Of a stretch of 64,000 nt of DNA, positions 1-64,000 are shown piece after piece. Positions within the stretch are counted from its first letter, which is position 1. Each line of letters starts with the position of its first letter. The DNA is from Coriobacteriia bacterium (GTDB lineage: Bacteria; Actinomycetota; Coriobacteriia; Coriobacteriales; UBA8131). The DNA lies in the NCBI GenBank assembly GCA_009783085.1, contig WRHU01000003.1, positions 62,001 through 126,000 of the forward strand. The letters are read 5' to 3'. Both the position numbers and the translations under genes were made by a program. The notes beneath the pieces are model-generated. The model was not told the DNA's origin. It searched no databases and was given only the letters and a program-made list of their open reading frames with translations.

Positions 1-2
1 GC

Positions 3-101
3 CCGCTCTTAAGCCCCATGTTTGCTGCCGCTGCTATGTCTTTAAGCAGTGTGTCCGTGCTCGCCAATGCCCTGCGTCTCAAGCGCTTTAAGCCTTACTA
101 G
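3..101 (+). CDS. C-terminal end of heavy-metal/copper-translocating P-type ATPase (partial, 5' truncated by window)
   Basis: Frame 3 reads PLLSPMFAAAAMSLSSVSVLANALRLKRFKPY*, the conserved C-terminus of CopA-type P1B ATPases; not in the ORF track because the start lies outside the window. Confidence 0.8.
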   Translation, partial: PLLSPMFAAAAMSLSSVSVLANALRLKRFKPY

Positions 102-122
102 GGGACGGTACGATTTTGTCCC
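101..122. repeat. REP-like half-site GGGGACGGTACGATTTTGTCCC
   Basis: Near-identical to one arm of the perfect hairpin at 53764-53822 (GGGGACGGTATGATTTTGTCACA). Confidence 0.6.
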
Positions 123-318
123 ACTTTCCTGTCACATGCTGGCAGAAGTGCGGCAGGATTGTTCTTGTATGAGGGTAAAAAATGCGGTTTTTAGCAAGGC
201 TAAAGTGACAGATTAGTTATAATTTTCTGCCCAAATCCCAGCATATAAGCCTTTTTCGCGTGCTATGCTAGTGCAAGAAATGCAATCTACCCTATGACAT
301 TTCTGGAAAGGAAATAAG

Positions 319-1206
319 ATGTTTACCAAAAATTCTAGCACGACAAAAGGCACCACAAAAGGCACCACAATAGGCACGCAGAACCAAGCCGCTCACTCCA
401 AAAGGCTTCCAAGCAGGTTTCTCAGGGCTCTGGGCAGTTTGGGAGTTTTCATGTTGGCTGCCGCTCTCTCGTTCTCGCTTCTGGGTTGTACTCCCGGTCA
501 AGATGCAGAGCCAGCGAGCACCACATCTGCTAACCAAGATAACCCAGCAACTGAGGCAGAGGGCACAAAGCCCGCCGAAGCAACCTCCAGCGCAACGCTT
601 GATTTGGCAAATCCAGAGGACTACAAAAAGATAAACCTCTTTTTGAGCAATTTTTCTGAGGCATTGTTCTGCGTGTATAACAGCAATGGTTATGAGTTCG
701 ATGCTTATGATCATCTCGGAACTCTTGCGCACTTTGCCATTGATCACAATTACATAAACACACCTGGTGTGGTGGAGCTTGGAAGCTATGAAAACATAGA
801 TGGAAAAGACTATGACATCCGCATTTCTGCCAAGGCTGCCCAGGAAACTATCAAAACCTTTTTCAAACAAGACGTTGATGTAAGCACGCTCAAAGACATG
901 GGCTATCCCTATTACCACAATGGTTATCTTTACACTGCGCAAGCAGGTGGCGGACTTGGTGCCTATGGCATTGCGGTTCCTCTTACTCTTGAAAAAATCG
1001 GCGACAATCGCTACAAGGTTCTGTTTGAGGTCTTTGCCGGTGACAACTACGATGCGACCGACCAGTCTTTGTACGGATTGTCTAGAGACGAGCTTGTAAA
1101 ACGTGGATTTGCCGGGTATCTTACGGGAGAAGCGGTTATCGAGCCCCTTAATGATGGCACCATAGCTCCCTTCCTATTGGTTTCGTACTCAGTAAAAGAC
1201 ATCTAG
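319..1206 (+). CDS. Putative lipoprotein of unknown function
   Basis: N-terminal hydrophobic segment followed by lipobox-like FSLLGC; no family recognised. Confidence 0.65.
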   Translation: MFTKNSSTTKGTTKGTTIGTQNQAAHSKRLPSRFLRALGSLGVFMLAAALSFSLLGCTPGQDAEPASTTSANQDNPATEAEGTKPAEATSSATLDLANPEDYKKINLFLSNFSEALFCVYNSNGYEFDAYDHLGTLAHFAIDHNYINTPGVVELGSYENIDGKDYDIRISAKAAQETIKTFFKQDVDVSTLKDMGYPYYHNGYLYTAQAGGGLGAYGIAVPLTLEKIGDNRYKVLFEVFAGDNYDATDQSLYGLSRDELVKRGFAGYLTGEAVIEPLNDGTIAPFLLVSYSVKDI

Positions 1207-1280
1207 CCCATCGAGCTACAGCAAGGGCAGCGAAGGAGCATGCAGAAAATCAACTGTTGCTGCTAGCTCCAACGAGAGTA

Positions 1281-1313
1281 ACCCCGCCCGCTGCCGAAGG
1301 CAGCGGGCGGGGT
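1281..1313 (+). terminator. Strong GC hairpin terminator
   Basis: ACCCCGCCCGCTGCC-gaag-GGCAGCGGGCGGGGT perfect stem. Confidence 0.75.
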
Positions 1314-1544
1314 TTGTCGGGATTTCCGATTTTTCTACCAATCGAGAAAGAGTTTCTCGAAAGCATCAAGGCACTTGAGAAAACGGTTGAAAAGAAAATA
1401 GAAACAACCTAGCCAAGAAAAAACGCTATACTAGATTACCTCACAGTATGCTCTGCTCCAACTCAGCAGGGCTTAAACGTGTAGTCAGCTTGCGGTGCAC
1501 CCACACAGTGGCTATACCTCAATAAAACGGTTAAGGAGAACGAC

Positions 1545-2633
1545 ATGGCACAGCACACTATTACCCTTATTCCCGGCGACGGGATTGGTCCAGAGATTTC
1601 GCACGCGATGCAACGGGTGGTTGACGCAACGGGTGTTTCAATAGAATGGGAGATTGCTGAGGCAGGTGCACATCTGCTTGAGAGCGAGGGTACGCCACTT
1701 CCGCAAAGCACCATAGATTCTATCAAGCGCAATAAAGTTGCCATTAAGGGCCCAGTTACCACACCGGTGGGCACGGGTTTTCGCAGTATAAATGTTGCGC
1801 TGCGCAAAGAGCTTGACCTGTATACCAATTTGCGTCCGGCGTTTTCTTTGGAAGGCACGGGCACGCTGTATAAAGACATCGACCTCGTGGTGGTTCGTGA
1901 GAACACCGAGGATTTGTATGCAGGCGTTGAGTTTGAGGAGGGGAGCGAGGGCGCAAAGGGCCTTATCGAGTATTGTGCCGAGCAAGGGGCTGGTGTTATT
2001 CGCCCAGATTCTGGCATCTCCATCAAACCTATTTCAATTACTGGTTCACGTCGCATTGTTAAGTGGGCGTTTGAGTATGCGCTCGCCAATGGGCGCAAGA
2101 GCGTGTGCGCTGTTCATAAGGCCAACATTCAAAAACATTCCGATGGCTTATTCTTAAAAGTGGCTCGTGAGGTTGCCGAGGAGTATGAGGGGCGCATCGA
2201 GTTTGAAGATCGCATTGTTGACGCCTGCTGCATGGGGCTTGTCTTAAATCCGCAGCAGTTTGACGTTTTGGTGCTTCCTAATTTGTATGGCGATATTGTG
2301 AGTGACCTCTGCGCGGGCATGGTGGGCGGTTTGGGCATTGCTCCTGGTGCAAACATTGGTGAGGATTATGCCGTGTTTGAGCCCGTACATGGCTCTGCTC
2401 CCAAACACGCAGGCAAGGGCATTGCTAATCCTACGGCCTTGCTGCTGACGGCTTCTTTGATGCTTGCTCATCTGGGTGAGCGTGATGCCGCCGACCGCCT
2501 TGTTAACGCTATTCGTGCGGTGCTCAAAAAAGGCACGCAGGTTACCTATGACATCAAGCGCACCAACACTGGCTCAACTGACGGCAGCGTAAGTACCGAG
2601 GAATATGCTGATGCGGTTATCGCAGAGCTTTAG
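1545..2633 (+). CDS. icd: Isocitrate/isopropylmalate dehydrogenase family protein (NAD-dependent isocitrate dehydrogenase-like)
   Basis: HTITLIPGDGIGPEI, VVRENTEDLYAG, LYGDIVSDLCAGMVGGLG, FEPVHGSAPKHAGK motifs. Confidence 0.85.
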   Translation: MAQHTITLIPGDGIGPEISHAMQRVVDATGVSIEWEIAEAGAHLLESEGTPLPQSTIDSIKRNKVAIKGPVTTPVGTGFRSINVALRKELDLYTNLRPAFSLEGTGTLYKDIDLVVVRENTEDLYAGVEFEEGSEGAKGLIEYCAEQGAGVIRPDSGISIKPISITGSRRIVKWAFEYALANGRKSVCAVHKANIQKHSDGLFLKVAREVAEEYEGRIEFEDRIVDACCMGLVLNPQQFDVLVLPNLYGDIVSDLCAGMVGGLGIAPGANIGEDYAVFEPVHGSAPKHAGKGIANPTALLLTASLMLAHLGERDAADRLVNAIRAVLKKGTQVTYDIKRTNTGSTDGSVSTEEYADAVIAEL

Positions 2634-2651
2634 TTGGAGCTGGAAACGCAT

Positions 2652-4058
2652 ATGCCCTCGGTAAGTCTTATAACGCTCGGTTGTGCAAAAAATGAGGTTG
2701 ACAGCAACCGCATGCACGCCTGCCTGGCGGCTTCTGGCTTGGACGTTGTTGATGACCCCAACGGCGCGGACATTATTATTGTTAATACCTGCTCATTTAT
2801 TACTGAGGCAACCGAGGAGGCCCTTGAGCTTATCTTTGAGCTGTTGTCGTGCGAGTCTTTTGAACAGGGTAAAACAAAACTCGTGGTTGCTGGCTGTATG
2901 CCGTCACGTTACGGCGAGGCATTGTCTGCGGAGCTACCAGAGGTTGCTGCTTTTGTTCCCGCTGCCGACGAGGATAAAATCGCTGAGGTTTGTTGGGAGC
3001 TTTTGGGTTTAGCGAGTGCGACTGAAAGCTCTGCTGCTGGTGCGACTGAAAGTGCGGCCAAAAGCTCTGTTGCTCCGCAGCGCTTGATTGCCGAGCCATG
3101 GGCGTACGTAAAAATCTCCGAGGGCTGCTCGCGTTCCTGCGCGTATTGCACCATTCCCTCTATTCGTGGACCGTATCGATCTTTTTCCTACGACGAGATT
3201 GCAGCAGAAATCACCGAGCTTGTTTCGCAAGGGGCACACGAAATTGTTCTTATCGGACAAGATACGGGCATCTGGGGCAGTGATTTTGAGGAATTGCAGA
3301 CGACATCATCAACTTCATCACCTGTATCACCTGCATCATCTGCATCACTCCAGTCGACCTCGCCACGTAATCTTGCTGAACTTATCGACGTATTAGCTCT
3401 GCAGCACCCGCAGGTGTGGTTTCGGATTATGTATCTCCAGCCGCAAGGCATCACTGACGAGCTGCTTGCGACAATAGCTCGACACAACAACATTTGTGAC
3501 TATCTGGATATTCCGCTGCAACACGCCAACGCACGTGTTCTCAAAGATATGAATCGTGCGGGCAGTGGTGCGGAGCATCGCGTTTTGCTTGAGCGGGTAC
3601 GCAAGGCGCTTCCCAACGTCACCTTACGCACAACGCTTATTGCTGGTTTTCCGGGAGAAAAACGCTCGGACGCGCAAGAGCTCAAGGATTTTGTTCTTGA
3701 AACAGAGTTTGACTATGTGGGTGCTTTTGCTTATTCACAAGAGGATGGCACCGCTGCCGGTGCGCGCAGCGACCAAGTTGCGTCTCACACCAAACATGCT
3801 CGCCTACAACGTCTGCGTGATGCAGCCGATGAGGTTGGTTTTGCGCGCGCAGCTTTGCAGCTGGGGCGTGAGGTTGATGTGTTGGTTTGCGGTGTTGATG
3901 AGGAGGGCGTCTACGGCCGCACGCAGGGCCAAGCACCAGAGGTTGACGGCATTGTTTATATTACGGAGCCTGCCGCAAAAAAGATTTTGGACAAGGGCTT
4001 TGTTCGTGTTAGGATTGTCGACGTGCAATGCTACGATCTCTATGGGGAGGTTATATAA
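2652..4058 (+). CDS. rimO: Ribosomal protein S12 methylthiotransferase RimO
   Basis: SLITLGCAKNEVDSNRM, EGCSRSCAYCTIPSIRGPYRS radical SAM CxxxCxxC, C-terminal TRAM-like region; start moved to ATG 2652. Confidence 0.9.
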   Translation: MPSVSLITLGCAKNEVDSNRMHACLAASGLDVVDDPNGADIIIVNTCSFITEATEEALELIFELLSCESFEQGKTKLVVAGCMPSRYGEALSAELPEVAAFVPAADEDKIAEVCWELLGLASATESSAAGATESAAKSSVAPQRLIAEPWAYVKISEGCSRSCAYCTIPSIRGPYRSFSYDEIAAEITELVSQGAHEIVLIGQDTGIWGSDFEELQTTSSTSSPVSPASSASLQSTSPRNLAELIDVLALQHPQVWFRIMYLQPQGITDELLATIARHNNICDYLDIPLQHANARVLKDMNRAGSGAEHRVLLERVRKALPNVTLRTTLIAGFPGEKRSDAQELKDFVLETEFDYVGAFAYSQEDGTAAGARSDQVASHTKHARLQRLRDAADEVGFARAALQLGREVDVLVCGVDEEGVYGRTQGQAPEVDGIVYITEPAAKKILDKGFVRVRIVDVQCYDLYGEVI

Positions 4059-4060
4059 CC

Positions 4061-5422
4061 GTGGCAAACAAGCAAGTGGACAAGCAAACCAAAGCGCAAG
4101 CCGAGGCGCAGGCTCACAATCCGTATCAGCAGATTTTTACGCCGGCAAACATTGTGACCATGCTTCGCATTGCCTTTGTTCCCGCATTTGTGGTGCTTAT
4201 CTTAGCTCCGTGGCCAAGTTGGGTGCCCGACATTTCTGCGAGCTCCGCCTTACAAATGGTCAAGCCACTTATCGCTGCAATCATCTTTGCGCTGCTGGCG
4301 TTTAGCGACAGTGTTGACGGCTATTTGGCGCGCTCCCGCAACGAAGTTACCACGCTTGGAAAGTTCCTTGACCCTCTCGCCGATAAAATTCTGGTGACGG
4401 CGGCGTTGCTGGCACTCGTTGAACTGGGTGATTTGCCCGCATGGATTGCGCTCGTTATTATCGCCCGCGAGTTTTTAGTTTCAGGCCTGCGCATGGTTGC
4501 CTCGGTAGAAGGGTTTGTTATCGCTGCTTCTCCCTTGGGTAAGATAAAGACGGTTTTGCAAATCGTTGCACTCCTGCTTTTTATCGTCAAAGGAAGCACG
4601 TTTGTGAGCACCTTTGTTGGTTCGTGGATGTGGCTTGTTAATACGGTGTCGTGGTTTGTTATGGCGGTTGCCCTCTTGTTTACCTTGCTTTCGCTGGTGG
4701 ATTATTTTATGAAGTCAAGCGAGGTTCTTGGCTTGCCGTTGAATGGCTCTCAAGGTATTTTAGGGATACCTTCGCGCCTTGCTGCAGGACGCAATGGTAC
4801 TAAGGGTGGGAGCGCTGCTGCTGTTGTTGCTGCTGCTGCAGAAACCCCTCAAACCTTTGAAACTTCTGAAATATCTCAAGTTACCGAGGCAGCCCGATTT
4901 ACTGAGGCAGCCCAAGTTGCCGAGGCAGCCCAAGTTACCGAGGCGACCCGCGTTATTGAGTTGGCGCGCGCGCAAGGACGCACACTGGGAACGGCTGAGT
5001 CGTGCACAGGCGGGCTTGTTGCTGCAGCCTTGACCGAAGTGCCGTGCGCATCGGAAGTATTTTGCGGCACGGTGGTAAGCTATGCCAATGAGGTAAAAGC
5101 CTCTGTGCTTGATGTTTCCAGCGATGTTATAAAGAGCGAAGGTGCGGTAAGTGCTCAAGTTGCCGAAGCTATGGCGCGCGGCGCACTTGTTGCATTGGAC
5201 GTTTCTTTGAGTGTGAGCGTGACGGGTATTGCAGGGCCAACAGGAGGCAGCAAAGAAAAGCCCGTTGGAACGGTGTGGTTTGGCTTGGCACAGCGCAGTG
5301 GTGGGGAAGTGGCTGCGTGCTCAGAGGTGCATCATTTTTCGGGGACACGTTCTGAAGTGCGCGCACAAGCTACAACGCAGGCGTTGAAAATTCTTGCCAA
5401 AAAGCTTTGTGAGCGAGATTGA
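4061..5422 (+). CDS. pgsA-cinA: Fusion: CDP-diacylglycerol-glycerol-3-phosphate 3-phosphatidyltransferase (PgsA) + CinA C-terminal amidohydrolase domain
   Basis: N-half: PANIVTMLRIAFVPAF and DSVDGYLARSRNEVTTLGKFLDPLADK (CDP-alcohol phosphatidyltransferase motif). C-half: ARAQGRTLGTAESCTGGLVAAALTEVPCASEVFCGTVVSYANEVK and GIAGPTGGSKEKPVGTVWFG (CinA C-domain). GTG start at 4061 with RBS. Confidence 0.88.
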   Translation: MANKQVDKQTKAQAEAQAHNPYQQIFTPANIVTMLRIAFVPAFVVLILAPWPSWVPDISASSALQMVKPLIAAIIFALLAFSDSVDGYLARSRNEVTTLGKFLDPLADKILVTAALLALVELGDLPAWIALVIIAREFLVSGLRMVASVEGFVIAASPLGKIKTVLQIVALLLFIVKGSTFVSTFVGSWMWLVNTVSWFVMAVALLFTLLSLVDYFMKSSEVLGLPLNGSQGILGIPSRLAAGRNGTKGGSAAAVVAAAAETPQTFETSEISQVTEAARFTEAAQVAEAAQVTEATRVIELARAQGRTLGTAESCTGGLVAAALTEVPCASEVFCGTVVSYANEVKASVLDVSSDVIKSEGAVSAQVAEAMARGALVALDVSLSVSVTGIAGPTGGSKEKPVGTVWFGLAQRSGGEVAACSEVHHFSGTRSEVRAQATTQALKILAKKLCERD

Positions 5423-5456
5423 GTGTTGGGCGTTAGACGCTGTGCGCTGGACGACG

Positions 5457-5532
5457 GACGTTGGGCGTTGGACGATGGACGATGGACTTTGGACGATGAA
5501 CGTTGGGCGTTGGACGTTGGACGATGGGCGTG
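5457..5532. repeat. Degenerate heptanucleotide tandem repeat (TTGGACG/TTGGGCG-like)
   Basis: cgacggacgttgggcgttggacgatggacgatggactttggacgatgaacgttgggcgttggacgttggacgatgggcg. Confidence 0.8.
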
Positions 5533-5546
5533 AGTAAGCCTAGAAG

Positions 5547-5575
5547 CCTCCCTCCCTCCCTCCCTCCCTCCCTTT
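5547..5575. repeat. Tetranucleotide (CCTC)n microsatellite
   Basis: gcctccctccctccctccctccctccctttt. Confidence 0.85.
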
Positions 5576-5580
5576 TGCGC

Positions 5581-5620
5581 CAAGTAAGAGCTGAGTAAGA
5601 AAAAATACAGAAACGAGTAC
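5581..5620 (+). repeat. Dispersed repeat family D, copy 1 (CAAGTAAGAGCTG..AGTAAGAAAAAATA..AGAAACGAGTAC)
   Basis: Similar to 36278-36345 (+) and to the reverse complement of 47171-47234. Confidence 0.6.
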
Positions 5621-5721
5621 AAAAAACTTACTCAGGGCTTACTCACCACTTAATTTAATAGGCTGACATCCCTGTTCAGCCAAATTATTTTGAAAACTCA
5701 TAAAAAAATTGCTTCTAACCC

Positions 5722-5750
5722 TTGACACCGAACAAATGTTTGACTATTCT
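5722..5750 (+). promoter_or_regulatory. recA promoter with LexA/SOS box in the spacer
   Basis: TTGACA (5722-5727), 17-nt spacer, TATTCT (5745-5750); CGAACAAATGTTTG at 5729-5742 matches the Gram-positive/actinobacterial LexA box CGAAC-N4-GTTYG. Confidence 0.85.
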
Positions 5751-5770
5751 TAGGATAAGGAAAGTCGGTA

Positions 5771-6943
5771 ATGAATGGAGATGCAATGAATCAGGCAGAA
5801 AAGAGCACCGCTCTCAAAGTTGCAACAGAGCAAATTGAAAAGAGGTTCGGCAAGGGTTCTATAATGCGCTATGGTGAGGGTGCGCCAAAGATAGAGCTTG
5901 ACGTTATTCCCACGGGAGCGCTTTCGCTTGACCTTGCGCTGGGCTTAGGTGGCGTACCCCGAGGGCGTATAGTAGAGATATACGGCCCAGAATCGTGCGG
6001 TAAAACGACGCTTGCGCTTCAGATACTTGCTGAGGCTCAGGCGCTTGGCGGGTCGGTTGCATTTATAGATGCCGAGCACGCGCTTGACCCAGGTTACGCG
6101 GCGCGTCTGGGCGTTGATATAGATGAGGTGTTAATCTCGCAGCCCGATACCGGCGAGCAGGGCCTTGAGATATGCGACATGCTTGTGCGCTCCGGTGCTA
6201 TTGACGCCATAGTTATAGATTCGGTTGCGGCATTGGTTCCTCGCGCTGAGATAGAAGGGGAAATTGGCGACGCAGGCATAGGGCTTCAAGCACGCTTAAT
6301 GAGCCAAGCCTTGCGTAAGTTGGCGGGCTCACTTTCGCGCTCTAATACTACGTGTATCTTTATCAACCAACTCCGTGAGAAAATTGGCGGTTATGGCAAC
6401 CCTGAAACAACAACCGGTGGTCGTGCGCTCAAGTTTTTCTCTACGGTGCGTATTGAGGTGCGCAAAGGAGAAACGATAAAAAAGGGCACCGAGGATATTG
6501 GTATCTGCGTAAAGTCCAAGGTGGTAAAAAATAAGGTTGCACCACCTTTTAGGAAAGCAGAGTTTGATCTCATGTTTGGTGAGGGCATCTCAAAAGAGGG
6601 TTGCATTCTTGATTTGGCAGTTGCCGCAGGTATTGTTAAGCGTTCGGGCGCATGGTATTCCTACGGCGATGAACGTCTCGGTCAAGGGCGTGATGCCGCA
6701 AAGCTCGTCATGCAAGAAAACCCTGCCTTGCGTGACGAGATAGAGGAAAAGGTTCTCAAAGAAATTGGCCTTTCGAAAGACGGAAAATCTGGTGGAGTGC
6801 TTAAGGATGTTGCAGATACTCGTGCTAAGGCGAGCAAAAAAGACGATGCTGAGAACTCTGATGATAGTGCAGAAATTGCCGCCGCTGCAGATGGCGATAC
6901 GGCAGATGGCGATACGGCAGATGGCGACGCTGCAGAGGAATAG
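5771..6943 (+). CDS. recA: Recombinase RecA
   Basis: [13 protein letters not shown] Walker [26 protein letters not shown]; acidic C-tail with ADGDT repeats. Confidence 0.98.
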
Positions 6944-6983
6944 GAAAGTTGTTACAAAGATTGAGTAGGCGTGGGCAGGTGCG

Positions 6984-7544
6984 ATGGTGATTGAGTCAGA
7001 AGCAGTTGACGCAGAAGTTGATGCTGAGGATGCTGACACGGAAGCTGCCAGAGAGATGGCTGACGAAGCCTTCTCGGACAACTCAGCCCTGGCGTATGCA
7101 AGAATTATGCGTCTTGTTGCCGTGCGTGACCGTTCGGTTTTTGAAATGCGCAAACGCCTGCAAGACGAGGAGTTCGACGATGATGCAGTCGAAGTTGCTC
7201 TAGAACAAGCGTTGAACTGCGGGCTGCTTGATGACGACCGTTTTGCCCAAGCTTACGTGCGTGGCAAGCTGCACTCTCGTTGGGGGCGCAATCGCATAGA
7301 GCGCGAGATAGAAAACTACGGCGTAACCCTGAGTGCGCTTGATGGCTACCCCGAAGTCTTTTTTCAAGACAGCGATGAAGTAAAGCGTGCCCTGCAAGAA
7401 TTGGAACGTCACAGAACCAAAGCAAAAAACGTACACGAGGCTCGCTATCGCCGTCTTGAGAGCAAAGGCTATGCACCGTCAGTTGTCCAAAAAGCTGTTC
7501 AGGAGTTTGAACGTATCGAACAGACGGGAGATTTGGTACTATAG
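6984..7544 (+). CDS. recX: Regulatory protein RecX
   Basis: Directly downstream of recA; RSVFEMRKRLQDEEFDDDAVEVALEQALNCGLLDDDRFAQAYVRGKLHSRWGRNRI. Confidence 0.9.
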   Translation: MVIESEAVDAEVDAEDADTEAAREMADEAFSDNSALAYARIMRLVAVRDRSVFEMRKRLQDEEFDDDAVEVALEQALNCGLLDDDRFAQAYVRGKLHSRWGRNRIEREIENYGVTLSALDGYPEVFFQDSDEVKRALQELERHRTKAKNVHEARYRRLESKGYAPSVVQKAVQEFERIEQTGDLVL

Positions 7545-7582
7545 GGGCATACCGTTTAACGCTAACACGAAAGGCAGCGGCT

Positions 7583-8341
7583 ATGTCAGGTCATTCAAAA
7601 TGGGCTACTACTAAGCACCGTAAAGCAGCGCAAGACAAAAAGCGCAGTGCAATTTTTTCAAAACTTTCTCGCAACATTACCGTTGCTGCCAAGGAGGGTG
7701 GGGATCCTAACCCTGACAACAATGCCTCATTGGCTGCGGCTATTGCAAAGGCAAAAGGCTATTCGCTTCCAAAAGACAAAATTGATACCGCCATTAAAAA
7801 GGCTTTTAGCTCAGGCAGCGACTCTGCCAACTATGAAACCGTTATTTATGAAGGTTATGGTCCTGCGGGGGTTGCCGTCTACGTTGAGGCTCTGACAGAT
7901 AACCGCAATCGCACGGCTGCAGATGTGCGGAGCGCTTTTAGCCACGGCGGCGGCAATCTGGGCACAACTGGTAGCGTGGCGTTTCAGTTTGAGCGCAAAG
8001 GGCAGATAACCATTGAGAAAGCTCAGCAGCCCGACGAGGAGGAGTTTATGCTTCAAATCGCTGAGGCTGGCGCTGACGACTACGATGACGCCGAGGACGA
8101 GTGGGTTGTATTTACCGCTCCGACCGAGCTTGCAAACGTCAAAAATGGACTTGAAGCTCAAGGTATTGAGGTCAAGGGCTACGAGCTTACCATGGAGCCC
8201 ACCACACCAACCGAGGTGAGCATTTCTGACGGCAAAAAGGTTATGCGTCTTGTTGATAAACTTGAGGAGCTCGAGGATCTCCAAAATGTTTATCATGCCA
8301 TGGACATTACCGATGAGCTTGCAGAAGCGTTAGACGAATAA
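7583..8341 (+). CDS. YebC/PmpR family DNA-binding regulatory protein
   Basis: MSGHSKWATTKHRKAAQDKKRSAIFSKLSRNITVAAKEGG. Confidence 0.95.
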   Translation: MSGHSKWATTKHRKAAQDKKRSAIFSKLSRNITVAAKEGGDPNPDNNASLAAAIAKAKGYSLPKDKIDTAIKKAFSSGSDSANYETVIYEGYGPAGVAVYVEALTDNRNRTAADVRSAFSHGGGNLGTTGSVAFQFERKGQITIEKAQQPDEEEFMLQIAEAGADDYDDAEDEWVVFTAPTELANVKNGLEAQGIEVKGYELTMEPTTPTEVSISDGKKVMRLVDKLEELEDLQNVYHAMDITDELAEALDE

Positions 8342-8346
8342 AACTC

Positions 8347-9480
8347 ATGCGTTTGTGTTGGGGAACAGTCCTTGAGGTTATAAATGAAACCGAGGCTCGG
8401 CAGAAATTGCGCGTGAGCCTTATTGTTGAGGGTGAACCTGCTGGCAGGGGTAAACAGGAAACAGGCAGTGAATGTGTTGCCCTCAATTATCTCAATCTTG
8501 CCCCAAGCCTTACGGTAGGAGATCGGGCACTGCTTAATGTAGTGGCTCTTGATTTGGAGCTCGGCACGGGCGGCTGTGCTTTTGTTGTTCCTTCTGAGGC
8601 ATTCGAGCAGCCCAATAAAGACGGCTACGGTCATATTATAAAGTTGCGCTATACACCGCTTCAGCGTGAGGCTGCCACTATAGAGGAACAAGATTCTCCC
8701 CATCATGCGACTCTGCAAGAAGCGCACTCGCTTGATGCGCTGCCCGTGGTGTGTTGTGGTCTTGCCAGTCAAGTTCCCCTCGTTGCTGCAGCCATCAAAG
8801 CAATACTGCCAAATGCTACTGTTGCTTTTTGCATGACCGACGAAGCTTCACTCATGTTTGAGTTTTCAGAATTATTTTGTGCGGCTCGCAAAGCCGGGCT
8901 TATTGACGTAGCAATAAGTTGCGGTCAGGCGTTGGGTGCAGACGCAGAAGCCATTACTCTCCATTCCGGCTTGCTCGCCGCCCGCCATGTATACCAGGCG
9001 GATGTTTGCATTACGAGTATTGGTCCGGGTGTGCCTGGCAGCGATACGCCGTATGGGCACGGAGGCATTGCGCAAGGCGAAGCGTTGAATGCAGTTGTAG
9101 CGCTTGGCGGAGTTCCTCTTGCACCCCTGCGCCTCTCTTTTGCCGATGCGCGTGTGCGCCACAGAGGCGTTAGTCACCACACCCTTACCGTTCTTGAGCG
9201 TATCTGTTTAGGGAGGGTGAACGTGCCTCTTCCAGAAAACCTGTCTGCCGAGCAAACAGAACAGGTCGAGCAGGCGCTCCAAAGCGCGGGGCTCTATGAC
9301 CGCCACGCTATTACGCCAGTTTCCTTTGATGAGGCAAACATTGACCTGCGGGGTCTTACGGTTACCACCATGGGGCGCACCCAAAAAGACGACCCTGCTT
9401 TTTTTGCGGCATCGTTTGCGGCAGGTGCACTTGCGGCAAGTTTTGCACAACAAAACCTTAACCAGCCGTCCACTCCGTAG
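8347..9480 (+). CDS. DUF3866 family protein
   Basis: IGPGVPGSDTPYGHGGIAQGEALNAVVALGG, LRLSFADARVRHRGVSHHTLT, TMGRTQKDDPAFF. Confidence 0.75.
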   Translation: MRLCWGTVLEVINETEARQKLRVSLIVEGEPAGRGKQETGSECVALNYLNLAPSLTVGDRALLNVVALDLELGTGGCAFVVPSEAFEQPNKDGYGHIIKLRYTPLQREAATIEEQDSPHHATLQEAHSLDALPVVCCGLASQVPLVAAAIKAILPNATVAFCMTDEASLMFEFSELFCAARKAGLIDVAISCGQALGADAEAITLHSGLLAARHVYQADVCITSIGPGVPGSDTPYGHGGIAQGEALNAVVALGGVPLAPLRLSFADARVRHRGVSHHTLTVLERICLGRVNVPLPENLSAEQTEQVEQALQSAGLYDRHAITPVSFDEANIDLRGLTVTTMGRTQKDDPAFFAASFAAGALAASFAQQNLNQPSTP

Positions 9481-9483
9481 CTT

Positions 9484-10494
9484 ATGCCTAAAACTGCACA
9501 AAACAAAACTGCTCAAAGTGAACTCATGGCAGATGCCGATCAAGCGCTCACTATGCCACGCGCAAAGCAAACACTCACCATGGCAGGTGCCGAGCAGGCA
9601 CTTAAAGATTACCTTGTGTACTTGTCGGTTGAAAAGGGGAGTGCGGATCTTACCAAGCAAGCCTACCGGCGTGACCTCGCCCGTTATTTGGATTGGCAAA
9701 GCTCTTCTGGCATAAAGCACATTTCTGCCATACAGCACCAAGACATTATTGACTATCTGAGTTGTTTGCGTGAGCTGGGTTTTGCTCCTGCGTCAATTGA
9801 ACGGTTAATTGCCTCGATAAAAGGCTTTCATCGTTTTATGGTGCGCGAGGGTTATGTTGCAGATGATCCAACTGCCACCATTCGCACCCCAAAAACAACT
9901 CGTAAGTTGCCCGACACCTTAAGCATTGCCCAGATTGCTTCCATTCTTGACCAAGCCTTTGATCCTACGCCAGCTGGTGCGCGCGATAAAGCACTACTCG
10001 AGGTTTTATACGGTTGCGGCCTGCGCGTGAGCGAGGCTGCAGGGCTTGATTTGTCGCGTGTTCTTTTTGAGGAAGGATACCTGCGCGTATTGGGAAAGGG
10101 GAGCAAAGAGCGAATTGTACCGCTTGCCGGCAGTGCCGAAACCGCCCTCAAATCTTACCTCTTTGCTGAGCGCGCAAAACTTCACCCCAAAAATGTTCTT
10201 GCCCCTGCCGACGGTAGCGCGGTGTTCTTGAGTGTTCGGGGGCGCAGGCTTACGCGCGATGCCATATTCAAAATTGTGGTGCGCGCTGGTGAGCGCGTAG
10301 ATATTGCCAACCTTCACCCGCACAGCCTGCGCCATTCGTTTGCAACGCACTTGCTTGAGGGTGGAGCTGATCTGCGCACTATTCAAGAGATGCTAGGCCA
10401 TGCAGACATTAGTACGACACAAATATATACGCACGTAAGCCGCACTCATCTCCGCGAGGAATACCTTTCAACCCACCCACGTGCTTCGTTGTAG
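9484..10494 (+). CDS. xerD: Tyrosine recombinase XerD/XerC
   Basis: LEVLYGCGLRVSEAAGLDLSRV, HPHSLRHSFATHLLEGGADLRTIQEMLGHADISTTQIYTHVS; exact start uncertain. Confidence 0.9.
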   Translation: MPKTAQNKTAQSELMADADQALTMPRAKQTLTMAGAEQALKDYLVYLSVEKGSADLTKQAYRRDLARYLDWQSSSGIKHISAIQHQDIIDYLSCLRELGFAPASIERLIASIKGFHRFMVREGYVADDPTATIRTPKTTRKLPDTLSIAQIASILDQAFDPTPAGARDKALLEVLYGCGLRVSEAAGLDLSRVLFEEGYLRVLGKGSKERIVPLAGSAETALKSYLFAERAKLHPKNVLAPADGSAVFLSVRGRRLTRDAIFKIVVRAGERVDIANLHPHSLRHSFATHLLEGGADLRTIQEMLGHADISTTQIYTHVSRTHLREEYLSTHPRASL

Positions 10495-10579
10495 GGTTAG
10501 CACTTTTGCGCCCTAAAAACCCAAAAGGCTCAAAAAAAGTTCAAAAACACCACTTTTCAAAAATTTTTTCAAAAATATT

Positions 10580-10605
10580 CCCACGGCCACCCACAACTTT
10601 CCCAC
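10580..10605 (-). promoter_or_regulatory. Candidate MraZ-type operator: three GTGGG boxes at 10/11-bp spacing (minus-strand reading)
   Basis: CCCAC at 10580, 10590 and 10601, upstream of mraZ. Confidence 0.4.
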
Positions 10606-10799
10606 CATCTAACACCAACAACCTTCACGTTTGCAAATACTCCTCTATTTGGTAGCTAAGAATTGCTAGATACAATATATAGTAGTATTTTTCATCAGAA
10701 AAATCATCAAAAAATCCTCATTTCCCTGAGCCTTTCCAAGCGCTCACACCATTTTCTACCCCCTTTTTAAGGCATTTTGAAAAAAAATGTAAAATTATG

Positions 10800-10828
10800 T
10801 TGCAAAATGTGATAAAGTGGGATACTAT
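10800..10828 (+). promoter_or_regulatory. Putative mraZ/dcw promoter
   Basis: TTGCAA - 17 nt - TACTAT, with a GTGGG inside the spacer. Confidence 0.55.
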
Positions 10829-10879
10829 GTGAAACATACAATACTTCAGGAAGCAGCAAACACACCAAGGAGGTGAAGT

Positions 10880-11350
10880 GTGAACGGGCTCGTTGATGTA
10901 GTAAGTGGTCTTAAAGGAAAGGCACCAGCGACAATTGACGCAAAGGGCCGTGTTTCGCTTCCCGCCAAATATCGCAGGCTGCTTCCTGAAGATCTTGTAA
11001 TTACCAAATCGCCAGACGATGAGTTTCCCGCACTGGTTATTTACACCTCGAGTGGTTTTAACAGCTGGATGGACGAAGTCCTTGAAAGCAAGGGCGGTTA
11101 TACGCCCACCGATAAAACCCACGACCGCATAATTGAGAAGTATCACGAAAATGCTGAGGACGTGAAGGTTGACGGAGTAGGGCGCATTCTTATTCCAAAC
11201 GAGCTTCGCGACTACGCCCAAATTGACAAAGACGTTGTCTTTTCGGGCGTGCGAAACCACCTCATAGTTCGCAGCGTGGCAGTATGGGAGGACTATCAAA
11301 AGGCTCTTGTAGAGGTAACTGCCTACGACAAAACTCCGAATCAGGCGTAG
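10880..11350 (+). CDS. mraZ: Transcriptional regulator MraZ
   Basis: ATIDAKGRVSLPAKYRRLLP, VDGVGRILIPNELRDYAQIDKDVVFSGVRNHLIVRSVAVWEDY; precedes rsmH. Confidence 0.92.
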   Translation: MNGLVDVVSGLKGKAPATIDAKGRVSLPAKYRRLLPEDLVITKSPDDEFPALVIYTSSGFNSWMDEVLESKGGYTPTDKTHDRIIEKYHENAEDVKVDGVGRILIPNELRDYAQIDKDVVFSGVRNHLIVRSVAVWEDYQKALVEVTAYDKTPNQA

Positions 11351-11382
11351 CACCCTAACGTCTGACTGCTTGATAAAAGCAT

Positions 11383-12342
11383 GTGAGAACATTGACAGCG
11401 GAATATCGGCACATACCCGTTATGCCCACCCAATGCAGGGAGGCACTTGCCCTTAAGCCAGGCGAGGTTTACTGCGATTGCACTCTTGGAGGTGCTGGCC
11501 ATGCGCTTATTATGGCGGCAGATATCAACCCGAGCGGACTTTTGATTGGCATAGACCAAGACAATCAGGCTCTTAACGCTGCTACTGCACGTATTTCGCA
11601 GGCGTTTCCAGAACTACCCACAAAGATTCTTAAAGGCAATTTCGCAGATTTCGACGCATTACTTTTAGAGGCAGCAATCCCTGGCATAGACGGCATTTTG
11701 TTTGACCTCGGAGTTTCATCTCCGCAACTTGACACTCCTGAACGGGGCTTTAGCTACGCCGCAGATGCCCCTCTCGATTTTCGGATGGATCCAAGTACAC
11801 AAACCCTAACTGCAGCAGAGATCATCAACACTTATAACGAAACAGATCTCGCTTGGATTATCCGAAGCTTTGGAGAGGAGCGATGGGCCTTACGCATTGC
11901 ACGTTTTATTGTGAAGAAACGTGAGGTCGCTGCAATAAAAACAACCACTGAGCTGGTTGATATTATTCGTGCGGCTATTCCCACAAAAGCTCGCTTGACC
12001 GGTGGACACCCCGCCAAGCGCACGTTCCAAGCCTTTCGCATTTATATCAACAAAGAACTTGAAGTCCTTGAATCAGGGCTTGAGTCTGCTATTCGTTGGC
12101 TTAATCCTGGTGGTCGCATTGCAGTTATTAGTTACCACTCCCTCGAGGACACCATTGTCAAAAAACTCTTTGCAAAAATGAGTCAAGGGTGTATTTGTGA
12201 GCCCGAAGCACCAATCTGCACCTGCGGGCAGCAGCCGATATTTTGTAAAACGAGCAAAAAGCCCCTTGTGGCACGTAGCGAGGAGCTCGAAGCAAACCCG
12301 CGGAGCAAAAGCGCAAAGCTCAGGTGGGGGATAAAGAAGTAG
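11383..12342 (+). CDS. rsmH: 16S rRNA (cytosine-N4)-methyltransferase RsmH
   Basis: HIPVMPTQCREAL, DCTLGGAGH, FDLGVSSPQLDTPERGFSY, FQAFRIYINKELEVL, SYHSLEDTIVKKLF. Confidence 0.97.
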   Translation: MRTLTAEYRHIPVMPTQCREALALKPGEVYCDCTLGGAGHALIMAADINPSGLLIGIDQDNQALNAATARISQAFPELPTKILKGNFADFDALLLEAAIPGIDGILFDLGVSSPQLDTPERGFSYAADAPLDFRMDPSTQTLTAAEIINTYNETDLAWIIRSFGEERWALRIARFIVKKREVAAIKTTTELVDIIRAAIPTKARLTGGHPAKRTFQAFRIYINKELEVLESGLESAIRWLNPGGRIAVISYHSLEDTIVKKLFAKMSQGCICEPEAPICTCGQQPIFCKTSKKPLVARSEELEANPRSKSAKLRWGIKK

Positions 12343-12360
12343 CAAGAAGCGCACAGAAAA

Positions 12361-12441
12361 CAGCACCAAGCGTGTAAGCGCCAGAAGCAGCACCAGGCGT
12401 GTAAGCGCCAGAAGCAGCACTAGGCGTGCAAGCGCCAGAAG
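12361..12441. repeat. 27-bp tandem repeat, 3 near-perfect units plus a decayed fourth
   Basis: cagcacc/taa/ggcgtgt/caagcgccagaag at 12361, 12388, 12415; partial unit to ~12478. Confidence 0.9.
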
Positions 12442-12533
12442 CAGCACCAAAGCACCAAGCGTGTAAGCGCACCAAAAACAGCAAGGTACGCCTCGTGGCG
12501 TCAAACACAGTAGAAACGAGCTAGGACGCAATT

Positions 12534-13115
12534 ATGGCAACACAAGCAGCATACGCATACGATTATGACTATGATTACAGCCCTCAAAGGCGCCCGCGCG
12601 AGGTTGAAGTACCGCGCCCGCCTTTACGTGCCTTACCAGGACGCCGTGCGGCTGCTCAGCAAAAGAGCCTTGTTGGGCAGCTAGCGCGAGTAGTTTTGTC
12701 TACGGGCGCATTTTGTTTTTTGTTTGCGATGGCAGTGGGCGTAACGAGCATTACCGTATCTAACGCGACGGTTCAAATGCTCCTTGAGTCTGAGAGCATT
12801 ACTGAAACTATCGGAGAGGCACGCTCGGTTGGCCTTGAGCTTGAGGTGCAACATTCTATCGCCACCAACCCTGCTCGCGTTCAAGAAGCAGCTGGCGCTC
12901 TTGGCATGGTGCCTGTTGGCCAAATTGACAAGCTCGATGCAACTACAATTCTCGACCCAACAACAGTTGAAACTATAGCGCAGGCTGCCGCAAAAGCCGA
13001 GAAAGCAAAGGCAGCCAAAGCTGCTAAGGCCGAGAAAGCCAAAAAGGCAAAAGCGGCAAAAGCAGCCAAGGCTACAGCAGGTGGCGGTGTAACAACTGCC
13101 AGCTCAGACGGTTAG
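12534..13115 (+). CDS. ftsL: FtsL-like cell division/septum protein with Lys/Ala-rich C-terminal tail
   Basis: Position between rsmH and ftsI; single TM (VVLSTGAFCFLFAMAVGVTSITV); tail AKAEKAKAAKAAKAEKAKKAKAAKAAKA. Confidence 0.65.
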   Translation: MATQAAYAYDYDYDYSPQRRPREVEVPRPPLRALPGRRAAAQQKSLVGQLARVVLSTGAFCFLFAMAVGVTSITVSNATVQMLLESESITETIGEARSVGLELEVQHSIATNPARVQEAAGALGMVPVGQIDKLDATTILDPTTVETIAQAAAKAEKAKAAKAAKAEKAKKAKAAKAAKATAGGGVTTASSDG

Positions 13116-13222
13116 CAGCTCTCGGTATTTCTGGCAACTATAGCTTAGGCCTGTGGAAAATAATCGGCAAAAAAATGATCAGCAGAACATAATCAGCAAG
13201 GAGATAGGCAAGAGTCAAAGTA

Positions 13223-15106
13223 ATGAGTAGAAACACAAAACAAGCGAACAGTGCAAAGCAGTCACGTCTTTTTGGCTTAAACAGCGAGATGTGGGTGCTT
13301 TCCCTCTTTGGCGTCTTAATAGTCTTTGTCCTTTTTGGTTTGGTAAAACATTCTGTAGTTGATGCCAAAATGCTTTCCGACTTGTCGCAAGACCAACGAA
13401 CAAGTCCTCCTTTACCCATTCCAGCCAAGCGCGGTACCATCTATGATCGAAACGGTAGTCCGCTGGCAATGAGTGTTGATGCTACCACTATCTACGTAAA
13501 TCCCTCAGAGGTTATCGACCCGCAAAAAACAGCCCTTGCTCTGCAAGAAACCTTGGGAGGAGAGGTCGAGGACTATCTCAAAATTATTTTGAAAAGTGAG
13601 TCGCCTACCTTTGCCTATGTGCTTCATAAGGGCGACGTGCAGCTGGCGCGCGATTTACAGGATAAAGACGACGGGTTTCGCAAGGCGTTTATTAACGAGC
13701 TCCCGCAAGGAAGCGACATACCTGCTAACATTCCCACAGCTCTAACCGGCATTCATTACCTTGAGGACAGCAAGCGTGTGTATCCGTTTGGCAATATTGG
13801 TGCGCAAGCCATTGGTGCGGTAGGCATGGACGGGCACGGCATCAGTGGCCTTGAGCTAACGTACGACAGTATTTTATGTGGCGTGGACGGCACGATAGTT
13901 GTCGAGCGTGGTAGATACGGAACGCCTATGGTTGGTGGTGTTCAGGAGAAAACCGAACCGCACGACGGGCAAGACATAATAATATCCATCGATATTGAAA
14001 TGCAGCAGTGTGTTGAAAGCGAACTTGCCGCCATGAGCAAAAAGAGAAAATGCAAAAATGCCAACACTTTGCTGCTTGACGGCGACACGGGGGAGATTCT
14101 TGCTGCCGCATCTATCCCGCTGTATAACCGCGAAAATCTCAAGAAAAAAGATGTAGAAGCAGGGGCAACAGCGCTCAAAGCCATCACCATGGCATACGAG
14201 CCAGGTTCGACCTTTAAGGCTGCAACTATGGCGGCAGCACTTGAGTCAAAAACGCTTAAGCCCGACGACGAGCTGTTTTGTCCCGCCAGTTTGGATATAT
14301 ACGACCACACCATAACAGACGCGCACGAGCGCTCAGATACCACGATGTCGCTCAAAACTATTTTGGCTAAATCGTCAAACGTGGGGGTGAGTCTTGTCGA
14401 GCGGAGAATGACTGACAAGACCTTTGCCAGTTATTTAGACCAGTATGGCTTTGGCAAGTATACGCACGTTGACTATCCAGGTGAGGCTGCCGCACATATT
14501 GACGAGGTAAAGAGTTGGAACCCAGTTCAAGCGGCAAATATCTCTTTTGGTCAGGGCGTGCAAACAAGCTCGCTGCAAATAGCCTCATTCTACGGCGCCA
14601 TCGCAAACGGTGGTGTGCTGCGTCAGCCGCACTTTCTTATCGCTCGCCCGCAGTATGACACGCCTCCCGTCTATGATTTTGAGGCTATCATGCCCTCATC
14701 AACTGCCGAGGATCTCGAGGAGATGCTAGGACTTGCAGTAACAAAGGGAACAGGCAAGGCAGCTGCCATCGAGGGATATGAGGTAGTTGGAAAAACTGGA
14801 ACGGCAGAAAAGGCATCAAAAGACGGTGGTTACATAGAAGACGAGTACGTGGTTTCCTTTGTAGGTTATTTTGCTAATTCAAATAGCAAAATAGTCTGCA
14901 TCACCTCATTTGACAACCCTCTTGGTGCATGGGGCAACTCGCCTGCGCCTCCCTTATTTAAGACGCTGATGACCTTTGCGATAAATCGCTACATGATACT
15001 TCCTGCAGATGAAGCCGTGCCCTCAAGTTTGACAGCGCCGGCACCGTCAGCCTCAGAACCGTCAAACCCAGAGCCGTCGGTCTCTGCGCCGTCGGCTCCT
15101 GCATAA
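13223..15106 (+). CDS. ftsI: Penicillin-binding protein 2/3 (FtsI-type transpeptidase)
   Basis: PAKRGTIYDRNGSPLAMS, YEPGSTFK, SSNVG, GKTGTAEKA motifs. Confidence 0.93.
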   Translation: MSRNTKQANSAKQSRLFGLNSEMWVLSLFGVLIVFVLFGLVKHSVVDAKMLSDLSQDQRTSPPLPIPAKRGTIYDRNGSPLAMSVDATTIYVNPSEVIDPQKTALALQETLGGEVEDYLKIILKSESPTFAYVLHKGDVQLARDLQDKDDGFRKAFINELPQGSDIPANIPTALTGIHYLEDSKRVYPFGNIGAQAIGAVGMDGHGISGLELTYDSILCGVDGTIVVERGRYGTPMVGGVQEKTEPHDGQDIIISIDIEMQQCVESELAAMSKKRKCKNANTLLLDGDTGEILAAASIPLYNRENLKKKDVEAGATALKAITMAYEPGSTFKAATMAAALESKTLKPDDELFCPASLDIYDHTITDAHERSDTTMSLKTILAKSSNVGVSLVERRMTDKTFASYLDQYGFGKYTHVDYPGEAAAHIDEVKSWNPVQAANISFGQGVQTSSLQIASFYGAIANGGVLRQPHFLIARPQYDTPPVYDFEAIMPSSTAEDLEEMLGLAVTKGTGKAAAIEGYEVVGKTGTAEKASKDGGYIEDEYVVSFVGYFANSNSKIVCITSFDNPLGAWGNSPAPPLFKTLMTFAINRYMILPADEAVPSSLTAPAPSASEPSNPEPSVSAPSAPA

Positions 15107-15275
15107 ACATCCACACAAACGTCCTCTCCAACCTGATAAAAGGAACAATTTTTATCAGTGTTTTATTGCTTCAGGCCAAACGCAAACGCACTTTTACGCT
15201 ACAATGACGCAGGGCACTTTGTGGCATAATTCGTGGCGCAAGGTACTTATTTGAACAGGAGAGATAACCAACACT

Positions 15276-16754
15276 ATGCAAATTACGCTTTCTCAAATAG
15301 CGCAGTTCTCTGCGGCTCGCGTAATTGTTGAGCCAGAAAACAGCGAGCGTGTTATTACTCATTTGACGTGGGACTCGCGCACCGTTATTCCCGGTTCGCT
15401 TTTTGTAGCCTTAGCTGGAGAAAACACCGACGGAAACGAGCATATCACCGATGCATTAAGCAAGGGAGCTGCTGCAGTTTTGGCATCGCGCGAAACAAGC
15501 GAAGCTCAGCTACAAAAAGCGCGCGAAACGGGTGCTCTGCTCCTTGAAGTTGATGCGGGTACAGGGCTTGAGGCATTGCAGGCCTTGGCGAGTGGGTATC
15601 GTGCCTTGCTTAACGCAACCGTCATTGGCATTACGGGCTCGAGCGGCAAAACTACCACAAAAGACCTGGTGGCTGGCGTGCTTTCCTCAGGCTTTATCAC
15701 GCACGCAACGCAAGGCAACTACAATAACGAGATTGGTGCACCAGCAACGGTGCTTGAGACAGACCCCTCTGTTAAAGCTCTCGTGGTAGAAATGGGAATG
15801 GAAACCTTGGGAGAGATTGCCTTACTCTGCCGCATTGCGCGACCAAATATTGGCATTATCACCAATGTTGGCGTTGCTCACTGCGAGCGATTAGGCTCAC
15901 GAGAAAACATCGCCCGCGCCAAGGCTGAGCTCATTGAAAGCCTGCCAAACGCAACGGGCATTGCTATTCTCAACGGCGATGACCCCTTTACGCCTTTTAT
16001 TCGTGAGATAGCCCAGACTAACGAGCGTGGTATTCGGGTTTTACTTTACGGACTTGGCTCGCACAATGATATTCGTGCCGCCCATATTGAGTATGACCAG
16101 CAAGGCCACCCGAGCTTTGACCTGTGGCTTCCCGACGGCATTGCGCGTCGCACCAAAGTGGCGCTACAAGGCGAACACAACGTCTACAACGCCTTGGCTG
16201 CTGCAACCTGCGGACACGTTTGCGGTATTGCTCCGGAGAGCATCACTAAATCCTTGGCAAATGCTCGCCCTGCTGCGATGCGGCAAGAAACGGTAGAGCT
16301 TACAGCAGGTGCGACCGTCATCAACGATACCTATAACGCCAACCCAGATTCCATGCGAGCTGCACTGGCGCTGCTGAGTCGTTTTGACCATGAGCGTCTA
16401 CATATTGCAGTTTTAGGCGATATGTATGAGCTCGGCGCAGAAGAAGAGCGTTTTCATCGTGAGGTTGGCGCATACGCACACATTAGCCGTGCAGACATGC
16501 TGGTGACCGTTGGAGAAAGGGCGCAATTTATTGCCCAAGGGGCACTCGATGTAGGAATGCAGGCCGAGCGTGTTATAGCGTGCGCAGACGTTGACACAGC
16601 CTTGACGGCTCTCAAGCCCTATCTCAGTCAGCGTCCGGTTATTTTGGTCAAGGCTTCGCGCGGAATGCGCCTTGAACAGCTTGTTGATGGTATGATTAAG
16701 CATGATGACGGAGCTGCTCAAACTGAGCACGCTGAAGTGACAGGACAAACTTAA
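15276..16754 (+). CDS. murF: UDP-N-acetylmuramoyl-tripeptide-D-alanyl-D-alanine ligase
   Basis: IGITGSSGKTTTKD, NYNNEIGAPATVL, INDTYNANPDSMRAAL, GDMYELG. Confidence 0.95.
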   Translation: MQITLSQIAQFSAARVIVEPENSERVITHLTWDSRTVIPGSLFVALAGENTDGNEHITDALSKGAAAVLASRETSEAQLQKARETGALLLEVDAGTGLEALQALASGYRALLNATVIGITGSSGKTTTKDLVAGVLSSGFITHATQGNYNNEIGAPATVLETDPSVKALVVEMGMETLGEIALLCRIARPNIGIITNVGVAHCERLGSRENIARAKAELIESLPNATGIAILNGDDPFTPFIREIAQTNERGIRVLLYGLGSHNDIRAAHIEYDQQGHPSFDLWLPDGIARRTKVALQGEHNVYNALAAATCGHVCGIAPESITKSLANARPAAMRQETVELTAGATVINDTYNANPDSMRAALALLSRFDHERLHIAVLGDMYELGAEEERFHREVGAYAHISRADMLVTVGERAQFIAQGALDVGMQAERVIACADVDTALTALKPYLSQRPVILVKASRGMRLEQLVDGMIKHDDGAAQTEHAEVTGQT

Positions 16755-16778
16755 GCAAGCTGAAGGGACAGCGCAGTA

Positions 16779-17903
16779 ATGTTTACCGAAACAGCACTTT
16801 CGGCATATCCGAGTTTTTTAGTGTTTTTGGCAGTATTTATTGCCATGGCACTTACGATGATATTGCTTCCTTTTTGGATTCGCCTTTTGCGTGTACGGCA
16901 AATTGGACAACAAATACGTGCCGATGGCCCTGAGCATCACCAGATAAAACAAGGAACGCCAACCATGGGAGGCGTTATTATCCTTGTTGCTGTGCTGGTA
17001 ACCGTCATGCTTTTTGGTCAATACAAAACCTCTGCCGGCATGGCCTCACTCATTTTAGTAACCGTTGTTTTGGTGCTCACAGGTGTTATGGGCTTTATTG
17101 ACGATATGTCAAAGGTTCTTATGGAACGCTCTTTGGGCCTGCGACCCAACGCAAAAATGATTTGCCTTACCTTCATTTCGGTTGTTTTTTGTTTAGCTGC
17201 CATCAACTTGGTAGGCATAGAGCCAATAGTGACCATTCCGTTTTTGCCCTCTTTAGACCTTGGGATTCTCACCACGTCTATTCCGCTTGAAAACGGTGGT
17301 AGTTTTGACATTCCTTGGTTGTATCTTATTTTCATCTTTATTCTTATGGCTGGTATGTCCAACGCTGTCAATTTGATTGACGGACTTGATGGGCTTGCAG
17401 CCGGTACGGTTATGATAACAATGCTTGTTATGGCGGCCGTTGCCTATCGCACCGACCAGCTCAATCTTGCCTTGTTTGCTGGAGCAGTCGCAGGTGCGTG
17501 TGCAGGTTTCTTGTGGTTCAATGCCCCTACCGCAAGCATTTTTATGGGAGATACCGGCTCGCTTGCGCTTGGCGCTGCTTTTGCTGCCCTCGCCGTCCTT
17601 ACGGGAACTGAGGTAGTTTCCTTGGTGATAGGCGGTATGTTTGTGGTCGAGGCCATGAGCGTAATCATTCAGGTGCTTTATTACAAGGCCACGCATAAGC
17701 GCATTTTTCTCATGGCACCACTGCATCATCATTTTGAACAAAAGGGTTGGTCGGAATCACAGGTGGTTATTCGCTTCTGGATTCTTACGGCCCTGCTTGC
17801 TGCTGTTGGTTTTGGCTTGTTCTTTGCGCAGCCACAATATGGTTTTGAAACAGACTTTGGAAAATCCATAATCGAGCATGGATTGGCCCTTCTTCCGCAC
17901 TAG
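16779..17903 (+). CDS. mraY: Phospho-N-acetylmuramoyl-pentapeptide-transferase
   Basis: GTPTMGG, GFIDDMSKV, NAVNLIDGLDGLAAG, GDTGSLALG, PLHHHFEQKGWSE. Confidence 0.97.
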   Translation: MFTETALSAYPSFLVFLAVFIAMALTMILLPFWIRLLRVRQIGQQIRADGPEHHQIKQGTPTMGGVIILVAVLVTVMLFGQYKTSAGMASLILVTVVLVLTGVMGFIDDMSKVLMERSLGLRPNAKMICLTFISVVFCLAAINLVGIEPIVTIPFLPSLDLGILTTSIPLENGGSFDIPWLYLIFIFILMAGMSNAVNLIDGLDGLAAGTVMITMLVMAAVAYRTDQLNLALFAGAVAGACAGFLWFNAPTASIFMGDTGSLALGAAFAALAVLTGTEVVSLVIGGMFVVEAMSVIIQVLYYKATHKRIFLMAPLHHHFEQKGWSESQVVIRFWILTALLAAVGFGLFFAQPQYGFETDFGKSIIEHGLALLPH

Positions 17904-17916
17904 TTTGTAGGCTATA

Positions 17917-17983
17917 AGCAGGCAGGGGTGGCCCTGCGCCCCCACTTGTTTCACAAAGGGGCACAGAACCACCCCTGCCTGCT
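17917..17983 (+). terminator. Long hairpin downstream of mraY
   Basis: AGCAGGCAGGGGTGG (17917-17931) and CCACCCCTGCCTGCT (17969-17983), perfect 15-bp inverted repeat. Confidence 0.7.
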
Positions 17984-17992
17984 AGAGTAATT

Positions 17993-18202
17993 ATCCCCCT
18001 CTATATCTAAACGCCGCACCAACTCTTTTGTGGTTGCCAGCATTAAAGCGGCGCAGACACCCTGCACGCTGCAGCAACTGCCGCGCCAACCGTCATCTGG
18101 CAGTAAGTACCCATGCGGCTGCACCATCTCTCACTTCGTCATTGTCGCACCGGGCTTGATGGGTTTGTCGCCCCGCACTTGATGCGGGGCCTAGAGGGGG
18201 AT
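17993..18202. repeat. ~210-bp MITE/REP-like composite bounded by an 11-bp inverted repeat
   Basis: ATCCCCCTCTA (17993-18003) / TAGAGGGGGAT (18192-18202); inside are two GCCGC..GCGGC hairpins and CCCCGCActtgaTGCGGGG. Confidence 0.6.
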
Positions 18203-18365
18203 TGGTAGGTTAGTAACGGTTGTCATCCATCAAAAATGATTTCCGTACCCTCATTTTCCTGCTATTTTGTCAAAAAACCTTGACAAAAAGAGGGAGAGGA
18301 AGTATACTGCATACGCATATCCGAGTGGTGGGACACTCTGCCACAACTTAAGAAAGGTTCAGCTC

Positions 18366-20354
18366 ATGAGCTCAAAGTTTTCAACTCACAGCGCACTTTT
18401 TGCTGTGCAAAAAGCTCCAAAAACAAGTGCTCAAACCAAAAGCCAGACGCTTCTTCATGCGGGGTTCTTAAAGCGCACGCTCGCCATGCTTCTTGCGCTA
18501 ATTTTGGCATGTTCGGGCCTTATTGTTTTCCCAGCAGCTGCTTTTGCCGACGAGCCTGCTGAAATTGTTGTCATCTCTGAAGCAACGCAAGACGACGGCA
18601 TCGAAATCGACGACACAATTGAAAGCAGGGAAGACATTCGCGGCGCAAGCGACGCTGAGGCAAAAGATGATGAAGCAAGCGACGATGAAAAAATAGTTCC
18701 ACTTGCAAGTACTATCATTACTGACCCAACTACAAAAATCAACTACTATGTGTGGGGGGAATATGCTACCGTTTGTGGTTATGCAGGCAGCAATACGTCT
18801 TTGGATATTCCAGAAAAACTGGGCGGTTGTTTTATCGATTGTATCGAGCTTCCTCGAGGTAGTCTCAATTTGACCTCCCTCACGGTAAGCAAATGTACGG
18901 CACTTGGGTATCTGGATTGTGCTGACAACAAGCTCACTTCTCTTGATGTAAGCAAGAATAAGAAGCTTTGGTATTTGAAGTGCTCCGACAATTTATTAAC
19001 CACCCTAAATGTGAGTAGCAACCCTGATCTTTCCGAATTGTATTGTGACTACAACAAGCTAAAAACACTTAATCTAGGGAGCCTTTCCAATCTTGAATAT
19101 CTAGGCTGCTCCAGCAACGAACTCACCATGCTTGACGCAAGTAAAAGCACGGGGCTTTCCAGGCTAGCTTGTCACTCCAACAAGCTCACTTCTCTTGACG
19201 TAAGCAAGTTTCGTAAACTCGAAAATTTAGAATGTTCTTCGAACCAGATTTCCAGCATTAACGTGAGCAACAGCCCTGCGCTTACGAGTCTGTCTTGCAG
19301 CGAAAATCAGCTTACTGCACTCAATATAAGCAATAATCCCAGGCTCGCAAGCATCTACTGCAACAGCAACAAACTTTCTGCGCTTGACGCAAGCAAAAAT
19401 CCAGCCCTCCGCTTTCTTCAGTGTTCTACCAATCAAATCAAAGTGCTTGATATAGCCAAAAACAGTGCGCTTGAGTATCTGTATTGCGATGCCAACCAGA
19501 TTTCCGCACTCAATGTGGCTAACAAACCCAAATTACTAAGTCTTTCTTGCGGAGGCAACAAGCTCACCGAACTCGACGTAACTAGAAATGCTGAGCTTAG
19601 TTCGCTGGTGTGCGGAAGCAACAAACTTGCCGTACTTGATGTAAGCAAAAACGTCAAGCTAAAGTGGCTGCGCTGTCAGATCAACGAACTTACGGTTCTT
19701 GACATTAGCAAAAATGTACTATTGCAGCATCTGAGCTGTGAAGCCAACTATATTGTTGACATCTCAGCACTGGTAGCTTGGAGTAAGCAGCCTGGACACA
19801 CAGATTACTATACAGAACTGCAACACTCATTTACTGCTCCCACCATCACAGGAGATGCAGCCATTACGCTTACTGCTGGTTATGCGGCAACTACCAAGGC
19901 GTATGGCATAACTGGTGCTCCAGCGCCTCGGGTATCTTTGGTGGGCGCTCCTGCGGGGGTTACCATTGCTCAAAACGGCACTTTAACTATTCCAGCAGGA
20001 CTTAAGGCTGGAGCCTATAGCTTTAGCATTAAGGCCTTTGTTCAGGCGGCGCCAGCGACTAAGACAGTTAACCTTAAAGTCAATCAAAAACCTTCCATTA
20101 CAGGTGGCAAGTCCAAGGTTACCTTAAAGAAAAAATACAAAAAGACCACCGTTACCTTTAAGCTCAAAGGCTTTCCTGCACCTAAACTTACGATAAAAGC
20201 ACCTAAGAGCATTGCGAAAAAGATAACGATTTCCAAGACAGGCAAGCTCACCATCAAAAAGGGTATTAAGCCGGGAACCTACAAGGTAACCATTACGGCA
20301 AAGAACTCGAAAGGCAAGGCAACAAAGAAGATAACCATCAAGGTTAAAAAGTAG
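18366..20354 (+). CDS. Secreted leucine-rich-repeat protein with Lys-rich Ig-like C-terminus
   Basis: Signal peptide (LAMLLALILACSGLIVFPAAAFA); ~21-aa LRRs (LTSLDVSKNKKLWYLKCSDN...); no LPxTG seen. Confidence 0.85.
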   Translation: MSSKFSTHSALFAVQKAPKTSAQTKSQTLLHAGFLKRTLAMLLALILACSGLIVFPAAAFADEPAEIVVISEATQDDGIEIDDTIESREDIRGASDAEAKDDEASDDEKIVPLASTIITDPTTKINYYVWGEYATVCGYAGSNTSLDIPEKLGGCFIDCIELPRGSLNLTSLTVSKCTALGYLDCADNKLTSLDVSKNKKLWYLKCSDNLLTTLNVSSNPDLSELYCDYNKLKTLNLGSLSNLEYLGCSSNELTMLDASKSTGLSRLACHSNKLTSLDVSKFRKLENLECSSNQISSINVSNSPALTSLSCSENQLTALNISNNPRLASIYCNSNKLSALDASKNPALRFLQCSTNQIKVLDIAKNSALEYLYCDANQISALNVANKPKLLSLSCGGNKLTELDVTRNAELSSLVCGSNKLAVLDVSKNVKLKWLRCQINELTVLDISKNVLLQHLSCEANYIVDISALVAWSKQPGHTDYYTELQHSFTAPTITGDAAITLTAGYAATTKAYGITGAPAPRVSLVGAPAGVTIAQNGTLTIPAGLKAGAYSFSIKAFVQAAPATKTVNLKVNQKPSITGGKSKVTLKKKYKKTTVTFKLKGFPAPKLTIKAPKSIAKKITISKTGKLTIKKGIKPGTYKVTITAKNSKGKATKKITIKVKK

Positions 20355-20373
20355 AATAAAAATGGGCACCATG

Positions 20374-20497
20374 CCCATTAGAAGCACACAGAGCCCTTTG
20401 GTTGGGGTGATACTTCAGTTGTAGTTATGGAAAGTCGTCTATTGCTTTCGCTTAGGCGACTTTCGCACATTTGCCGTCTTGGGTTAATCTCGATGTC
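20374..20497 (+). ncRNA. Two-hairpin RNA-like repeat element, copy A
   Basis: Homologous to 46815-46940; hairpin 1 20381-20416, hairpin 2 20430-20464 (12-bp stem). Confidence 0.45.
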
Positions 20498-20647
20498 AAA
20501 TCTCAGCCAGTTTTTACGTGGCGATTAAGAAAATCAAAAAAACTCACTTTTCTCTTGCACTTTAGTACAGTAGTGTGATAAAGTGTTACGAAAGCACTGT
20601 AAAATGCTTTATACTACTAACAAGAAAAGGCAAGAGGAAAGGAACCT

Positions 20648-21829
20648 ATGATGCTCCCGGTTACTCCGCGTGGCTTTAAGGACGTGCTTCCTGAGGAGGC
20701 TCGTTGGCGCGAGAACATAACTACCAAGGTCAAGCAGGCCTTTGAGCTGTGGGGTTACGCTCCCATCGAAACGCCCACGCTTGAGGTACTTGAAGTGCTT
20801 GAACAAGGTGGCGTACTGCCAGAAAAGCCTTTTAGGCTCTTTGATACCGACAATGAGCTGCTGGTGTTGCGCCCTGACGTTACTTTGCCGGTCGCACGTA
20901 TGGTGGCTTCTCGACTTGACGCACAAACCTTGCCTCTGCGTTTTAGGTATGTCCACCGGGTCTTTCGCGAGGAGGAATCGCTTAGAGCGGCCGCTCGCGA
21001 ATATACTCAGATTGGCGTGGAGTCTCTTGGTATGGTGGGGCCCGCCGCTGACGCTGAAGTCCTCCTCTTGTTCATAGATGCGCTCAACGCCTGTGGGCTC
21101 AAGGACTTTACCGTTGCTTTTTGCACGGTTGGCGTTTTGTGCGAATTGCTTACGGCAGCACAAGCTGCAAATAACCTTAACGAACAGTGGGTTGAGCAAG
21201 TGCTTGCGGCGTTTCATGCCTCCAACCTTGTTGCCATCGACCAGCTTACTTCAAGCGAGCGCATAAACGAGCGTTATGGCTCGGTCATTCGCACCTTGGG
21301 CACTATAAACGGAGGCAGGGAGGCTATCGAAAAGGTTCGTTCTCTCGTCGAGCCCCTTGGCTGTCTTGATGGTCTTGATGAGCTTATGGCAACGTGGGAC
21401 ATTGTCGAAGGACTTGGTTATTCCGATAAGGCACGCATTGATTTTTCGGTAATGAGCACCTTTGACTATTACACAGGACTGGTTATCGAAGCCTATGCCC
21501 CAGGCGTGGGCACGGCCATTGGAACAGGCGGGCGCTACGACACGATGCTTGAGGCTTACGGAAAAAGTGCTCCGGCAGCTGGCTTTGCCTTTTGTTTAGA
21601 GTCGGTCATGCACGCTCTGCTTGCTCAAGGCTGCACCGACACAACATCTGAGGATGACGCAGCTGCCTGCGTTGAGTTGGCGTTTCCTGCCTTTGAGAGC
21701 GAACAGAACGCAAGCGATGCAGGTGCAAAAGACGCGACCGCAAAAACCATCGAAATCTTTCAAGAGGCCCTCTCTTTGAGAGCTCAGGGCACACCAGCCG
21801 TTTTGAATATGCCAAGGAGAAGTTTATGA
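20648..21829 (+). CDS. hisZ: ATP phosphoribosyltransferase regulatory subunit HisZ
   Basis: HisRS-like PRGFKDVLPEEARWRENI, YVHRVFREEESLRAAAREYTQIGVESLG, next to short-form hisG. Confidence 0.88.
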   Translation: MMLPVTPRGFKDVLPEEARWRENITTKVKQAFELWGYAPIETPTLEVLEVLEQGGVLPEKPFRLFDTDNELLVLRPDVTLPVARMVASRLDAQTLPLRFRYVHRVFREEESLRAAAREYTQIGVESLGMVGPAADAEVLLLFIDALNACGLKDFTVAFCTVGVLCELLTAAQAANNLNEQWVEQVLAAFHASNLVAIDQLTSSERINERYGSVIRTLGTINGGREAIEKVRSLVEPLGCLDGLDELMATWDIVEGLGYSDKARIDFSVMSTFDYYTGLVIEAYAPGVGTAIGTGGRYDTMLEAYGKSAPAAGFAFCLESVMHALLAQGCTDTTSEDDAAACVELAFPAFESEQNASDAGAKDATAKTIEIFQEALSLRAQGTPAVLNMPRRSL

Positions 21830-22479
21830 GATCGCTAAAACTTGCTGTTCCAAAAGGAGCACTGTTTGAGGAAAGCGTAGCGGTGCTTAAGGCTGCTGGG
21901 CTTGACGTAGAAGGTCTGCGCAACCCAGGTCGTCAGTTGGTAATTGCTGCAAAAGATGTCGAGTATTACATCGTGCGCCCTACCGATGCTCCCGTTTTTG
22001 CTGCCCACGGTGGTGTTGACGCTGCATTATGCGGCAGAGATTCTTTGTTGGAGGCAGCACTGGAGGTAGTTGAACTGGTTGACTTAGGTTACGGAGCTTG
22101 TCGTTTTGTGGTAGCTGAACCCGCCGCCGCTGCCGAGCGTGCCGATGACACCTACGCACGTCTTGGCGTGTTGCGGGTTGCTACAAAATACCCCCGCATT
22201 ACGGCGGCCTATTATGACCAAATAGGCGTTCAGGTAGAAATTGTTAAAATGCATGGCAATATAGAACTCGCACCGTTGTGTGGCATGGCAGACCGCATTG
22301 TGGATATTACTGCGACCGGCACCACGCTGCGCGAGAATAACCTCGTTATTGTTGACGAGGTACTGCAGTCAACGGCTCGTTTTGTTGGAAACCCTGCAAG
22401 TGTGCGCACTGACCCAAGGGTTCGAGAGCTTGCAGAAAAGCTCACCGCATCGTGCGTTGATAAAAACAGACCATCTTGA
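21826..22479 (+). CDS. hisG: ATP phosphoribosyltransferase (short form)
   Basis: LAVPKGALFEESVAVLKAAG, VATKYPRITAAYY, DIVDITATGTTLRENNL-like. Confidence 0.95.
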   Translation: MRSLKLAVPKGALFEESVAVLKAAGLDVEGLRNPGRQLVIAAKDVEYYIVRPTDAPVFAAHGGVDAALCGRDSLLEAALEVVELVDLGYGACRFVVAEPAAAAERADDTYARLGVLRVATKYPRITAAYYDQIGVQVEIVKMHGNIELAPLCGMADRIVDITATGTTLRENNLVIVDEVLQSTARFVGNPASVRTDPRVRELAEKLTASCVDKNRPS

Positions 22480-22492
22480 TTAAGGAGAATTT

Positions 22493-23821
22493 ATGCGTAT
22501 CGTAACGCTTGCTCCCTCGGAAGCACCGAGTTTAGAAACCCTGCAACGTAGCACCTCTTTTGATGCCGAGGTGCAAACAACGGTTGCCGAAATAATTGAA
22601 AACGTTCGCACGCAAGGCGATGAGGCATTATTTGCCTACACTGAGCAGTTTGACAAGGTAAGGCTTGAGGAAACTCGCTTGCCCGAGGCTGCGACTGTAC
22701 AGGCGCTCCGCAAGGTGAGCAGAAGTGTGACGGTGGCATTGGAGCAGGCAGCAAAAAACATTACTGCTTATCACGAGCAGCAGATGGAGAAAAGCTGGTT
22801 TGAAACACGCCGTGATGGCTCGGTAGTGGGCAGCAAGATAACGCCGCTTGAAAGCGTTGGTATCTACGTGCCTGGTGGCAGAGCTTTGTATCCCTCAACC
22901 GTGCTTATGAATGCCATTCCTGCCCGCATTGCTGGCGTGCGTCGCATTGTTATGTGTACGCCTCCGCGCCAAGATGGCAGCATTGACCCTGTTATTCTCG
23001 CAGCGGCTCAAATTGCAGGTGTTACTGAGATACACGCTGTTGGTGGGGCTCAGGCTATCGCTGCGCTTGCGTATGGAACACAAAGCATAGCCGCAGTTAA
23101 CAAAATAACGGGTCCGGGCAATGCGTATGTTGCCGCCGCCAAACGTCAGGTTGCTGGCGATGTTGGAATCGACATGATTGCTGGCCCGTCCGAGGTTTTG
23201 GTGCTCGCCGACGACACAGCAGAGCCTGCACTTATCGCCATTGACCTGATGGCGCAAGCAGAACACGACCCGCAAGCGGCGTGCTATTTTGTTACCACGG
23301 ACGAAAGCCTTGTAGAGGAAGTGCTTGAGGAGATACAAGAGTTTCTTATTGACTCTCCGCGTGCTGAAATTACCAAAGAAAGCCTTGACAACAATGGCGT
23401 AATTTTTGTTGCCCCAGACCTCCAAACGGCTTTACTCGCGGTTAACACCATTGCGCCTGAGCATCTTGAAGTGCAAATGGAAAACCCCTTTGACCTGCTC
23501 GGGCTCATTGATAATGCAGGAGCAATTTTTCTCGGGCCGTGGACGCCTGAGAGTGTGGGAGATTACGTCGCTGGGCCCAATCACACGCTACCCACGAGCA
23601 GCACGGCACGCTTTTCGTCGCCCCTTTCGGTCAATGACTTTCTCAAGCGTTCAAGCATTATCAGCTACACCTATGCTGCGCTTAAAAAAGATGCAGAAAC
23701 TATCACCACGCTTGCCGAGTGTGAGGGTTTGTGGGCACACGGCAAGGCAGCTCGCGCACGGTTTGAGCTACTAGAAAATAGGGAAGAAAACGAGGTTGAA
23801 AACGACAAGGCGGACGAATAA
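22493..23821 (+). CDS. hisD: Histidinol dehydrogenase
   Basis: GIYVPGGRALYPSTVLMNAIPA, KITGPGNAYVAAAKRQVAGDVGIDMIAGPSEVLV. Confidence 0.97.
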   Translation: MRIVTLAPSEAPSLETLQRSTSFDAEVQTTVAEIIENVRTQGDEALFAYTEQFDKVRLEETRLPEAATVQALRKVSRSVTVALEQAAKNITAYHEQQMEKSWFETRRDGSVVGSKITPLESVGIYVPGGRALYPSTVLMNAIPARIAGVRRIVMCTPPRQDGSIDPVILAAAQIAGVTEIHAVGGAQAIAALAYGTQSIAAVNKITGPGNAYVAAAKRQVAGDVGIDMIAGPSEVLVLADDTAEPALIAIDLMAQAEHDPQAACYFVTTDESLVEEVLEEIQEFLIDSPRAEITKESLDNNGVIFVAPDLQTALLAVNTIAPEHLEVQMENPFDLLGLIDNAGAIFLGPWTPESVGDYVAGPNHTLPTSSTARFSSPLSVNDFLKRSSIISYTYAALKKDAETITTLAECEGLWAHGKAARARFELLENREENEVENDKADE

Positions 23822-23874
23822 TAGAAGAGCAAACTCTTTGGAAGCCCGCACAGAAAGAATAGAAAGGAAACAGC

Positions 23875-24462
23875 ATGAGAGAAACTCACATAGAACGTGA
23901 AACAAACGAAACCAAAATTGTGTGCACCCTAGCCCTTGACGGAACGGGCGAGGTTGCCGTTGAAACGGGCATTCCCTTCTTTGACCACATGCTTTCTGCC
24001 TTGGGACGGCATGGGCAGTTTGATATGCGTATCGAAGCTCACGGCGATTTAGAGGTTGATGCGCACCACACCGTTGAAGACGTAGGCATTGTGCTTGGAC
24101 AAGCAATTGCGCAAAGCCTGGGAGAAAAGGCGGGCATCACCCGGTTTGGCTGTGCTTTTGTTCCGATGGACGAAGCGCTGGTTATGGCCTCAGTCGACAT
24201 CAGCGGACGCGGTCAGCTGCACTGGGACGTGGAGCTGCCCATCGAGTTTATCGGCACCTTTGATACGAGCCTGTTCAAAGAGTTTCTTATTGCGCTGGCT
24301 ACCAATGCTGGTATGACTCTGCACGTCCGCTCGATTGCCGGAGAAAATGCGCATCACATCATAGAGGCGGCGGCAAAGGCAACGGCACGGGTCTTACGCA
24401 CCGCACTTTCAATTGACCCCCGCAATGCAGGGCAAATACCTTCCACTAAGGGCGTGCTGTAA
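23875..24462 (+). CDS. hisB: Imidazoleglycerol-phosphate dehydratase
   Basis: GIPFFDHMLSALGRHGQFD, DAHHTVEDVGIVLGQA, IPSTKGVL. Confidence 0.97.
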   Translation: MRETHIERETNETKIVCTLALDGTGEVAVETGIPFFDHMLSALGRHGQFDMRIEAHGDLEVDAHHTVEDVGIVLGQAIAQSLGEKAGITRFGCAFVPMDEALVMASVDISGRGQLHWDVELPIEFIGTFDTSLFKEFLIALATNAGMTLHVRSIAGENAHHIIEAAAKATARVLRTALSIDPRNAGQIPSTKGVL

Positions 24463-25223
24463 TGTATCTCTTGCCAGCAATTGACCTGCTAGACGGAAGG
24501 GCAGTGCGTCTTGCCAAGGGCGACTACAATGCCGTTACTGTCTACAACGAAAATCCCGTAGCGCAGGCGGAGCAATTTGCCGAGCAGGGCGCAGAGTGGA
24601 TTCACGTTGTTGATCTCGACGGCGCGCGCACGGGCACGCCGCACAACACAGCTCTTATCGAGGCGATTATCTCGGCAACGGGGCTTAACATAGAGGTTGG
24701 CGGGGGAGTGCGCTCGCTTGCCACCATTGAACACTTACTCAACGCAGGTGCGAAGCGTGTTGTGTTGGGCACAAAACTGATTGTTGATCCAGATTTTGCG
24801 CGCGAGGCCTGCAAGCAATTTGGCGAGGCTATTTGTGCCGGCGTTGACGCACGTGGCGGCGAAGTTGCCATTGAAGGCTGGCGCGAAGGAGCGGGTGTTC
24901 CTGCCGAGGAACTGGTAGGCGAGCTTGCCTCATGGGGCATTCGTCATCTGGTATATACCGACATAGCACGCGACGGTATGCAAACGGGAATCGATGCTTT
25001 AGCCTACGAGGCCTTAGCGCGCAGAGCAGGATTTCCGGTTATTGCTTCGGGCGGTGTTTCTACGCTCGATGACCTCCGTGCCTTGTGCGCTTTGCCAAGT
25101 GGCTGCATTGAGGGAGTTATTGCCGGACGTGCTTTGTATGAAGGTTCGTTTACGGTTGCAGAAGCGGTTAAGCTTTTGTACGAGGAGATGCAATCGGCAC
25201 TTTGCTGCGATACTTGTTTTTAG
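24462..25223 (+). CDS. hisA: ProFAR isomerase
   Basis: LLPAIDLLDGRAVRLAKGDY, VGGGVRSL, VIASGGVSTLDDL; TAATG overlap with hisB. Confidence 0.93.
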   Translation: MYLLPAIDLLDGRAVRLAKGDYNAVTVYNENPVAQAEQFAEQGAEWIHVVDLDGARTGTPHNTALIEAIISATGLNIEVGGGVRSLATIEHLLNAGAKRVVLGTKLIVDPDFAREACKQFGEAICAGVDARGGEVAIEGWREGAGVPAEELVGELASWGIRHLVYTDIARDGMQTGIDALAYEALARRAGFPVIASGGVSTLDDLRALCALPSGCIEGVIAGRALYEGSFTVAEAVKLLYEEMQSALCCDTCF

Positions 25224-25251
25224 TGATGGAATGTTTGGAATACAAAAAAAC

Positions 25252-25275
25252 TTCGTACTTTTTAAAAAGTACGAA
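25252..25275. promoter_or_regulatory. Perfect 24-bp palindrome in hisA-hisF gap
   Basis: TTCGTACTTTTTAAAAAGTACGAA. Confidence 0.7.
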
Positions 25276-25294
25276 AAAAACGAAAGGATAAAAA

Positions 25295-26080
25295 ATGTCG
25301 TTTAAGCGAGTCATACCCTGTCTTGATGTAAAGGGTGGCAGGGTTGTCAAAGGGGTAAACTTTGTCAATTTGCGTGACGCTGGTGACCCCGTTGAGCTGG
25401 CAGCCGCCTATGATAAGGCTGGTGCCGACGAAGTGGTTTTCTTGGATATTGCTGCTACCAACGAGGAGCGTGCCACTACGATAGAAATGGCAGCGCGTGC
25501 CAAACAAGAGGTGAGCATTCCGTATGCTGTGGGAGGTGGTTTTAGGGATTTGGAGGGTATTGGCGCCATGCTCAAGGCGGGCGCAGATAAGGTTTCCATA
25601 AACACGGCTGCGTTTAAGAACCCGGAGCTGCTCAAGCAGGCTGCTCAGTTGTATGGCTCCCAGGCGGTTGTTTGCGCCATTGACGTAAAGCAGGCCGTGA
25701 GCTCACTTGGGCAAGCGCCCGACAAGTGGACGGTTCTTACTAACGGCGGAGAAGTTGATACCGGCGTTGATGTTATTGAGTGGGCTCAGGCGGCGGCGCG
25801 CTACGGCGCGGGCGAGATATTGCTCACTTCGCTTGATAGAGATGGCACCAAAGATGGCTATGATCTTGCGTTGACCCGCGCCGTAGCGCGCGCTGTTGAC
25901 GTTCCCGTCGTTGCCTCTGGTGGTGTTGGGCGTATTGAGCACTTTGCTGAAGGTATTCTTGAGGGAGAGGCAGATGCCGTATTGGCGGCCAGTGTCTTTC
26001 ACTTTGGTGAGCTGACTATTCGTGAAGTCAAAGAATATATGGCAGCGCAAGGTATTTCGGTGCGCCTGCCCACCATATAG
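25295..26080 (+). CDS. hisF: Imidazole glycerol phosphate synthase subunit HisF
   Basis: [50 protein letters not shown]. Confidence 0.97.
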
Positions 26081-26122
26081 TTATTTCGGCATGAAGCGAA
26101 GCAGTATAAAAAAGGATTCTCT

Positions 26123-26515
26123 ATGAAAGAACTATTAGACAAATTGCGTTTTAACGAACAAGGGCTTATCCCTGCCATCGTGCAGCAATACGACACAGGC
26201 GAGGTCTTGATGATGGCATACCAAAACAAGGAAGCTCTTGAGCTTACCCTTAGCACCAAGACTACGTGGTTTTGGAGCCGCTCACGAGGAGAACTCTGGA
26301 ACAAGGGTGCCACAAGCGGCAATATCCAAAAGCTGGCAGATATTCGCTTTGACTGCGACGCCGATTGTCTGCTTCTTTTGGTAGACAGTCCTGGCCCTGC
26401 TTGTCACACAGGCGAGCGCAGCTGCTTTTTTCGCCCGCTTGACGCACCAAGGCCAAACGCACAAGAACCAAGCGCACAAACATCAGGCTCACAAGCACAG
26501 TCCGAGGAAGGATAA
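26123..26515 (+). CDS. hisI: Phosphoribosyl-AMP cyclohydrolase
   Basis: [55 protein letters not shown]. Confidence 0.95.
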
Positions 26516-26518
26516 CTC

Positions 26519-26836
26519 ATGGGAGAGAGAACTGCCAACGTAGTGCCCGGAAACATCGGCGAAACACTTACCGAGCTGGCTGCGCTTATCGCCCAGCGCC
26601 GCAAGGAGCTTCCCGAGAATTCCTACACCACCAAGCTCTTTACTGAGCCTGTCGACTACGTCTTAAAAAAGCTCAATGAGGAGTCTTTAGAGCTTGCGCT
26701 TGCCATAAAAGACGATGATTTTGAACACATTCGCTATGAGGCCGCCGACCTCGTTTATCACCTTTTAGTAGCGCTTGAACGCTCAGAGGTGTCGCTGGAG
26801 GAGCTTGCGGGGGAGCTCAACGCCCGCAGACACTAA
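26519..26836 (+). CDS. hisE: Phosphoribosyl-ATP pyrophosphatase
   Basis: LAALIAQRRKELPENSYTTKLF, KKLNEESLELALA, YEAADLVYHLLVAL. Confidence 0.95.
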   Translation: MGERTANVVPGNIGETLTELAALIAQRRKELPENSYTTKLFTEPVDYVLKKLNEESLELALAIKDDDFEHIRYEAADLVYHLLVALERSEVSLEELAGELNARRH

Positions 26837-26890
26837 TTTTGCTGTACAATAAAGCACAATAACCGTATTTTGGCAGGTGGGTGATTTATT

Positions 26891-27313
26891 GTGTCACAAA
26901 AGAAACAGACCCCAAACGTTTCTGCGTCAAAGGAGCAGTCTGCTCTCGACGATGAAACAACGGGACGCTATGCTTATGAGAGCGAAAATGAGAAAGAGAG
27001 CGAAAACGAGGCTTTGAGCTGGGATGTTGATGAAAGCGACGTAATCCGCATTGGCGAGAGCACTGCGGCTCAGTCAGAAACTTCAGAGCCCGAGCGCGAC
27101 AAACAAAGCGCAAAACGACGCAAGCACGTAGAGGACAAAGACGATGTGTTAATGCATAGCGTTGAGGAGAAAAGCGATTTTGTTGCAGACGACGACGCAG
27201 AAGAGGACGAGATTCCGTTTCCGCTTGCACAAAAAATCATTTTTGGTCTTTGTTTGCTCGGCGTAGTCGCTGCTGTTGTTTATATTGCAAACTACTTTTT
27301 GAAATTTGTTTAG
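26891..27313 (+). CDS. Hypothetical acidic protein with one C-terminal TM segment
   Basis: Acidic N-terminus; IIFGLCLLGVVAAVVYIANYF. Confidence 0.5.
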   Translation: MSQKKQTPNVSASKEQSALDDETTGRYAYESENEKESENEALSWDVDESDVIRIGESTAAQSETSEPERDKQSAKRRKHVEDKDDVLMHSVEEKSDFVADDDAEEDEIPFPLAQKIIFGLCLLGVVAAVVYIANYFLKFV

Positions 27314-27383
27314 AAGTTTTAGCGGGCATTTGCGTAAAGCGAGGGTTTATCCCGCCCAATGAAAAGAACAGGCTGAGGAGCTA

Positions 27384-28838
27384 TTGGTGAGTCAAGGCAA
27401 AAAACAAGAGCCGATAAAAAGGACGCGCAAGCGGGCAGATGAGCGCGCGAACGAGCGCGTCAACAAGCGTGTTAATGAGCGCATTGACGAGCTCTTAGAT
27501 GATGCCGAGGCACAAGCTCTGAAAGTTTCAGAGAAAGCTGAAAGCGTTGGTAAAGCTGAGAAGGCTGAGAGCGCTGGTAAAGCTGAGAAAGCTGAGGGGC
27601 CAAAAGAAACCTCTGCCAAGAAAAGAACGCCCAAAAAACCCGAACTTCCCGAAGTCGAACTTCCCGAAGTCGAAGATACCGAAGACAGCAAGGAAGCTCG
27701 CAAGGAAACTCGCAAAGAGGCCAGCAAGGAAACTCATAACCAAGCGCGTAAAGAAGTCGGTAGGGAAGCCTCCAATAAAACCCCTCAAGAGAATAAAGCC
27801 GAAAGCAGTGACCTTGATGACGAAAAAGCAGAACTGGAAAAGGCAGTTGCATCTGAACTAAAAGAGCAAAGCCTTGAGGATGCTCAACTTGAATCCGATG
27901 CCACCGAAGAACTTCTTTCGACCGAGCCCGTTGTGGTGCGTGACCTCGACCGCGAAATGGGCTTCAAAGAAAAAGACAAGCCAGAGCTTGGGTCGGTAAC
28001 GCCTGCAACACCTCTGGAGGCCACGCCACAAAAGCGCGCCAAAAAAGGACGTGGAGCAAAGCTTGCGCTCATTTTGCTAATTCTTCTTTTGATTGCTGCC
28101 CTCGGCGGTCTTGCGTATCTCGGCTATACGCTTTTGCTCAAGCATGATTCCACTCAGACAAACCCCATTGATACCTCAGGAACCAGCATGGGTGCTCCCA
28201 TCACAGACACTGCGGCTCCTCCCGCCCCCGTGCTTCCTGAGTTTTCTACTACTGATATTCCTCAGCTCACAGCACTTTTTGGAAACACCACCAAAAAGGT
28301 GCAATCGCAGCTGGGAAAAAAGTATGTTCTAACCAAAACAGATGATGCAAGTGATGAGAATAATCCCGCTATCAAAAAGCTTGCCGTCTTTGTGTACAAC
28401 CCAGCGAACCAGCCTGACCTTACGGACTACGGCATTACGCCTCCGAGCGTCTATGTGAGTCTTGATGGGAAGGATAAGGTGGTGGCCGTTCATTATACGA
28501 GCTCGTTTGAGATGTTGGATTATCCTGATGCCAATTTCTCAACGCTCATCGCTTCCCAAGATACTGTACTTAATGCCCTAAAAGCGGCTGGCGTTACCCC
28601 CACCGAGGAGTTCAAATATCCTTCTCTTACTCCAAACGACTATGACGTGCTTGTTGATCCAGATGCCGAGCTAAAAAGAATTGCGAAAAGAGAGTATCAG
28701 TTTAGTGGCAATGTTGAAGGGGAAGGCTCCCCGAAAACATGGCTGCTCAAGCTCCTGTATGATTATGGGGCTGGAGGAATACCGCCAGACGCGAGAATAG
28801 ATCCTAACCAACGCACTATTTCTATTACTTTACAGTAG
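27384..28838 (+). CDS. Hypothetical single-pass membrane protein with Lys/Glu/Ala repeat-rich N-terminus
   Basis: KAEKAESAGKAEKAEG, ELPEVELPEVE, KEARKETRKEASKETHNQARKE; TM LALILLILLLIAALGGLAYLGYTLLL. Confidence 0.55.
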   Translation: MVSQGKKQEPIKRTRKRADERANERVNKRVNERIDELLDDAEAQALKVSEKAESVGKAEKAESAGKAEKAEGPKETSAKKRTPKKPELPEVELPEVEDTEDSKEARKETRKEASKETHNQARKEVGREASNKTPQENKAESSDLDDEKAELEKAVASELKEQSLEDAQLESDATEELLSTEPVVVRDLDREMGFKEKDKPELGSVTPATPLEATPQKRAKKGRGAKLALILLILLLIAALGGLAYLGYTLLLKHDSTQTNPIDTSGTSMGAPITDTAAPPAPVLPEFSTTDIPQLTALFGNTTKKVQSQLGKKYVLTKTDDASDENNPAIKKLAVFVYNPANQPDLTDYGITPPSVYVSLDGKDKVVAVHYTSSFEMLDYPDANFSTLIASQDTVLNALKAAGVTPTEEFKYPSLTPNDYDVLVDPDAELKRIAKREYQFSGNVEGEGSPKTWLLKLLYDYGAGGIPPDARIDPNQRTISITLQ

Positions 28839-28845
28839 AAGGAAA

Positions 28846-31668
28846 GTGATTATTGCCATGAGTCCACACCAACGAAACATGCACCTCCCCGAACTGACTA
28901 CTGATCTACAGCATGAGCAAAGCCTTGGTCAGCAGCCAAGCTATAGCCCTGTGCCGCTGCCAGAACAAAACCCCGCGCCACAGCCGCCGCAAAGCTCCGC
29001 GCCACAGGGCTCACATAACCTTGTGCCGCAGGCTGCCTATGGTCTTATAACTCAACCGGTGCAAAACCCTGTGCCCCAAATCCAACTGCCCCAAAACCCA
29101 CCTCCCCAAAACCCACTACCCCAAAACACACTTCCGCAGGCAGGATATGGTGCTGCGCAACCGAGCTACAGCCCCGTACCGCAGCCGATACAAAATGCCA
29201 ATTCACAATCTGAGCACAAGGCTTCTCGACCAGCCTTACATTTGCCAGAGCTTGCGCCGCCGTCTGCGCTCTCAGCACCTCCGAGTGCAGTATACGAGCC
29301 TGCGTTTACGGATGGCTTTGGAGTGTCCCCGAGCGTTTCTCCGGCTGGCACGCCCGTGCCGCCGTCCGCTTTTGCTGCTCCAGTACCCTTGAGCGCTTCG
29401 GCACCTATACCTACGGTGATGTCTGCATCGTCATCTGCGCCGCCACCGTTTTCTGCACCAACTCCCTTGCCAGCAACAACTATAACCCCCGGACATTCCT
29501 CAGCGCCAATGCCAGGTGTACCTATGGCTCTGCCGTTCCAGGCCGTTTTAGCCCCAAACCCTGAGCTTGGCACAGCGGCAGGACCAATGGCGGTTCCTTC
29601 CGTGTTCATATCAGCGCCGCTTCCCCACCAACGAACCGAACAGTCAACGGGCGTAGGTCTTGGCTTTTCTCAAGCCGGTGTTAGCCCAGAGGCTGCAAAA
29701 ATAGAACTTGAGGCTGCAAAAATGGAACTTGAGGCTGCTAAGGCAGCACTCGAAACAGCAAAAGCTGAACTGAGAACCGCAAAAGTGGCACCGAGATTGC
29801 CAAGTGTTGAACCCGATGCGGCAAAAGTTGAGCTGGACGCTGCAAAGACTGAACTTGCGGCAGCAAAAGCTGAACTGGATGCTGCAAAGACCGAACTCGC
29901 AGGGGCTAAGGCGGCGTTTGAGGCTGCGATGATGCAACCAAAAGAAGCGGGAACGCATGCGGCAGCGCCTCACTCTGAGATGTCTGTGTCTGCGCCCTGG
30001 TTCAATTCTGACGCGGCGATGTCAGTGCCGTTTGTAGATGCAGCAGCGACGTCGTTTGCAGATACGGCAGCAACGCACCTGCCACTGTCAGAAATGGCGG
30101 CGACAGCAGCGGTTGCTGCGATGCCCGAAGCAGCTTCTGTGTCAGCCCCCTTGCCTGCACCAGCCCCTCTCCTTGAGCCGGCTGCGGCAGGTTTTACCGC
30201 TCCTTCGGTATCAGTTCCTGTGCCCGCTTCTGTGCCTGCAGCTGTGCCTGAAGCAGCAGTAGCCGCCTTGGCTTCTGCACCTGGAGCACTTTCTGGATTA
30301 GTGCCCTTGCCCGAGCTGCCCCCAACCCTTGCTGACGATGGGTCGTCTGCCGCCGCTGCGCTTGATGCTGCCTCAGTGCCCACGCTTGCGCCGACAGTCG
30401 CTCCCTCTCTCGATGCTCCCGCTATTGAGGAGTTGGAAACCCTAAAGTCCAAAAAGAAACGTAAACCTCGAAGCCATTTTAGGAAATCGAAAAAGTCAGC
30501 GCTGCCCGATGAGCTGGAAGCAAGTGCTCAAGCCTCCGAGATGTTATCTCCCGATACTCTAGGGCCTGATGCCCCCTTTCTTCTCGATGCCTCCTCTCCC
30601 GAAATACCAGCGCCTGCGCTTGCGACGCCTGAAGAACCGCTGATTGAAGTTTCGCTGCCCGAAGCGCTTAAAGACAAAGACGCACAAAGAGGGGAGCGGG
30701 ACAACGCTCTCTCACAGGCATTTTTGAATTTGTATCCTACGCTGGAGCAGCAGCCTCAGCAAGAACAAGTTTACGAGGCTGAGTCTACTTCTGTGCTGGA
30801 GCCAGTGCTTGTAGGTGCTGCCGCAACAGCGGGTGCTGTAACGGCGGGTGCTGCTGCGACAACAGTAGGCGCTGTGGCCCCAACGGGCGAGCTTGTACCT
30901 CTCGGCGCAGATACAGCAGCAATCTCCAACGCAATTCCAAACCCAGATAGCTCATTTGTGTTTGACGAAATGTTTGCACAAGACGAGGTGTTGGGAGCTG
31001 TTGAAAATCCGGCGCCCTCCTCCGCACCCAGTGCCTTGCCCGTATCAGATTCATCGCAATCTGAGCCTCCAAGCTCAGAAGCGAAAAAGAAGGCCAAAAA
31101 ACGCTCTTCTCGTAAGGGTGTTGCTTGGTTTTTCCTTGAGCTTGCCATAGCCATTGTTATTGCCTTTGGCTTTACCTTGCTGCTACAAGCTTTTGTTATT
31201 AAGCCTTACAATGTTCCAACAGGTTCTATGGAATCTACCATTATGACGGGCGACAAAATCCTTGCCGAAAAAATAAGTTACAACTTTGGAGAAATACGGC
31301 GCGGTGATGTTGTTGTGTTTGACGATAAAACTCGACCAGGCAGATTCCTTGTCAAGCGTGCCATTGCAACCGAAGGGCAAATCGTTGACTTAAAAGACGG
31401 ACATGTTGTGTTGGACGGCGAGGTTCTTTTTGAGCCCTACACCAAAGGCCTGCCTTCCGAGCCGCTTAAAGATCAGTTTGAGGGTATGCGCATAAAGTAC
31501 CCCTATACCGTTCCCGAAGGGTGTATCTGGGTTATGGGCGACAATCGTACCAATTCGCTCGACAGCCGTTATTTTGGCCCGATTCGAACCGAAACGGTTC
31601 ACGGACACGTTGTTTTGACCTTCTGGCCGCCGAGCAGTATAGGGTTTTTGGGAGATAGCAATAGCTAG
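28846..31668 (+). CDS. lepB: Signal peptidase I with ~740-aa low-complexity N-terminal extension
   Basis: C-terminal VIKPYNVPTGSMESTIMTGDKILAEKISY (catalytic Ser), GDVVVFDDKTRPGRFLVKRAIATEGQIVDL (Lys), MGDNRTNSLDSRYFGPI; N-terminal Pro/Gln, Ala/Pro and AAKxELxxAKxEL repeats. Confidence 0.88.
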   Translation: MIIAMSPHQRNMHLPELTTDLQHEQSLGQQPSYSPVPLPEQNPAPQPPQSSAPQGSHNLVPQAAYGLITQPVQNPVPQIQLPQNPPPQNPLPQNTLPQAGYGAAQPSYSPVPQPIQNANSQSEHKASRPALHLPELAPPSALSAPPSAVYEPAFTDGFGVSPSVSPAGTPVPPSAFAAPVPLSASAPIPTVMSASSSAPPPFSAPTPLPATTITPGHSSAPMPGVPMALPFQAVLAPNPELGTAAGPMAVPSVFISAPLPHQRTEQSTGVGLGFSQAGVSPEAAKIELEAAKMELEAAKAALETAKAELRTAKVAPRLPSVEPDAAKVELDAAKTELAAAKAELDAAKTELAGAKAAFEAAMMQPKEAGTHAAAPHSEMSVSAPWFNSDAAMSVPFVDAAATSFADTAATHLPLSEMAATAAVAAMPEAASVSAPLPAPAPLLEPAAAGFTAPSVSVPVPASVPAAVPEAAVAALASAPGALSGLVPLPELPPTLADDGSSAAAALDAASVPTLAPTVAPSLDAPAIEELETLKSKKKRKPRSHFRKSKKSALPDELEASAQASEMLSPDTLGPDAPFLLDASSPEIPAPALATPEEPLIEVSLPEALKDKDAQRGERDNALSQAFLNLYPTLEQQPQQEQVYEAESTSVLEPVLVGAAATAGAVTAGAAATTVGAVAPTGELVPLGADTAAISNAIPNPDSSFVFDEMFAQDEVLGAVENPAPSSAPSALPVSDSSQSEPPSSEAKKKAKKRSSRKGVAWFFLELAIAIVIAFGFTLLLQAFVIKPYNVPTGSMESTIMTGDKILAEKISYNFGEIRRGDVVVFDDKTRPGRFLVKRAIATEGQIVDLKDGHVVLDGEVLFEPYTKGLPSEPLKDQFEGMRIKYPYTVPEGCIWVMGDNRTNSLDSRYFGPIRTETVHGHVVLTFWPPSSIGFLGDSNS

Positions 31669-31816
31669 TTTTGCTGCCGCACTCCTTTAGGCCCAAAAGA
31701 TTAGGTCCTTTGGTGTATTTAGTGTGCCTTGCTGCCCCCTGCGCACCCTCTGTTTTGGTACTATGAATACAGAACTAACGTAGGTATCGTTGGGCACCGT
31801 GTGAGGAGGGACGACC

Positions 31817-33493
31817 ATGCTTTCAGATATTGAGATTGCACAAGCTGCAAGTCCAGAAAAAATCACCGAGATTGCAAAAAAGCTCGGTATCGACCCAGAG
31901 TATCTTGAGCTCTATGGCAACTATAAGGCAAAAATCGACTTCAATATCCTAGGCGAAGCTACCAAAGATGCATCGCCTGAGGGCAAGCTCGTGCTGGTAA
32001 CCGCCATTAACCCTACTCCAGCTGGTGAGGGCAAGACCACCACAACCGTTGGCTTGGCAGACGGCCTTGCACGCATCAACAAAAAAGTTGTGGTTGCCTT
32101 GCGTGAACCTTCGCTCGGCCCCGTGTTTGGCGTTAAGGGGGGCGCTGCTGGTGGCGGCCATGCGCAGATAGTGCCTATGGAGGACATCAATCTACACTTT
32201 ACGGGAGATTTTCACGCCATTGGTGCTGCGAATAATCTGCTTGCAGCTATGCTCGACAATCATATTCAGCAGGGCAACGAGCTTGATATAGACGTGCGAA
32301 CCATTACCTGGCGACGCGCGGTTGACATGAACGACCGGCAACTTCGCAACATTGCCTGTGGTTTGGGCGGTAAGACTAATGGTGTGCCACGCGAGGACGG
32401 CTTTGACATTACGGTGGCCTCTGAGATTATGGCAATTTTGTGCCTTGCCAATTCGGTCACCGATCTAAAAGAGCGCTGTGCGCGGATTATCGTTGGCTAC
32501 AATCGTGCTGGCGAGCCCGTTACTGCTGCCGACCTCAAAGCGCAAGGGGCTATGTGCGCACTGCTTAAAGACGCACTTAAGCCCAATTTGGTGCAAACGC
32601 TCGAAGGAACTCCTGCCTTTGTCCACGGAGGACCTTTTGCCAACATTGCCCATGGCTGTAACTCTGTTATGGCAACCAAACTTGCTATGAAGTTTGGCGA
32701 CTACGCTATTACCGAGGCAGGATTTGGTGCAGATTTAGGTGCCGAGAAGTTCCTTAACATCAAATGCCGCCTTGCGGGTCTTACACCGAGTGTTGTGGTG
32801 ATAGTTGCCACGGTGCGTGCCTTGAAAAATCACGGCGGCGTTGCCAAAGATGATCTTGGTACTGAGAATCTTGCTGCTCTTGAGGCTGGTTTGCCCAATT
32901 TGTTGCAGCACGTTGAAAACATCACACAAGTATTCAAACTCCCAGCCGTGGTGGCTATTAACCGCTTCCCAACGGACAGCGAGGCAGAACTTGCTCTCGT
33001 TGAGAAAAAGTGCAAAGAGCTTGGGGTTAATGTTGCCCTGTCTGAGGTGTGGGAAAAAGGTGGCGAGGGTGGTATTGCGCTGGCAGAAGAAGTGGTACGT
33101 CTTGCCGAGCAACCAGCTCAGTTCGCTTTTGCCTATGAGGAGGATTTGTCGATAGAACAAAAGATTGAGGCGATAGCGACAAAGATTTATCATGCTGATG
33201 CCATTGAGCTTACGGCAGGCGCAAAGGCTCAGGCTGAAGTCTTGACCAAGCTCGGGTTTGGTAGCTGCCCTGTTTGTATGGCAAAAACGCAGTACAGTTT
33301 CTCTGATAATCCTGCCCTGCTTGGTGCGCCACGCGATTTTAAGGTGACCATTCGTAATCTCAAGGTTTCTGCCGGTGCTGGTTTTATCGTTGCGCTTACG
33401 GGCGACATTATGACGATGCCCGGCTTGCCTAAAACTCCAAGTGCAGAAAAAATTGACGTTGATGCGTCCGGAAAGATAAGTGGGTTGTTCTAA
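31817..33493 (+). CDS. fhs: Formate-tetrahydrofolate ligase
   Basis: [63 protein letters not shown]. Confidence 0.98.
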
Positions 33494-34122
33494 TGTCCTA
33501 TACGGATAAAAGTTGTTCTGATTTCATTGAAGTTTTGGCCTCGAAAGCGCCTGTGCCGGGCGGTGGCGGCGCTGCTGCCTTGGTGGGTGCGGTAGGCGTT
33601 GCACTCGGCAATATGGTGGGCTCGCTTACCATGGGCAAACCTCGCTACGCTGAGGTTCAAGCAGATATCATTGAGCTTAAGGCTGCTGCTAATGTGCTTC
33701 AAACCGTGCTGCTTGAGCTGGTTGAGCGCGATGCAGAGGTGTTTGAACCCTTGTCACGCGCCTACGGCATGCCTACCGAAACCCCAGAGCAAGTTCTGGA
33801 AAAGAAGCAGGTCATGGAGCTTTGTTTGCGCAAATGCTGTACCGTGCCCATAGAAATTATGGAGTGCTGTGCTGAGGCAATCGAGCTGCATGAACAATTT
33901 GCCGAGAAGGGAACCGCCCTTGCCGTAAGCGACGTTGGTTGTGGCGTGTTGTGCTGCAAGGCTGCGCTTCAAGCGGCGAGTTTGAATATCTTTATTAACA
34001 CGAGCTTTATGAGCGACCAAGAGTACGCCCAAGAACTCAACAGGCAAACCGATGCGCTCGTAAGTGAATATGCTGCAAAAGCTGACCGCATTTTTGAAGC
34101 AGTTGCCGACCGGCTGACCTAG
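33493..34122 (+). CDS. fchA: Cyclodeaminase/cyclohydrolase family protein (methenyl-THF cyclohydrolase FchA-like)
   Basis: FIEVLASKAPVPGGGGAAALVGAVGVALGNMVGSLT; between fhs and folD. Confidence 0.88.
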   Translation: MSYTDKSCSDFIEVLASKAPVPGGGGAAALVGAVGVALGNMVGSLTMGKPRYAEVQADIIELKAAANVLQTVLLELVERDAEVFEPLSRAYGMPTETPEQVLEKKQVMELCLRKCCTVPIEIMECCAEAIELHEQFAEKGTALAVSDVGCGVLCCKAALQAASLNIFINTSFMSDQEYAQELNRQTDALVSEYAAKADRIFEAVADRLT

Positions 34123-34134
34123 TAAAGGAACACC

Positions 34135-34983
34135 GTGGCTCAAATACTTTCAGGGGCAGAAGTTGTTGCTGCGCTCAACGAGCGTACGGCTCGTGCTGCC
34201 GAGGAGCTGAAGACGCAAGGTATACATCCCCAGCTTGCCATTGTGCGTTTGGGAAAGCGAGCCGATGAGATTTCTTACGAGCGAGGTGCTACCAAGCGCT
34301 GCGAGGCTGTTGGCGTGTTGGTTAAAAGTTTTGCCTTGCCCGAGGAAGCCACCCAAGACGAGCTGTTTGCCCTCATTCATGAACTTAATGCTGATGCCAC
34401 CGTGCATGGTGTTTTATTGTTGCGCCCGCTTCCAGCCCACCTAGATGATGACGTGGTGCGTAATGCGCTTGATGCAAACAAAGACATAGATGGTATTACC
34501 GATAAAACCTCAGCTGCGGTGTTCACCAGTAGGAAAGGGAGTTTTGTTCCCTGCACACCTCATGCCTGCATGGAGATACTTGACCACTTTGGCATAAAGC
34601 TTGCTGGAAAACGTGCGGTGGTTGTGGGGCGCAGCTTGGTAGTAGGCAAACCAGTTGCCCTGATGCTGCTTGACCGCAACGCCACAGTGACTCTTGCCCA
34701 CTCGCATACGGTAGATTTGCCAGCCGTGGTGCGTGATGCCGATATTGTTATTGCCTGCGTGGGGCAGGCTAAAATGCTAGGCGCTGAGTACCTGCGTGCT
34801 GGTCAGACTGTTATAGACGTGGGTATCAACGTTGATGAAACCGGCGCATTGGTAGGCGATGTTGATTTTGAGGCGGCACTTGAGGTGGTGGAGGCTCTTA
34901 CGCCCGTTCCCGGAGGAGTGGGCACCGTAACCACCAGCGTGCTTGCCAAGCACGTGGTTCAAGCTGCTGAGCGCACGCAGTAG
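34135..34983 (+). CDS. folD: Methylene-THF dehydrogenase/cyclohydrolase FolD
   Basis: SYERGATKRCEAVGV, HGVLLLRPLPAHLD, VVVGRSLVVGKPVALMLL, PVPGGVGTVTTSVLAKH. Confidence 0.96.
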   Translation: MAQILSGAEVVAALNERTARAAEELKTQGIHPQLAIVRLGKRADEISYERGATKRCEAVGVLVKSFALPEEATQDELFALIHELNADATVHGVLLLRPLPAHLDDDVVRNALDANKDIDGITDKTSAAVFTSRKGSFVPCTPHACMEILDHFGIKLAGKRAVVVGRSLVVGKPVALMLLDRNATVTLAHSHTVDLPAVVRDADIVIACVGQAKMLGAEYLRAGQTVIDVGINVDETGALVGDVDFEAALEVVEALTPVPGGVGTVTTSVLAKHVVQAAERTQ

Positions 34984-35138
34984 TGCTATGATGTGCGCTC
35001 CGTATGCAAAAAGCCTTCGGGGCAAAGTTGCTCAAAAAAATCTGGTTGCACGAACACCCCACCTTGTTATATAATACCCAATTGTGCAATTTTGCCAGTG
35101 CTTTTGCTGACGGAAGTATATGAGAGGATTAAACAACC

Positions 35139-35483
35139 ATGGACATTGTTCGCGCACTTGAGCAACAGCAAATCAAAGAGGATCTTCCCGCCTTTGGTGT
35201 GGGAGATAACGTAAAGGTTCACTACCGCATTAAAGAGGGTAACCGTGAGCGTATTCAGGTGTTCCAAGGTGACGTTATCCGTCGTCATGGTTCATCAAAC
35301 CGCGAAACGTTTACCGTTCGCAAAATCTCGTTTGGTGTTGGCGTTGAGCGTACTTTTCCGGTACATTCACCAAAAATCGACAAAATCGAACTGGTACGTC
35401 ATGGTGCGGTGCGTCGTTCCAAACTGTATTACTTGCGTAAGAAAGTTGGTAAGGCCGCCCGTATTCGTGAGAAGGGCTTTTAG
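35139..35483 (+). CDS. rplS: 50S ribosomal protein L19
   Basis: [68 protein letters not shown]. Confidence 0.98.
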
Positions 35484-35554
35484 GCGCAAGGCACTGACCG
35501 CTCTGTTTTGAACAGTTTGACGGCACGTACCTCTAAGATTTTAGTTGTTAGTCA

Positions 35555-35586
35555 AAATGGCGCTCATGCGGGCGTCATTTTTTTAT
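35555..35586 (+). terminator. Terminator downstream of rplS
   Basis: aaATGGCGCtcatGCGGGCGTCATttttttt. Confidence 0.6.
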
Positions 35587-35599
35587 CGTAAGGAGCTGT

Positions 35600-36244
35600 G
35601 TGGGCAAGCAAGCAACAGACCAATCGGTAGATGAGCGAACGCTCGAGCTGTATTCCTTACAGCGTGAGACCTACGCAAATGCAGTGGTGGTAGGGATAGA
35701 TGAGGTTGGCAGAGGTGCGGTGGCAGGGCCGCTTACGGTCGCTGCTGTTGCCCTGCCGCTTGCGCCCCTCATAGTTGGGCTTGATGACTCAAAAAAACTC
35801 AGCGCCAAAAAGCGTGAAAAGTTGCATGCAGAGATTTTTGAGCAGGCAGTTGCCATTGGGATTGGACACGTTGCACCTCGGCGCATTGACTCTTTAGGTA
35901 TGGCTCGTGCCTTGCGGATAGCCATGCTTGAGGCGCTCGTCAAAACGGGTCTTGAGCCCGATGCGGTACTCATCGATGGAAATCCGGTAAACATTCACCC
36001 GAACGAACGCTGCATCATCAAAGGGGATAGTTCGGTTGCGTGTATTGCCGCCGCCTCCATTGTTGCCAAAGTAACACGCGATGCCCTTATGGAAAAGTTC
36101 GATGTTCTGCATCCACAGTACGGTTTGGCCCAGAACAAGGGTTATGCCTCTGCCAAGCATATTGAAGCCATAAAAGAACACGGGATTTCCAAAATACATC
36201 GAAAAACATTCTGCACCAATTTTATGCAAGAATCTCTGTTCTAG
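35600..36244 (+). CDS. rnhB: Ribonuclease HII
   Basis: VVGIDEVGRGAVAGPLTVAAVAL, LDDSKKLSAKKRE, YGLAQNKGYASAKHIEAIKEHG. Confidence 0.97.
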   Translation: MGKQATDQSVDERTLELYSLQRETYANAVVVGIDEVGRGAVAGPLTVAAVALPLAPLIVGLDDSKKLSAKKREKLHAEIFEQAVAIGIGHVAPRRIDSLGMARALRIAMLEALVKTGLEPDAVLIDGNPVNIHPNERCIIKGDSSVACIAAASIVAKVTRDALMEKFDVLHPQYGLAQNKGYASAKHIEAIKEHGISKIHRKTFCTNFMQESLF

Positions 36245-36277
36245 CGTTCGAGCAGCGGTTTTGCAGTTTTGCCTCGC

Positions 36278-36345
36278 TCAAGTAAGAACTGGCTAATAAA
36301 AAAGTAAGAAAAAATATAACCCACGTATAGAAACGGTACAGAGCC
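36278..36345 (+). repeat. Dispersed repeat family D, copy 2
   Basis: tcaagtaagaactggctaataaaaaagtaagaaaaaatataacccacgtatagaaacggtacaga; near-identical to the reverse complement of 47171-47234. Confidence 0.75.
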
Positions 36346-36417
36346 GGTACAGAATCGTGTGCCATGATGGCTTTCCGCAGTTGCCCAAAAGGAGGGCAGC
36401 ACGTAGAAAGGAGCATC

Positions 36418-36987
36418 ATGGAACACGCAGAAGTACCGATGGAAGCACGGGCAGGAGCAGTTATGGAGCGACCTGTCGAGGGAGAAAAATCCAGAGAAAC
36501 ACGCAATCAAACACGCAATCTCGAACGCAAATCTTTATCACCGGCACGTACCATCAAGAAACCTGTTGCGCCGCCAGCCAGCCGCGCAAAAAACGCAGCC
36601 GCCTCACCTGCTCGCAACACCAAAAAAGCCAAAGAAATAGGGAGAAAAGGTGAGGAGGTCGCTTGCCTCTATCTTGCAGAAAACAACATTCAAATACTTG
36701 AGCGCAACTGGCGTTGTGGGGCAGGGGAGGCAGATGTTATTGCTCGTGAGGGCGATGACCTTGCATTCATAGAGGTCAAAACTCGCTCATCTCTTAACCT
36801 TGGCTTTCCTGAGGACGCCATAACACGCGACAAGCGGAGCAAGTATGAGCGCATTGCACTTCATTATCTGGCAGCCCACGCACAGCCGAGCTCTCGGGTA
36901 CGTTTTGATGTTATTGCGGTGGTGCTCATTGAAGAAGCTCAGGCTTTGCTGCGCCATCATCGAGATGCTTTTGGTGTTGGTGAATGA
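36418..36987 (+). CDS. UPF0102/YraN family endonuclease-like protein with basic N-terminal extension
   Basis: GRKGEEVACLYLAENNIQILERNWRCGAGEADVIAREGDDLAFIEVKTRSS; ATG 36418 with GAAAGGAG RBS. Confidence 0.85.
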   Translation: MEHAEVPMEARAGAVMERPVEGEKSRETRNQTRNLERKSLSPARTIKKPVAPPASRAKNAAASPARNTKKAKEIGRKGEEVACLYLAENNIQILERNWRCGAGEADVIAREGDDLAFIEVKTRSSLNLGFPEDAITRDKRSKYERIALHYLAAHAQPSSRVRFDVIAVVLIEEAQALLRHHRDAFGVGE

Positions 36988-37018
36988 TGCAGCGAGCGAC
37001 GTCCACCAGAAAGGAGGC

Positions 37019-38725
37019 ATGATGCGAGGCAGAACGGAGCGTATGGCGTGTGTTAATACGGCGACCATAAATGGCGTGGAGACCCTGCCCGTTACCGTTG
37101 AAGTAAGCATTGGCAGCGGTTTGCCGGGTATCTCTATAGTGGGCATGCCCGATTTGGCGGTGCAGGAGGCACGCTTGCGTGTGCGTCTTGCGCTTATTGC
37201 CGCAGGCTTTGAGGTGCCCCAGCGCCATGTGGTGGTAAATCTCGCACCCTCCTCACTAAAAAAGATAGGATCAGGTTTTGATCTGCCCATTGCTCTGGGG
37301 ATTTTGATTGCCACCGAGCAGCTTGCGCCCGAGCTTATTGGGGAGTACGTTTGTGTTGGTGAGCTTTCGCTCGATGGCTCGGTGCGCCCCGTCAAAGGTT
37401 TGCTTGCTTACGAGAAGCACGCCCATGAGGCTGGTTTTGGCTTGCTAACGGCACCCGTCGAGCAAGGTGTGTATGAGCTTTCTGAGTCTGAGCATTTTTG
37501 TATAGCTTCGCTTGCCGATTTGCACACGGGTGAGTTTATGCTGCCGAATGCTCGCACTACGCAGCATGCAGAAATGGACTTTGATTTTTGCGAAATTGAC
37601 GGCAACGATGTGGCAAAACGAGCCCTGCAAATTGCCGCTGCTGGCTCGCATGGCATTTTGCTGGTAGGGCCTCCCGGCTCGGGAAAGTCGATGATGGCTG
37701 CACGCCTGCCCACTATTTTGCCGCCGCTTGATAAAAATGAACGTATTGAAAGCGCAATGATTCACTCGGTTGCTGGCTTATCTTTTGATGGGATTCTAGC
37801 TGGCTTTCAGCCCTTTCGCTCTCCGCACCACAGTGCCTCGCAGGCAGGTTTGATGGGTGGCGGTTCGCCGGCATCTCCTGGGGAGGTTTCGCTGGCGCAC
37901 AGCGGTGTTTTGTTTTTGGATGAAATGCCTGAGTTTGGCAACGCTGTTTTACAGATGCTGCGTCAACCCATAGAAACTGGTCTGGTTTCTTTGGCGCGTG
38001 CGCGCGGTACGGTGGTGTTTCCTGCACGCTTTTTGCTGGTAGGTGCTGCCAATCCGTGCCCGTGCGGTTACTACGGTGACGCACAGCACGCTTGTCGCTG
38101 TACTCCTGCCCAAATTACTAATTATCAAGGACGCATTGGGGGTCCGCTTATGGATAGGTTTGATTTGATAGTAAAAGTGTGGCGAAGCGACCCCACGCAG
38201 GTCTTAAGAACGGGGAAGGGCACGAGCTCGATGGCTTTGCGCGAGGGGGTTTTGCAGGCACGTGCTTATCGGGAAAAACGAGAGGCTGCTTTTGCCGAAA
38301 TGTCTGAAGATATGCTCACGCACAAGGGCAAAGGCAAGAACAAGAGTGTGGAGTCTGTAGCAAAGCCTGTTGAGGAGCTGGCTGCACACGTGGGAGAAGT
38401 GGGCGATGTGAGCGAAGTGTACGAAGTGTACGATGGGGGCGAAGAGGGCGAAGCGTGCGATGGAGGCGAAGTGTGCGAAGCGTGTGAGAAGGGCGAAGCG
38501 CCAACAGGAAAAGGCGCACGTCTTATCGCCTCGTGTTTTCTTGGTGCAAAAGAGCTTAGTTGTCTTGAGGATATGGCACGCCACTACCATCTCAGTGGGC
38601 GAGGCATTATGCGTGCGCTTGCCGTTGCCCGCACCATCGCCGACATTGAGCAGCAAGAAAAGGTGAGCAATGAGCATCTCTTAGAGGCGATTACCTTTAG
38701 GGCAGACGGGGAGGACGGACTATGA
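37019..38725 (+). CDS. comM: YifB/ComM family Mg chelatase-like AAA ATPase
   Basis: ATINGVETLPVTVEVSIGSGLPGISIVGMPD, GPPGSGKSMMAARLPTILPPL, AANPCPCGYYGD; ATG 37019 with AAAGGAGG. Confidence 0.92.
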   Translation: MMRGRTERMACVNTATINGVETLPVTVEVSIGSGLPGISIVGMPDLAVQEARLRVRLALIAAGFEVPQRHVVVNLAPSSLKKIGSGFDLPIALGILIATEQLAPELIGEYVCVGELSLDGSVRPVKGLLAYEKHAHEAGFGLLTAPVEQGVYELSESEHFCIASLADLHTGEFMLPNARTTQHAEMDFDFCEIDGNDVAKRALQIAAAGSHGILLVGPPGSGKSMMAARLPTILPPLDKNERIESAMIHSVAGLSFDGILAGFQPFRSPHHSASQAGLMGGGSPASPGEVSLAHSGVLFLDEMPEFGNAVLQMLRQPIETGLVSLARARGTVVFPARFLLVGAANPCPCGYYGDAQHACRCTPAQITNYQGRIGGPLMDRFDLIVKVWRSDPTQVLRTGKGTSSMALREGVLQARAYREKREAAFAEMSEDMLTHKGKGKNKSVESVAKPVEELAAHVGEVGDVSEVYEVYDGGEEGEACDGGEVCEACEKGEAPTGKGARLIASCFLGAKELSCLEDMARHYHLSGRGIMRALAVARTIADIEQQEKVSNEHLLEAITFRADGEDGL

Positions 38726-39702
38726 GCGCTGCTACTCTTAACGGCTCTCGCTCAGAAATAGCCGCAGGGCACCCCTTGTTTCCGTCTGATTTGAGCGAGC
38801 TACAAGAGCCTGTCAAACGTTTATATTGTGTGGGAGAAGTTGGCCTGCTTGCGCTGCCCTCGCTTGCCATTGTTGGCGCACGTAAGGCAAGCCCCTATGG
38901 CCAAAGCTGTGCTCATCGTTTTGCTCGCCGGGCAGCGCAAGCAGGCTTAGTTGTGGTTTCGGGAGGAGCTATCGGCTGTGACCAGGCAGCGCATCGTGGT
39001 GCGCTTGAAGCCGGTGGCAAGACCATCGTTGTTTTGGGCTGTGGTGCAAATGTTGTCTATCCATTGCGAGGGCGTGTTCTTTTTGAGGAAGTGCTTGCCA
39101 CCGGCGGGCTAATAATTTCTGAGGCTCCATGGGATACGCCGCCTTTGCGGTGGGCGTTTCGCAAACGCAATCGCATTATTGCTGCTTTAGCGTACGCAAC
39201 ACTCATAGTAGAAGCAGGTTTGCCGAGCGGCACCTTTTCAACGGCGGACTATACGCTTGCGCAAGGCAAAGATGTGCTCGCCGTGCCAGGCTCCATTGAC
39301 TCTAGAGAGTCGCACGGTTCTAATCGTCTGATTTTGCAGGGTGCGTATCCCATTATTGATCTTGACAGCTTTGACGATACGCTTGCAGGCATTTTTGGAG
39401 TGAACCTTGAGGAAGCAGGTTCGCAAGACGTGGCTGCACGCACCACACCCGAAGTCGCCGCCCAAAACAACACCACTTTGTCACTGAGTAAAAAGGAAGC
39501 GGACATACTTAAAGCTTGTACCGCCCAGTCCTTGCGTGCCGAGGAGCTTGTTGGGGCTCTTGCGGCATCTACGCAGCAAAACAACGAAAGCAAAAACCAA
39601 GTGCCTGATCTTTTAGAGGTCATACGTCTTTTGTCAGGTTTGGAACTCAAGCGCAAAATTGTTCGGCTGCGCGATGGTCGCTATGCTGCGAAAACTGGTT
39701 AG
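38722..39702 (+). CDS. dprA: DNA-processing protein DprA
   Basis: AIVGARKASPYGQSCAHRFARRAAQAGLVVVSGGAIGCDQAAHRGAL, AVPGSIDSRESHGSNRLILQGAYPI. Confidence 0.95.
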   Translation: MSAATLNGSRSEIAAGHPLFPSDLSELQEPVKRLYCVGEVGLLALPSLAIVGARKASPYGQSCAHRFARRAAQAGLVVVSGGAIGCDQAAHRGALEAGGKTIVVLGCGANVVYPLRGRVLFEEVLATGGLIISEAPWDTPPLRWAFRKRNRIIAALAYATLIVEAGLPSGTFSTADYTLAQGKDVLAVPGSIDSRESHGSNRLILQGAYPIIDLDSFDDTLAGIFGVNLEEAGSQDVAARTTPEVAAQNNTTLSLSKKEADILKACTAQSLRAEELVGALAASTQQNNESKNQVPDLLEVIRLLSGLELKRKIVRLRDGRYAAKTG

Positions 39703-39755
39703 GTGTTGTGTACGTCTGCGCAGGTGTTGTTTTTCAAGGCGCACTCCAACGCTAA

Positions 39756-40204
39756 GCCGCCAAACCGCAGAAGGAACGGTTACGTATCTCAAAGCTTTTG
39801 AGAGGCTCTCTGCAGACGAAAAACGTGTAATCAGAAAGCTCCAGTTGAGCGGGTTTAGCTTTACAGTTAACGAGGAGAACCCCAAAGCAGCTGCCAACAT
39901 AGACCTGACGATGTGCAAAGCATTGTGGGAGATTAAGTCGTCAAAATGTGAAACTTTCTTTGCTGTGAGTGCTAATCTTGGAGATGCGGCTTGGAAATGG
40001 CGTAGGTTAGGTGACGCATCGCCCGTTAGAGTAGTTTTTGAAAACACGGGCGAGGTTTCAGAAACTGTAGTAATTAAGCAGATAAAGAAACTCATGCCTC
40101 ATATACAATATAAACCCGAAAAGAGTGACAAGGTGATGATTTTTACCGTAGACGAGGTCTTGTATATTGGTAAAAGTGGAAAAATCAGGTGGCTAGGGAA
40201 ATAG
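39756..40204 (+). pseudogene. Orphan CdiA-C-like (polymorphic toxin) nuclease domain, probably displaced or 5'-truncated
   Basis: LSRQTAEGTVTYLKAFERLSADEKRVIRKLQLSGFSFTVNEENPKAAANIDLTMCKALWEIKSSKC...RVVFENTG...KSDKVMIFTVDEVLYIGKSGKIRWLGK; the W-E-I-K-S core and hydrophobic strands resemble CdiA-C-type nuclease domains; no convincing start/RBS. Confidence 0.45.
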
Positions 40205-40207
40205 AAA

Positions 40208-40245
40208 ACGCCCTCGTGTCCGTAGTAAACCGGGCGTAGGGCTTT
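40208..40245 (+). terminator. Terminator-like hairpin 1 of duplicated cassette
   Basis: aacGCCCTcgtgtccgtagtaaaccgggcgtAGGGCttttt. Confidence 0.65.
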
Positions 40246-40304
40246 TTCATGTGAATATTATATCACAAGCTGTCCGCATATGGTCACTGCTTCGGTCAAT
40301 TTCT
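40231..40304. repeat. Imperfect direct repeat, unit 1 (pair with 40344-40417)
   Basis: cgggcgtaggrctttttcatg..aatt/ttgtatcacaagytgtycryatatggtcrctgyttcrgtcarttct in both units, 113 bp apart. Confidence 0.85.
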
Positions 40305-40319
40305 AAGACCGAAAACAAA

Positions 40320-40360
40320 AAAAGTCCCCGTTTCCCCAAAAGGCGGGCGTAGGACTTTTT
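40320..40360 (+). terminator. Terminator-like hairpin 2 of duplicated cassette
   Basis: aaaAGTCCccgtttccccaaaaggcgggcgtaGGACTttttt. Confidence 0.65.
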
Positions 40361-40417
40361 CATGCCAAGAATTGTATCACAAGTTGTTCATATATGGTCG
40401 CTGTTTCAGTCAGTTCT
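40344..40417. repeat. Imperfect direct repeat, unit 2
   Basis: See unit 1 (40231-40304). Confidence 0.85.
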
Positions 40418-40442
40418 GCAAAGCGTTTAGGTTATTAAGCAC

Positions 40443-41372
40443 CTACGAACAACGCTCGTGTTCTTTTTCGGTAACTACAAAACGACAAGCTTGCGGCAAC
40501 AAACGAGCTTCAAAAGGCGTGCAGGCACCCGTGGGTTCTCCATCAAACTGTATTGCCAAAGGTGGGTCAGACTCTACCCGCACCGTCTTAGACAAGCAAA
40601 CTTCAAGCGCATCGGCGCGTCCTGGAAACAAACCATCTCGGTCGAGAAAAGCCCCAAATACGGCGGGCAAAAGCTCAATAGCACTATGCGACTTAATAAC
40701 GGCAACCTCAAACAAACCGTCGCGTGCGTCGTTTCCGTGTGTTATGGCAACGTCAGGAAAAATCTTGGCAAAGTTAATGACCAAAACCGCAATGCCATCT
40801 ATTTCAAGAACCTTATCATCGAGAGTAATGGTAAAGTGAGCGACCGTTGGTAGGGGATTGGTGATGGCCGAGGCAAGATACGCCATAGGGCCGAGCAGCC
40901 CTTTGAGTTTTTCAGAATCCTCCATAATACGTGCATCATAACCAGCACCTGCCATAACAGCAAAACCTCGCGTTTGCTTGCCCTCCTCGGTTTCAAAACT
41001 GAGTTCGCCCAAATCATAGTCAACCGTTGTATTTTCTCGCACCAATTTTGCCAAAGCAACGGGCTCTTCGGGCTGGTCAAGGTTGGTAACGATGAGATTT
41101 CCCGTTCCAGCAGGAAACGGCAAAAGGGGAACGCCCGAATTGCGCAGGGCATAACCCACTGCCGAGATAGTCGCATCGCCGCCTGCTGCAACCACTCGGT
41201 CAAAACTGGTGGCATCGGAAAGCAGGCTCTCTATTGCCGTCGAACCATTGGCTGAACCGTTGGTCGAGCGCACAACAAGCTCATCGCCATCGCCATTGAG
41301 TTTTCTCATAAAGTCATACACAGCGCCGTCTTGCAGTCCGCTGCTCAGATTGTTGATGATAAGCGTGCGCAT
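40443..41372 (-). CDS. Diacylglycerol kinase family (YegS/DagK-like) lipid kinase
   Basis: RTLIINNLSSG, DRVVAAGGDATISAVGYALRNSGVPLLPFPAGTGNLIVTNL, GLFEVAVI; start at ATG 41372. Confidence 0.9.
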   Translation of the reverse strand: MRTLIINNLSSGLQDGAVYDFMRKLNGDGDELVVRSTNGSANGSTAIESLLSDATSFDRVVAAGGDATISAVGYALRNSGVPLLPFPAGTGNLIVTNLDQPEEPVALAKLVRENTTVDYDLGELSFETEEGKQTRGFAVMAGAGYDARIMEDSEKLKGLLGPMAYLASAITNPLPTVAHFTITLDDKVLEIDGIAVLVINFAKIFPDVAITHGNDARDGLFEVAVIKSHSAIELLPAVFGAFLDRDGLFPGRADALEVCLSKTVRVESDPPLAIQFDGEPTGACTPFEARLLPQACRFVVTEKEHERCS

Positions 41373-41528
41373 GATATTTGTCCTGTCATTCGTCGAGCAT
41401 TGCCCATTGTCGTATTCAACTATAGCAAAAAAGAGTATGATGAATGAACCAAAGATACGCAAGCAGGCGATAAGCGAACGGCTAGCAAAATATGCGTCAA
41501 ACTATGAAAGGGCTAGAACGGAGAGCGT

Positions 41529-42680
41529 GTGTATATTGACACTTTAGAAAAACTGAATGATTTTGTTGCACAGGCGACCCATTCAGACATTTTGGCCCTT
41601 GATACCGAGTTTATACGGGAGCGAACCTACAGCGCAAAACTTTGCCTTATTCAGTGTGCAACCGAACAAGTAAGTGCCGTCATTGACCCTTTGGCTATAC
41701 AAGACTTACAACCTTTGGCGCAGCTTTTCGAAAATCCCAACATTACAAAAATAATCCATGCAAGCGACCAGGATTGTGCAATTATTTATAACGAGTTTGG
41801 CATTGTGCCCAAGCCCCTTTTTGACACCCAGTATGCGGCAACCTTGCTGGGGGCTTCTCACCAAATTAGCCTTGCAAATCTGGTGCGCTTGCATTGTGAC
41901 GTTCAGCTTGACAAGCGTGACACCTTTACCGACTGGCTTAAGCGTCCCTTAACCTCGCATCAGATCGAGTATGCCTTGGCTGATGTAGCCTACCTACCGC
42001 AAATCTATCGCACCATGGTTGCAGAACTCGACAAGCTGGGTCGTTTGAGTTGGCTTGATGAAGAGTTTGAACGCATAAGCGACGCAAAAAACTATCAGCT
42101 TGACTTTGATAAGCTTTGGCATAAGGTCAAAGGTGTGCAGTCTTTTCCGCCACGAAAACTTGCGCTCATACAGGCGGTTGCCCTGTGGCGAGAACGCATT
42201 GCAAAACGAAAAAACTCTCCTCGCCGGTGGGTTTTATCCGACGAACAAATAATAGAGATAGTGCGCCGTGAGCCGCCTTCGGTAGATGACTTGCTTGAGG
42301 TGCGTGGCGTGCGCGAGAAGCTCGGAGAGCATTGGGCAAAAGAGGTGTTTTCGGTTCTTGAAAAAGCTCGTGCTTTGCCCGAGGAGCAGTGGCCCCGCCC
42401 TGAACGAGGAGTTTCTCGTGGTGTTGAAACGGCGGCGAGTCTTGACCTCATGTATGCGTTGCTTCGTTTGCGTGCCCAAGAGAATAACATTGCTCCAACG
42501 GTGTTGGGAAATCGTGACGATTTGTCGCAGGTAATAGCAGGCGAACACGAAAACGTACCAATTTTGCAGGGTTGGCGGCGCGAAATTGTGGGCGCAGAGC
42601 TGCTCGATCTTCTTGCGGGACGCCTGGCGCTTCACCTTGAAGATAATTCGGTAAAAGTTACCTTACGAGAGTTACCATGA
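41529..42680 (+). CDS. rnd: Ribonuclease D
   Basis: DILALDTEFIRERTYSAKLCLIQ, KIIHASDQDCAIIY, QIEYALADVAYLPQIY, C-terminal HRDC-like domain. Confidence 0.95.
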   Translation: MYIDTLEKLNDFVAQATHSDILALDTEFIRERTYSAKLCLIQCATEQVSAVIDPLAIQDLQPLAQLFENPNITKIIHASDQDCAIIYNEFGIVPKPLFDTQYAATLLGASHQISLANLVRLHCDVQLDKRDTFTDWLKRPLTSHQIEYALADVAYLPQIYRTMVAELDKLGRLSWLDEEFERISDAKNYQLDFDKLWHKVKGVQSFPPRKLALIQAVALWRERIAKRKNSPRRWVLSDEQIIEIVRREPPSVDDLLEVRGVREKLGEHWAKEVFSVLEKARALPEEQWPRPERGVSRGVETAASLDLMYALLRLRAQENNIAPTVLGNRDDLSQVIAGEHENVPILQGWRREIVGAELLDLLAGRLALHLEDNSVKVTLRELP

Positions 42681-42780
42681 AAGGCAAAGTGCGGTACTAT
42701 ACAACAAGCAATGAAAGTATGCTAAAAAGAGCCTTTATGGCAGGTGTGTGGAATAGGTAAATTGTTGAAAAGGAGAAGTC

Positions 42781-43476
42781 ATGGATTTAACTTATCTGTT
42801 AGTTCTTGTGGTTACGCTCGCTTTGGGAGCTGGCTCTCAGTTTCTCATCAAATCGACGTATAAGAAATGGAGTCAAGTTCCTATCTCAACGCAACTTACA
42901 GGTGCTGAGGTAGCGCGCAATATGCTTGATGCCAACGGCTTGACCCATGTTACTATTCAAAAGATTCCTGGTATTGAGGGAGATTTGTCAGACCACTTTG
43001 ATCCGAGAAATAATGTCGTGTCTCTTTCGGAAAGCGTGCACGACCGTGCGACGGTTGGAGCAACGGCGGTTGCCTGCCACGAATGTGGTCATGCGGTGCA
43101 GCATGCTAGAGGATATGCGCCAGCTAAGCTTCGTGGTTCTTTGGTGCCCGTGGTCAATCTTGCCTCAAACTCTTGGATGCTGGTACTCATGGCAGGTATT
43201 TTTATGCTTACTCAGGCTATCCCTGGTGCAACGCAGCTCATCTGGCTTGCCATAATTCTCTATGGTGCAGTTATTTTGTTCCAAGTGGTTACGCTGCCGG
43301 TTGAGTTTGATGCAACGAGTCGTGGCCTTGCCTACATTCGGTCAAATCCTGCGGTAACAGCGCAAGAAAGTGGCGGAGCTAAATCAGTTTTGCGCGCTGC
43401 TGCGCTTACCTATGTGGCTGCTGCTCTGTCATCGCTGCTGTACTTGCTGTATTTGCTTACCATGGTACGCCGTTAG
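42781..43476 (+). CDS. Zinc metallopeptidase, YugP-like
   Basis: HDRATVGATAVACHECGHAVQHARGYAP (HExGH-type motif) with multiple TM segments. Confidence 0.9.
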   Translation: MDLTYLLVLVVTLALGAGSQFLIKSTYKKWSQVPISTQLTGAEVARNMLDANGLTHVTIQKIPGIEGDLSDHFDPRNNVVSLSESVHDRATVGATAVACHECGHAVQHARGYAPAKLRGSLVPVVNLASNSWMLVLMAGIFMLTQAIPGATQLIWLAIILYGAVILFQVVTLPVEFDATSRGLAYIRSNPAVTAQESGGAKSVLRAAALTYVAAALSSLLYLLYLLTMVRR

Positions 43477-43577
43477 TGTGTGACGCGTAGCACTTGCTAT
43501 TTGCTGCCAAACGCTTGACACTGAGCGATTAACCAAAGATTTCTTTTGTTGTGCTTACGTTTTTACGAGGAGCTTAT

Positions 43578-43925
43578 ATGACAGACTGCATGTTTTGCAA
43601 GATAGCGGCGGGGGAGATTTCTGCTACCGTTGTGTATGAGGACGATGACGTTATTGCGTTTGAAGACGTTAATCCGCAAGTGCCCGTCCATACGCTCATC
43701 ATTCCTAAGCAGCACTATGCCAACATTGGCGATGATGTGCCAAGTGAGGTGTTGGGCAAGGTCTTTTCAACGGTAAAAAAGGTAGCCGAGCTAAAAGGTA
43801 TTGAAGAGAACGGCTATCGCATTGTCGCCAATACGGGAGATGATGCAAGGCAAACGGTGCATCACCTGCACGTACACGTATTGGGCGGAATGCGCTTGCC
43901 CATTCGCATGGGCCCCGCAGATTAG
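43578..43925 (+). CDS. HIT family protein (Hint-like)
   Basis: DCMFCKIAAGEISATVVYEDDDVIAFEDVNPQVPVHTLIIPK, TVHHLHVHVLGG. Confidence 0.95.
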   Translation: MTDCMFCKIAAGEISATVVYEDDDVIAFEDVNPQVPVHTLIIPKQHYANIGDDVPSEVLGKVFSTVKKVAELKGIEENGYRIVANTGDDARQTVHHLHVHVLGGMRLPIRMGPAD

Positions 43926-44073
43926 TCTTTGTTTGTCCGACCAGGTAGGGTAGCTTTGCGGTGCGCTTGCTTATATGAAGGCGCTCTCTTGCCGCTCAGC
44001 CTGCTTGATTTTGTGCCCTTGGTTTTATGCCCCATAAGTCCTCGTTGAGGAATACGATAAAGAATGGAGAACT

Positions 44074-45264
44074 ATGAAAATCCTTGTTATGAATGCAGGA
44101 AGCTCGTCCCTCAAGTACCAGCTCATTGACATGGCAACTGAGGAGGTTGTTGCAATAGGTCTTTGCGAGCGCGTTGGCTCAGAGGACAGCTTTCACAAGT
44201 ATGGCCTTGACGATAACGAGCGTAAGATCGAGGTACACCTAAAAGACCATCACGATGCGGTTCAGGCAGCCATCGATGCGCTTATTGACCCAGCAGATGG
44301 TGCTATCAAATCTCTTGACGAGATAGATGCGGTGGGGCATCGCGTGGTGCATGGCGGCGAGTATTTTTCGTCATCAGTGCTTATTGACCAAGACGTACTC
44401 GATAAAGTTAAGGAATGTTCAAAGCTTGCGCCTTTGCATAATCCTGCGGGCATTATGGGCATTGAGGCGTGCGCCGATATTATGGGCGACAAGCCTCAGA
44501 TCGCAGTCTTTGATACGGCTTTCCACCAGACCATGCCAGCACGTTCTTATATGTATCCCTTGCCCTATGAGCTGTACGAAACCGAGCGAATTCGCCGCTA
44601 TGGTTTTCATGGCACTTCGCATCGCTACGTCGCTGAACGCGCCGCAGCGATGCTCGATAAGCCCATCGACGAACTTAAAATTATTACCTGTCATTTGGGC
44701 AATGGCTGCTCGATAACTGCGGTTGACAAAGGTCAGTCGGTTGATACGTCGATGGGCTTTACGCCGCTTGAGGGCTTGATGATGGGTACGCGCTGTGGCA
44801 ACATCGACCCTGCCATCGTTACCTATCTTATCGGCGAGCTAAATATGACACCCGCTGAGGCCAATGACCTTATGAACAAAAAATCGGGCTTGCTCGGTGT
44901 TTCGGGTCTTTCTAACGACTTGCGCGATGTGCGAGCTGCTGCAGAGGCTGGAAATGAGCGCGCAATACTTGCCTACGAGCTGTATTCGTATGCGGTCAAG
45001 CGCTATATTGGCTCTTATGTGTTTTCGATGGGCGGCATTGATGCGATTGTAATTACGGCAGGCGTTGGCGAGAACTGCGATCGCATGCGCCGTATGATAC
45101 TTGAAGGACTTGATGATCTAGGAATTGTTCTGGATGCAGAGCTTAATGCTAAACGGGGCGGCGAGCGTACCATCTCAGCGGCAAACTCAAAGGTTAAGAT
45201 TCTCATTATCCCTACCAATGAAGAGCTGATGATTGCCAAAGACGTTGTTGAGCTGATAGGCTAG
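44074..45264 (+). CDS. ackA: Acetate kinase
   Basis: ILVMNAGSSSLKYQLI, VGHRVVHGGEYF, FDTAFHQTMP, RRYGFHGTSHRYV, MGTRCGNIDPA. Confidence 0.98.
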   Translation: MKILVMNAGSSSLKYQLIDMATEEVVAIGLCERVGSEDSFHKYGLDDNERKIEVHLKDHHDAVQAAIDALIDPADGAIKSLDEIDAVGHRVVHGGEYFSSSVLIDQDVLDKVKECSKLAPLHNPAGIMGIEACADIMGDKPQIAVFDTAFHQTMPARSYMYPLPYELYETERIRRYGFHGTSHRYVAERAAAMLDKPIDELKIITCHLGNGCSITAVDKGQSVDTSMGFTPLEGLMMGTRCGNIDPAIVTYLIGELNMTPAEANDLMNKKSGLLGVSGLSNDLRDVRAAAEAGNERAILAYELYSYAVKRYIGSYVFSMGGIDAIVITAGVGENCDRMRRMILEGLDDLGIVLDAELNAKRGGERTISAANSKVKILIIPTNEELMIAKDVVELIG

Positions 45265-45345
45265 CTCGCCAAGTAAAGACGTTGTTGAGCTGATAGGCTA
45301 GCTCGCCAAGAAAAGAAGTAGTTGAACTGATAGGCTGGCTCCACC
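45241..45345. repeat. 37-bp tandem repeat (2 near-perfect + 1 diverged copy) covering the ackA 3' end
   Basis: gacgttgttgagctgataggctagctcgccaagtaaa at 45241 and 45278; diverged gaagtagttgaactgataggctggctccacc from 45315. Confidence 0.9.
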
Positions 45346-45356
45346 GAGGGAGGAAC

Positions 45357-46664
45357 ATGCAACCGGTTTTAGTGCTTGGGCATAAAAACCCCGATAACGA
45401 TTCTATTTGCAGTGCGCTTGCGTATGCGTACCTTAAGCAACAGCTTGACCCCGCCAACACGTATGAGGCGGTGCGCCTTGGTCCGCTGCCTCATGAAACC
45501 CGCTGGGTTTTTGAGAGCTACGGGCTTAAGGCTCCTGCGGTTATTCCGCATCTGCACAGTCGTGTTTGCGATGCGATGACCGAAGGCGTTATCAGTATTC
45601 CTGCCGGAGCAAGTCTTCTTGACGCAGGTCTGCTCATGCGAGAGCGCAACAAGCGTGCTTTGGTAGTTACGGATTCTGAGGGCAAATACCAAGGACTTTT
45701 TACCACTCGTATGCTCGCAGAGCTTTTTATTTCCGAGCTTGAAAGTGCTCGCTCTCGTCAAGAAACTCTTTCTGAATGTGTGGCAGACTATCTCGACGAT
45801 GGCGCATACATCTTAAAACCCGATGCGCTCCTCAAAGATGCAACCGATGACATTCTCAACTCTCCTTTGCGTGAGGCAGTGGTGTTAGATGACGATGACA
45901 TCTGTATTGGTATTGTTACGCGCACCGATCTTGCACGCACACCCCGCCGCCGCGTTATTCTTGTTGATCACAATGAGATTGCCCAAGGTGCGCCCGGTGT
46001 TGCAGATGCAGAGGTTTTAGAGATAGTTGACCACCACCGCATCGGCGATATTCAGACCCTCAAGCCCATTCAATTTATTAACTACCCGCTCGGTTCAACG
46101 GCAACTATTGTGACGCTTGAGTTTAGGCGGCATGGCGTTCCCATTCCACGGCACATTGCTGCTGCTTTGCTTTCTGCCATTATGACCGACACCGTGCTGC
46201 TCAAATCTCCCACCTGCACGCCTACCGACAAAGAAATGGCTGAGTTCTTAGGCGAGGCTATTGGTGTTGAGGCCCTGCAATTTGGCATCGACTTATTTGG
46301 CAGTCGAGATGCTGCAAGTCCTCCTACCATTGAGGCTATCACGGGCGCTGACGCAAAAGAGTTTGAAGTGGGGGAGACAACCGTACTCATTGCGCAGTAC
46401 GAAACAGTTTCTTTGGCCAATATTCTTGAGCATGAAAAAGCTTTGACCGAGCGTCTTGAGCAGTTGGTGGCTGAGCGTGGTTATGCCTTTGCGCTCTTGC
46501 TCATAACCGATGTTATTGCGGAGGGCTCCCAGCTTTTGCTAGCCGGAGATCCTCGCATTGTCGAGCGAGTGTTTAAGGTTTCGTTTGCCGAAGGCAGCGT
46601 ATGGGTGCCGGGCATTCTTTCCCGCAAAAAGCAAGTCGCCCCCCGCATTTTGGAGTATATCTAA
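45357..46664 (+). CDS. ppaC: Manganese-dependent inorganic pyrophosphatase with CBS domains
   Basis: VLGHKNPDNDSICSALAYAYLK, ILVDHNEIAQG, EIVDHHRIGDI, SAIMTDTVLLKSPT; inserted CBS pair. Confidence 0.93.
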   Translation: MQPVLVLGHKNPDNDSICSALAYAYLKQQLDPANTYEAVRLGPLPHETRWVFESYGLKAPAVIPHLHSRVCDAMTEGVISIPAGASLLDAGLLMRERNKRALVVTDSEGKYQGLFTTRMLAELFISELESARSRQETLSECVADYLDDGAYILKPDALLKDATDDILNSPLREAVVLDDDDICIGIVTRTDLARTPRRRVILVDHNEIAQGAPGVADAEVLEIVDHHRIGDIQTLKPIQFINYPLGSTATIVTLEFRRHGVPIPRHIAAALLSAIMTDTVLLKSPTCTPTDKEMAEFLGEAIGVEALQFGIDLFGSRDAASPPTIEAITGADAKEFEVGETTVLIAQYETVSLANILEHEKALTERLEQLVAERGYAFALLLITDVIAEGSQLLLAGDPRIVERVFKVSFAEGSVWVPGILSRKKQVAPRILEYI

Positions 46665-46725
46665 ACGCCGCACCAACCGTCATCTTGCAGGCAGCATCCA
46701 TGCGGCGCAGCCACCCCTCACATTG
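46656..46725. repeat. REP-like hairpin repeat family E, copy related to 18005-18125
   Basis: tatatctaaaCGCCGCAccaaccgtcatcttgcaggcagcatccaTGCGGCGcagccaccc; shares tatatctaaacgccgcaccaac and ccaaccgtcatct with 18003-18124. Confidence 0.75.
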
Positions 46726-46804
46726 CCGCAAGAGGACGACCTATTAGTTTTCTGACCGATAACTCTATCAACGCGTTTTGTCCTATAAGCCTAATTTCAA
46801 AATG

Positions 46805-46813
46805 TGGTACAAT
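46805..46813 (+). promoter_or_regulatory. Extended -10 promoter for RNA element copy B
   Basis: TGGTACAAT; no clear -35. Confidence 0.45.
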
Positions 46814-46814
46814 A

Positions 46815-46940
46815 CCCATTAAGGGAGTACACAGAACCCTTTGGTTGGGGTGGTACTCCGGTTGTAGTTTTTGGGAAGTCGTCTATTGCTTGCGCTTAGG
46901 CGACTTCCGCGCATTTGGCGCCGCGATGTTAATCTCGACG
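46815..46940 (+). ncRNA. Two-hairpin RNA-like element, copy B; candidate antitoxin RNA antisense to the 46883-47068 ORF
   Basis: Hairpin 1 46824-46859 (GGAGTAC..GTACTCC), hairpin 2 46874-46908 (12-bp stem); compensatory differences versus copy A. Confidence 0.5.
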
Positions 46941-47068
46941 AAAATGCGCTCAATATTTACAACCTTTGTAGCCTCCTTTCGTCCTCTCAGGCCTATCACA
47001 ATAGGCACGATCAGTTGAACAAGTGTCGGCACAAGGCCGAATAAAAGTTCAAAAAAGGTATTACCCAT
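46883..47068 (-). CDS. Small hydrophobic protein (61 aa), candidate membrane toxin
   Basis: MGNTFFELLFGLVPTLVQLIVPIVIGLRGRKEATKVVNIERIFVEINIAAPNARKSPKRKQ; ATG with AAAGGGG RBS; one TM helix plus basic tail. Confidence 0.5.
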   Translation of the reverse strand: MGNTFFELLFGLVPTLVQLIVPIVIGLRGRKEATKVVNIERIFVEINIAAPNARKSPKRKQ

Positions 47069-47102
47069 AAGTAGGACCCCTTTCAATTATCGAATTGAAT
47101 AA

Positions 47103-47140
47103 TCGAAACCGGAGTACCACCCAAGGCTCTGTGTACAGCC
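47103..47140 (-). repeat. Inverted copy of RNA hairpin 1 in the leader of the small ORF
   Basis: Reverse complement ggctGTACACAGAGCCTTGGGTGGTACtCCGGTTtcg matches GGAGTACACAGAACCctttGGTTGGGGTGGTACTCCGGTTg. Confidence 0.7.
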
Positions 47141-47170
47141 TTCACCATAGCAAGCGATTCTTGCTGGAGT

Positions 47171-47234
47171 CTGTACCGTTTCTATCCTTTTTCTATATTT
47201 TTTATTACTTATTTATTAGCCAGTTCTTACTTGA
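47171..47234 (-). repeat. Dispersed repeat family D, copy 3 (inverted)
   Basis: Reverse complement tcaagtaagaactggctaataaataagtaataaaaaatatagaaaaaggatagaaacggtacag versus 36278-36345. Confidence 0.75.
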
Positions 47235-47408
47235 AAAAGCCTTACGGTCCTGACCAGCAATTACGCTTGACAGGCAGGTTGTACGTCGATTTTTTTGAAC
47301 TTTTTGTAAAAAAACTCTGGACATTTCGTGCTTTTTCGCCAGCTACAAAAAATTACCAAAAAATCCCTTTTTGCCACTTTATTTCTCAATTTAAGGTATA
47401 ATCAGGGC

Positions 47409-48950
47409 ATGACCGCAAACGTAGCTAACAACAAACTAGGCGGTATCTCTGAATCATGCTCTTTTGGAGACGTGTGTCTTCTCGGCTGTAAGGTTACCGG
47501 GAGGGCGATTTTCGAGTACTTTGTTTCTCATGCTAAGCAGCTTAACAGTCTTGCAATTTTTGGTCTTTCTGCTGGTGACGCCGCTGATTTAGAAGGGTGG
47601 CTCAAAGACCGTAACTTGAGTCAAGATAAATTGCCATTCAAACTAGCACTTTACGTTGGCGAGCAGGAAGTTCACGGAAACTACGATCTTGCCATAGCAA
47701 GTCCGGGTATTCCGTATCACACGCCGTTTTACCAAAGTGCCCTCAAATGCGCAAAAGAACTTATTTGCGAGCCAGAATTGGCGTGGCGCATATCGCCTGA
47801 GCGCTGGATTGGCGTTACGGGAACAAACGGAAAAACCACCACCACCTCGCTCATTGCCCATTTGCTCAACGAGGCAGGCATAAAGGCTCGCACGGTTGGC
47901 AACATCGGCAACCCATGTATTGAGGCAATTGTTAAGCGCTCGGCCGACGAATACTTAATTGCGGAGCTTTCGTCCTATCAGCTGTACTCAACGGTGCAAT
48001 TTGCTCCAGATACGTCGGTGCTCCTGGGCATTACGCCCGACCACTTCTCGTGGCACGGTTCGTATGAGGCCTACGAGCAGGCTAAGCTTAAGATTTTTGC
48101 AAACCTTGCTGCCGAGTCCCTTGCGGTGGTTGATGCTACCAATGAGCCGGCGTGCGCCGCACTGCGCACGTTGCGGGCAAACAACCAGCCCAGCATTGGT
48201 GTGGGAACATGCGAGGGCCTGTACCACAGTATGGCAGCGCAGTGCGGCGCACAAAACGCTGCCTATGTTTCGCCTGATTCCCATACGCTTACGGTGGTGC
48301 TCGATAAAAAACCGCACGAGCTTTGTCATATTGCAGACCTCAAAATCCGTGGCCCTCACAACATTACAAACGCTTTATTGGCGGCAAGTGTTGCGTTGCA
48401 CGTTGGCGCAAACCCCAAGCAGGTTACTCAGGGCCTGCAGAGCTTTAGCGCACCTGAGCATCGGCTTGAGCCCTGTGGTGAGGTTGATGGCGTTCGCTTC
48501 TACAACGACTCCAAGGCTACCAACACCGACGCCGCTATTAAAGCGGTGGAATCTTTTGGTGACGACGAGGGTCGTAAGGTTATCGCACTGTTTGGCGGCA
48601 GCGACAAGGGCACCGAGCTTGATGAACTGGTTACCGCCTGTTCAAGAAATTGCAAGACGGTGCTTTGCTACGGCGAGGCTGGCGAGCGACTTTATAAGGC
48701 GTTTAGCACCTGCGACGCATTTGAAGTTTTGCCTCTTAAAGATTTTTCTGAAGCGTGCGTGGCGGCGGTTGCTGCAAGTGCAGAGGGAGATACGATTCTC
48801 CTTTCGCCCGCCTGCGCTTCGTTTGATGAGTTTCCGTGTTTTGAGGCACGTGGCGGGGCATTTAAGGAGTTTGTTGCTGGCCTGCGTGCTGGGCTTCGAC
48901 CCCGAGAAGCTGCCGAGAAGGCAATGCTAGCTGCAAAGGAGCTGTGTTAG
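47409..48950 (+). CDS. murD: UDP-N-acetylmuramoylalanine-D-glutamate ligase
   Basis: GVTGTNGKTTTTSLIAHLLNEAG, NIGNPCIEA, ITPDHFSWHGSYEAY, FYNDSKATNTDAAIKAV. Confidence 0.95.
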   Translation: MTANVANNKLGGISESCSFGDVCLLGCKVTGRAIFEYFVSHAKQLNSLAIFGLSAGDAADLEGWLKDRNLSQDKLPFKLALYVGEQEVHGNYDLAIASPGIPYHTPFYQSALKCAKELICEPELAWRISPERWIGVTGTNGKTTTTSLIAHLLNEAGIKARTVGNIGNPCIEAIVKRSADEYLIAELSSYQLYSTVQFAPDTSVLLGITPDHFSWHGSYEAYEQAKLKIFANLAAESLAVVDATNEPACAALRTLRANNQPSIGVGTCEGLYHSMAAQCGAQNAAYVSPDSHTLTVVLDKKPHELCHIADLKIRGPHNITNALLAASVALHVGANPKQVTQGLQSFSAPEHRLEPCGEVDGVRFYNDSKATNTDAAIKAVESFGDDEGRKVIALFGGSDKGTELDELVTACSRNCKTVLCYGEAGERLYKAFSTCDAFEVLPLKDFSEACVAAVAASAEGDTILLSPACASFDEFPCFEARGGAFKEFVAGLRAGLRPREAAEKAMLAAKELC

Positions 48951-48954
48951 TAAG

Positions 48955-51177
48955 GTGGGCTTGAGAGTTGTGCCTAACATATCGAGAGAAACAGCACCCT
49001 CCTCGGGTGCATCTCGTCGTGCAACCACAACCACCTCTGCCAGCACAAAGGCTCAGGGCAAAAATAAGCAGTCGTCCAAAAACAACAAACAGGCGGCTCA
49101 GAACAAACAGGCGGCCCAGAGCAAACAATCGGCTCAGAACAAGCAAGCAGCCCAAACTAAAGCTCAAACTAAAGCTCAAACCAAAAAAACTCCAGCATTT
49201 TCGCTGGTGGGCGGTTCAATGGTTGTGTGGGCACGTATTCTCTTTATCGTTTCGGTAGTCTTGCTGTTGATATTTGGTCTAGTCATGGTCTACAGCGCCT
49301 CGAGCATCACGGCTCTTGTTGACACGGGCGATCCTGCTTTCTACTTCATAAAGCAGCTGCAATTTGTAGCTATAGGCGTTGTTATTGCAATCGTTTTGGC
49401 TGCCGTAAACTACCACCGACTTATCACGGGCAACGCACGTGTTATCGTCTGGGGTCTAATATGGGCTCTTTGGGTAGTAATTGCGCTTCTGTTGGCCTAC
49501 ACCCTTCTTAAGGGTGACGAGGCTCTTGGTGCAAAGCGGTGGATTGAAATTGGCGGCTTTAACTTCCAGCCCGGCGAGCTGGTTAAAATCTCCCTCATGC
49601 TCATTACCGCTCATTTTGTTGCCAAACTTTATGAGTCAAAGTTCACAGGCTGGCGTTTGGGGTGCATTATCCTTGGTGTTGCCATTCCGACGCTCCTGCT
49701 CTTAGCGCAGCCCGACCTAGGAACGGCTGTTATTGCGCTTGTTGGTGTTGCCGTTGTTATGTGGCTCGGTGGCGTTCCCGGACGCATTGTTGCAACCTAC
49801 CTCGGCATACTATGTGTTGTGGCTGTTTTTGCAATTATGATGGCGAGCTTTAGGCAAAGTCGTATGATGGCGTTTATCGACCCGTGGGCTGCTCCGCTTG
49901 AGGAGGGCTATCAGATTATCAACTCCTTCTACGCTTTTGGTGAGGGAGGCATAGCGGGCGTGGGGCTGGGACAATCTCACCAGAAGTTCCTCTATCTCCC
50001 CGAGGCGCAAAACGACTTCATTTTTGCCATTATTGGTGAGGAACTTGGTCTTTTGGGAGCCTTTGCAACCGCACTGCTTTTTGTGCTGTTTGTTTTTTCG
50101 GGCCTCATGGTTGCCCGCAACGCCCCCGATGTTACGGGACGTATGATTGCGGGCTCTGCTGCGACGCTTATTGGGCTTCAGGCCTTTATAAATATGCTCT
50201 GCGTTTTGGGCCTTGCGCCCATTACGGGTAAGCCTCTGCCGTTTATTAGTGCGGGCGGTACTTCGCTGCTTTCGTCCATGATTTTGGTGGGGCTGGTGCT
50301 TTCGGTTGCTTTTCACTCAGATTCGCGCGACCGCTCAACGCAGCGTCGTGATGAGCTTCTTATTATCGAGGGAGGCGCAAAGAGCAAAACTTCGCACGAC
50401 ACAACGCAGCGTGAGCGCAAGCGTCCTAATACTTCACCAAAACCAGCTCGTCCAGCGTTTGGTGGTGCCCCTGCTTCTGCATCGGCTTCATCGGCGGCTT
50501 GTGCTCCAGCTTCCGCTTCAAAGAAAACACGGGGCTTTAAGCCTCCAAAAAATACTGCGCCAACCAAAACAGCTGAGCGACGCTGCGTCCAATCTGTGAG
50601 GTCGGCTCAGGCCTCTGCGTTTTCAGATAAAGCACCCATCAGAATGCCGAGCCGAGCTTCTGGCGCACGAGTGAGTGCAGGCGGAGCACAGGCAACTGCA
50701 GGCGGAGTGCGAGCGGCGGCGAGCAACAATCGGGCAACCGCAGGATATTCTGGCACTTCAAGCGTGCGGACAACCGGTTACTCTGGATTAGCTGGAACAC
50801 GAGGTGCGATGGGAGCACGAGGCGCAAAGGGAATGTCAGGAGCATCGGGAGCATACGGAGTGCCGAGTTCAAGCGCGCCAAGTTCTGGCAAAAGACCAGC
50901 TGCCAAGATGCCCCCTCGCCCCAGCATGGCACCGGCTAAAATGTCGAGATTGGCCTTTGTTCCGCCATCGGCTGCCTCATACGCAAATAGACCCGCCCCG
51001 CCGTCAAGTGGAGCGTTCATGCGAGGCGACCATGTTTCAGACTTGCCGTCTTGTAGGGCTAAACCTGCTGCGGGCTCAAAGGCTGCAGCACTTCCTGTTT
51101 CGGGACGCTCTCGCAATAGAAACGGTGCGAGCACACCAGCACGTTCTCAGCGACGTGCGGGTGGTGCGGGCGCATAA
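48955..51177 (+). CDS. ftsW: FtsW-type SEDS glycosyltransferase with low-complexity N- and C-terminal extensions
   Basis: FGLVMVYSAS, DEALGAKRWIEIGGFNFQPGELVKISLML, QPDLGTAV, GLGQSHQKFLYLPEAQNDFIFAIIGEELG, GKPLPFISAGGTSLLSSM. Confidence 0.93.
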   Translation: MGLRVVPNISRETAPSSGASRRATTTTSASTKAQGKNKQSSKNNKQAAQNKQAAQSKQSAQNKQAAQTKAQTKAQTKKTPAFSLVGGSMVVWARILFIVSVVLLLIFGLVMVYSASSITALVDTGDPAFYFIKQLQFVAIGVVIAIVLAAVNYHRLITGNARVIVWGLIWALWVVIALLLAYTLLKGDEALGAKRWIEIGGFNFQPGELVKISLMLITAHFVAKLYESKFTGWRLGCIILGVAIPTLLLLAQPDLGTAVIALVGVAVVMWLGGVPGRIVATYLGILCVVAVFAIMMASFRQSRMMAFIDPWAAPLEEGYQIINSFYAFGEGGIAGVGLGQSHQKFLYLPEAQNDFIFAIIGEELGLLGAFATALLFVLFVFSGLMVARNAPDVTGRMIAGSAATLIGLQAFINMLCVLGLAPITGKPLPFISAGGTSLLSSMILVGLVLSVAFHSDSRDRSTQRRDELLIIEGGAKSKTSHDTTQRERKRPNTSPKPARPAFGGAPASASASSAACAPASASKKTRGFKPPKNTAPTKTAERRCVQSVRSAQASAFSDKAPIRMPSRASGARVSAGGAQATAGGVRAAASNNRATAGYSGTSSVRTTGYSGLAGTRGAMGARGAKGMSGASGAYGVPSSSAPSSGKRPAAKMPPRPSMAPAKMSRLAFVPPSAASYANRPAPPSSGAFMRGDHVSDLPSCRAKPAAGSKAAALPVSGRSRNRNGASTPARSQRRAGGAGA

Positions 51178-51289
51178 AGGGCAGACAGTGTGGCGCATGA
51201 ACATTAACACGGCGGACGGAAGCATAAAAATCATAAAGAGCATAAAATCACTAAGAGCACAAAGAGCATAAGGATCGTAAGGAGGGCGC

Positions 51290-52423
51290 ATGAAAATTGT
51301 TGTAACAAGTGGCGGTACCGCTGGGCACATTTACCCTGCGCTTGCCGTAGCACAAGCTCTGAGAGCTGCTGGGCACGAGTTGTTTTTTGCGGGAAGCACC
51401 CACGGACAAGAAGTAGCACTGGTAGCCCAAGAGGGTATTTCGTATAAAGGTTTTGAATCCAAGGGGTTCAATCGCTCAAAGCCAGCAAGCCTTCCTGCCT
51501 TTGTGTGGCATACGCAACGCTCGACCACCTTAGCAAAAAAGTGGCTGGGCGAAGTAAAGCCGGATGCTGTGGTGGGGTTTGGTGGTTTTGCCTCTGTTCC
51601 TGTGTGTCGGGCTGCCTTAAAAAAAGGACTCCCGGTGCTTATTCACGAGCAGAACTCAGCGGCTGGCTGGGCAAATCGCTTTTTGGCACGACTAAGAGTT
51701 GGTGCGATTGCCTTAACGTATGAGCAGGCACGCAAGCAGCTGACCTTTAGGCCAGAAACACTAGTGGAGCTCACGGGCAATCCGGTACGCTCCTCTCTGT
51801 TGGAGTGTGCCGAGCCTGAGGCGCGCGCCTTGGCACGCACGTCTTTTCGCAGTGCTTGCAACATTCCTGCCAACGCCTGCGTACTTTTGGTGTTTGGCGG
51901 AAGCCAAGGCGCGCGCTCCATCAACGAAGCAGTAGTAACCCAAGCTTCAAGCATACTAGCGCAGCCCAACACTCACGTTGTGCATCTTACGGGGCCCAAG
52001 CAATTTGATGCCGTATGCAGTCAACTTGCGCAAACACTTAACGAGCAACAACAAAAACGCTGGCATGCAATTGACTACTGCACGCAGATGGGCGAGGCCT
52101 TTGCCGCCTCCGATGTAGTGCTTGCACGTGCTGGCGCAGGCTCGCTTGCAGAGATAGCCGTTTTTGGTATTCCAGCCCTGCTTGTTCCGTATCCTTATGC
52201 GACCGATGACCATCAAACAGCCAATGCACGCTCCCTTGTTGAGGCAGGCGCTGCCCGCTGTGTAATCGATGCAGACTTAAGCAGCCCCGTTTTTGCAGAA
52301 ACCTTAATCGAGCTTTTAGAAAACGAAACGCTGCGCACCTCTATGACTCAAGCAGCCAGTAGCTCTGATGCCGCTGGCGCCACCAACCGCATCATAGAAT
52401 TGCTCTATAAAATAGCGAAGTAG
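51290..52423 (+). CDS. murG: Undecaprenyldiphospho-muramoylpentapeptide beta-N-acetylglucosaminyltransferase
   Basis: VTSGGTAGHIYPALAVAQAL, VGFGGFASVPV, IHEQNSAAGWANRFL, GGSQGARSINEAV. Confidence 0.96.
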   Translation: MKIVVTSGGTAGHIYPALAVAQALRAAGHELFFAGSTHGQEVALVAQEGISYKGFESKGFNRSKPASLPAFVWHTQRSTTLAKKWLGEVKPDAVVGFGGFASVPVCRAALKKGLPVLIHEQNSAAGWANRFLARLRVGAIALTYEQARKQLTFRPETLVELTGNPVRSSLLECAEPEARALARTSFRSACNIPANACVLLVFGGSQGARSINEAVVTQASSILAQPNTHVVHLTGPKQFDAVCSQLAQTLNEQQQKRWHAIDYCTQMGEAFAASDVVLARAGAGSLAEIAVFGIPALLVPYPYATDDHQTANARSLVEAGAARCVIDADLSSPVFAETLIELLENETLRTSMTQAASSSDAAGATNRIIELLYKIAK

Positions 52424-52431
52424 GAAAACCC

Positions 52432-53745
52432 ATGAACGCACACAAAAACGAGAAATCTATGGATACACACGAAAGCAAAAAACCTTTGAGCGCATACAAA
52501 AACAAAGTGCTTATGCTGGCGGTTCGTGCTGGCGAAATAATGCTCAAAAGTGGCGCTGAGGTGTACCGTGCCGAAAGTACCATTGAGCGTATTTGCCATG
52601 CCTGCGACATCGAATATGTACAAAGTTTCATTACCACAACGGGCATTATTGTTTCGGTTGGCGCAGACGAGGCGCGAGCTGAGGTTCAAACTGCCATTAG
52701 ACGTGTGCGACATGGCTCAACAGACCTAGAAAAAGTTTCTCAAATCAACACGTTTATACGCCGCTTTACCGCAGCACCTGCGCACACTGAGGAAAGCATA
52801 AACGAAGGCTTAAAGGAGCTTGACCGCATAGACGCTCTCGATGGTTTTAAGCTGCCCATTCGCCTTGCGGCACTCGTAGTAATCGCTTTTTTCTTTACGA
52901 TGGTCAACGGAGGGAGCCCTATAGATGGCGCCTGTGCAATAGGAGTTGGTGTTGCAGCTTATCTCTTTTCGCTCTCGATTGGACACTTAAAAATCAACCG
53001 TTTTATCGTGGTTTTTGCCAGTTGTTTTTTTGCAGAGGGCTTAGCCTTGCTCATTTTCAATCTCGGCTTTTGCTCCTCGTTGAGCGCTATGATTATCGGT
53101 AGCATCATTGTGTATCTGCCCGGCGTGGCCATTGTTAATGCCGTCCGTGATTTGCTTTCTGGCGATATGCTCTCGGGCGTTTCTCGCACGGTAGAATCCC
53201 TGCTGGTCGCCATTGCAATTGCTGGTGGTGCAGGTATGTTGCTGAGGTTTGCTCCGGCACCCCTTCATGCCGACGTATCCACGCAGTTTGCCGTGCAATT
53301 CCAATTTCTGTTTGCGCTCATTGGTACGATGGGCATTGCAATTATGGTTAATATCCCACGTCGCTATCTGCTTCCCGTTGGCTTTATAGCTGGCTGTGGT
53401 TTTGCTGTTTACGAACTCATGCTGGCAGCGGGGAGCAGCCAAGTTATGGGTTGTTTTATCGCTACCTGCACCATTGCCTTGCTTGCCGAAATTGCAACAC
53501 GCTTGAGTAAAGATGCTGCTACCTTGTTTATTATTCCGGCAATTTTTCCGCTGGTGCCGGGAGGCCTTATGTACAAGGCCATGACGTTTCTTCTTGCAAA
53601 CGATACGCAGGCGGCGCTTCGAACGGGTCTTGAGGCACTGTTTGTAGCCGGAAGCATAGCAGTCGCGCTTCTTGTGATAATTTCTTTAACCCGTGTTATT
53701 TCCTCGGTGTACCAGTCGGCACGCAGGCGGACTCAAGAGTCGTAA
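52432..53745 (+). CDS. Threonine/serine exporter family protein (ThrE-like)
   Basis: AVRAGEIMLKSGAEVYRAESTIERI, ~10 TM segments, PAIFPLVPGGLMYKAM. Confidence 0.9.
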   Translation: MNAHKNEKSMDTHESKKPLSAYKNKVLMLAVRAGEIMLKSGAEVYRAESTIERICHACDIEYVQSFITTTGIIVSVGADEARAEVQTAIRRVRHGSTDLEKVSQINTFIRRFTAAPAHTEESINEGLKELDRIDALDGFKLPIRLAALVVIAFFFTMVNGGSPIDGACAIGVGVAAYLFSLSIGHLKINRFIVVFASCFFAEGLALLIFNLGFCSSLSAMIIGSIIVYLPGVAIVNAVRDLLSGDMLSGVSRTVESLLVAIAIAGGAGMLLRFAPAPLHADVSTQFAVQFQFLFALIGTMGIAIMVNIPRRYLLPVGFIAGCGFAVYELMLAAGSSQVMGCFIATCTIALLAEIATRLSKDAATLFIIPAIFPLVPGGLMYKAMTFLLANDTQAALRTGLEALFVAGSIAVALLVIISLTRVISSVYQSARRRTQES

Positions 53746-53763
53746 GGAAGACCATCGAGTATA

Positions 53764-53822
53764 GGGGACGGTATGATTTTGTCACATATTAAAATAGAGT
53801 GTGACAAAATCATACCGTCCCC
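53764..53822. repeat. REP hairpin, perfect 23-bp inverted repeat
   Basis: GGGGACGGTATGATTTTGTCACA (53764-53786) / TGTGACAAAATCATACCGTCCCC (53800-53822). Confidence 0.9.
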
Positions 53823-53831
53823 TTTGTCGCC

Positions 53832-53915
53832 TTAGGGATACCACAGCCAGTCTATCGCCGTTGCTTCGACTTCGTTCATGCGGATTAACTTCAATTCTTC
53901 TTTTGAATTAGCCAT
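53832..53915 (-). pseudogene. N-terminal stub of an integrative-element AAA ATPase (RepA-like)
   Basis: MANSKEELKLIRMNEVEATAIDWLWYP*; EVEAxxIDWLWYP is the start motif of AAA ATPases of clostridial ICEs; truncated next to the REP hairpin. Confidence 0.55.
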
Positions 53916-53954
53916 GAAAAAATCTCCTTTTCTGTTTTGGTTTGTATATATAAA

Positions 53955-53994
53955 AAGCCCCTCGGCGGTTGACGTCTTGACCGCTTCGGGGCTT
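53955..53994 (-). terminator. Intrinsic terminator/attenuator upstream of the AAA ATPase stub (minus strand)
   Basis: Minus: AAGCCCCgaaGCGGTCaagacgtcAACCGCcgaGGGGCTTtttatata. Confidence 0.65.
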
Positions 53995-54714
53995 GGATTT
54001 TCCATATGGAAATATTCATATTTTCGTGGTATAGTATTTTTTGGAAGTATTATTCCAAGCAGATTATTTATAGATAGGAGAATGTTAATTGTCATCCTGT
54101 GAACGGTCTAACAACTTGGGGAGTGAAAGCCTTTGTAAGTGTTCTTTTACGGATTGCGATAAATGAGGCAAATGTTGTTCGTGCGTATTGTTTCATCGTA
54201 CAAAAGGCGGGCTACCCGGCTGTTTTTTTTCGGAAGAAGCTGAAAAGGCAGGAAATAGGGATGTTGATTACTTCATTGAAAATATTGGTGTTCCGCTAAA
54301 AGAGTCTCATAGCGAATAGGTGTTTTCAATGTGTCTTTTATGTGGTAGCGCAGAAATGCCGAAGCAGGAACGAGAACGAATCACCCGCTTCATGGAAGCG
54401 TGTGACCCACTCTGACAGTTACCGCTTCGCGGATAACTGCCGTGGGCGCTGCCGCGGGCTTCGCCGCCGTCTACAACAACAAAGCTTTGCTTCCTTGTTT
54501 CGACTTTGCGGCGATACGGACGGACAGAAAACGCCGCGTGACCCGCGCCGCCTTTCCGTCCGTCCGCTCGTGCTTCGTGCGAACCGTCCCGCCCCCATCG
54601 GCGTGTCGCTTTACCCTTGCCCGATGGGGAACGCACAAAGACCGTGTAAGTAATATCATTAACAGTGCATTTTATCTGAGCAACGAGCAGAGAAATTTAT
54701 ATACTGGGAGGCTA

Positions 54715-55218
54715 ATGGAAATGAGAAATTTCAAACCTAATGAAGAATGGGGTGTATATGAGTCTAATGTGCAGGCGTACAGAAGCAATTTTCTTTCATC
54801 GCAATCAATTTTACTTGCTGTTGGAGCAATAACATATGCGAATAGTTTCATATTGACAACTATAATTGCTGTTATTTCTGTAATTCAAATATGGTATATC
54901 TGGTTTAGAGTAATATATGTAAGAACTCAGATTCTTGATTATCATAAGTATGCGATGAATACTATATTTGATAAAAAAGGCAACATCAGAGATGAGAGAA
55001 CAAACCCACAAAATTATCTAAGCGAGCAGACATATATAAGGGACAAATCAGTTAGAAAAGAAGTGTACAAAAATATGACTTCTATTTGGGGTAGACAGGA
55101 AAATTTTCATACTCTACGGCTTACAAGAATAAAGTTCGATATTCTTATTCCCGCATCTATGACGCTCATTTGGCTTGTGCTTGTTGGATTTTCATTGGCT
55201 ACATACATAACTCATTAA
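54715..55218 (+). CDS. Small multi-pass membrane protein (RipA-family octameric membrane protein-like)
   Basis: MEMRNFKPNEEWGVYESNVQAYRSNFLSSQSILLAVGAITYANSF..., hydrophobic pairs; RBS GGGAGG; AT-rich relative to flanks. The upstream part of the track ORF (54442-54714) is not convincing coding. Confidence 0.6.
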   Translation: MEMRNFKPNEEWGVYESNVQAYRSNFLSSQSILLAVGAITYANSFILTTIIAVISVIQIWYIWFRVIYVRTQILDYHKYAMNTIFDKKGNIRDERTNPQNYLSEQTYIRDKSVRKEVYKNMTSIWGRQENFHTLRLTRIKFDILIPASMTLIWLVLVGFSLATYITH

Positions 55219-55278
55219 ACACAATGCATTGAGCCGCTTCACGCCACGATGTGTTATCGTTAGCGAGATTATCCCTGT

Positions 55279-55826
55279 TCACTGGTTCGCCGCCATCGGC
55301 AAGTCGGCAATATTCTGTTTCGCCTTCTGCGGTTCTTTTTTTGCCTTGTCGTAGTACCCGCTTGCTTTTCTTTTTTGATACCGCCGCCGATTGTACTCAC
55401 GCTCTTTTTCTATGCGCTCCTGCTCTGCCAATTCTTCCGGCGTCGGTTCATGTTTAGCGTCAAGCAGTTCAAACTCACCGATAAAGTTTAGGTGTATCTC
55501 CACTCTTTGGGGAGAGGATTGCACATATTGATTTTCCTTTGCATGGACAACGATTTTTTCAATAAACTCGCGTATCATAACAGGGGTGATTTCCTCAAAA
55601 TCTGTATAGCGTTCAACCAGTTGGATAAACCGTTCGGCTCGTCCGTTATCGTCCTCATATTTTTCTACCGCCGATTGGATTTCGTCAATCTCTTGTTCAA
55701 GCGTTCCCTGTTCCTCTCCGTAGGTCTGGGTAAGGGAATCAAAACGCTTTTTTGGTAGCCGTCCGAGGGCGTTATCCTCATAGATTTTATTCAAAAGCCG
55801 TTCCAGTTCGCCGTGCCGGGTTCTTG
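55279..55826 (-). pseudogene. C-terminal fragment of a large serine recombinase (DUF4368-type)
   Basis: HGELERLLNKIYEDNALGRLPKKRFDSLTQTYGEEQGTLEQEI...FIEKIVVHAKE...EREYNRRRYQKRKASGYYDKAKKE; catalytic N-terminus absent. Confidence 0.75.
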
Positions 55827-56905
55827 AGCAAGATGCGCTCTTTATTCTCGAAAGGCAGATATGCCTTGCTTTTAAAGCTAATGCAAGACCCACCATTAAC
55901 CGTTCGCTCGCACACAACTGATAAAGCTATGTTAAGCTCTTGTTCGCTCGGTCCTTCAACAAACACATTGGGCATTGCTTTTGTATCAAGCGCATAACGA
56001 GCGTTATGGTTGGTTATGAAGGCAGGTAAAAAGGCGTTTGCTTCATCAATTGATGCAATCTTGGCGGTGCGCATCTCTGAGATCAAACGATCTTGAAATG
56101 TCTGGAAGGCTCGCTCTACGCGTCCTTTTGCTTGGGGGACCGAGGTTACATGAATAGCTATGACACCAAGTTTTGAAGCAGCAAGGCGAAACTGCGTTCC
56201 CGCATCATCTTCAAGCCGCGCACTCCTTGTCCTTTTAGAGCAAAATACCGTGCGCTTATCTGTGTAAAACTCCTCTGGCACCCCATAGTCTTTGACTATC
56301 TGGGAAAACACGCAAAAGTAACCATGTAAAGTCTCTTGTTTTTCAAAATGAGCCCCAAGAACACGAGAAGAGGCATCATCGATGGCCAGGTGTAAATTGC
56401 AAGTCACATCTTCAAACCAGGTATGCACACTTGCATCCATTTGCACCATCTCACCAAAGGATTGCCTTCTTTTTCGCGAAGGGTGCAAGCTTTCTTTTTT
56501 ACGCACACGATGCGCTTTAGGAGAGCGATGCCCTGAAGCCATCAAAAGTCTATAGACAACAGGATAAGAAACGTGAATATCTTCAACTTCTTTGAGCTTT
56601 TGGTTAAAGTGGGTAAAGTTATAGCCTGCATAGCGGCTCTCATAAAGCAACAAAATCTTATCCTCCATATCAAGCGGAGTTCTGTTTGGGGCCAAGCGAC
56701 TACGGGAGCGATGTGCAAGCCCTTTGGCGCCGAGCTTAAGATAAATATCAACTTTTCTTCTTACCGTACGCTCACTGACGCCGTAAACTACAGCAGCCCT
56801 TTCGTAAGACATTCCGTCATTAAGCACTTTTCTTACCATTTCTGACATAAGTTCCTCCTTGGGAGATAAATAATGCAAAGTATTCAACTCTGATCCTTTC
56901 AACAA
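55787..56905 (-). CDS. IS1202/ISNCY-like transposase, probably 3' truncated
   Basis: N-terminal HTH YERAAVVYGVSERTVRRKVD; DDE core MVQMDASVHTWFED...LHLAIDDASSRVLGAHFEKQET...FYTDKRTVF...QAKGRVERAFQTFQDRL. Confidence 0.75.
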   Translation of the reverse strand: MLKGSELNTLHYLSPKEELMSEMVRKVLNDGMSYERAAVVYGVSERTVRRKVDIYLKLGAKGLAHRSRSRLAPNRTPLDMEDKILLLYESRYAGYNFTHFNQKLKEVEDIHVSYPVVYRLLMASGHRSPKAHRVRKKESLHPSRKRRQSFGEMVQMDASVHTWFEDVTCNLHLAIDDASSRVLGAHFEKQETLHGYFCVFSQIVKDYGVPEEFYTDKRTVFCSKRTRSARLEDDAGTQFRLAASKLGVIAIHVTSVPQAKGRVERAFQTFQDRLISEMRTAKIASIDEANAFLPAFITNHNARYALDTKAMPNVFVEGPSEQELNIALSVVCERTVNGGSCISFKSKAYLPFENKERILLKNPARRTGTAFE

Positions 56906-56925
56906 AACAACCGTTTTGTGAACAA

Positions 56926-56941
56926 TGACAGAGTTGTGACA
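56926..56941 (-). mobile_element. Putative IS left terminus
   Basis: Minus: TGTCACAACTCTGTCA just upstream of the transposase start. Confidence 0.45.
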
Positions 56942-57098
56942 TTTTTGCTTTATAACTTATGACAATATCGCTCTATAGCGGCACACCAAACGCTCTCACC
57001 AGCTGCCCCTCACGAGGAAATTGTGCTACTATGGGCAGGTGCTTAACAATCATCATTATTCAATTTTCGAAGGCAAATAACCAAAGGAACGATTTTTT

Positions 57099-58175
57099 AT
57101 GCGTGAAAAACTGCAACAGATTATAGATGCGTACGCTGAGCTGGAGGCCAAGCTGGGCGACCCTGCGGTGCTTGCAGACCAAAAGGAATATATTCGCCTA
57201 ACCAAGGAACATTCGGCGCAATCTGAGCTGGTGCGCAACGCACGTACCTATGTGCAAGCCGCAAACGACATTCAGGGTGCCAAGGAGCTGTTGCGTACCG
57301 AAAGCGACCCTGAGATGAAGGAGTTTGCTCAGGCAGAAATTGACGAGCACCAAACAACCCTTGATGAGCTTGAGGAGCGCATTAAGCTCATGCTGGTTCC
57401 GGGCGACCCTAACGACGAAAAAGATATTATTGTCGAGCTGCGTGCAGGAGCGGGCGGAGATGAAGCTGCCATTTTTGTGGGCGATTTGTACCGTATGTAT
57501 TTGCGCTACGCCGATGACAAAGGTTGGAAGTCTGAGCAAATAGACGCTTCTGCGTCTGAGGCGGGGGGCTTTAGCAAGCTGGAGTTTAAGGTTTCTGGCG
57601 ATAAGGTCTACTCGTTTATGAAGTTTGAAAGTGGTGTTCATCGGGTGCAGCGTGTGCCCAAAACGGAAAGTCAGGGGCGCATTCATACCTCAACGGCAAC
57701 CGTTGCGGTGCTGCCTGAGGCAGATGAAGTTGATGTTGACATAAACCTCAATGACCTACGCATTGACGTGTATCGTGCGGGGGGGCCCGGTGGGCAAAGC
57801 GTTAACACAACAGACTCAGCGGTGCGCATTACCCATACGCCCTCGGGTTTGGTGGTGCAGTCGCAAGATCAAAAATCTCAGCTGCAAAATAAAGAGGCTG
57901 CCATGCAGGTGCTGCGTGCCCGATTGTATGACCGTATGCTTGCCGAGCAGCAAGCAGAGTTGGGCGAACAACGTCGCAGCCAAATTGGTACCGGCGATCG
58001 ATCCGAGAAAATACGCACCTACAATGGCCCACAAGACCGGGTAACTGACCATCGCATTGGCTATAACGGTACGTACAACGGTGTTTTGCTGGGTGCGGGA
58101 GGCTCAGGGCTTGAGGAGCTGATAACAGCTCTTAATGCGGCTGATCGTGCCAAGCGCCTTGAGCAAGCTGTGTAG
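57099..58175 (+). CDS. prfA: Peptide chain release factor 1
   Basis: [73 protein letters not shown]. Confidence 0.97.
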
Positions 58176-58176
58176 C

Positions 58177-59799
58177 ATGAAGCACGCTGCTTGCGACGAG
58201 TTTGCTTTTGAGCGTGGCATAAGCTGCGCTGAAGTGTTGCGCCAAGCAGAAAAAATCCTAGATATGCAAGGTGAGGAAAATCCCGCTTCTGCTGCATCTT
58301 TTTTGGTGAGCGGCTTGTTGGGTTTGAGCCCGAGCGATTTAGTGCTGCGTGCCAATGAGGCTCCTGCAGAAGCTGAGTTGACTGTGCTTGGCGAGGCCCT
58401 GCAAAGACGTGCGTTGGGAGAGCCGCTTCAGTATATTGTGGGCAAAGCGCCGTTTCGATTTTTGGAACTTGCGGTGCGTTCGGGCGTTTTGATTCCTCGC
58501 CCCGAAACAGAGCTGTTGGTAGATTTTGTTTTGGAGCATCTTGAAGCGAACGACGTGCACCCTGCAAGAGTCTTGGATATTGGTACGGGCAGCGGAGCCA
58601 TTGCCCTTGCGCTGGTGAGCGAAAATGCAGCTGTTGAAGTTGTTGCAACGGACATGAGCGAGCAAGCCTTACTTGTCGCTCAAGAAAACGCTGCGTGCTT
58701 GCCTAAGCCGCTGCAAAGCAGGATTTCCATCATACATGATGACCTTGCCACATCCTTTGTTGCTAACGCAAAGCAGCAGGGCTCGTTTGACATTGTTGTA
58801 TCTAACCCTCCCTATATTCCGAGTGCTGCTTATCAAAAATTGCCAATAGAAATAGCAAATTATGAACCTCAAGAAGCGCTTGAGGGGGGAGCGGATGGCC
58901 TCGACGTGTTTCGCCGACTTGCCAAACAGGCTGCTTGCTTGCTTAAACCGGGTGGTTTGTTGGCTTGCGAGCTTGACGAAACAAACGTCGAAGCTGCCGC
59001 ACGCTTGCTCAAGCAGGAGGAGTTGGCGCAGGACCCCACGACCCAGACCAAAACGACCCAAGAGTCCGTGTGGCAAAATGTAGCGTGCCATGTCGATTTG
59101 GCGGGTCGCTTGCGTTTTGTTACGGCACAGCTGTCTGGGAGCAAGAACGTGAGCGAGGACAAGCCTCCTTGCCCGCAGCGTTACCCACATCGCTACTCGT
59201 ATTGGGGCGAAAACTTTTCAGCGGTACTTGACGCACTGCAAGCAGGTAAGCCAGCTATTTTCCCTACCGATACCGTCTATGGCATTGGGGTGGCTGTAAA
59301 CAAAAACGTCTCACTTGATGCGCTCTATCAGTTCAAAGAACGTGATGAGAAAAAGCCTATTGCGTGGCTCGTGTCAGACGTGGCAGCACTTTTGCGCTAT
59401 GCAGATGCTCCGCCTGCCTATGCCGCCCAACTTGCAGAGGCCTTTTGGCCCGGAGCCCTTACGCTGATAGTTCGGGCAAGCACAGAGGTTCCGCCAGAGT
59501 TTCAAGCAAAGGACGGCACCATAGCCCTGCGGCTGCCCAACCACACAAACACACTCGAACTTATTAGGCAGCTTGGCGTGCCTCTTGCAACTTCGAGTGC
59601 CAATCTTTCCGACCAAGCGCCAGCGACTTCCGTACAAGAACTTGACCCCACGTTTGCCGCCGCAGGTATTCCCATACTTGACGGAGGCACTACGCAAGGC
59701 TCAACACCCTCAACCGTTGTTTCCTGCCTTGGCGCAGAGCCGGTAGTAGTTCGGCAAGGGCTTCTCAGTAAAGACGCCATCAAGGCTGTGGTAAGCTAG
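58177..59799 (+). CDS. prmC-sua5: Fusion: N5-glutamine methyltransferase PrmC/HemK + Sua5/YrdC/YwlC threonylcarbamoyl-AMP synthase
   Basis: LDIGTGSGAIALAL, DIVVSNPPYIP (PrmC); GKPAIFPTDTVYGIGVAVNK, KERDEKKPIAWLVSD, FWPGALTLIV, PLATSSANLSDQ (Sua5). Confidence 0.93.
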   Translation: MKHAACDEFAFERGISCAEVLRQAEKILDMQGEENPASAASFLVSGLLGLSPSDLVLRANEAPAEAELTVLGEALQRRALGEPLQYIVGKAPFRFLELAVRSGVLIPRPETELLVDFVLEHLEANDVHPARVLDIGTGSGAIALALVSENAAVEVVATDMSEQALLVAQENAACLPKPLQSRISIIHDDLATSFVANAKQQGSFDIVVSNPPYIPSAAYQKLPIEIANYEPQEALEGGADGLDVFRRLAKQAACLLKPGGLLACELDETNVEAAARLLKQEELAQDPTTQTKTTQESVWQNVACHVDLAGRLRFVTAQLSGSKNVSEDKPPCPQRYPHRYSYWGENFSAVLDALQAGKPAIFPTDTVYGIGVAVNKNVSLDALYQFKERDEKKPIAWLVSDVAALLRYADAPPAYAAQLAEAFWPGALTLIVRASTEVPPEFQAKDGTIALRLPNHTNTLELIRQLGVPLATSSANLSDQAPATSVQELDPTFAAAGIPILDGGTTQGSTPSTVVSCLGAEPVVVRQGLLSKDAIKAVVS

Positions 59800-59823
59800 A
59801 AAACAACCGATTAAGGAGCGCTT

Positions 59824-60267
59824 ATGAACATCGCCATTGCCTCAGACCATGCAGGTTTCGACCAAAAAACTACGGTAACGGACTACTTGCATGAGCAAGG
59901 TTATACGGTCGAGGATTTTGGACCTGCCACCGATGAGAGCGTTGACTATCCTGATTTTGCCGAGATGGTTGCCCGTACGGTTGCCGAGGGTATGGCTGAT
60001 TTTGGGATTTTGCTGTGTGGTACGGGTATTGGTATGGCGATGGCTGCCAATAAAATCGAGGGTATTCGTGCGGCAAACATTACAAACCCTGAGCTAGCTC
60101 CTTTAGCACGTGAGCACAATGACGCCAATGTGCTCACGCTTTCTGCACGCTATGTAGACGCACAAACAAACATCAAGATAATCAAGAGTTTTCTCGCAAC
60201 GCCTTTTGGCGAAGGCCGTCACGCTCAGCGTGTTGAAAAAATTAAAAGGCTTGAGGTTCTCGATTAG
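59824..60267 (+). CDS. rpiB: Ribose 5-phosphate isomerase B
   Basis: IAIASDHAGFDQK, DFGPATDESVDYPDFA, GILLCGTGIGMAMAANKIEGIRAA. Confidence 0.96.
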   Translation: MNIAIASDHAGFDQKTTVTDYLHEQGYTVEDFGPATDESVDYPDFAEMVARTVAEGMADFGILLCGTGIGMAMAANKIEGIRAANITNPELAPLAREHNDANVLTLSARYVDAQTNIKIIKSFLATPFGEGRHAQRVEKIKRLEVLD

Positions 60268-60335
60268 CCCGGGGCTATAGACTGGGTTTGAGGCTGCAGA
60301 CAGAGGCGAGTTTTTGCCAGCCTTGCAAGGGCAGG

Positions 60336-61484
60336 TTAGCCCTCGTCCTCGTCGTCCTCGTCCTCGTGCGGCTTGCGTGGTCCACGCTCGCCACGATGCT
60401 CAAAGTAGTGCTTGAGTACGGGGTCAAAGAGCTCAAAACGCCAGATTACAATAAGCACTACCAGCGCCAAGCCAACAACCAGGAGCCATTTTCCCAAAAC
60501 ACTGGGAATAACGCCGAGCAGCGCACCTGCAATAGTAAGCAGTGCCGAGCAGGCGTACAAAATAAGAACCGACCTGCGTTGGCTTAAGCCAGCTTCCATG
60601 AGGCGATGATGAACGTGCCCCATGTCGGCCTGCTGGATAGGCTGATTTCCACGCCTCCTCCTCACAATGGCAGAAAACGTGTCAATCAAAGGCACGCCCG
60701 CCATAACAAAAGGAACGAGCATGATAATAACGCTGTGGGTGCGAATGACGCCAGAGATGGAAATAATGCCTACCAAAAGCCCGAGCAGCATTGCACCTGA
60801 ATCGCCCATAAAAATGGAGGCTGGCGAAAAATTAAAGCGGAGAAATGCGAGGCAGACTCCCACCAGCGCTATGCAAGGCAGAGCAAAAAGAAAACCGCCG
60901 CGCGACAAGATTAAATAGAGCAGGCCGGCAGAAACGATGGCAATAATGCCAGAGGCTAGGCCGTCGAGTCCGTCAATAAGGTTGGTGATATTAACGAACA
61001 CCACAAGAAAAGCAACGGTGATAGGGTAGTCCACCCAACCAAGCGCAACGGTGCCATTGTCGAGCGGCGAGCGGATTGTTTCGATAGAAACTCCTGCGAC
61101 AACAACTATAATCGCCGCAAGAATTTGTCCGCCAAACTTTATTATGGGTGAGAGCTGAGTGATGTCATCGGCAAGCCCTACGGCAAACATAAAGGTTATG
61201 CCCAAAAAGAGGAGGGGGAGGTTAACGTCATTGAGAAGCCCAAAGTCGGGAATAGTCCACCCAAAAAAATGTATGCCAATCCACACGCTTGCACCGGCAG
61301 CCAGAAGCCCAAGATAAAGAGCGATTCCTCCGCAGCGGGGGATAGCATTGTTGTTGATGCGCCTGTCGCTCGGGTAGTCAATAGCCCCAATTACGGTGGC
61401 AAGGCGTTTGGAAAGGGGAACCATGAGGTACGTCGTTGCAAAGGCAACCACAAGAACTATGAGCATTTGAAATATCGCAGGCAA
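60336..61484 (-). CDS. WecA/TagO-like undecaprenyl-phosphate GlcNAc-1-phosphate transferase
   Basis: AIPRCGGIALYLG, VGLADDITQLSPIIKF, NLIDGLDGLASGI, GDSGAMLLG, HVHHRLMEAGLSQRRSVL. Confidence 0.92.
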   Translation of the reverse strand: MPAIFQMLIVLVVAFATTYLMVPLSKRLATVIGAIDYPSDRRINNNAIPRCGGIALYLGLLAAGASVWIGIHFFGWTIPDFGLLNDVNLPLLFLGITFMFAVGLADDITQLSPIIKFGGQILAAIIVVVAGVSIETIRSPLDNGTVALGWVDYPITVAFLVVFVNITNLIDGLDGLASGIIAIVSAGLLYLILSRGGFLFALPCIALVGVCLAFLRFNFSPASIFMGDSGAMLLGLLVGIISISGVIRTHSVIIMLVPFVMAGVPLIDTFSAIVRRRRGNQPIQQADMGHVHHRLMEAGLSQRRSVLILYACSALLTIAGALLGVIPSVLGKWLLVVGLALVVLIVIWRFELFDPVLKHYFEHRGERGPRKPHEDEDDEDEG

Positions 61485-61844
61485 CTAATTCCCCTTAAGT
61501 GATACAGCAGGATTGCCCATTGTAGCATATTTGTCCACCCTCTGCTTTTTGTAAGCGTTGTGTTGTGGCGAGGTAAAGAGCAATAAATGAATAATTTTGG
61601 GGATAAAATATAAAATTATTGTATAAAATAGGAAAAAGTATTGACTTCTGGAAAGCTTATGGTAGGCTGTGGGTAAGAGTTTGTTACTTTTGGGTGCCTC
61701 GAGGGGCACTTTTGAGTGCTCTTTGTGCCTATATGGGGCTCTTGGGCGCAAGAGGCCCCTGGGTGTTTTGAGGCTCTTGGGCGCTCTTGGACGCTTTTGG
61801 GCCCACTGAGTCGGACGTGATAAAAAACTGAGTAAGGAGCAGGC

Positions 61845-62963
61845 ATGGTACGCGCAGCCGTTATTGGCGCATCAGGATATGTAGGTGCAGAAACCGTTCG
61901 GTGGCTTTTGAGCCACCCAAACTTTGAGCTGGTGGTCGCTTCGTCTGAGGCGGACGCAGGCAAACCTTTGGGTGCGCTGTATCCTGCCTTATTGCAAGCG
62001 GGCTCCAAAGATCTCGTTTTAGTTGCACACAGTGAGGCTATGACGGGCATCGACTTTGACGTTGCCTTTTTGGCTGTCCCTCATACCGCTGCGTTTGCGA
62101 TAGCTCCTAGCTTGCTTGAGCGGGGCATTGCTGTTGTTGATTTGAGTGCTGACTTTAGGCTCAAGGACGCAGCGACCTATGAACAGTGGTACGAAGTAGC
62201 CCACACTGCACCCGAGTTGCTTGACCACGCCGTGTATGGCTTGCCTGAGCTTAACAGGCTTGAGCTTAAAGAAAAGGTTCAGGCGTGGCAGGAGGGTATG
62301 GGCGGCCCTGCAGGCGACAAGCACTCCCTCCCTCCGTTGGTAGCAAATCCAGGTTGTTATCCTACCGCTACCGCACTTGCGTGTGCCCCTGCGCTCAAGG
62401 CTGGGCTGCATGCCAAAAACGCACCGATTATCGTTAATGCCATTTCGGGCGTTTCGGGAGCAGGACGCAAGGCTACGCAAACCACGCATTTCTGCAGCGC
62501 TTCAGACGACCTCTGTGCCTATGGTGCAACGTCGCATAGGCATACTCCCGAAATAGCTCAAACCCTTTCTGGCGTAGCCGAACATGAGCTTAAGGTGGTC
62601 TTTACTCCGCATCTTGCACCGCTTAAGCGAGGCATGGTTTCAACGGTGGTGCTGCCGCTTGCCAAAGAGCTCTCTGCTGCTGAGGCGAAAGCAGCCCTCG
62701 AGCAGGCCTATGCCGAGGCATACAGCAACGAGCCCTTTGTGAGCCTCTTGCTCTTTGGCACGATGCCGCACAGCTCATCGGTTGCAGGCACTAACTACGC
62801 ACAGGTGGGTTGCGCTTATGATGCCCATTCGCACAGTTTGGTTGCCTCATGTGCCATCGACAATCTGGGCAAGGGTGCGGCTGGTCAAGCGATACAAAAC
62901 GCAAACATTCTTTTTGGCTTTGACGAAACTCAGGGCCTCGATGCAGTTGCTCCTGTGGTCTAA
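61845..62963 (+). CDS. argC: N-acetyl-gamma-glutamyl-phosphate reductase
   Basis: AAVIGASGYVGAETVRWLLSHPNFEL, LVANPGCYPTATALACAPAL, GVSGAGRKATQTTHF. Confidence 0.96.
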   Translation: MVRAAVIGASGYVGAETVRWLLSHPNFELVVASSEADAGKPLGALYPALLQAGSKDLVLVAHSEAMTGIDFDVAFLAVPHTAAFAIAPSLLERGIAVVDLSADFRLKDAATYEQWYEVAHTAPELLDHAVYGLPELNRLELKEKVQAWQEGMGGPAGDKHSLPPLVANPGCYPTATALACAPALKAGLHAKNAPIIVNAISGVSGAGRKATQTTHFCSASDDLCAYGATSHRHTPEIAQTLSGVAEHELKVVFTPHLAPLKRGMVSTVVLPLAKELSAAEAKAALEQAYAEAYSNEPFVSLLLFGTMPHSSSVAGTNYAQVGCAYDAHSHSLVASCAIDNLGKGAAGQAIQNANILFGFDETQGLDAVAPVV

Positions 62964-62987
62964 AGCTACGGGAGAGAAGGGATAAAC

Positions 62988-64000
62988 ATGACTGCTGATA
63001 CAACGCAAGCGACGGAGCCGGTGACGGAAACGGCGACGGGAACAGACAGGGAAGCAGCAATGGCAACAGCAATGGAAGCGATGACCGAAACAGACATAAG
63101 CGGCGGGCTTGGTGCGGTAAAAGGCATCAAGTGTTCAGGCGTTGCAGCGGGCTTTAGGCAAGACCCTACACGCAAAGACCTTGCGCTTATTGTTGCCCCC
63201 CAAGGTGCGACCGCAGCGGCAGTCTTTACGCAAAACACTTTTTGTGCGGCACCTGTTACGGTTTCTCGCACACACCTCGATAAAATTATTGAACTTGAGG
63301 ATACCGCCTGCGCTGTTGTCATAAACTCAGGCAACGCAAATGCTGCAACGGGTGAGGCGGGCAAACAAACCGCCATTCGCACGGCTCAGCTGGCTGCGGA
63401 GGCACTTGATTGCAAGCCGCACCAAGTGCTTATAGCGTCCACGGGCGTTGTTGGTGTTCCGCTGTCGTGCGACCCTTTTGAAGCAGGACTTCCTTTGGCG
63501 GTAGCAGCGCTCGGCACAGATGACGGCACCGACGCAAATGCTGCTCAAGCAGCCGCCGATGCCATCAAAACCACCGACACCGTGTCCAAACAAGCTGCGG
63601 TGCGCTTTACGGCAACCCAAAGCGACGGGATAGAAGTTACCTACACCGTTGGTGGCATGTGCAAGGGCTCTGGCATGATTGCACCCGATATGGCAACCAT
63701 GCTCGCCGTAATTGCAACCGATGCCGCCCTTACCCAAGAAGCGGCAACGCTGGCGCTGCGTGAGGCGGTTGATGTTTCGTTCAACAGGGTAACCGTTGAC
63801 AGTGACACCTCAACAAACGACAGTGTTTTCTTGTTTGCTACGGGAGCAACCCCGGGCAAGACCATAACGACAGACTGCCCTGTGTATCCGCTTTTTGTAA
63901 CGGCGCTTACGCAGGTGTGCGAAAACCTTGCTCGTCAGATTGCCCGAGATGGTGAAGGGGCCTCCAAGCTCATTACGGTAAAGCTTACCGGTGCGCTTGA
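62988..64000 (+). CDS. argJ: Glutamate N-acetyltransferase / amino-acid acetyltransferase ArgJ (3' truncated by window)
   Basis: Open frame from ATG 62988 with no stop in the window (so absent from ORF track): VKGIKCSGVAAGFRQ, INSGNANAATGEAGKQ, GGMCKGSGMIAPDMATMLAVIATDAAL, VSFNRVTVDSDTSTNDSVF. Confidence 0.92.
   Translation, partial: MTADTTQATEPVTETATGTDREAAMATAMEAMTETDISGGLGAVKGIKCSGVAAGFRQDPTRKDLALIVAPQGATAAAVFTQNTFCAAPVTVSRTHLDKIIELEDTACAVVINSGNANAATGEAGKQTAIRTAQLAAEALDCKPHQVLIASTGVVGVPLSCDPFEAGLPLAVAALGTDDGTDANAAQAAADAIKTTDTVSKQAAVRFTATQSDGIEVTYTVGGMCKGSGMIAPDMATMLAVIATDAALTQEAATLALREAVDVSFNRVTVDSDTSTNDSVFLFATGATPGKTITTDCPVYPLFVTALTQVCENLARQIARDGEGASKLITVKLTGAL

Follow-up and report, generated by a model that had tools for sequence, protein, structure and literature searches.

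Locus and element copies

The window (the whole 64,000-nucleotide stretch analysed here) contains two copies of a two-hairpin element on its forward strand, one of which converges with a small peptide gene. In copy B, a promoter-like sequence TGTGGTACAAT (46803–46813, forward strand; a conserved block recognized by consensus) precedes an antitoxin-like small antisense RNA (46823–46908, forward strand) that is predicted from a covariance model (107.7 bits) and from its fold, and that comprises hairpin 1 (46824–46859, forward strand) and hairpin 2 (46874–46908, forward strand). Hairpin 2 is complementary to the 3′ end of a reverse-strand gene (46883–47068) for a toxin-like peptide of 61 amino acids with a hydrophobic N terminus (MGNTFFELLFGLVPTLVQLIVPIVIGLRGRKEATKVV..KSPKRKQ), and the stop codon of this gene lies inside the hairpin. 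Upstream of the gene are its mRNA leader (47069–47136, reverse strand) and a competence-type promoter region (47143–47234, reverse strand; box GTAAGAACTGGCTAATAAATAA at 47209–47230). Copy A consists of a promoter-like extended −10 element GGGCACCAT (20364–20372, forward strand; consensus-based, family consensus TGnTAnnnT), a solitary antitoxin-like small RNA gene (20380–20464, forward strand; 94.3 bits) with hairpin 1 (20381–20416, forward strand) and hairpin 2 (20430–20464, forward strand), and a decayed competence box TTAATCGCCACGTAAAAACTGGCTGAGA on the reverse strand (20501–20528; compare ATTAATCGCCAAGTAAGAACCGGCTAATA at locus L057).

A first-pass annotation had aligned the two copies, and blastn bears out their positions (20359–20493 against 46799–46938, 82.9% identity over 140 columns, E = 4 × 10−33). 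The covariance model, built from four copies, gives the best remaining site in the window 15 bits. The compensated stems are as that annotation described them: hairpin 2 reads GAAAGTCG..CGACTTTC in copy A and GGAAGTCG..CGACTTCC in copy B, hairpin 1 reads GAAG..CTTC in copy A and GGAG..CTCC in copy B, and the loop core CCCTTTGGTTGGGGTG is common to both, with the unpaired positions of copy A amounting to exactly two broken pairs, both C·A, in hairpin 1. The fold of copy A has a z-score of −2.6, with 2 of 200 shuffles equally good, whereas the other copies reach about −4 with no shuffle equally good; copy B folds at −39 kcal/mol (z = −4.2). A same-sense repeat resembling hairpin 1, at 47106–47136 on the reverse strand, had been overlooked.

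A structured RNA family in Coriobacteriales

Copies A and B are real, but the picture of a single pair is too small, as the 1.58-Mb genome (G000) contains six copies: A, B and those at C6:78741, C3:23698, C7:8155 and C1:173886 (reverse strand). The C1 copy has diverged, with stems that are altered at many positions yet remain paired (GGAATAC..GTATCCC; GGAAGTCAGCTA..TAGCTGACTTCC). Diverged relatives were found in five other Coriobacteriales genomes (G008, G385, G028, G011 and G014) by the covariance model, which was run over 399 genomes of the order and then over the family with looser filters. A protein-based search of the 399 genomes for relatives gave nothing convincing, and a DNA-based search gave only short matches at chance level. 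G008 has ten RNA copies, and among those read, three have a full peptide gene (MDEPYLAIVIF.. or near it). The same architecture is present in G385, which belongs to another family (peptide MSTVAAVLEVIAAAISLAAAVLDLLGQLGRRSNRR, with a TTG start), and in G028 (peptide MDTPTILSAVATLLVALAELGHVAFMFWREKRRDRTKRQL) and G011 (peptide MELVFVLAAVETIVTTVITVYEWVRKRK), whose matches are weak by model score (E = 0.02–0.03) and were accepted on architecture; G014 has the RNA without a recognizable peptide. Matches L069, L070 and L073 were dropped on inspection as terminators or coding sequence, and L118, L121 and L125–L127 were also dropped on inspection. A scan of the window against Rfam gave no match at gathering score, and permissive scans stayed far below the gathering scores.

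Several G008 contigs (C30, C33, C41, C29, C49 and C27) end inside or beside the element; copy number is therefore probably under-counted in draft genomes. Three G008 copies of the RNA (L074, L076 and L081) face a peptide gene that breaks off at the same position each time, ACTATGGTA|AGACCACATYAAARCTGGGGGG, beyond which lie poly-G and different sequence; this is a recurrent rearrangement point.

The first-pass annotation had staked its RNA on covariation in a larger alignment, and pair counts find it there. In an 18-sequence alignment that was fitted to the model and leans towards structure (the G011 sequence left out; shuffling and sliding as controls), both sides change in 21 of 26 pairs, compared with 10.6 ± 1.6 after shuffling and at most 8 with the partner slid. 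In the same 18 sequences, 90% of cells pair, compared with 37–52% in slid registers. RNAalifold on a plain MAFFT alignment (A8) returned only 7 pairs owing to misalignment of the arms of the hairpins, and pair counts were therefore taken from the model-fitted alignments. Read in the forward sense, G–U pairs outnumber A–C combinations by 39 to 17 (cells that are not independent), which suggests that the forward strand is the transcribed sense. At the level of sequence comparison, structural selection on the RNA is supported.

A convergent peptide gene

Complete units account for three of the six G000 copies (B, C6 and C3) and have, on the opposite strand, a 61-codon open reading frame with a Shine–Dalgarno sequence at its start, a hydrophobic N-terminal half and a basic tail. 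The frame is recovered by tblastn, and across codons 1–37 of the three copies pN is 0.025–0.055 against a pS of 0.20–0.29 (pN/pS of about 0.1–0.2); the peptide is therefore selected. The annotation had assigned selection to the RNA rather than the peptide; the half that concerns the RNA stands, but the peptide is conserved too, and the convergent layout recurs in G008, G028, G011 and G385 with unrelated peptides. Across the five lineages the peptides are 61, 63–65, 35, 40 and 28 amino acids long and have no evident sequence similarity to one another, but in all of them basic residues come after a hydrophobic stretch; 19-residue hydropathy peaks are 2.3–2.6 where measured (G000, G008 and G385). 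In four of the five lineages, hairpin 2 contains the stop codon. An intact peptide gene is absent from half of the G000 copies and from several in G008.

The 61-residue peptide has no match in Pfam, PHROGs or PADLOC and no NCBIfam toxin family above cut-off. A phage or plasmid origin was rejected on the basis that the unit has no match among plasmids, phages or viral contigs. As the window contains no tRNA, derivation of the SNRR-like reading frame from an antisense tRNA was rejected as well.

A repeat of hairpin 1 in the peptide leader

The leader segment at 47106–47136 is a second, shortened hairpin 1 whose sense is that of the small RNA, and in all five lineages the 3′ half of hairpin 1 recurs in the leader in this sense. 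Across eight leaders from the five lineages, the same-sense match has P values of 0 to 0.013 by shuffling, whereas matches in the antisense direction are at background in all but one palindromic case. The segment is predicted to act as a lock, in which GGGU and an anti-Shine–Dalgarno segment pair with the ribosome-binding site immediately upstream of the start codon. Seven of the eight leaders show this pairing in their minimum-energy fold; for G028 and G011, the leader fold has no clear stability advantage over shuffles (z = −0.2 and −1.1). If the leader segment is the lock strand, the small RNA would carry a copy of that strand in the 3′ arm of hairpin 1. Predicted pairing in trans between the small RNA and the ribosome-binding site exceeds that of shuffles for copies C6 and C3 only.

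These features bear on whether the element might be a miniature transposable element, with the hairpin-1-like ends as terminal inverted repeats and the hairpins as transposition ends. Its multiple copies, its length of about 330 bp, the inverted ends of three copies and the G008 contigs that end in or near it would fit such an origin. The repeats, however, sit inside the transcription unit with the promoters outside both, and three of the six copies lack the second repeat, so that inverted ends are not found in every copy. In addition, the leader repeat still pairs with the ribosome-binding site from one lineage to the next, and selection acts on the peptide; we regard this origin as very improbable.

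The sole terminator-like site reported in the region is at hairpin 1. Downstream of hairpin 2, this genome has no clear T-run, which leaves the 3′ end of the RNA uncertain; the G014 relative (L072) has a T-run. If the element were instead a tandem terminator or attenuator that closes genes and does not act in trans, that one site and the position of copies A and C1 directly after LRR genes would be explained. This reading is barely credible against a promoter-like block (consensus-based) that 17 sequences of A8 conserve ahead of hairpin 1, a conserved loop core, the lack of a T-run after hairpin 2 here and the copy of hairpin 1 in the peptide leader.

A promoter common to competence genes

The 90 bp upstream of the peptide gene are a promoter that is dispersed in the genome. 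Within the window, the same promoter (36278–36369, forward strand; 82% identity) precedes the yraN–comM–dprA genes (36364–39702), which were assigned to UPF0102, YifB/ComM and DprA. The 22-base box has exactly 8 matches in the genome, compared with 0 for a reversed control pattern, and these precede the peptide gene (at two loci), comEA, comFC, yraN–comM–dprA, rpsF–ssb, the Tad pilus gene cpaB and a locus with a 31-codon open reading frame. From this set of genes, the genes behind the box are inferred to form a competence regulon, whose promoter is apparently undescribed in Coriobacteriales. By eye, the common core of the promoter is TAAGAAYYGGYTAA. In G008 the box has diverged (GGTTAAG repeats), and the peptide promoter is again common to cpaB and yraN–comM; the link to a competence promoter is seen in these two genera only.

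The full motif consists of the box GTAAGAAYYGGCTAATAAAnAA followed by GGTACAGA repeats and TGCTATGRT (36278–36369 in the window; L053, L055, L057 and L089). At L054 (G000:C3:47184–47273, reverse strand), the competence promoter precedes the 31-codon frame MHTQKTAKIIIPKGVKRIKFINRHGIVVEIT, which has no NCBIfam match and is possibly a further competence peptide.

Membership of the regulon could also mean that the peptide acts at the competence stage in the membrane without being a toxin, for example by regulating the uptake machinery or as a bacteriocin-like product, with the RNA as an ordinary antisense regulator. The promoter would then be that of a regular regulon member; moreover, no family match labels the peptide a toxin, and its toxicity is a prediction. 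We nevertheless consider this unlikely, because interchangeable toxins would explain the dissimilar peptides within the same RNA frame better than a specific part of a machine would, and solitary RNA copies are what decaying toxin–antitoxin loci leave behind.

Solitary copies and the LRR neighbourhood

In copy A, the peptide gene has been deleted between the decayed box (20501–20528, reverse strand) and hairpin 2; the C1 copy, which has an intact box core, is likewise without the peptide. The annotation had the antisense frame of copy A broken and without the rest of the open reading frame. Most of the frame is indeed deleted, but across hairpin 2 the reverse strand retains RKSPKRKQ-stop in frame. 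Read in this way, copy A is atypical of the element: it is a remnant of the RNA–peptide unit, a solitary antitoxin-like RNA gene that may still act in trans on paralogous mRNAs or may be decaying.

The position behind the LRR gene, given for copy A in the annotation, applies to copies A and C1, and thus to only some of the copies. LRR-type genes with near-identical Ig-like C-terminal repeats (18267–20354 in the window; L058) end directly before these two copies, and the 3′ ends of this multicopy gene family may be hot spots for the element. At L013 (G000:C3:23450–24300) there is a complete peptide gene without its own promoter; past the leader hairpin, the sequence runs into a frame resembling the C-terminal repeats of LRR proteins.

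A probable type I toxin–antitoxin-like module

We estimate a probability of about 0.7 that the element represents the antisense-RNA component of a type I toxin–antitoxin-like module. The basis for this reading is the combination of a two-hairpin RNA on the forward strand, a convergent peptide gene, a same-sense repeat in the peptide leader and a promoter shared with competence genes. By folding prediction, the leader segment (GGGU..anti-Shine–Dalgarno) would pair with the ribosome-binding site and keep the peptide untranslated. The small RNA would be made from its own promoter, would base-pair with the peptide mRNA along the hairpin-2 region, where the two are fully complementary, and might supply a second copy of the lock strand in trans. 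The peptide would then appear only if competence transcription exceeds the small RNA, and may enter the membrane, where it could slow, arrest or lyse the cell, or limit competence.

If this reading is correct, the question of why competent cells would make a membrane peptide becomes testable. Type I systems would also extend to Coriobacteriales, through an RNA family that is absent from Rfam, five dissimilar peptides and a recurring link to competence promoters, and the core TAAGAAYYGGYTAA would provide a handle on an apparently uncharacterized competence regulon. Somewhat short of an even chance is the broader proposal of a new type I class, with no earlier member in Actinobacteria. In such a class the lock of the mRNA would be duplicated in the antitoxin RNA through inverted instead of direct repeats, and the toxin would belong to a competence regulon, such that cells readying for DNA uptake would make a membrane peptide.

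Comparison with known systems

In Fst/RNA II (the par locus of plasmid pAD1), a toxin mRNA and a small RNA converge and overlap in a 3′ hairpin common to both, the toxin translation start carries another repeated region, and the Shine–Dalgarno sequence is sequestered intramolecularly; Fst is a small hydrophobic peptide with a charged tail, and the direct repeats DRa and DRb give rise to complementary RNAs (PMC7472228). The element resembles par in its convergent genes with a shared 3′ hairpin, in a second repeat at the translation start, in the predicted Shine–Dalgarno-sequestering stem-loop (7 of 8 leaders) and in its small hydrophobic peptide with a charged tail. The main difference is that the repeats of the element are inverted, such that RNA and leader have the same sense and there is no direct-repeat complementarity. 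Hairpin 2 also overlaps the coding region, unlike in par. Unlike Fst, the peptides match no Pfam family and no NCBIfam toxin family above cut-off, and they are encoded in an actinobacterium. The bidirectional intrinsic terminator of par may have a counterpart in the shared hairpin, which has no clear T-run in this genome but has one in a relative (G014, L072).

TxpA/RatA and BsrG/SR4 of Bacillus subtilis have convergent antisense antitoxins that overlap the toxin mRNA at the 3′ end (stated overlaps of about 75 and 120 nt), and TxpA has 59 amino acids (PMC4147584). The element shares with them the convergent 3′-overlapping antisense RNA and the small peptide, whereas the description of these two systems mentions no hairpin with a repeat of the toxin leader (PMC4147584). 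The link to a competence regulon has a counterpart in toxTA of Haemophilus influenzae, a toxin–antitoxin system within the competence regulon (PMC6957337), although toxTA is a type II system with a protein antitoxin, in a Gram-negative host and with unrelated proteins and regulator. Earlier type I hosts are named as Proteobacteria, Firmicutes and Tenericutes only, with no Actinobacteria, and msoT1/msoA1 of the cyanobacterium Microcystis aeruginosa was proposed in 2025 as a type I system outside the classical phyla (PMC12390103). The element is otherwise unrelated to msoT1/msoA1, and would be its like as a type I system beyond those phyla.
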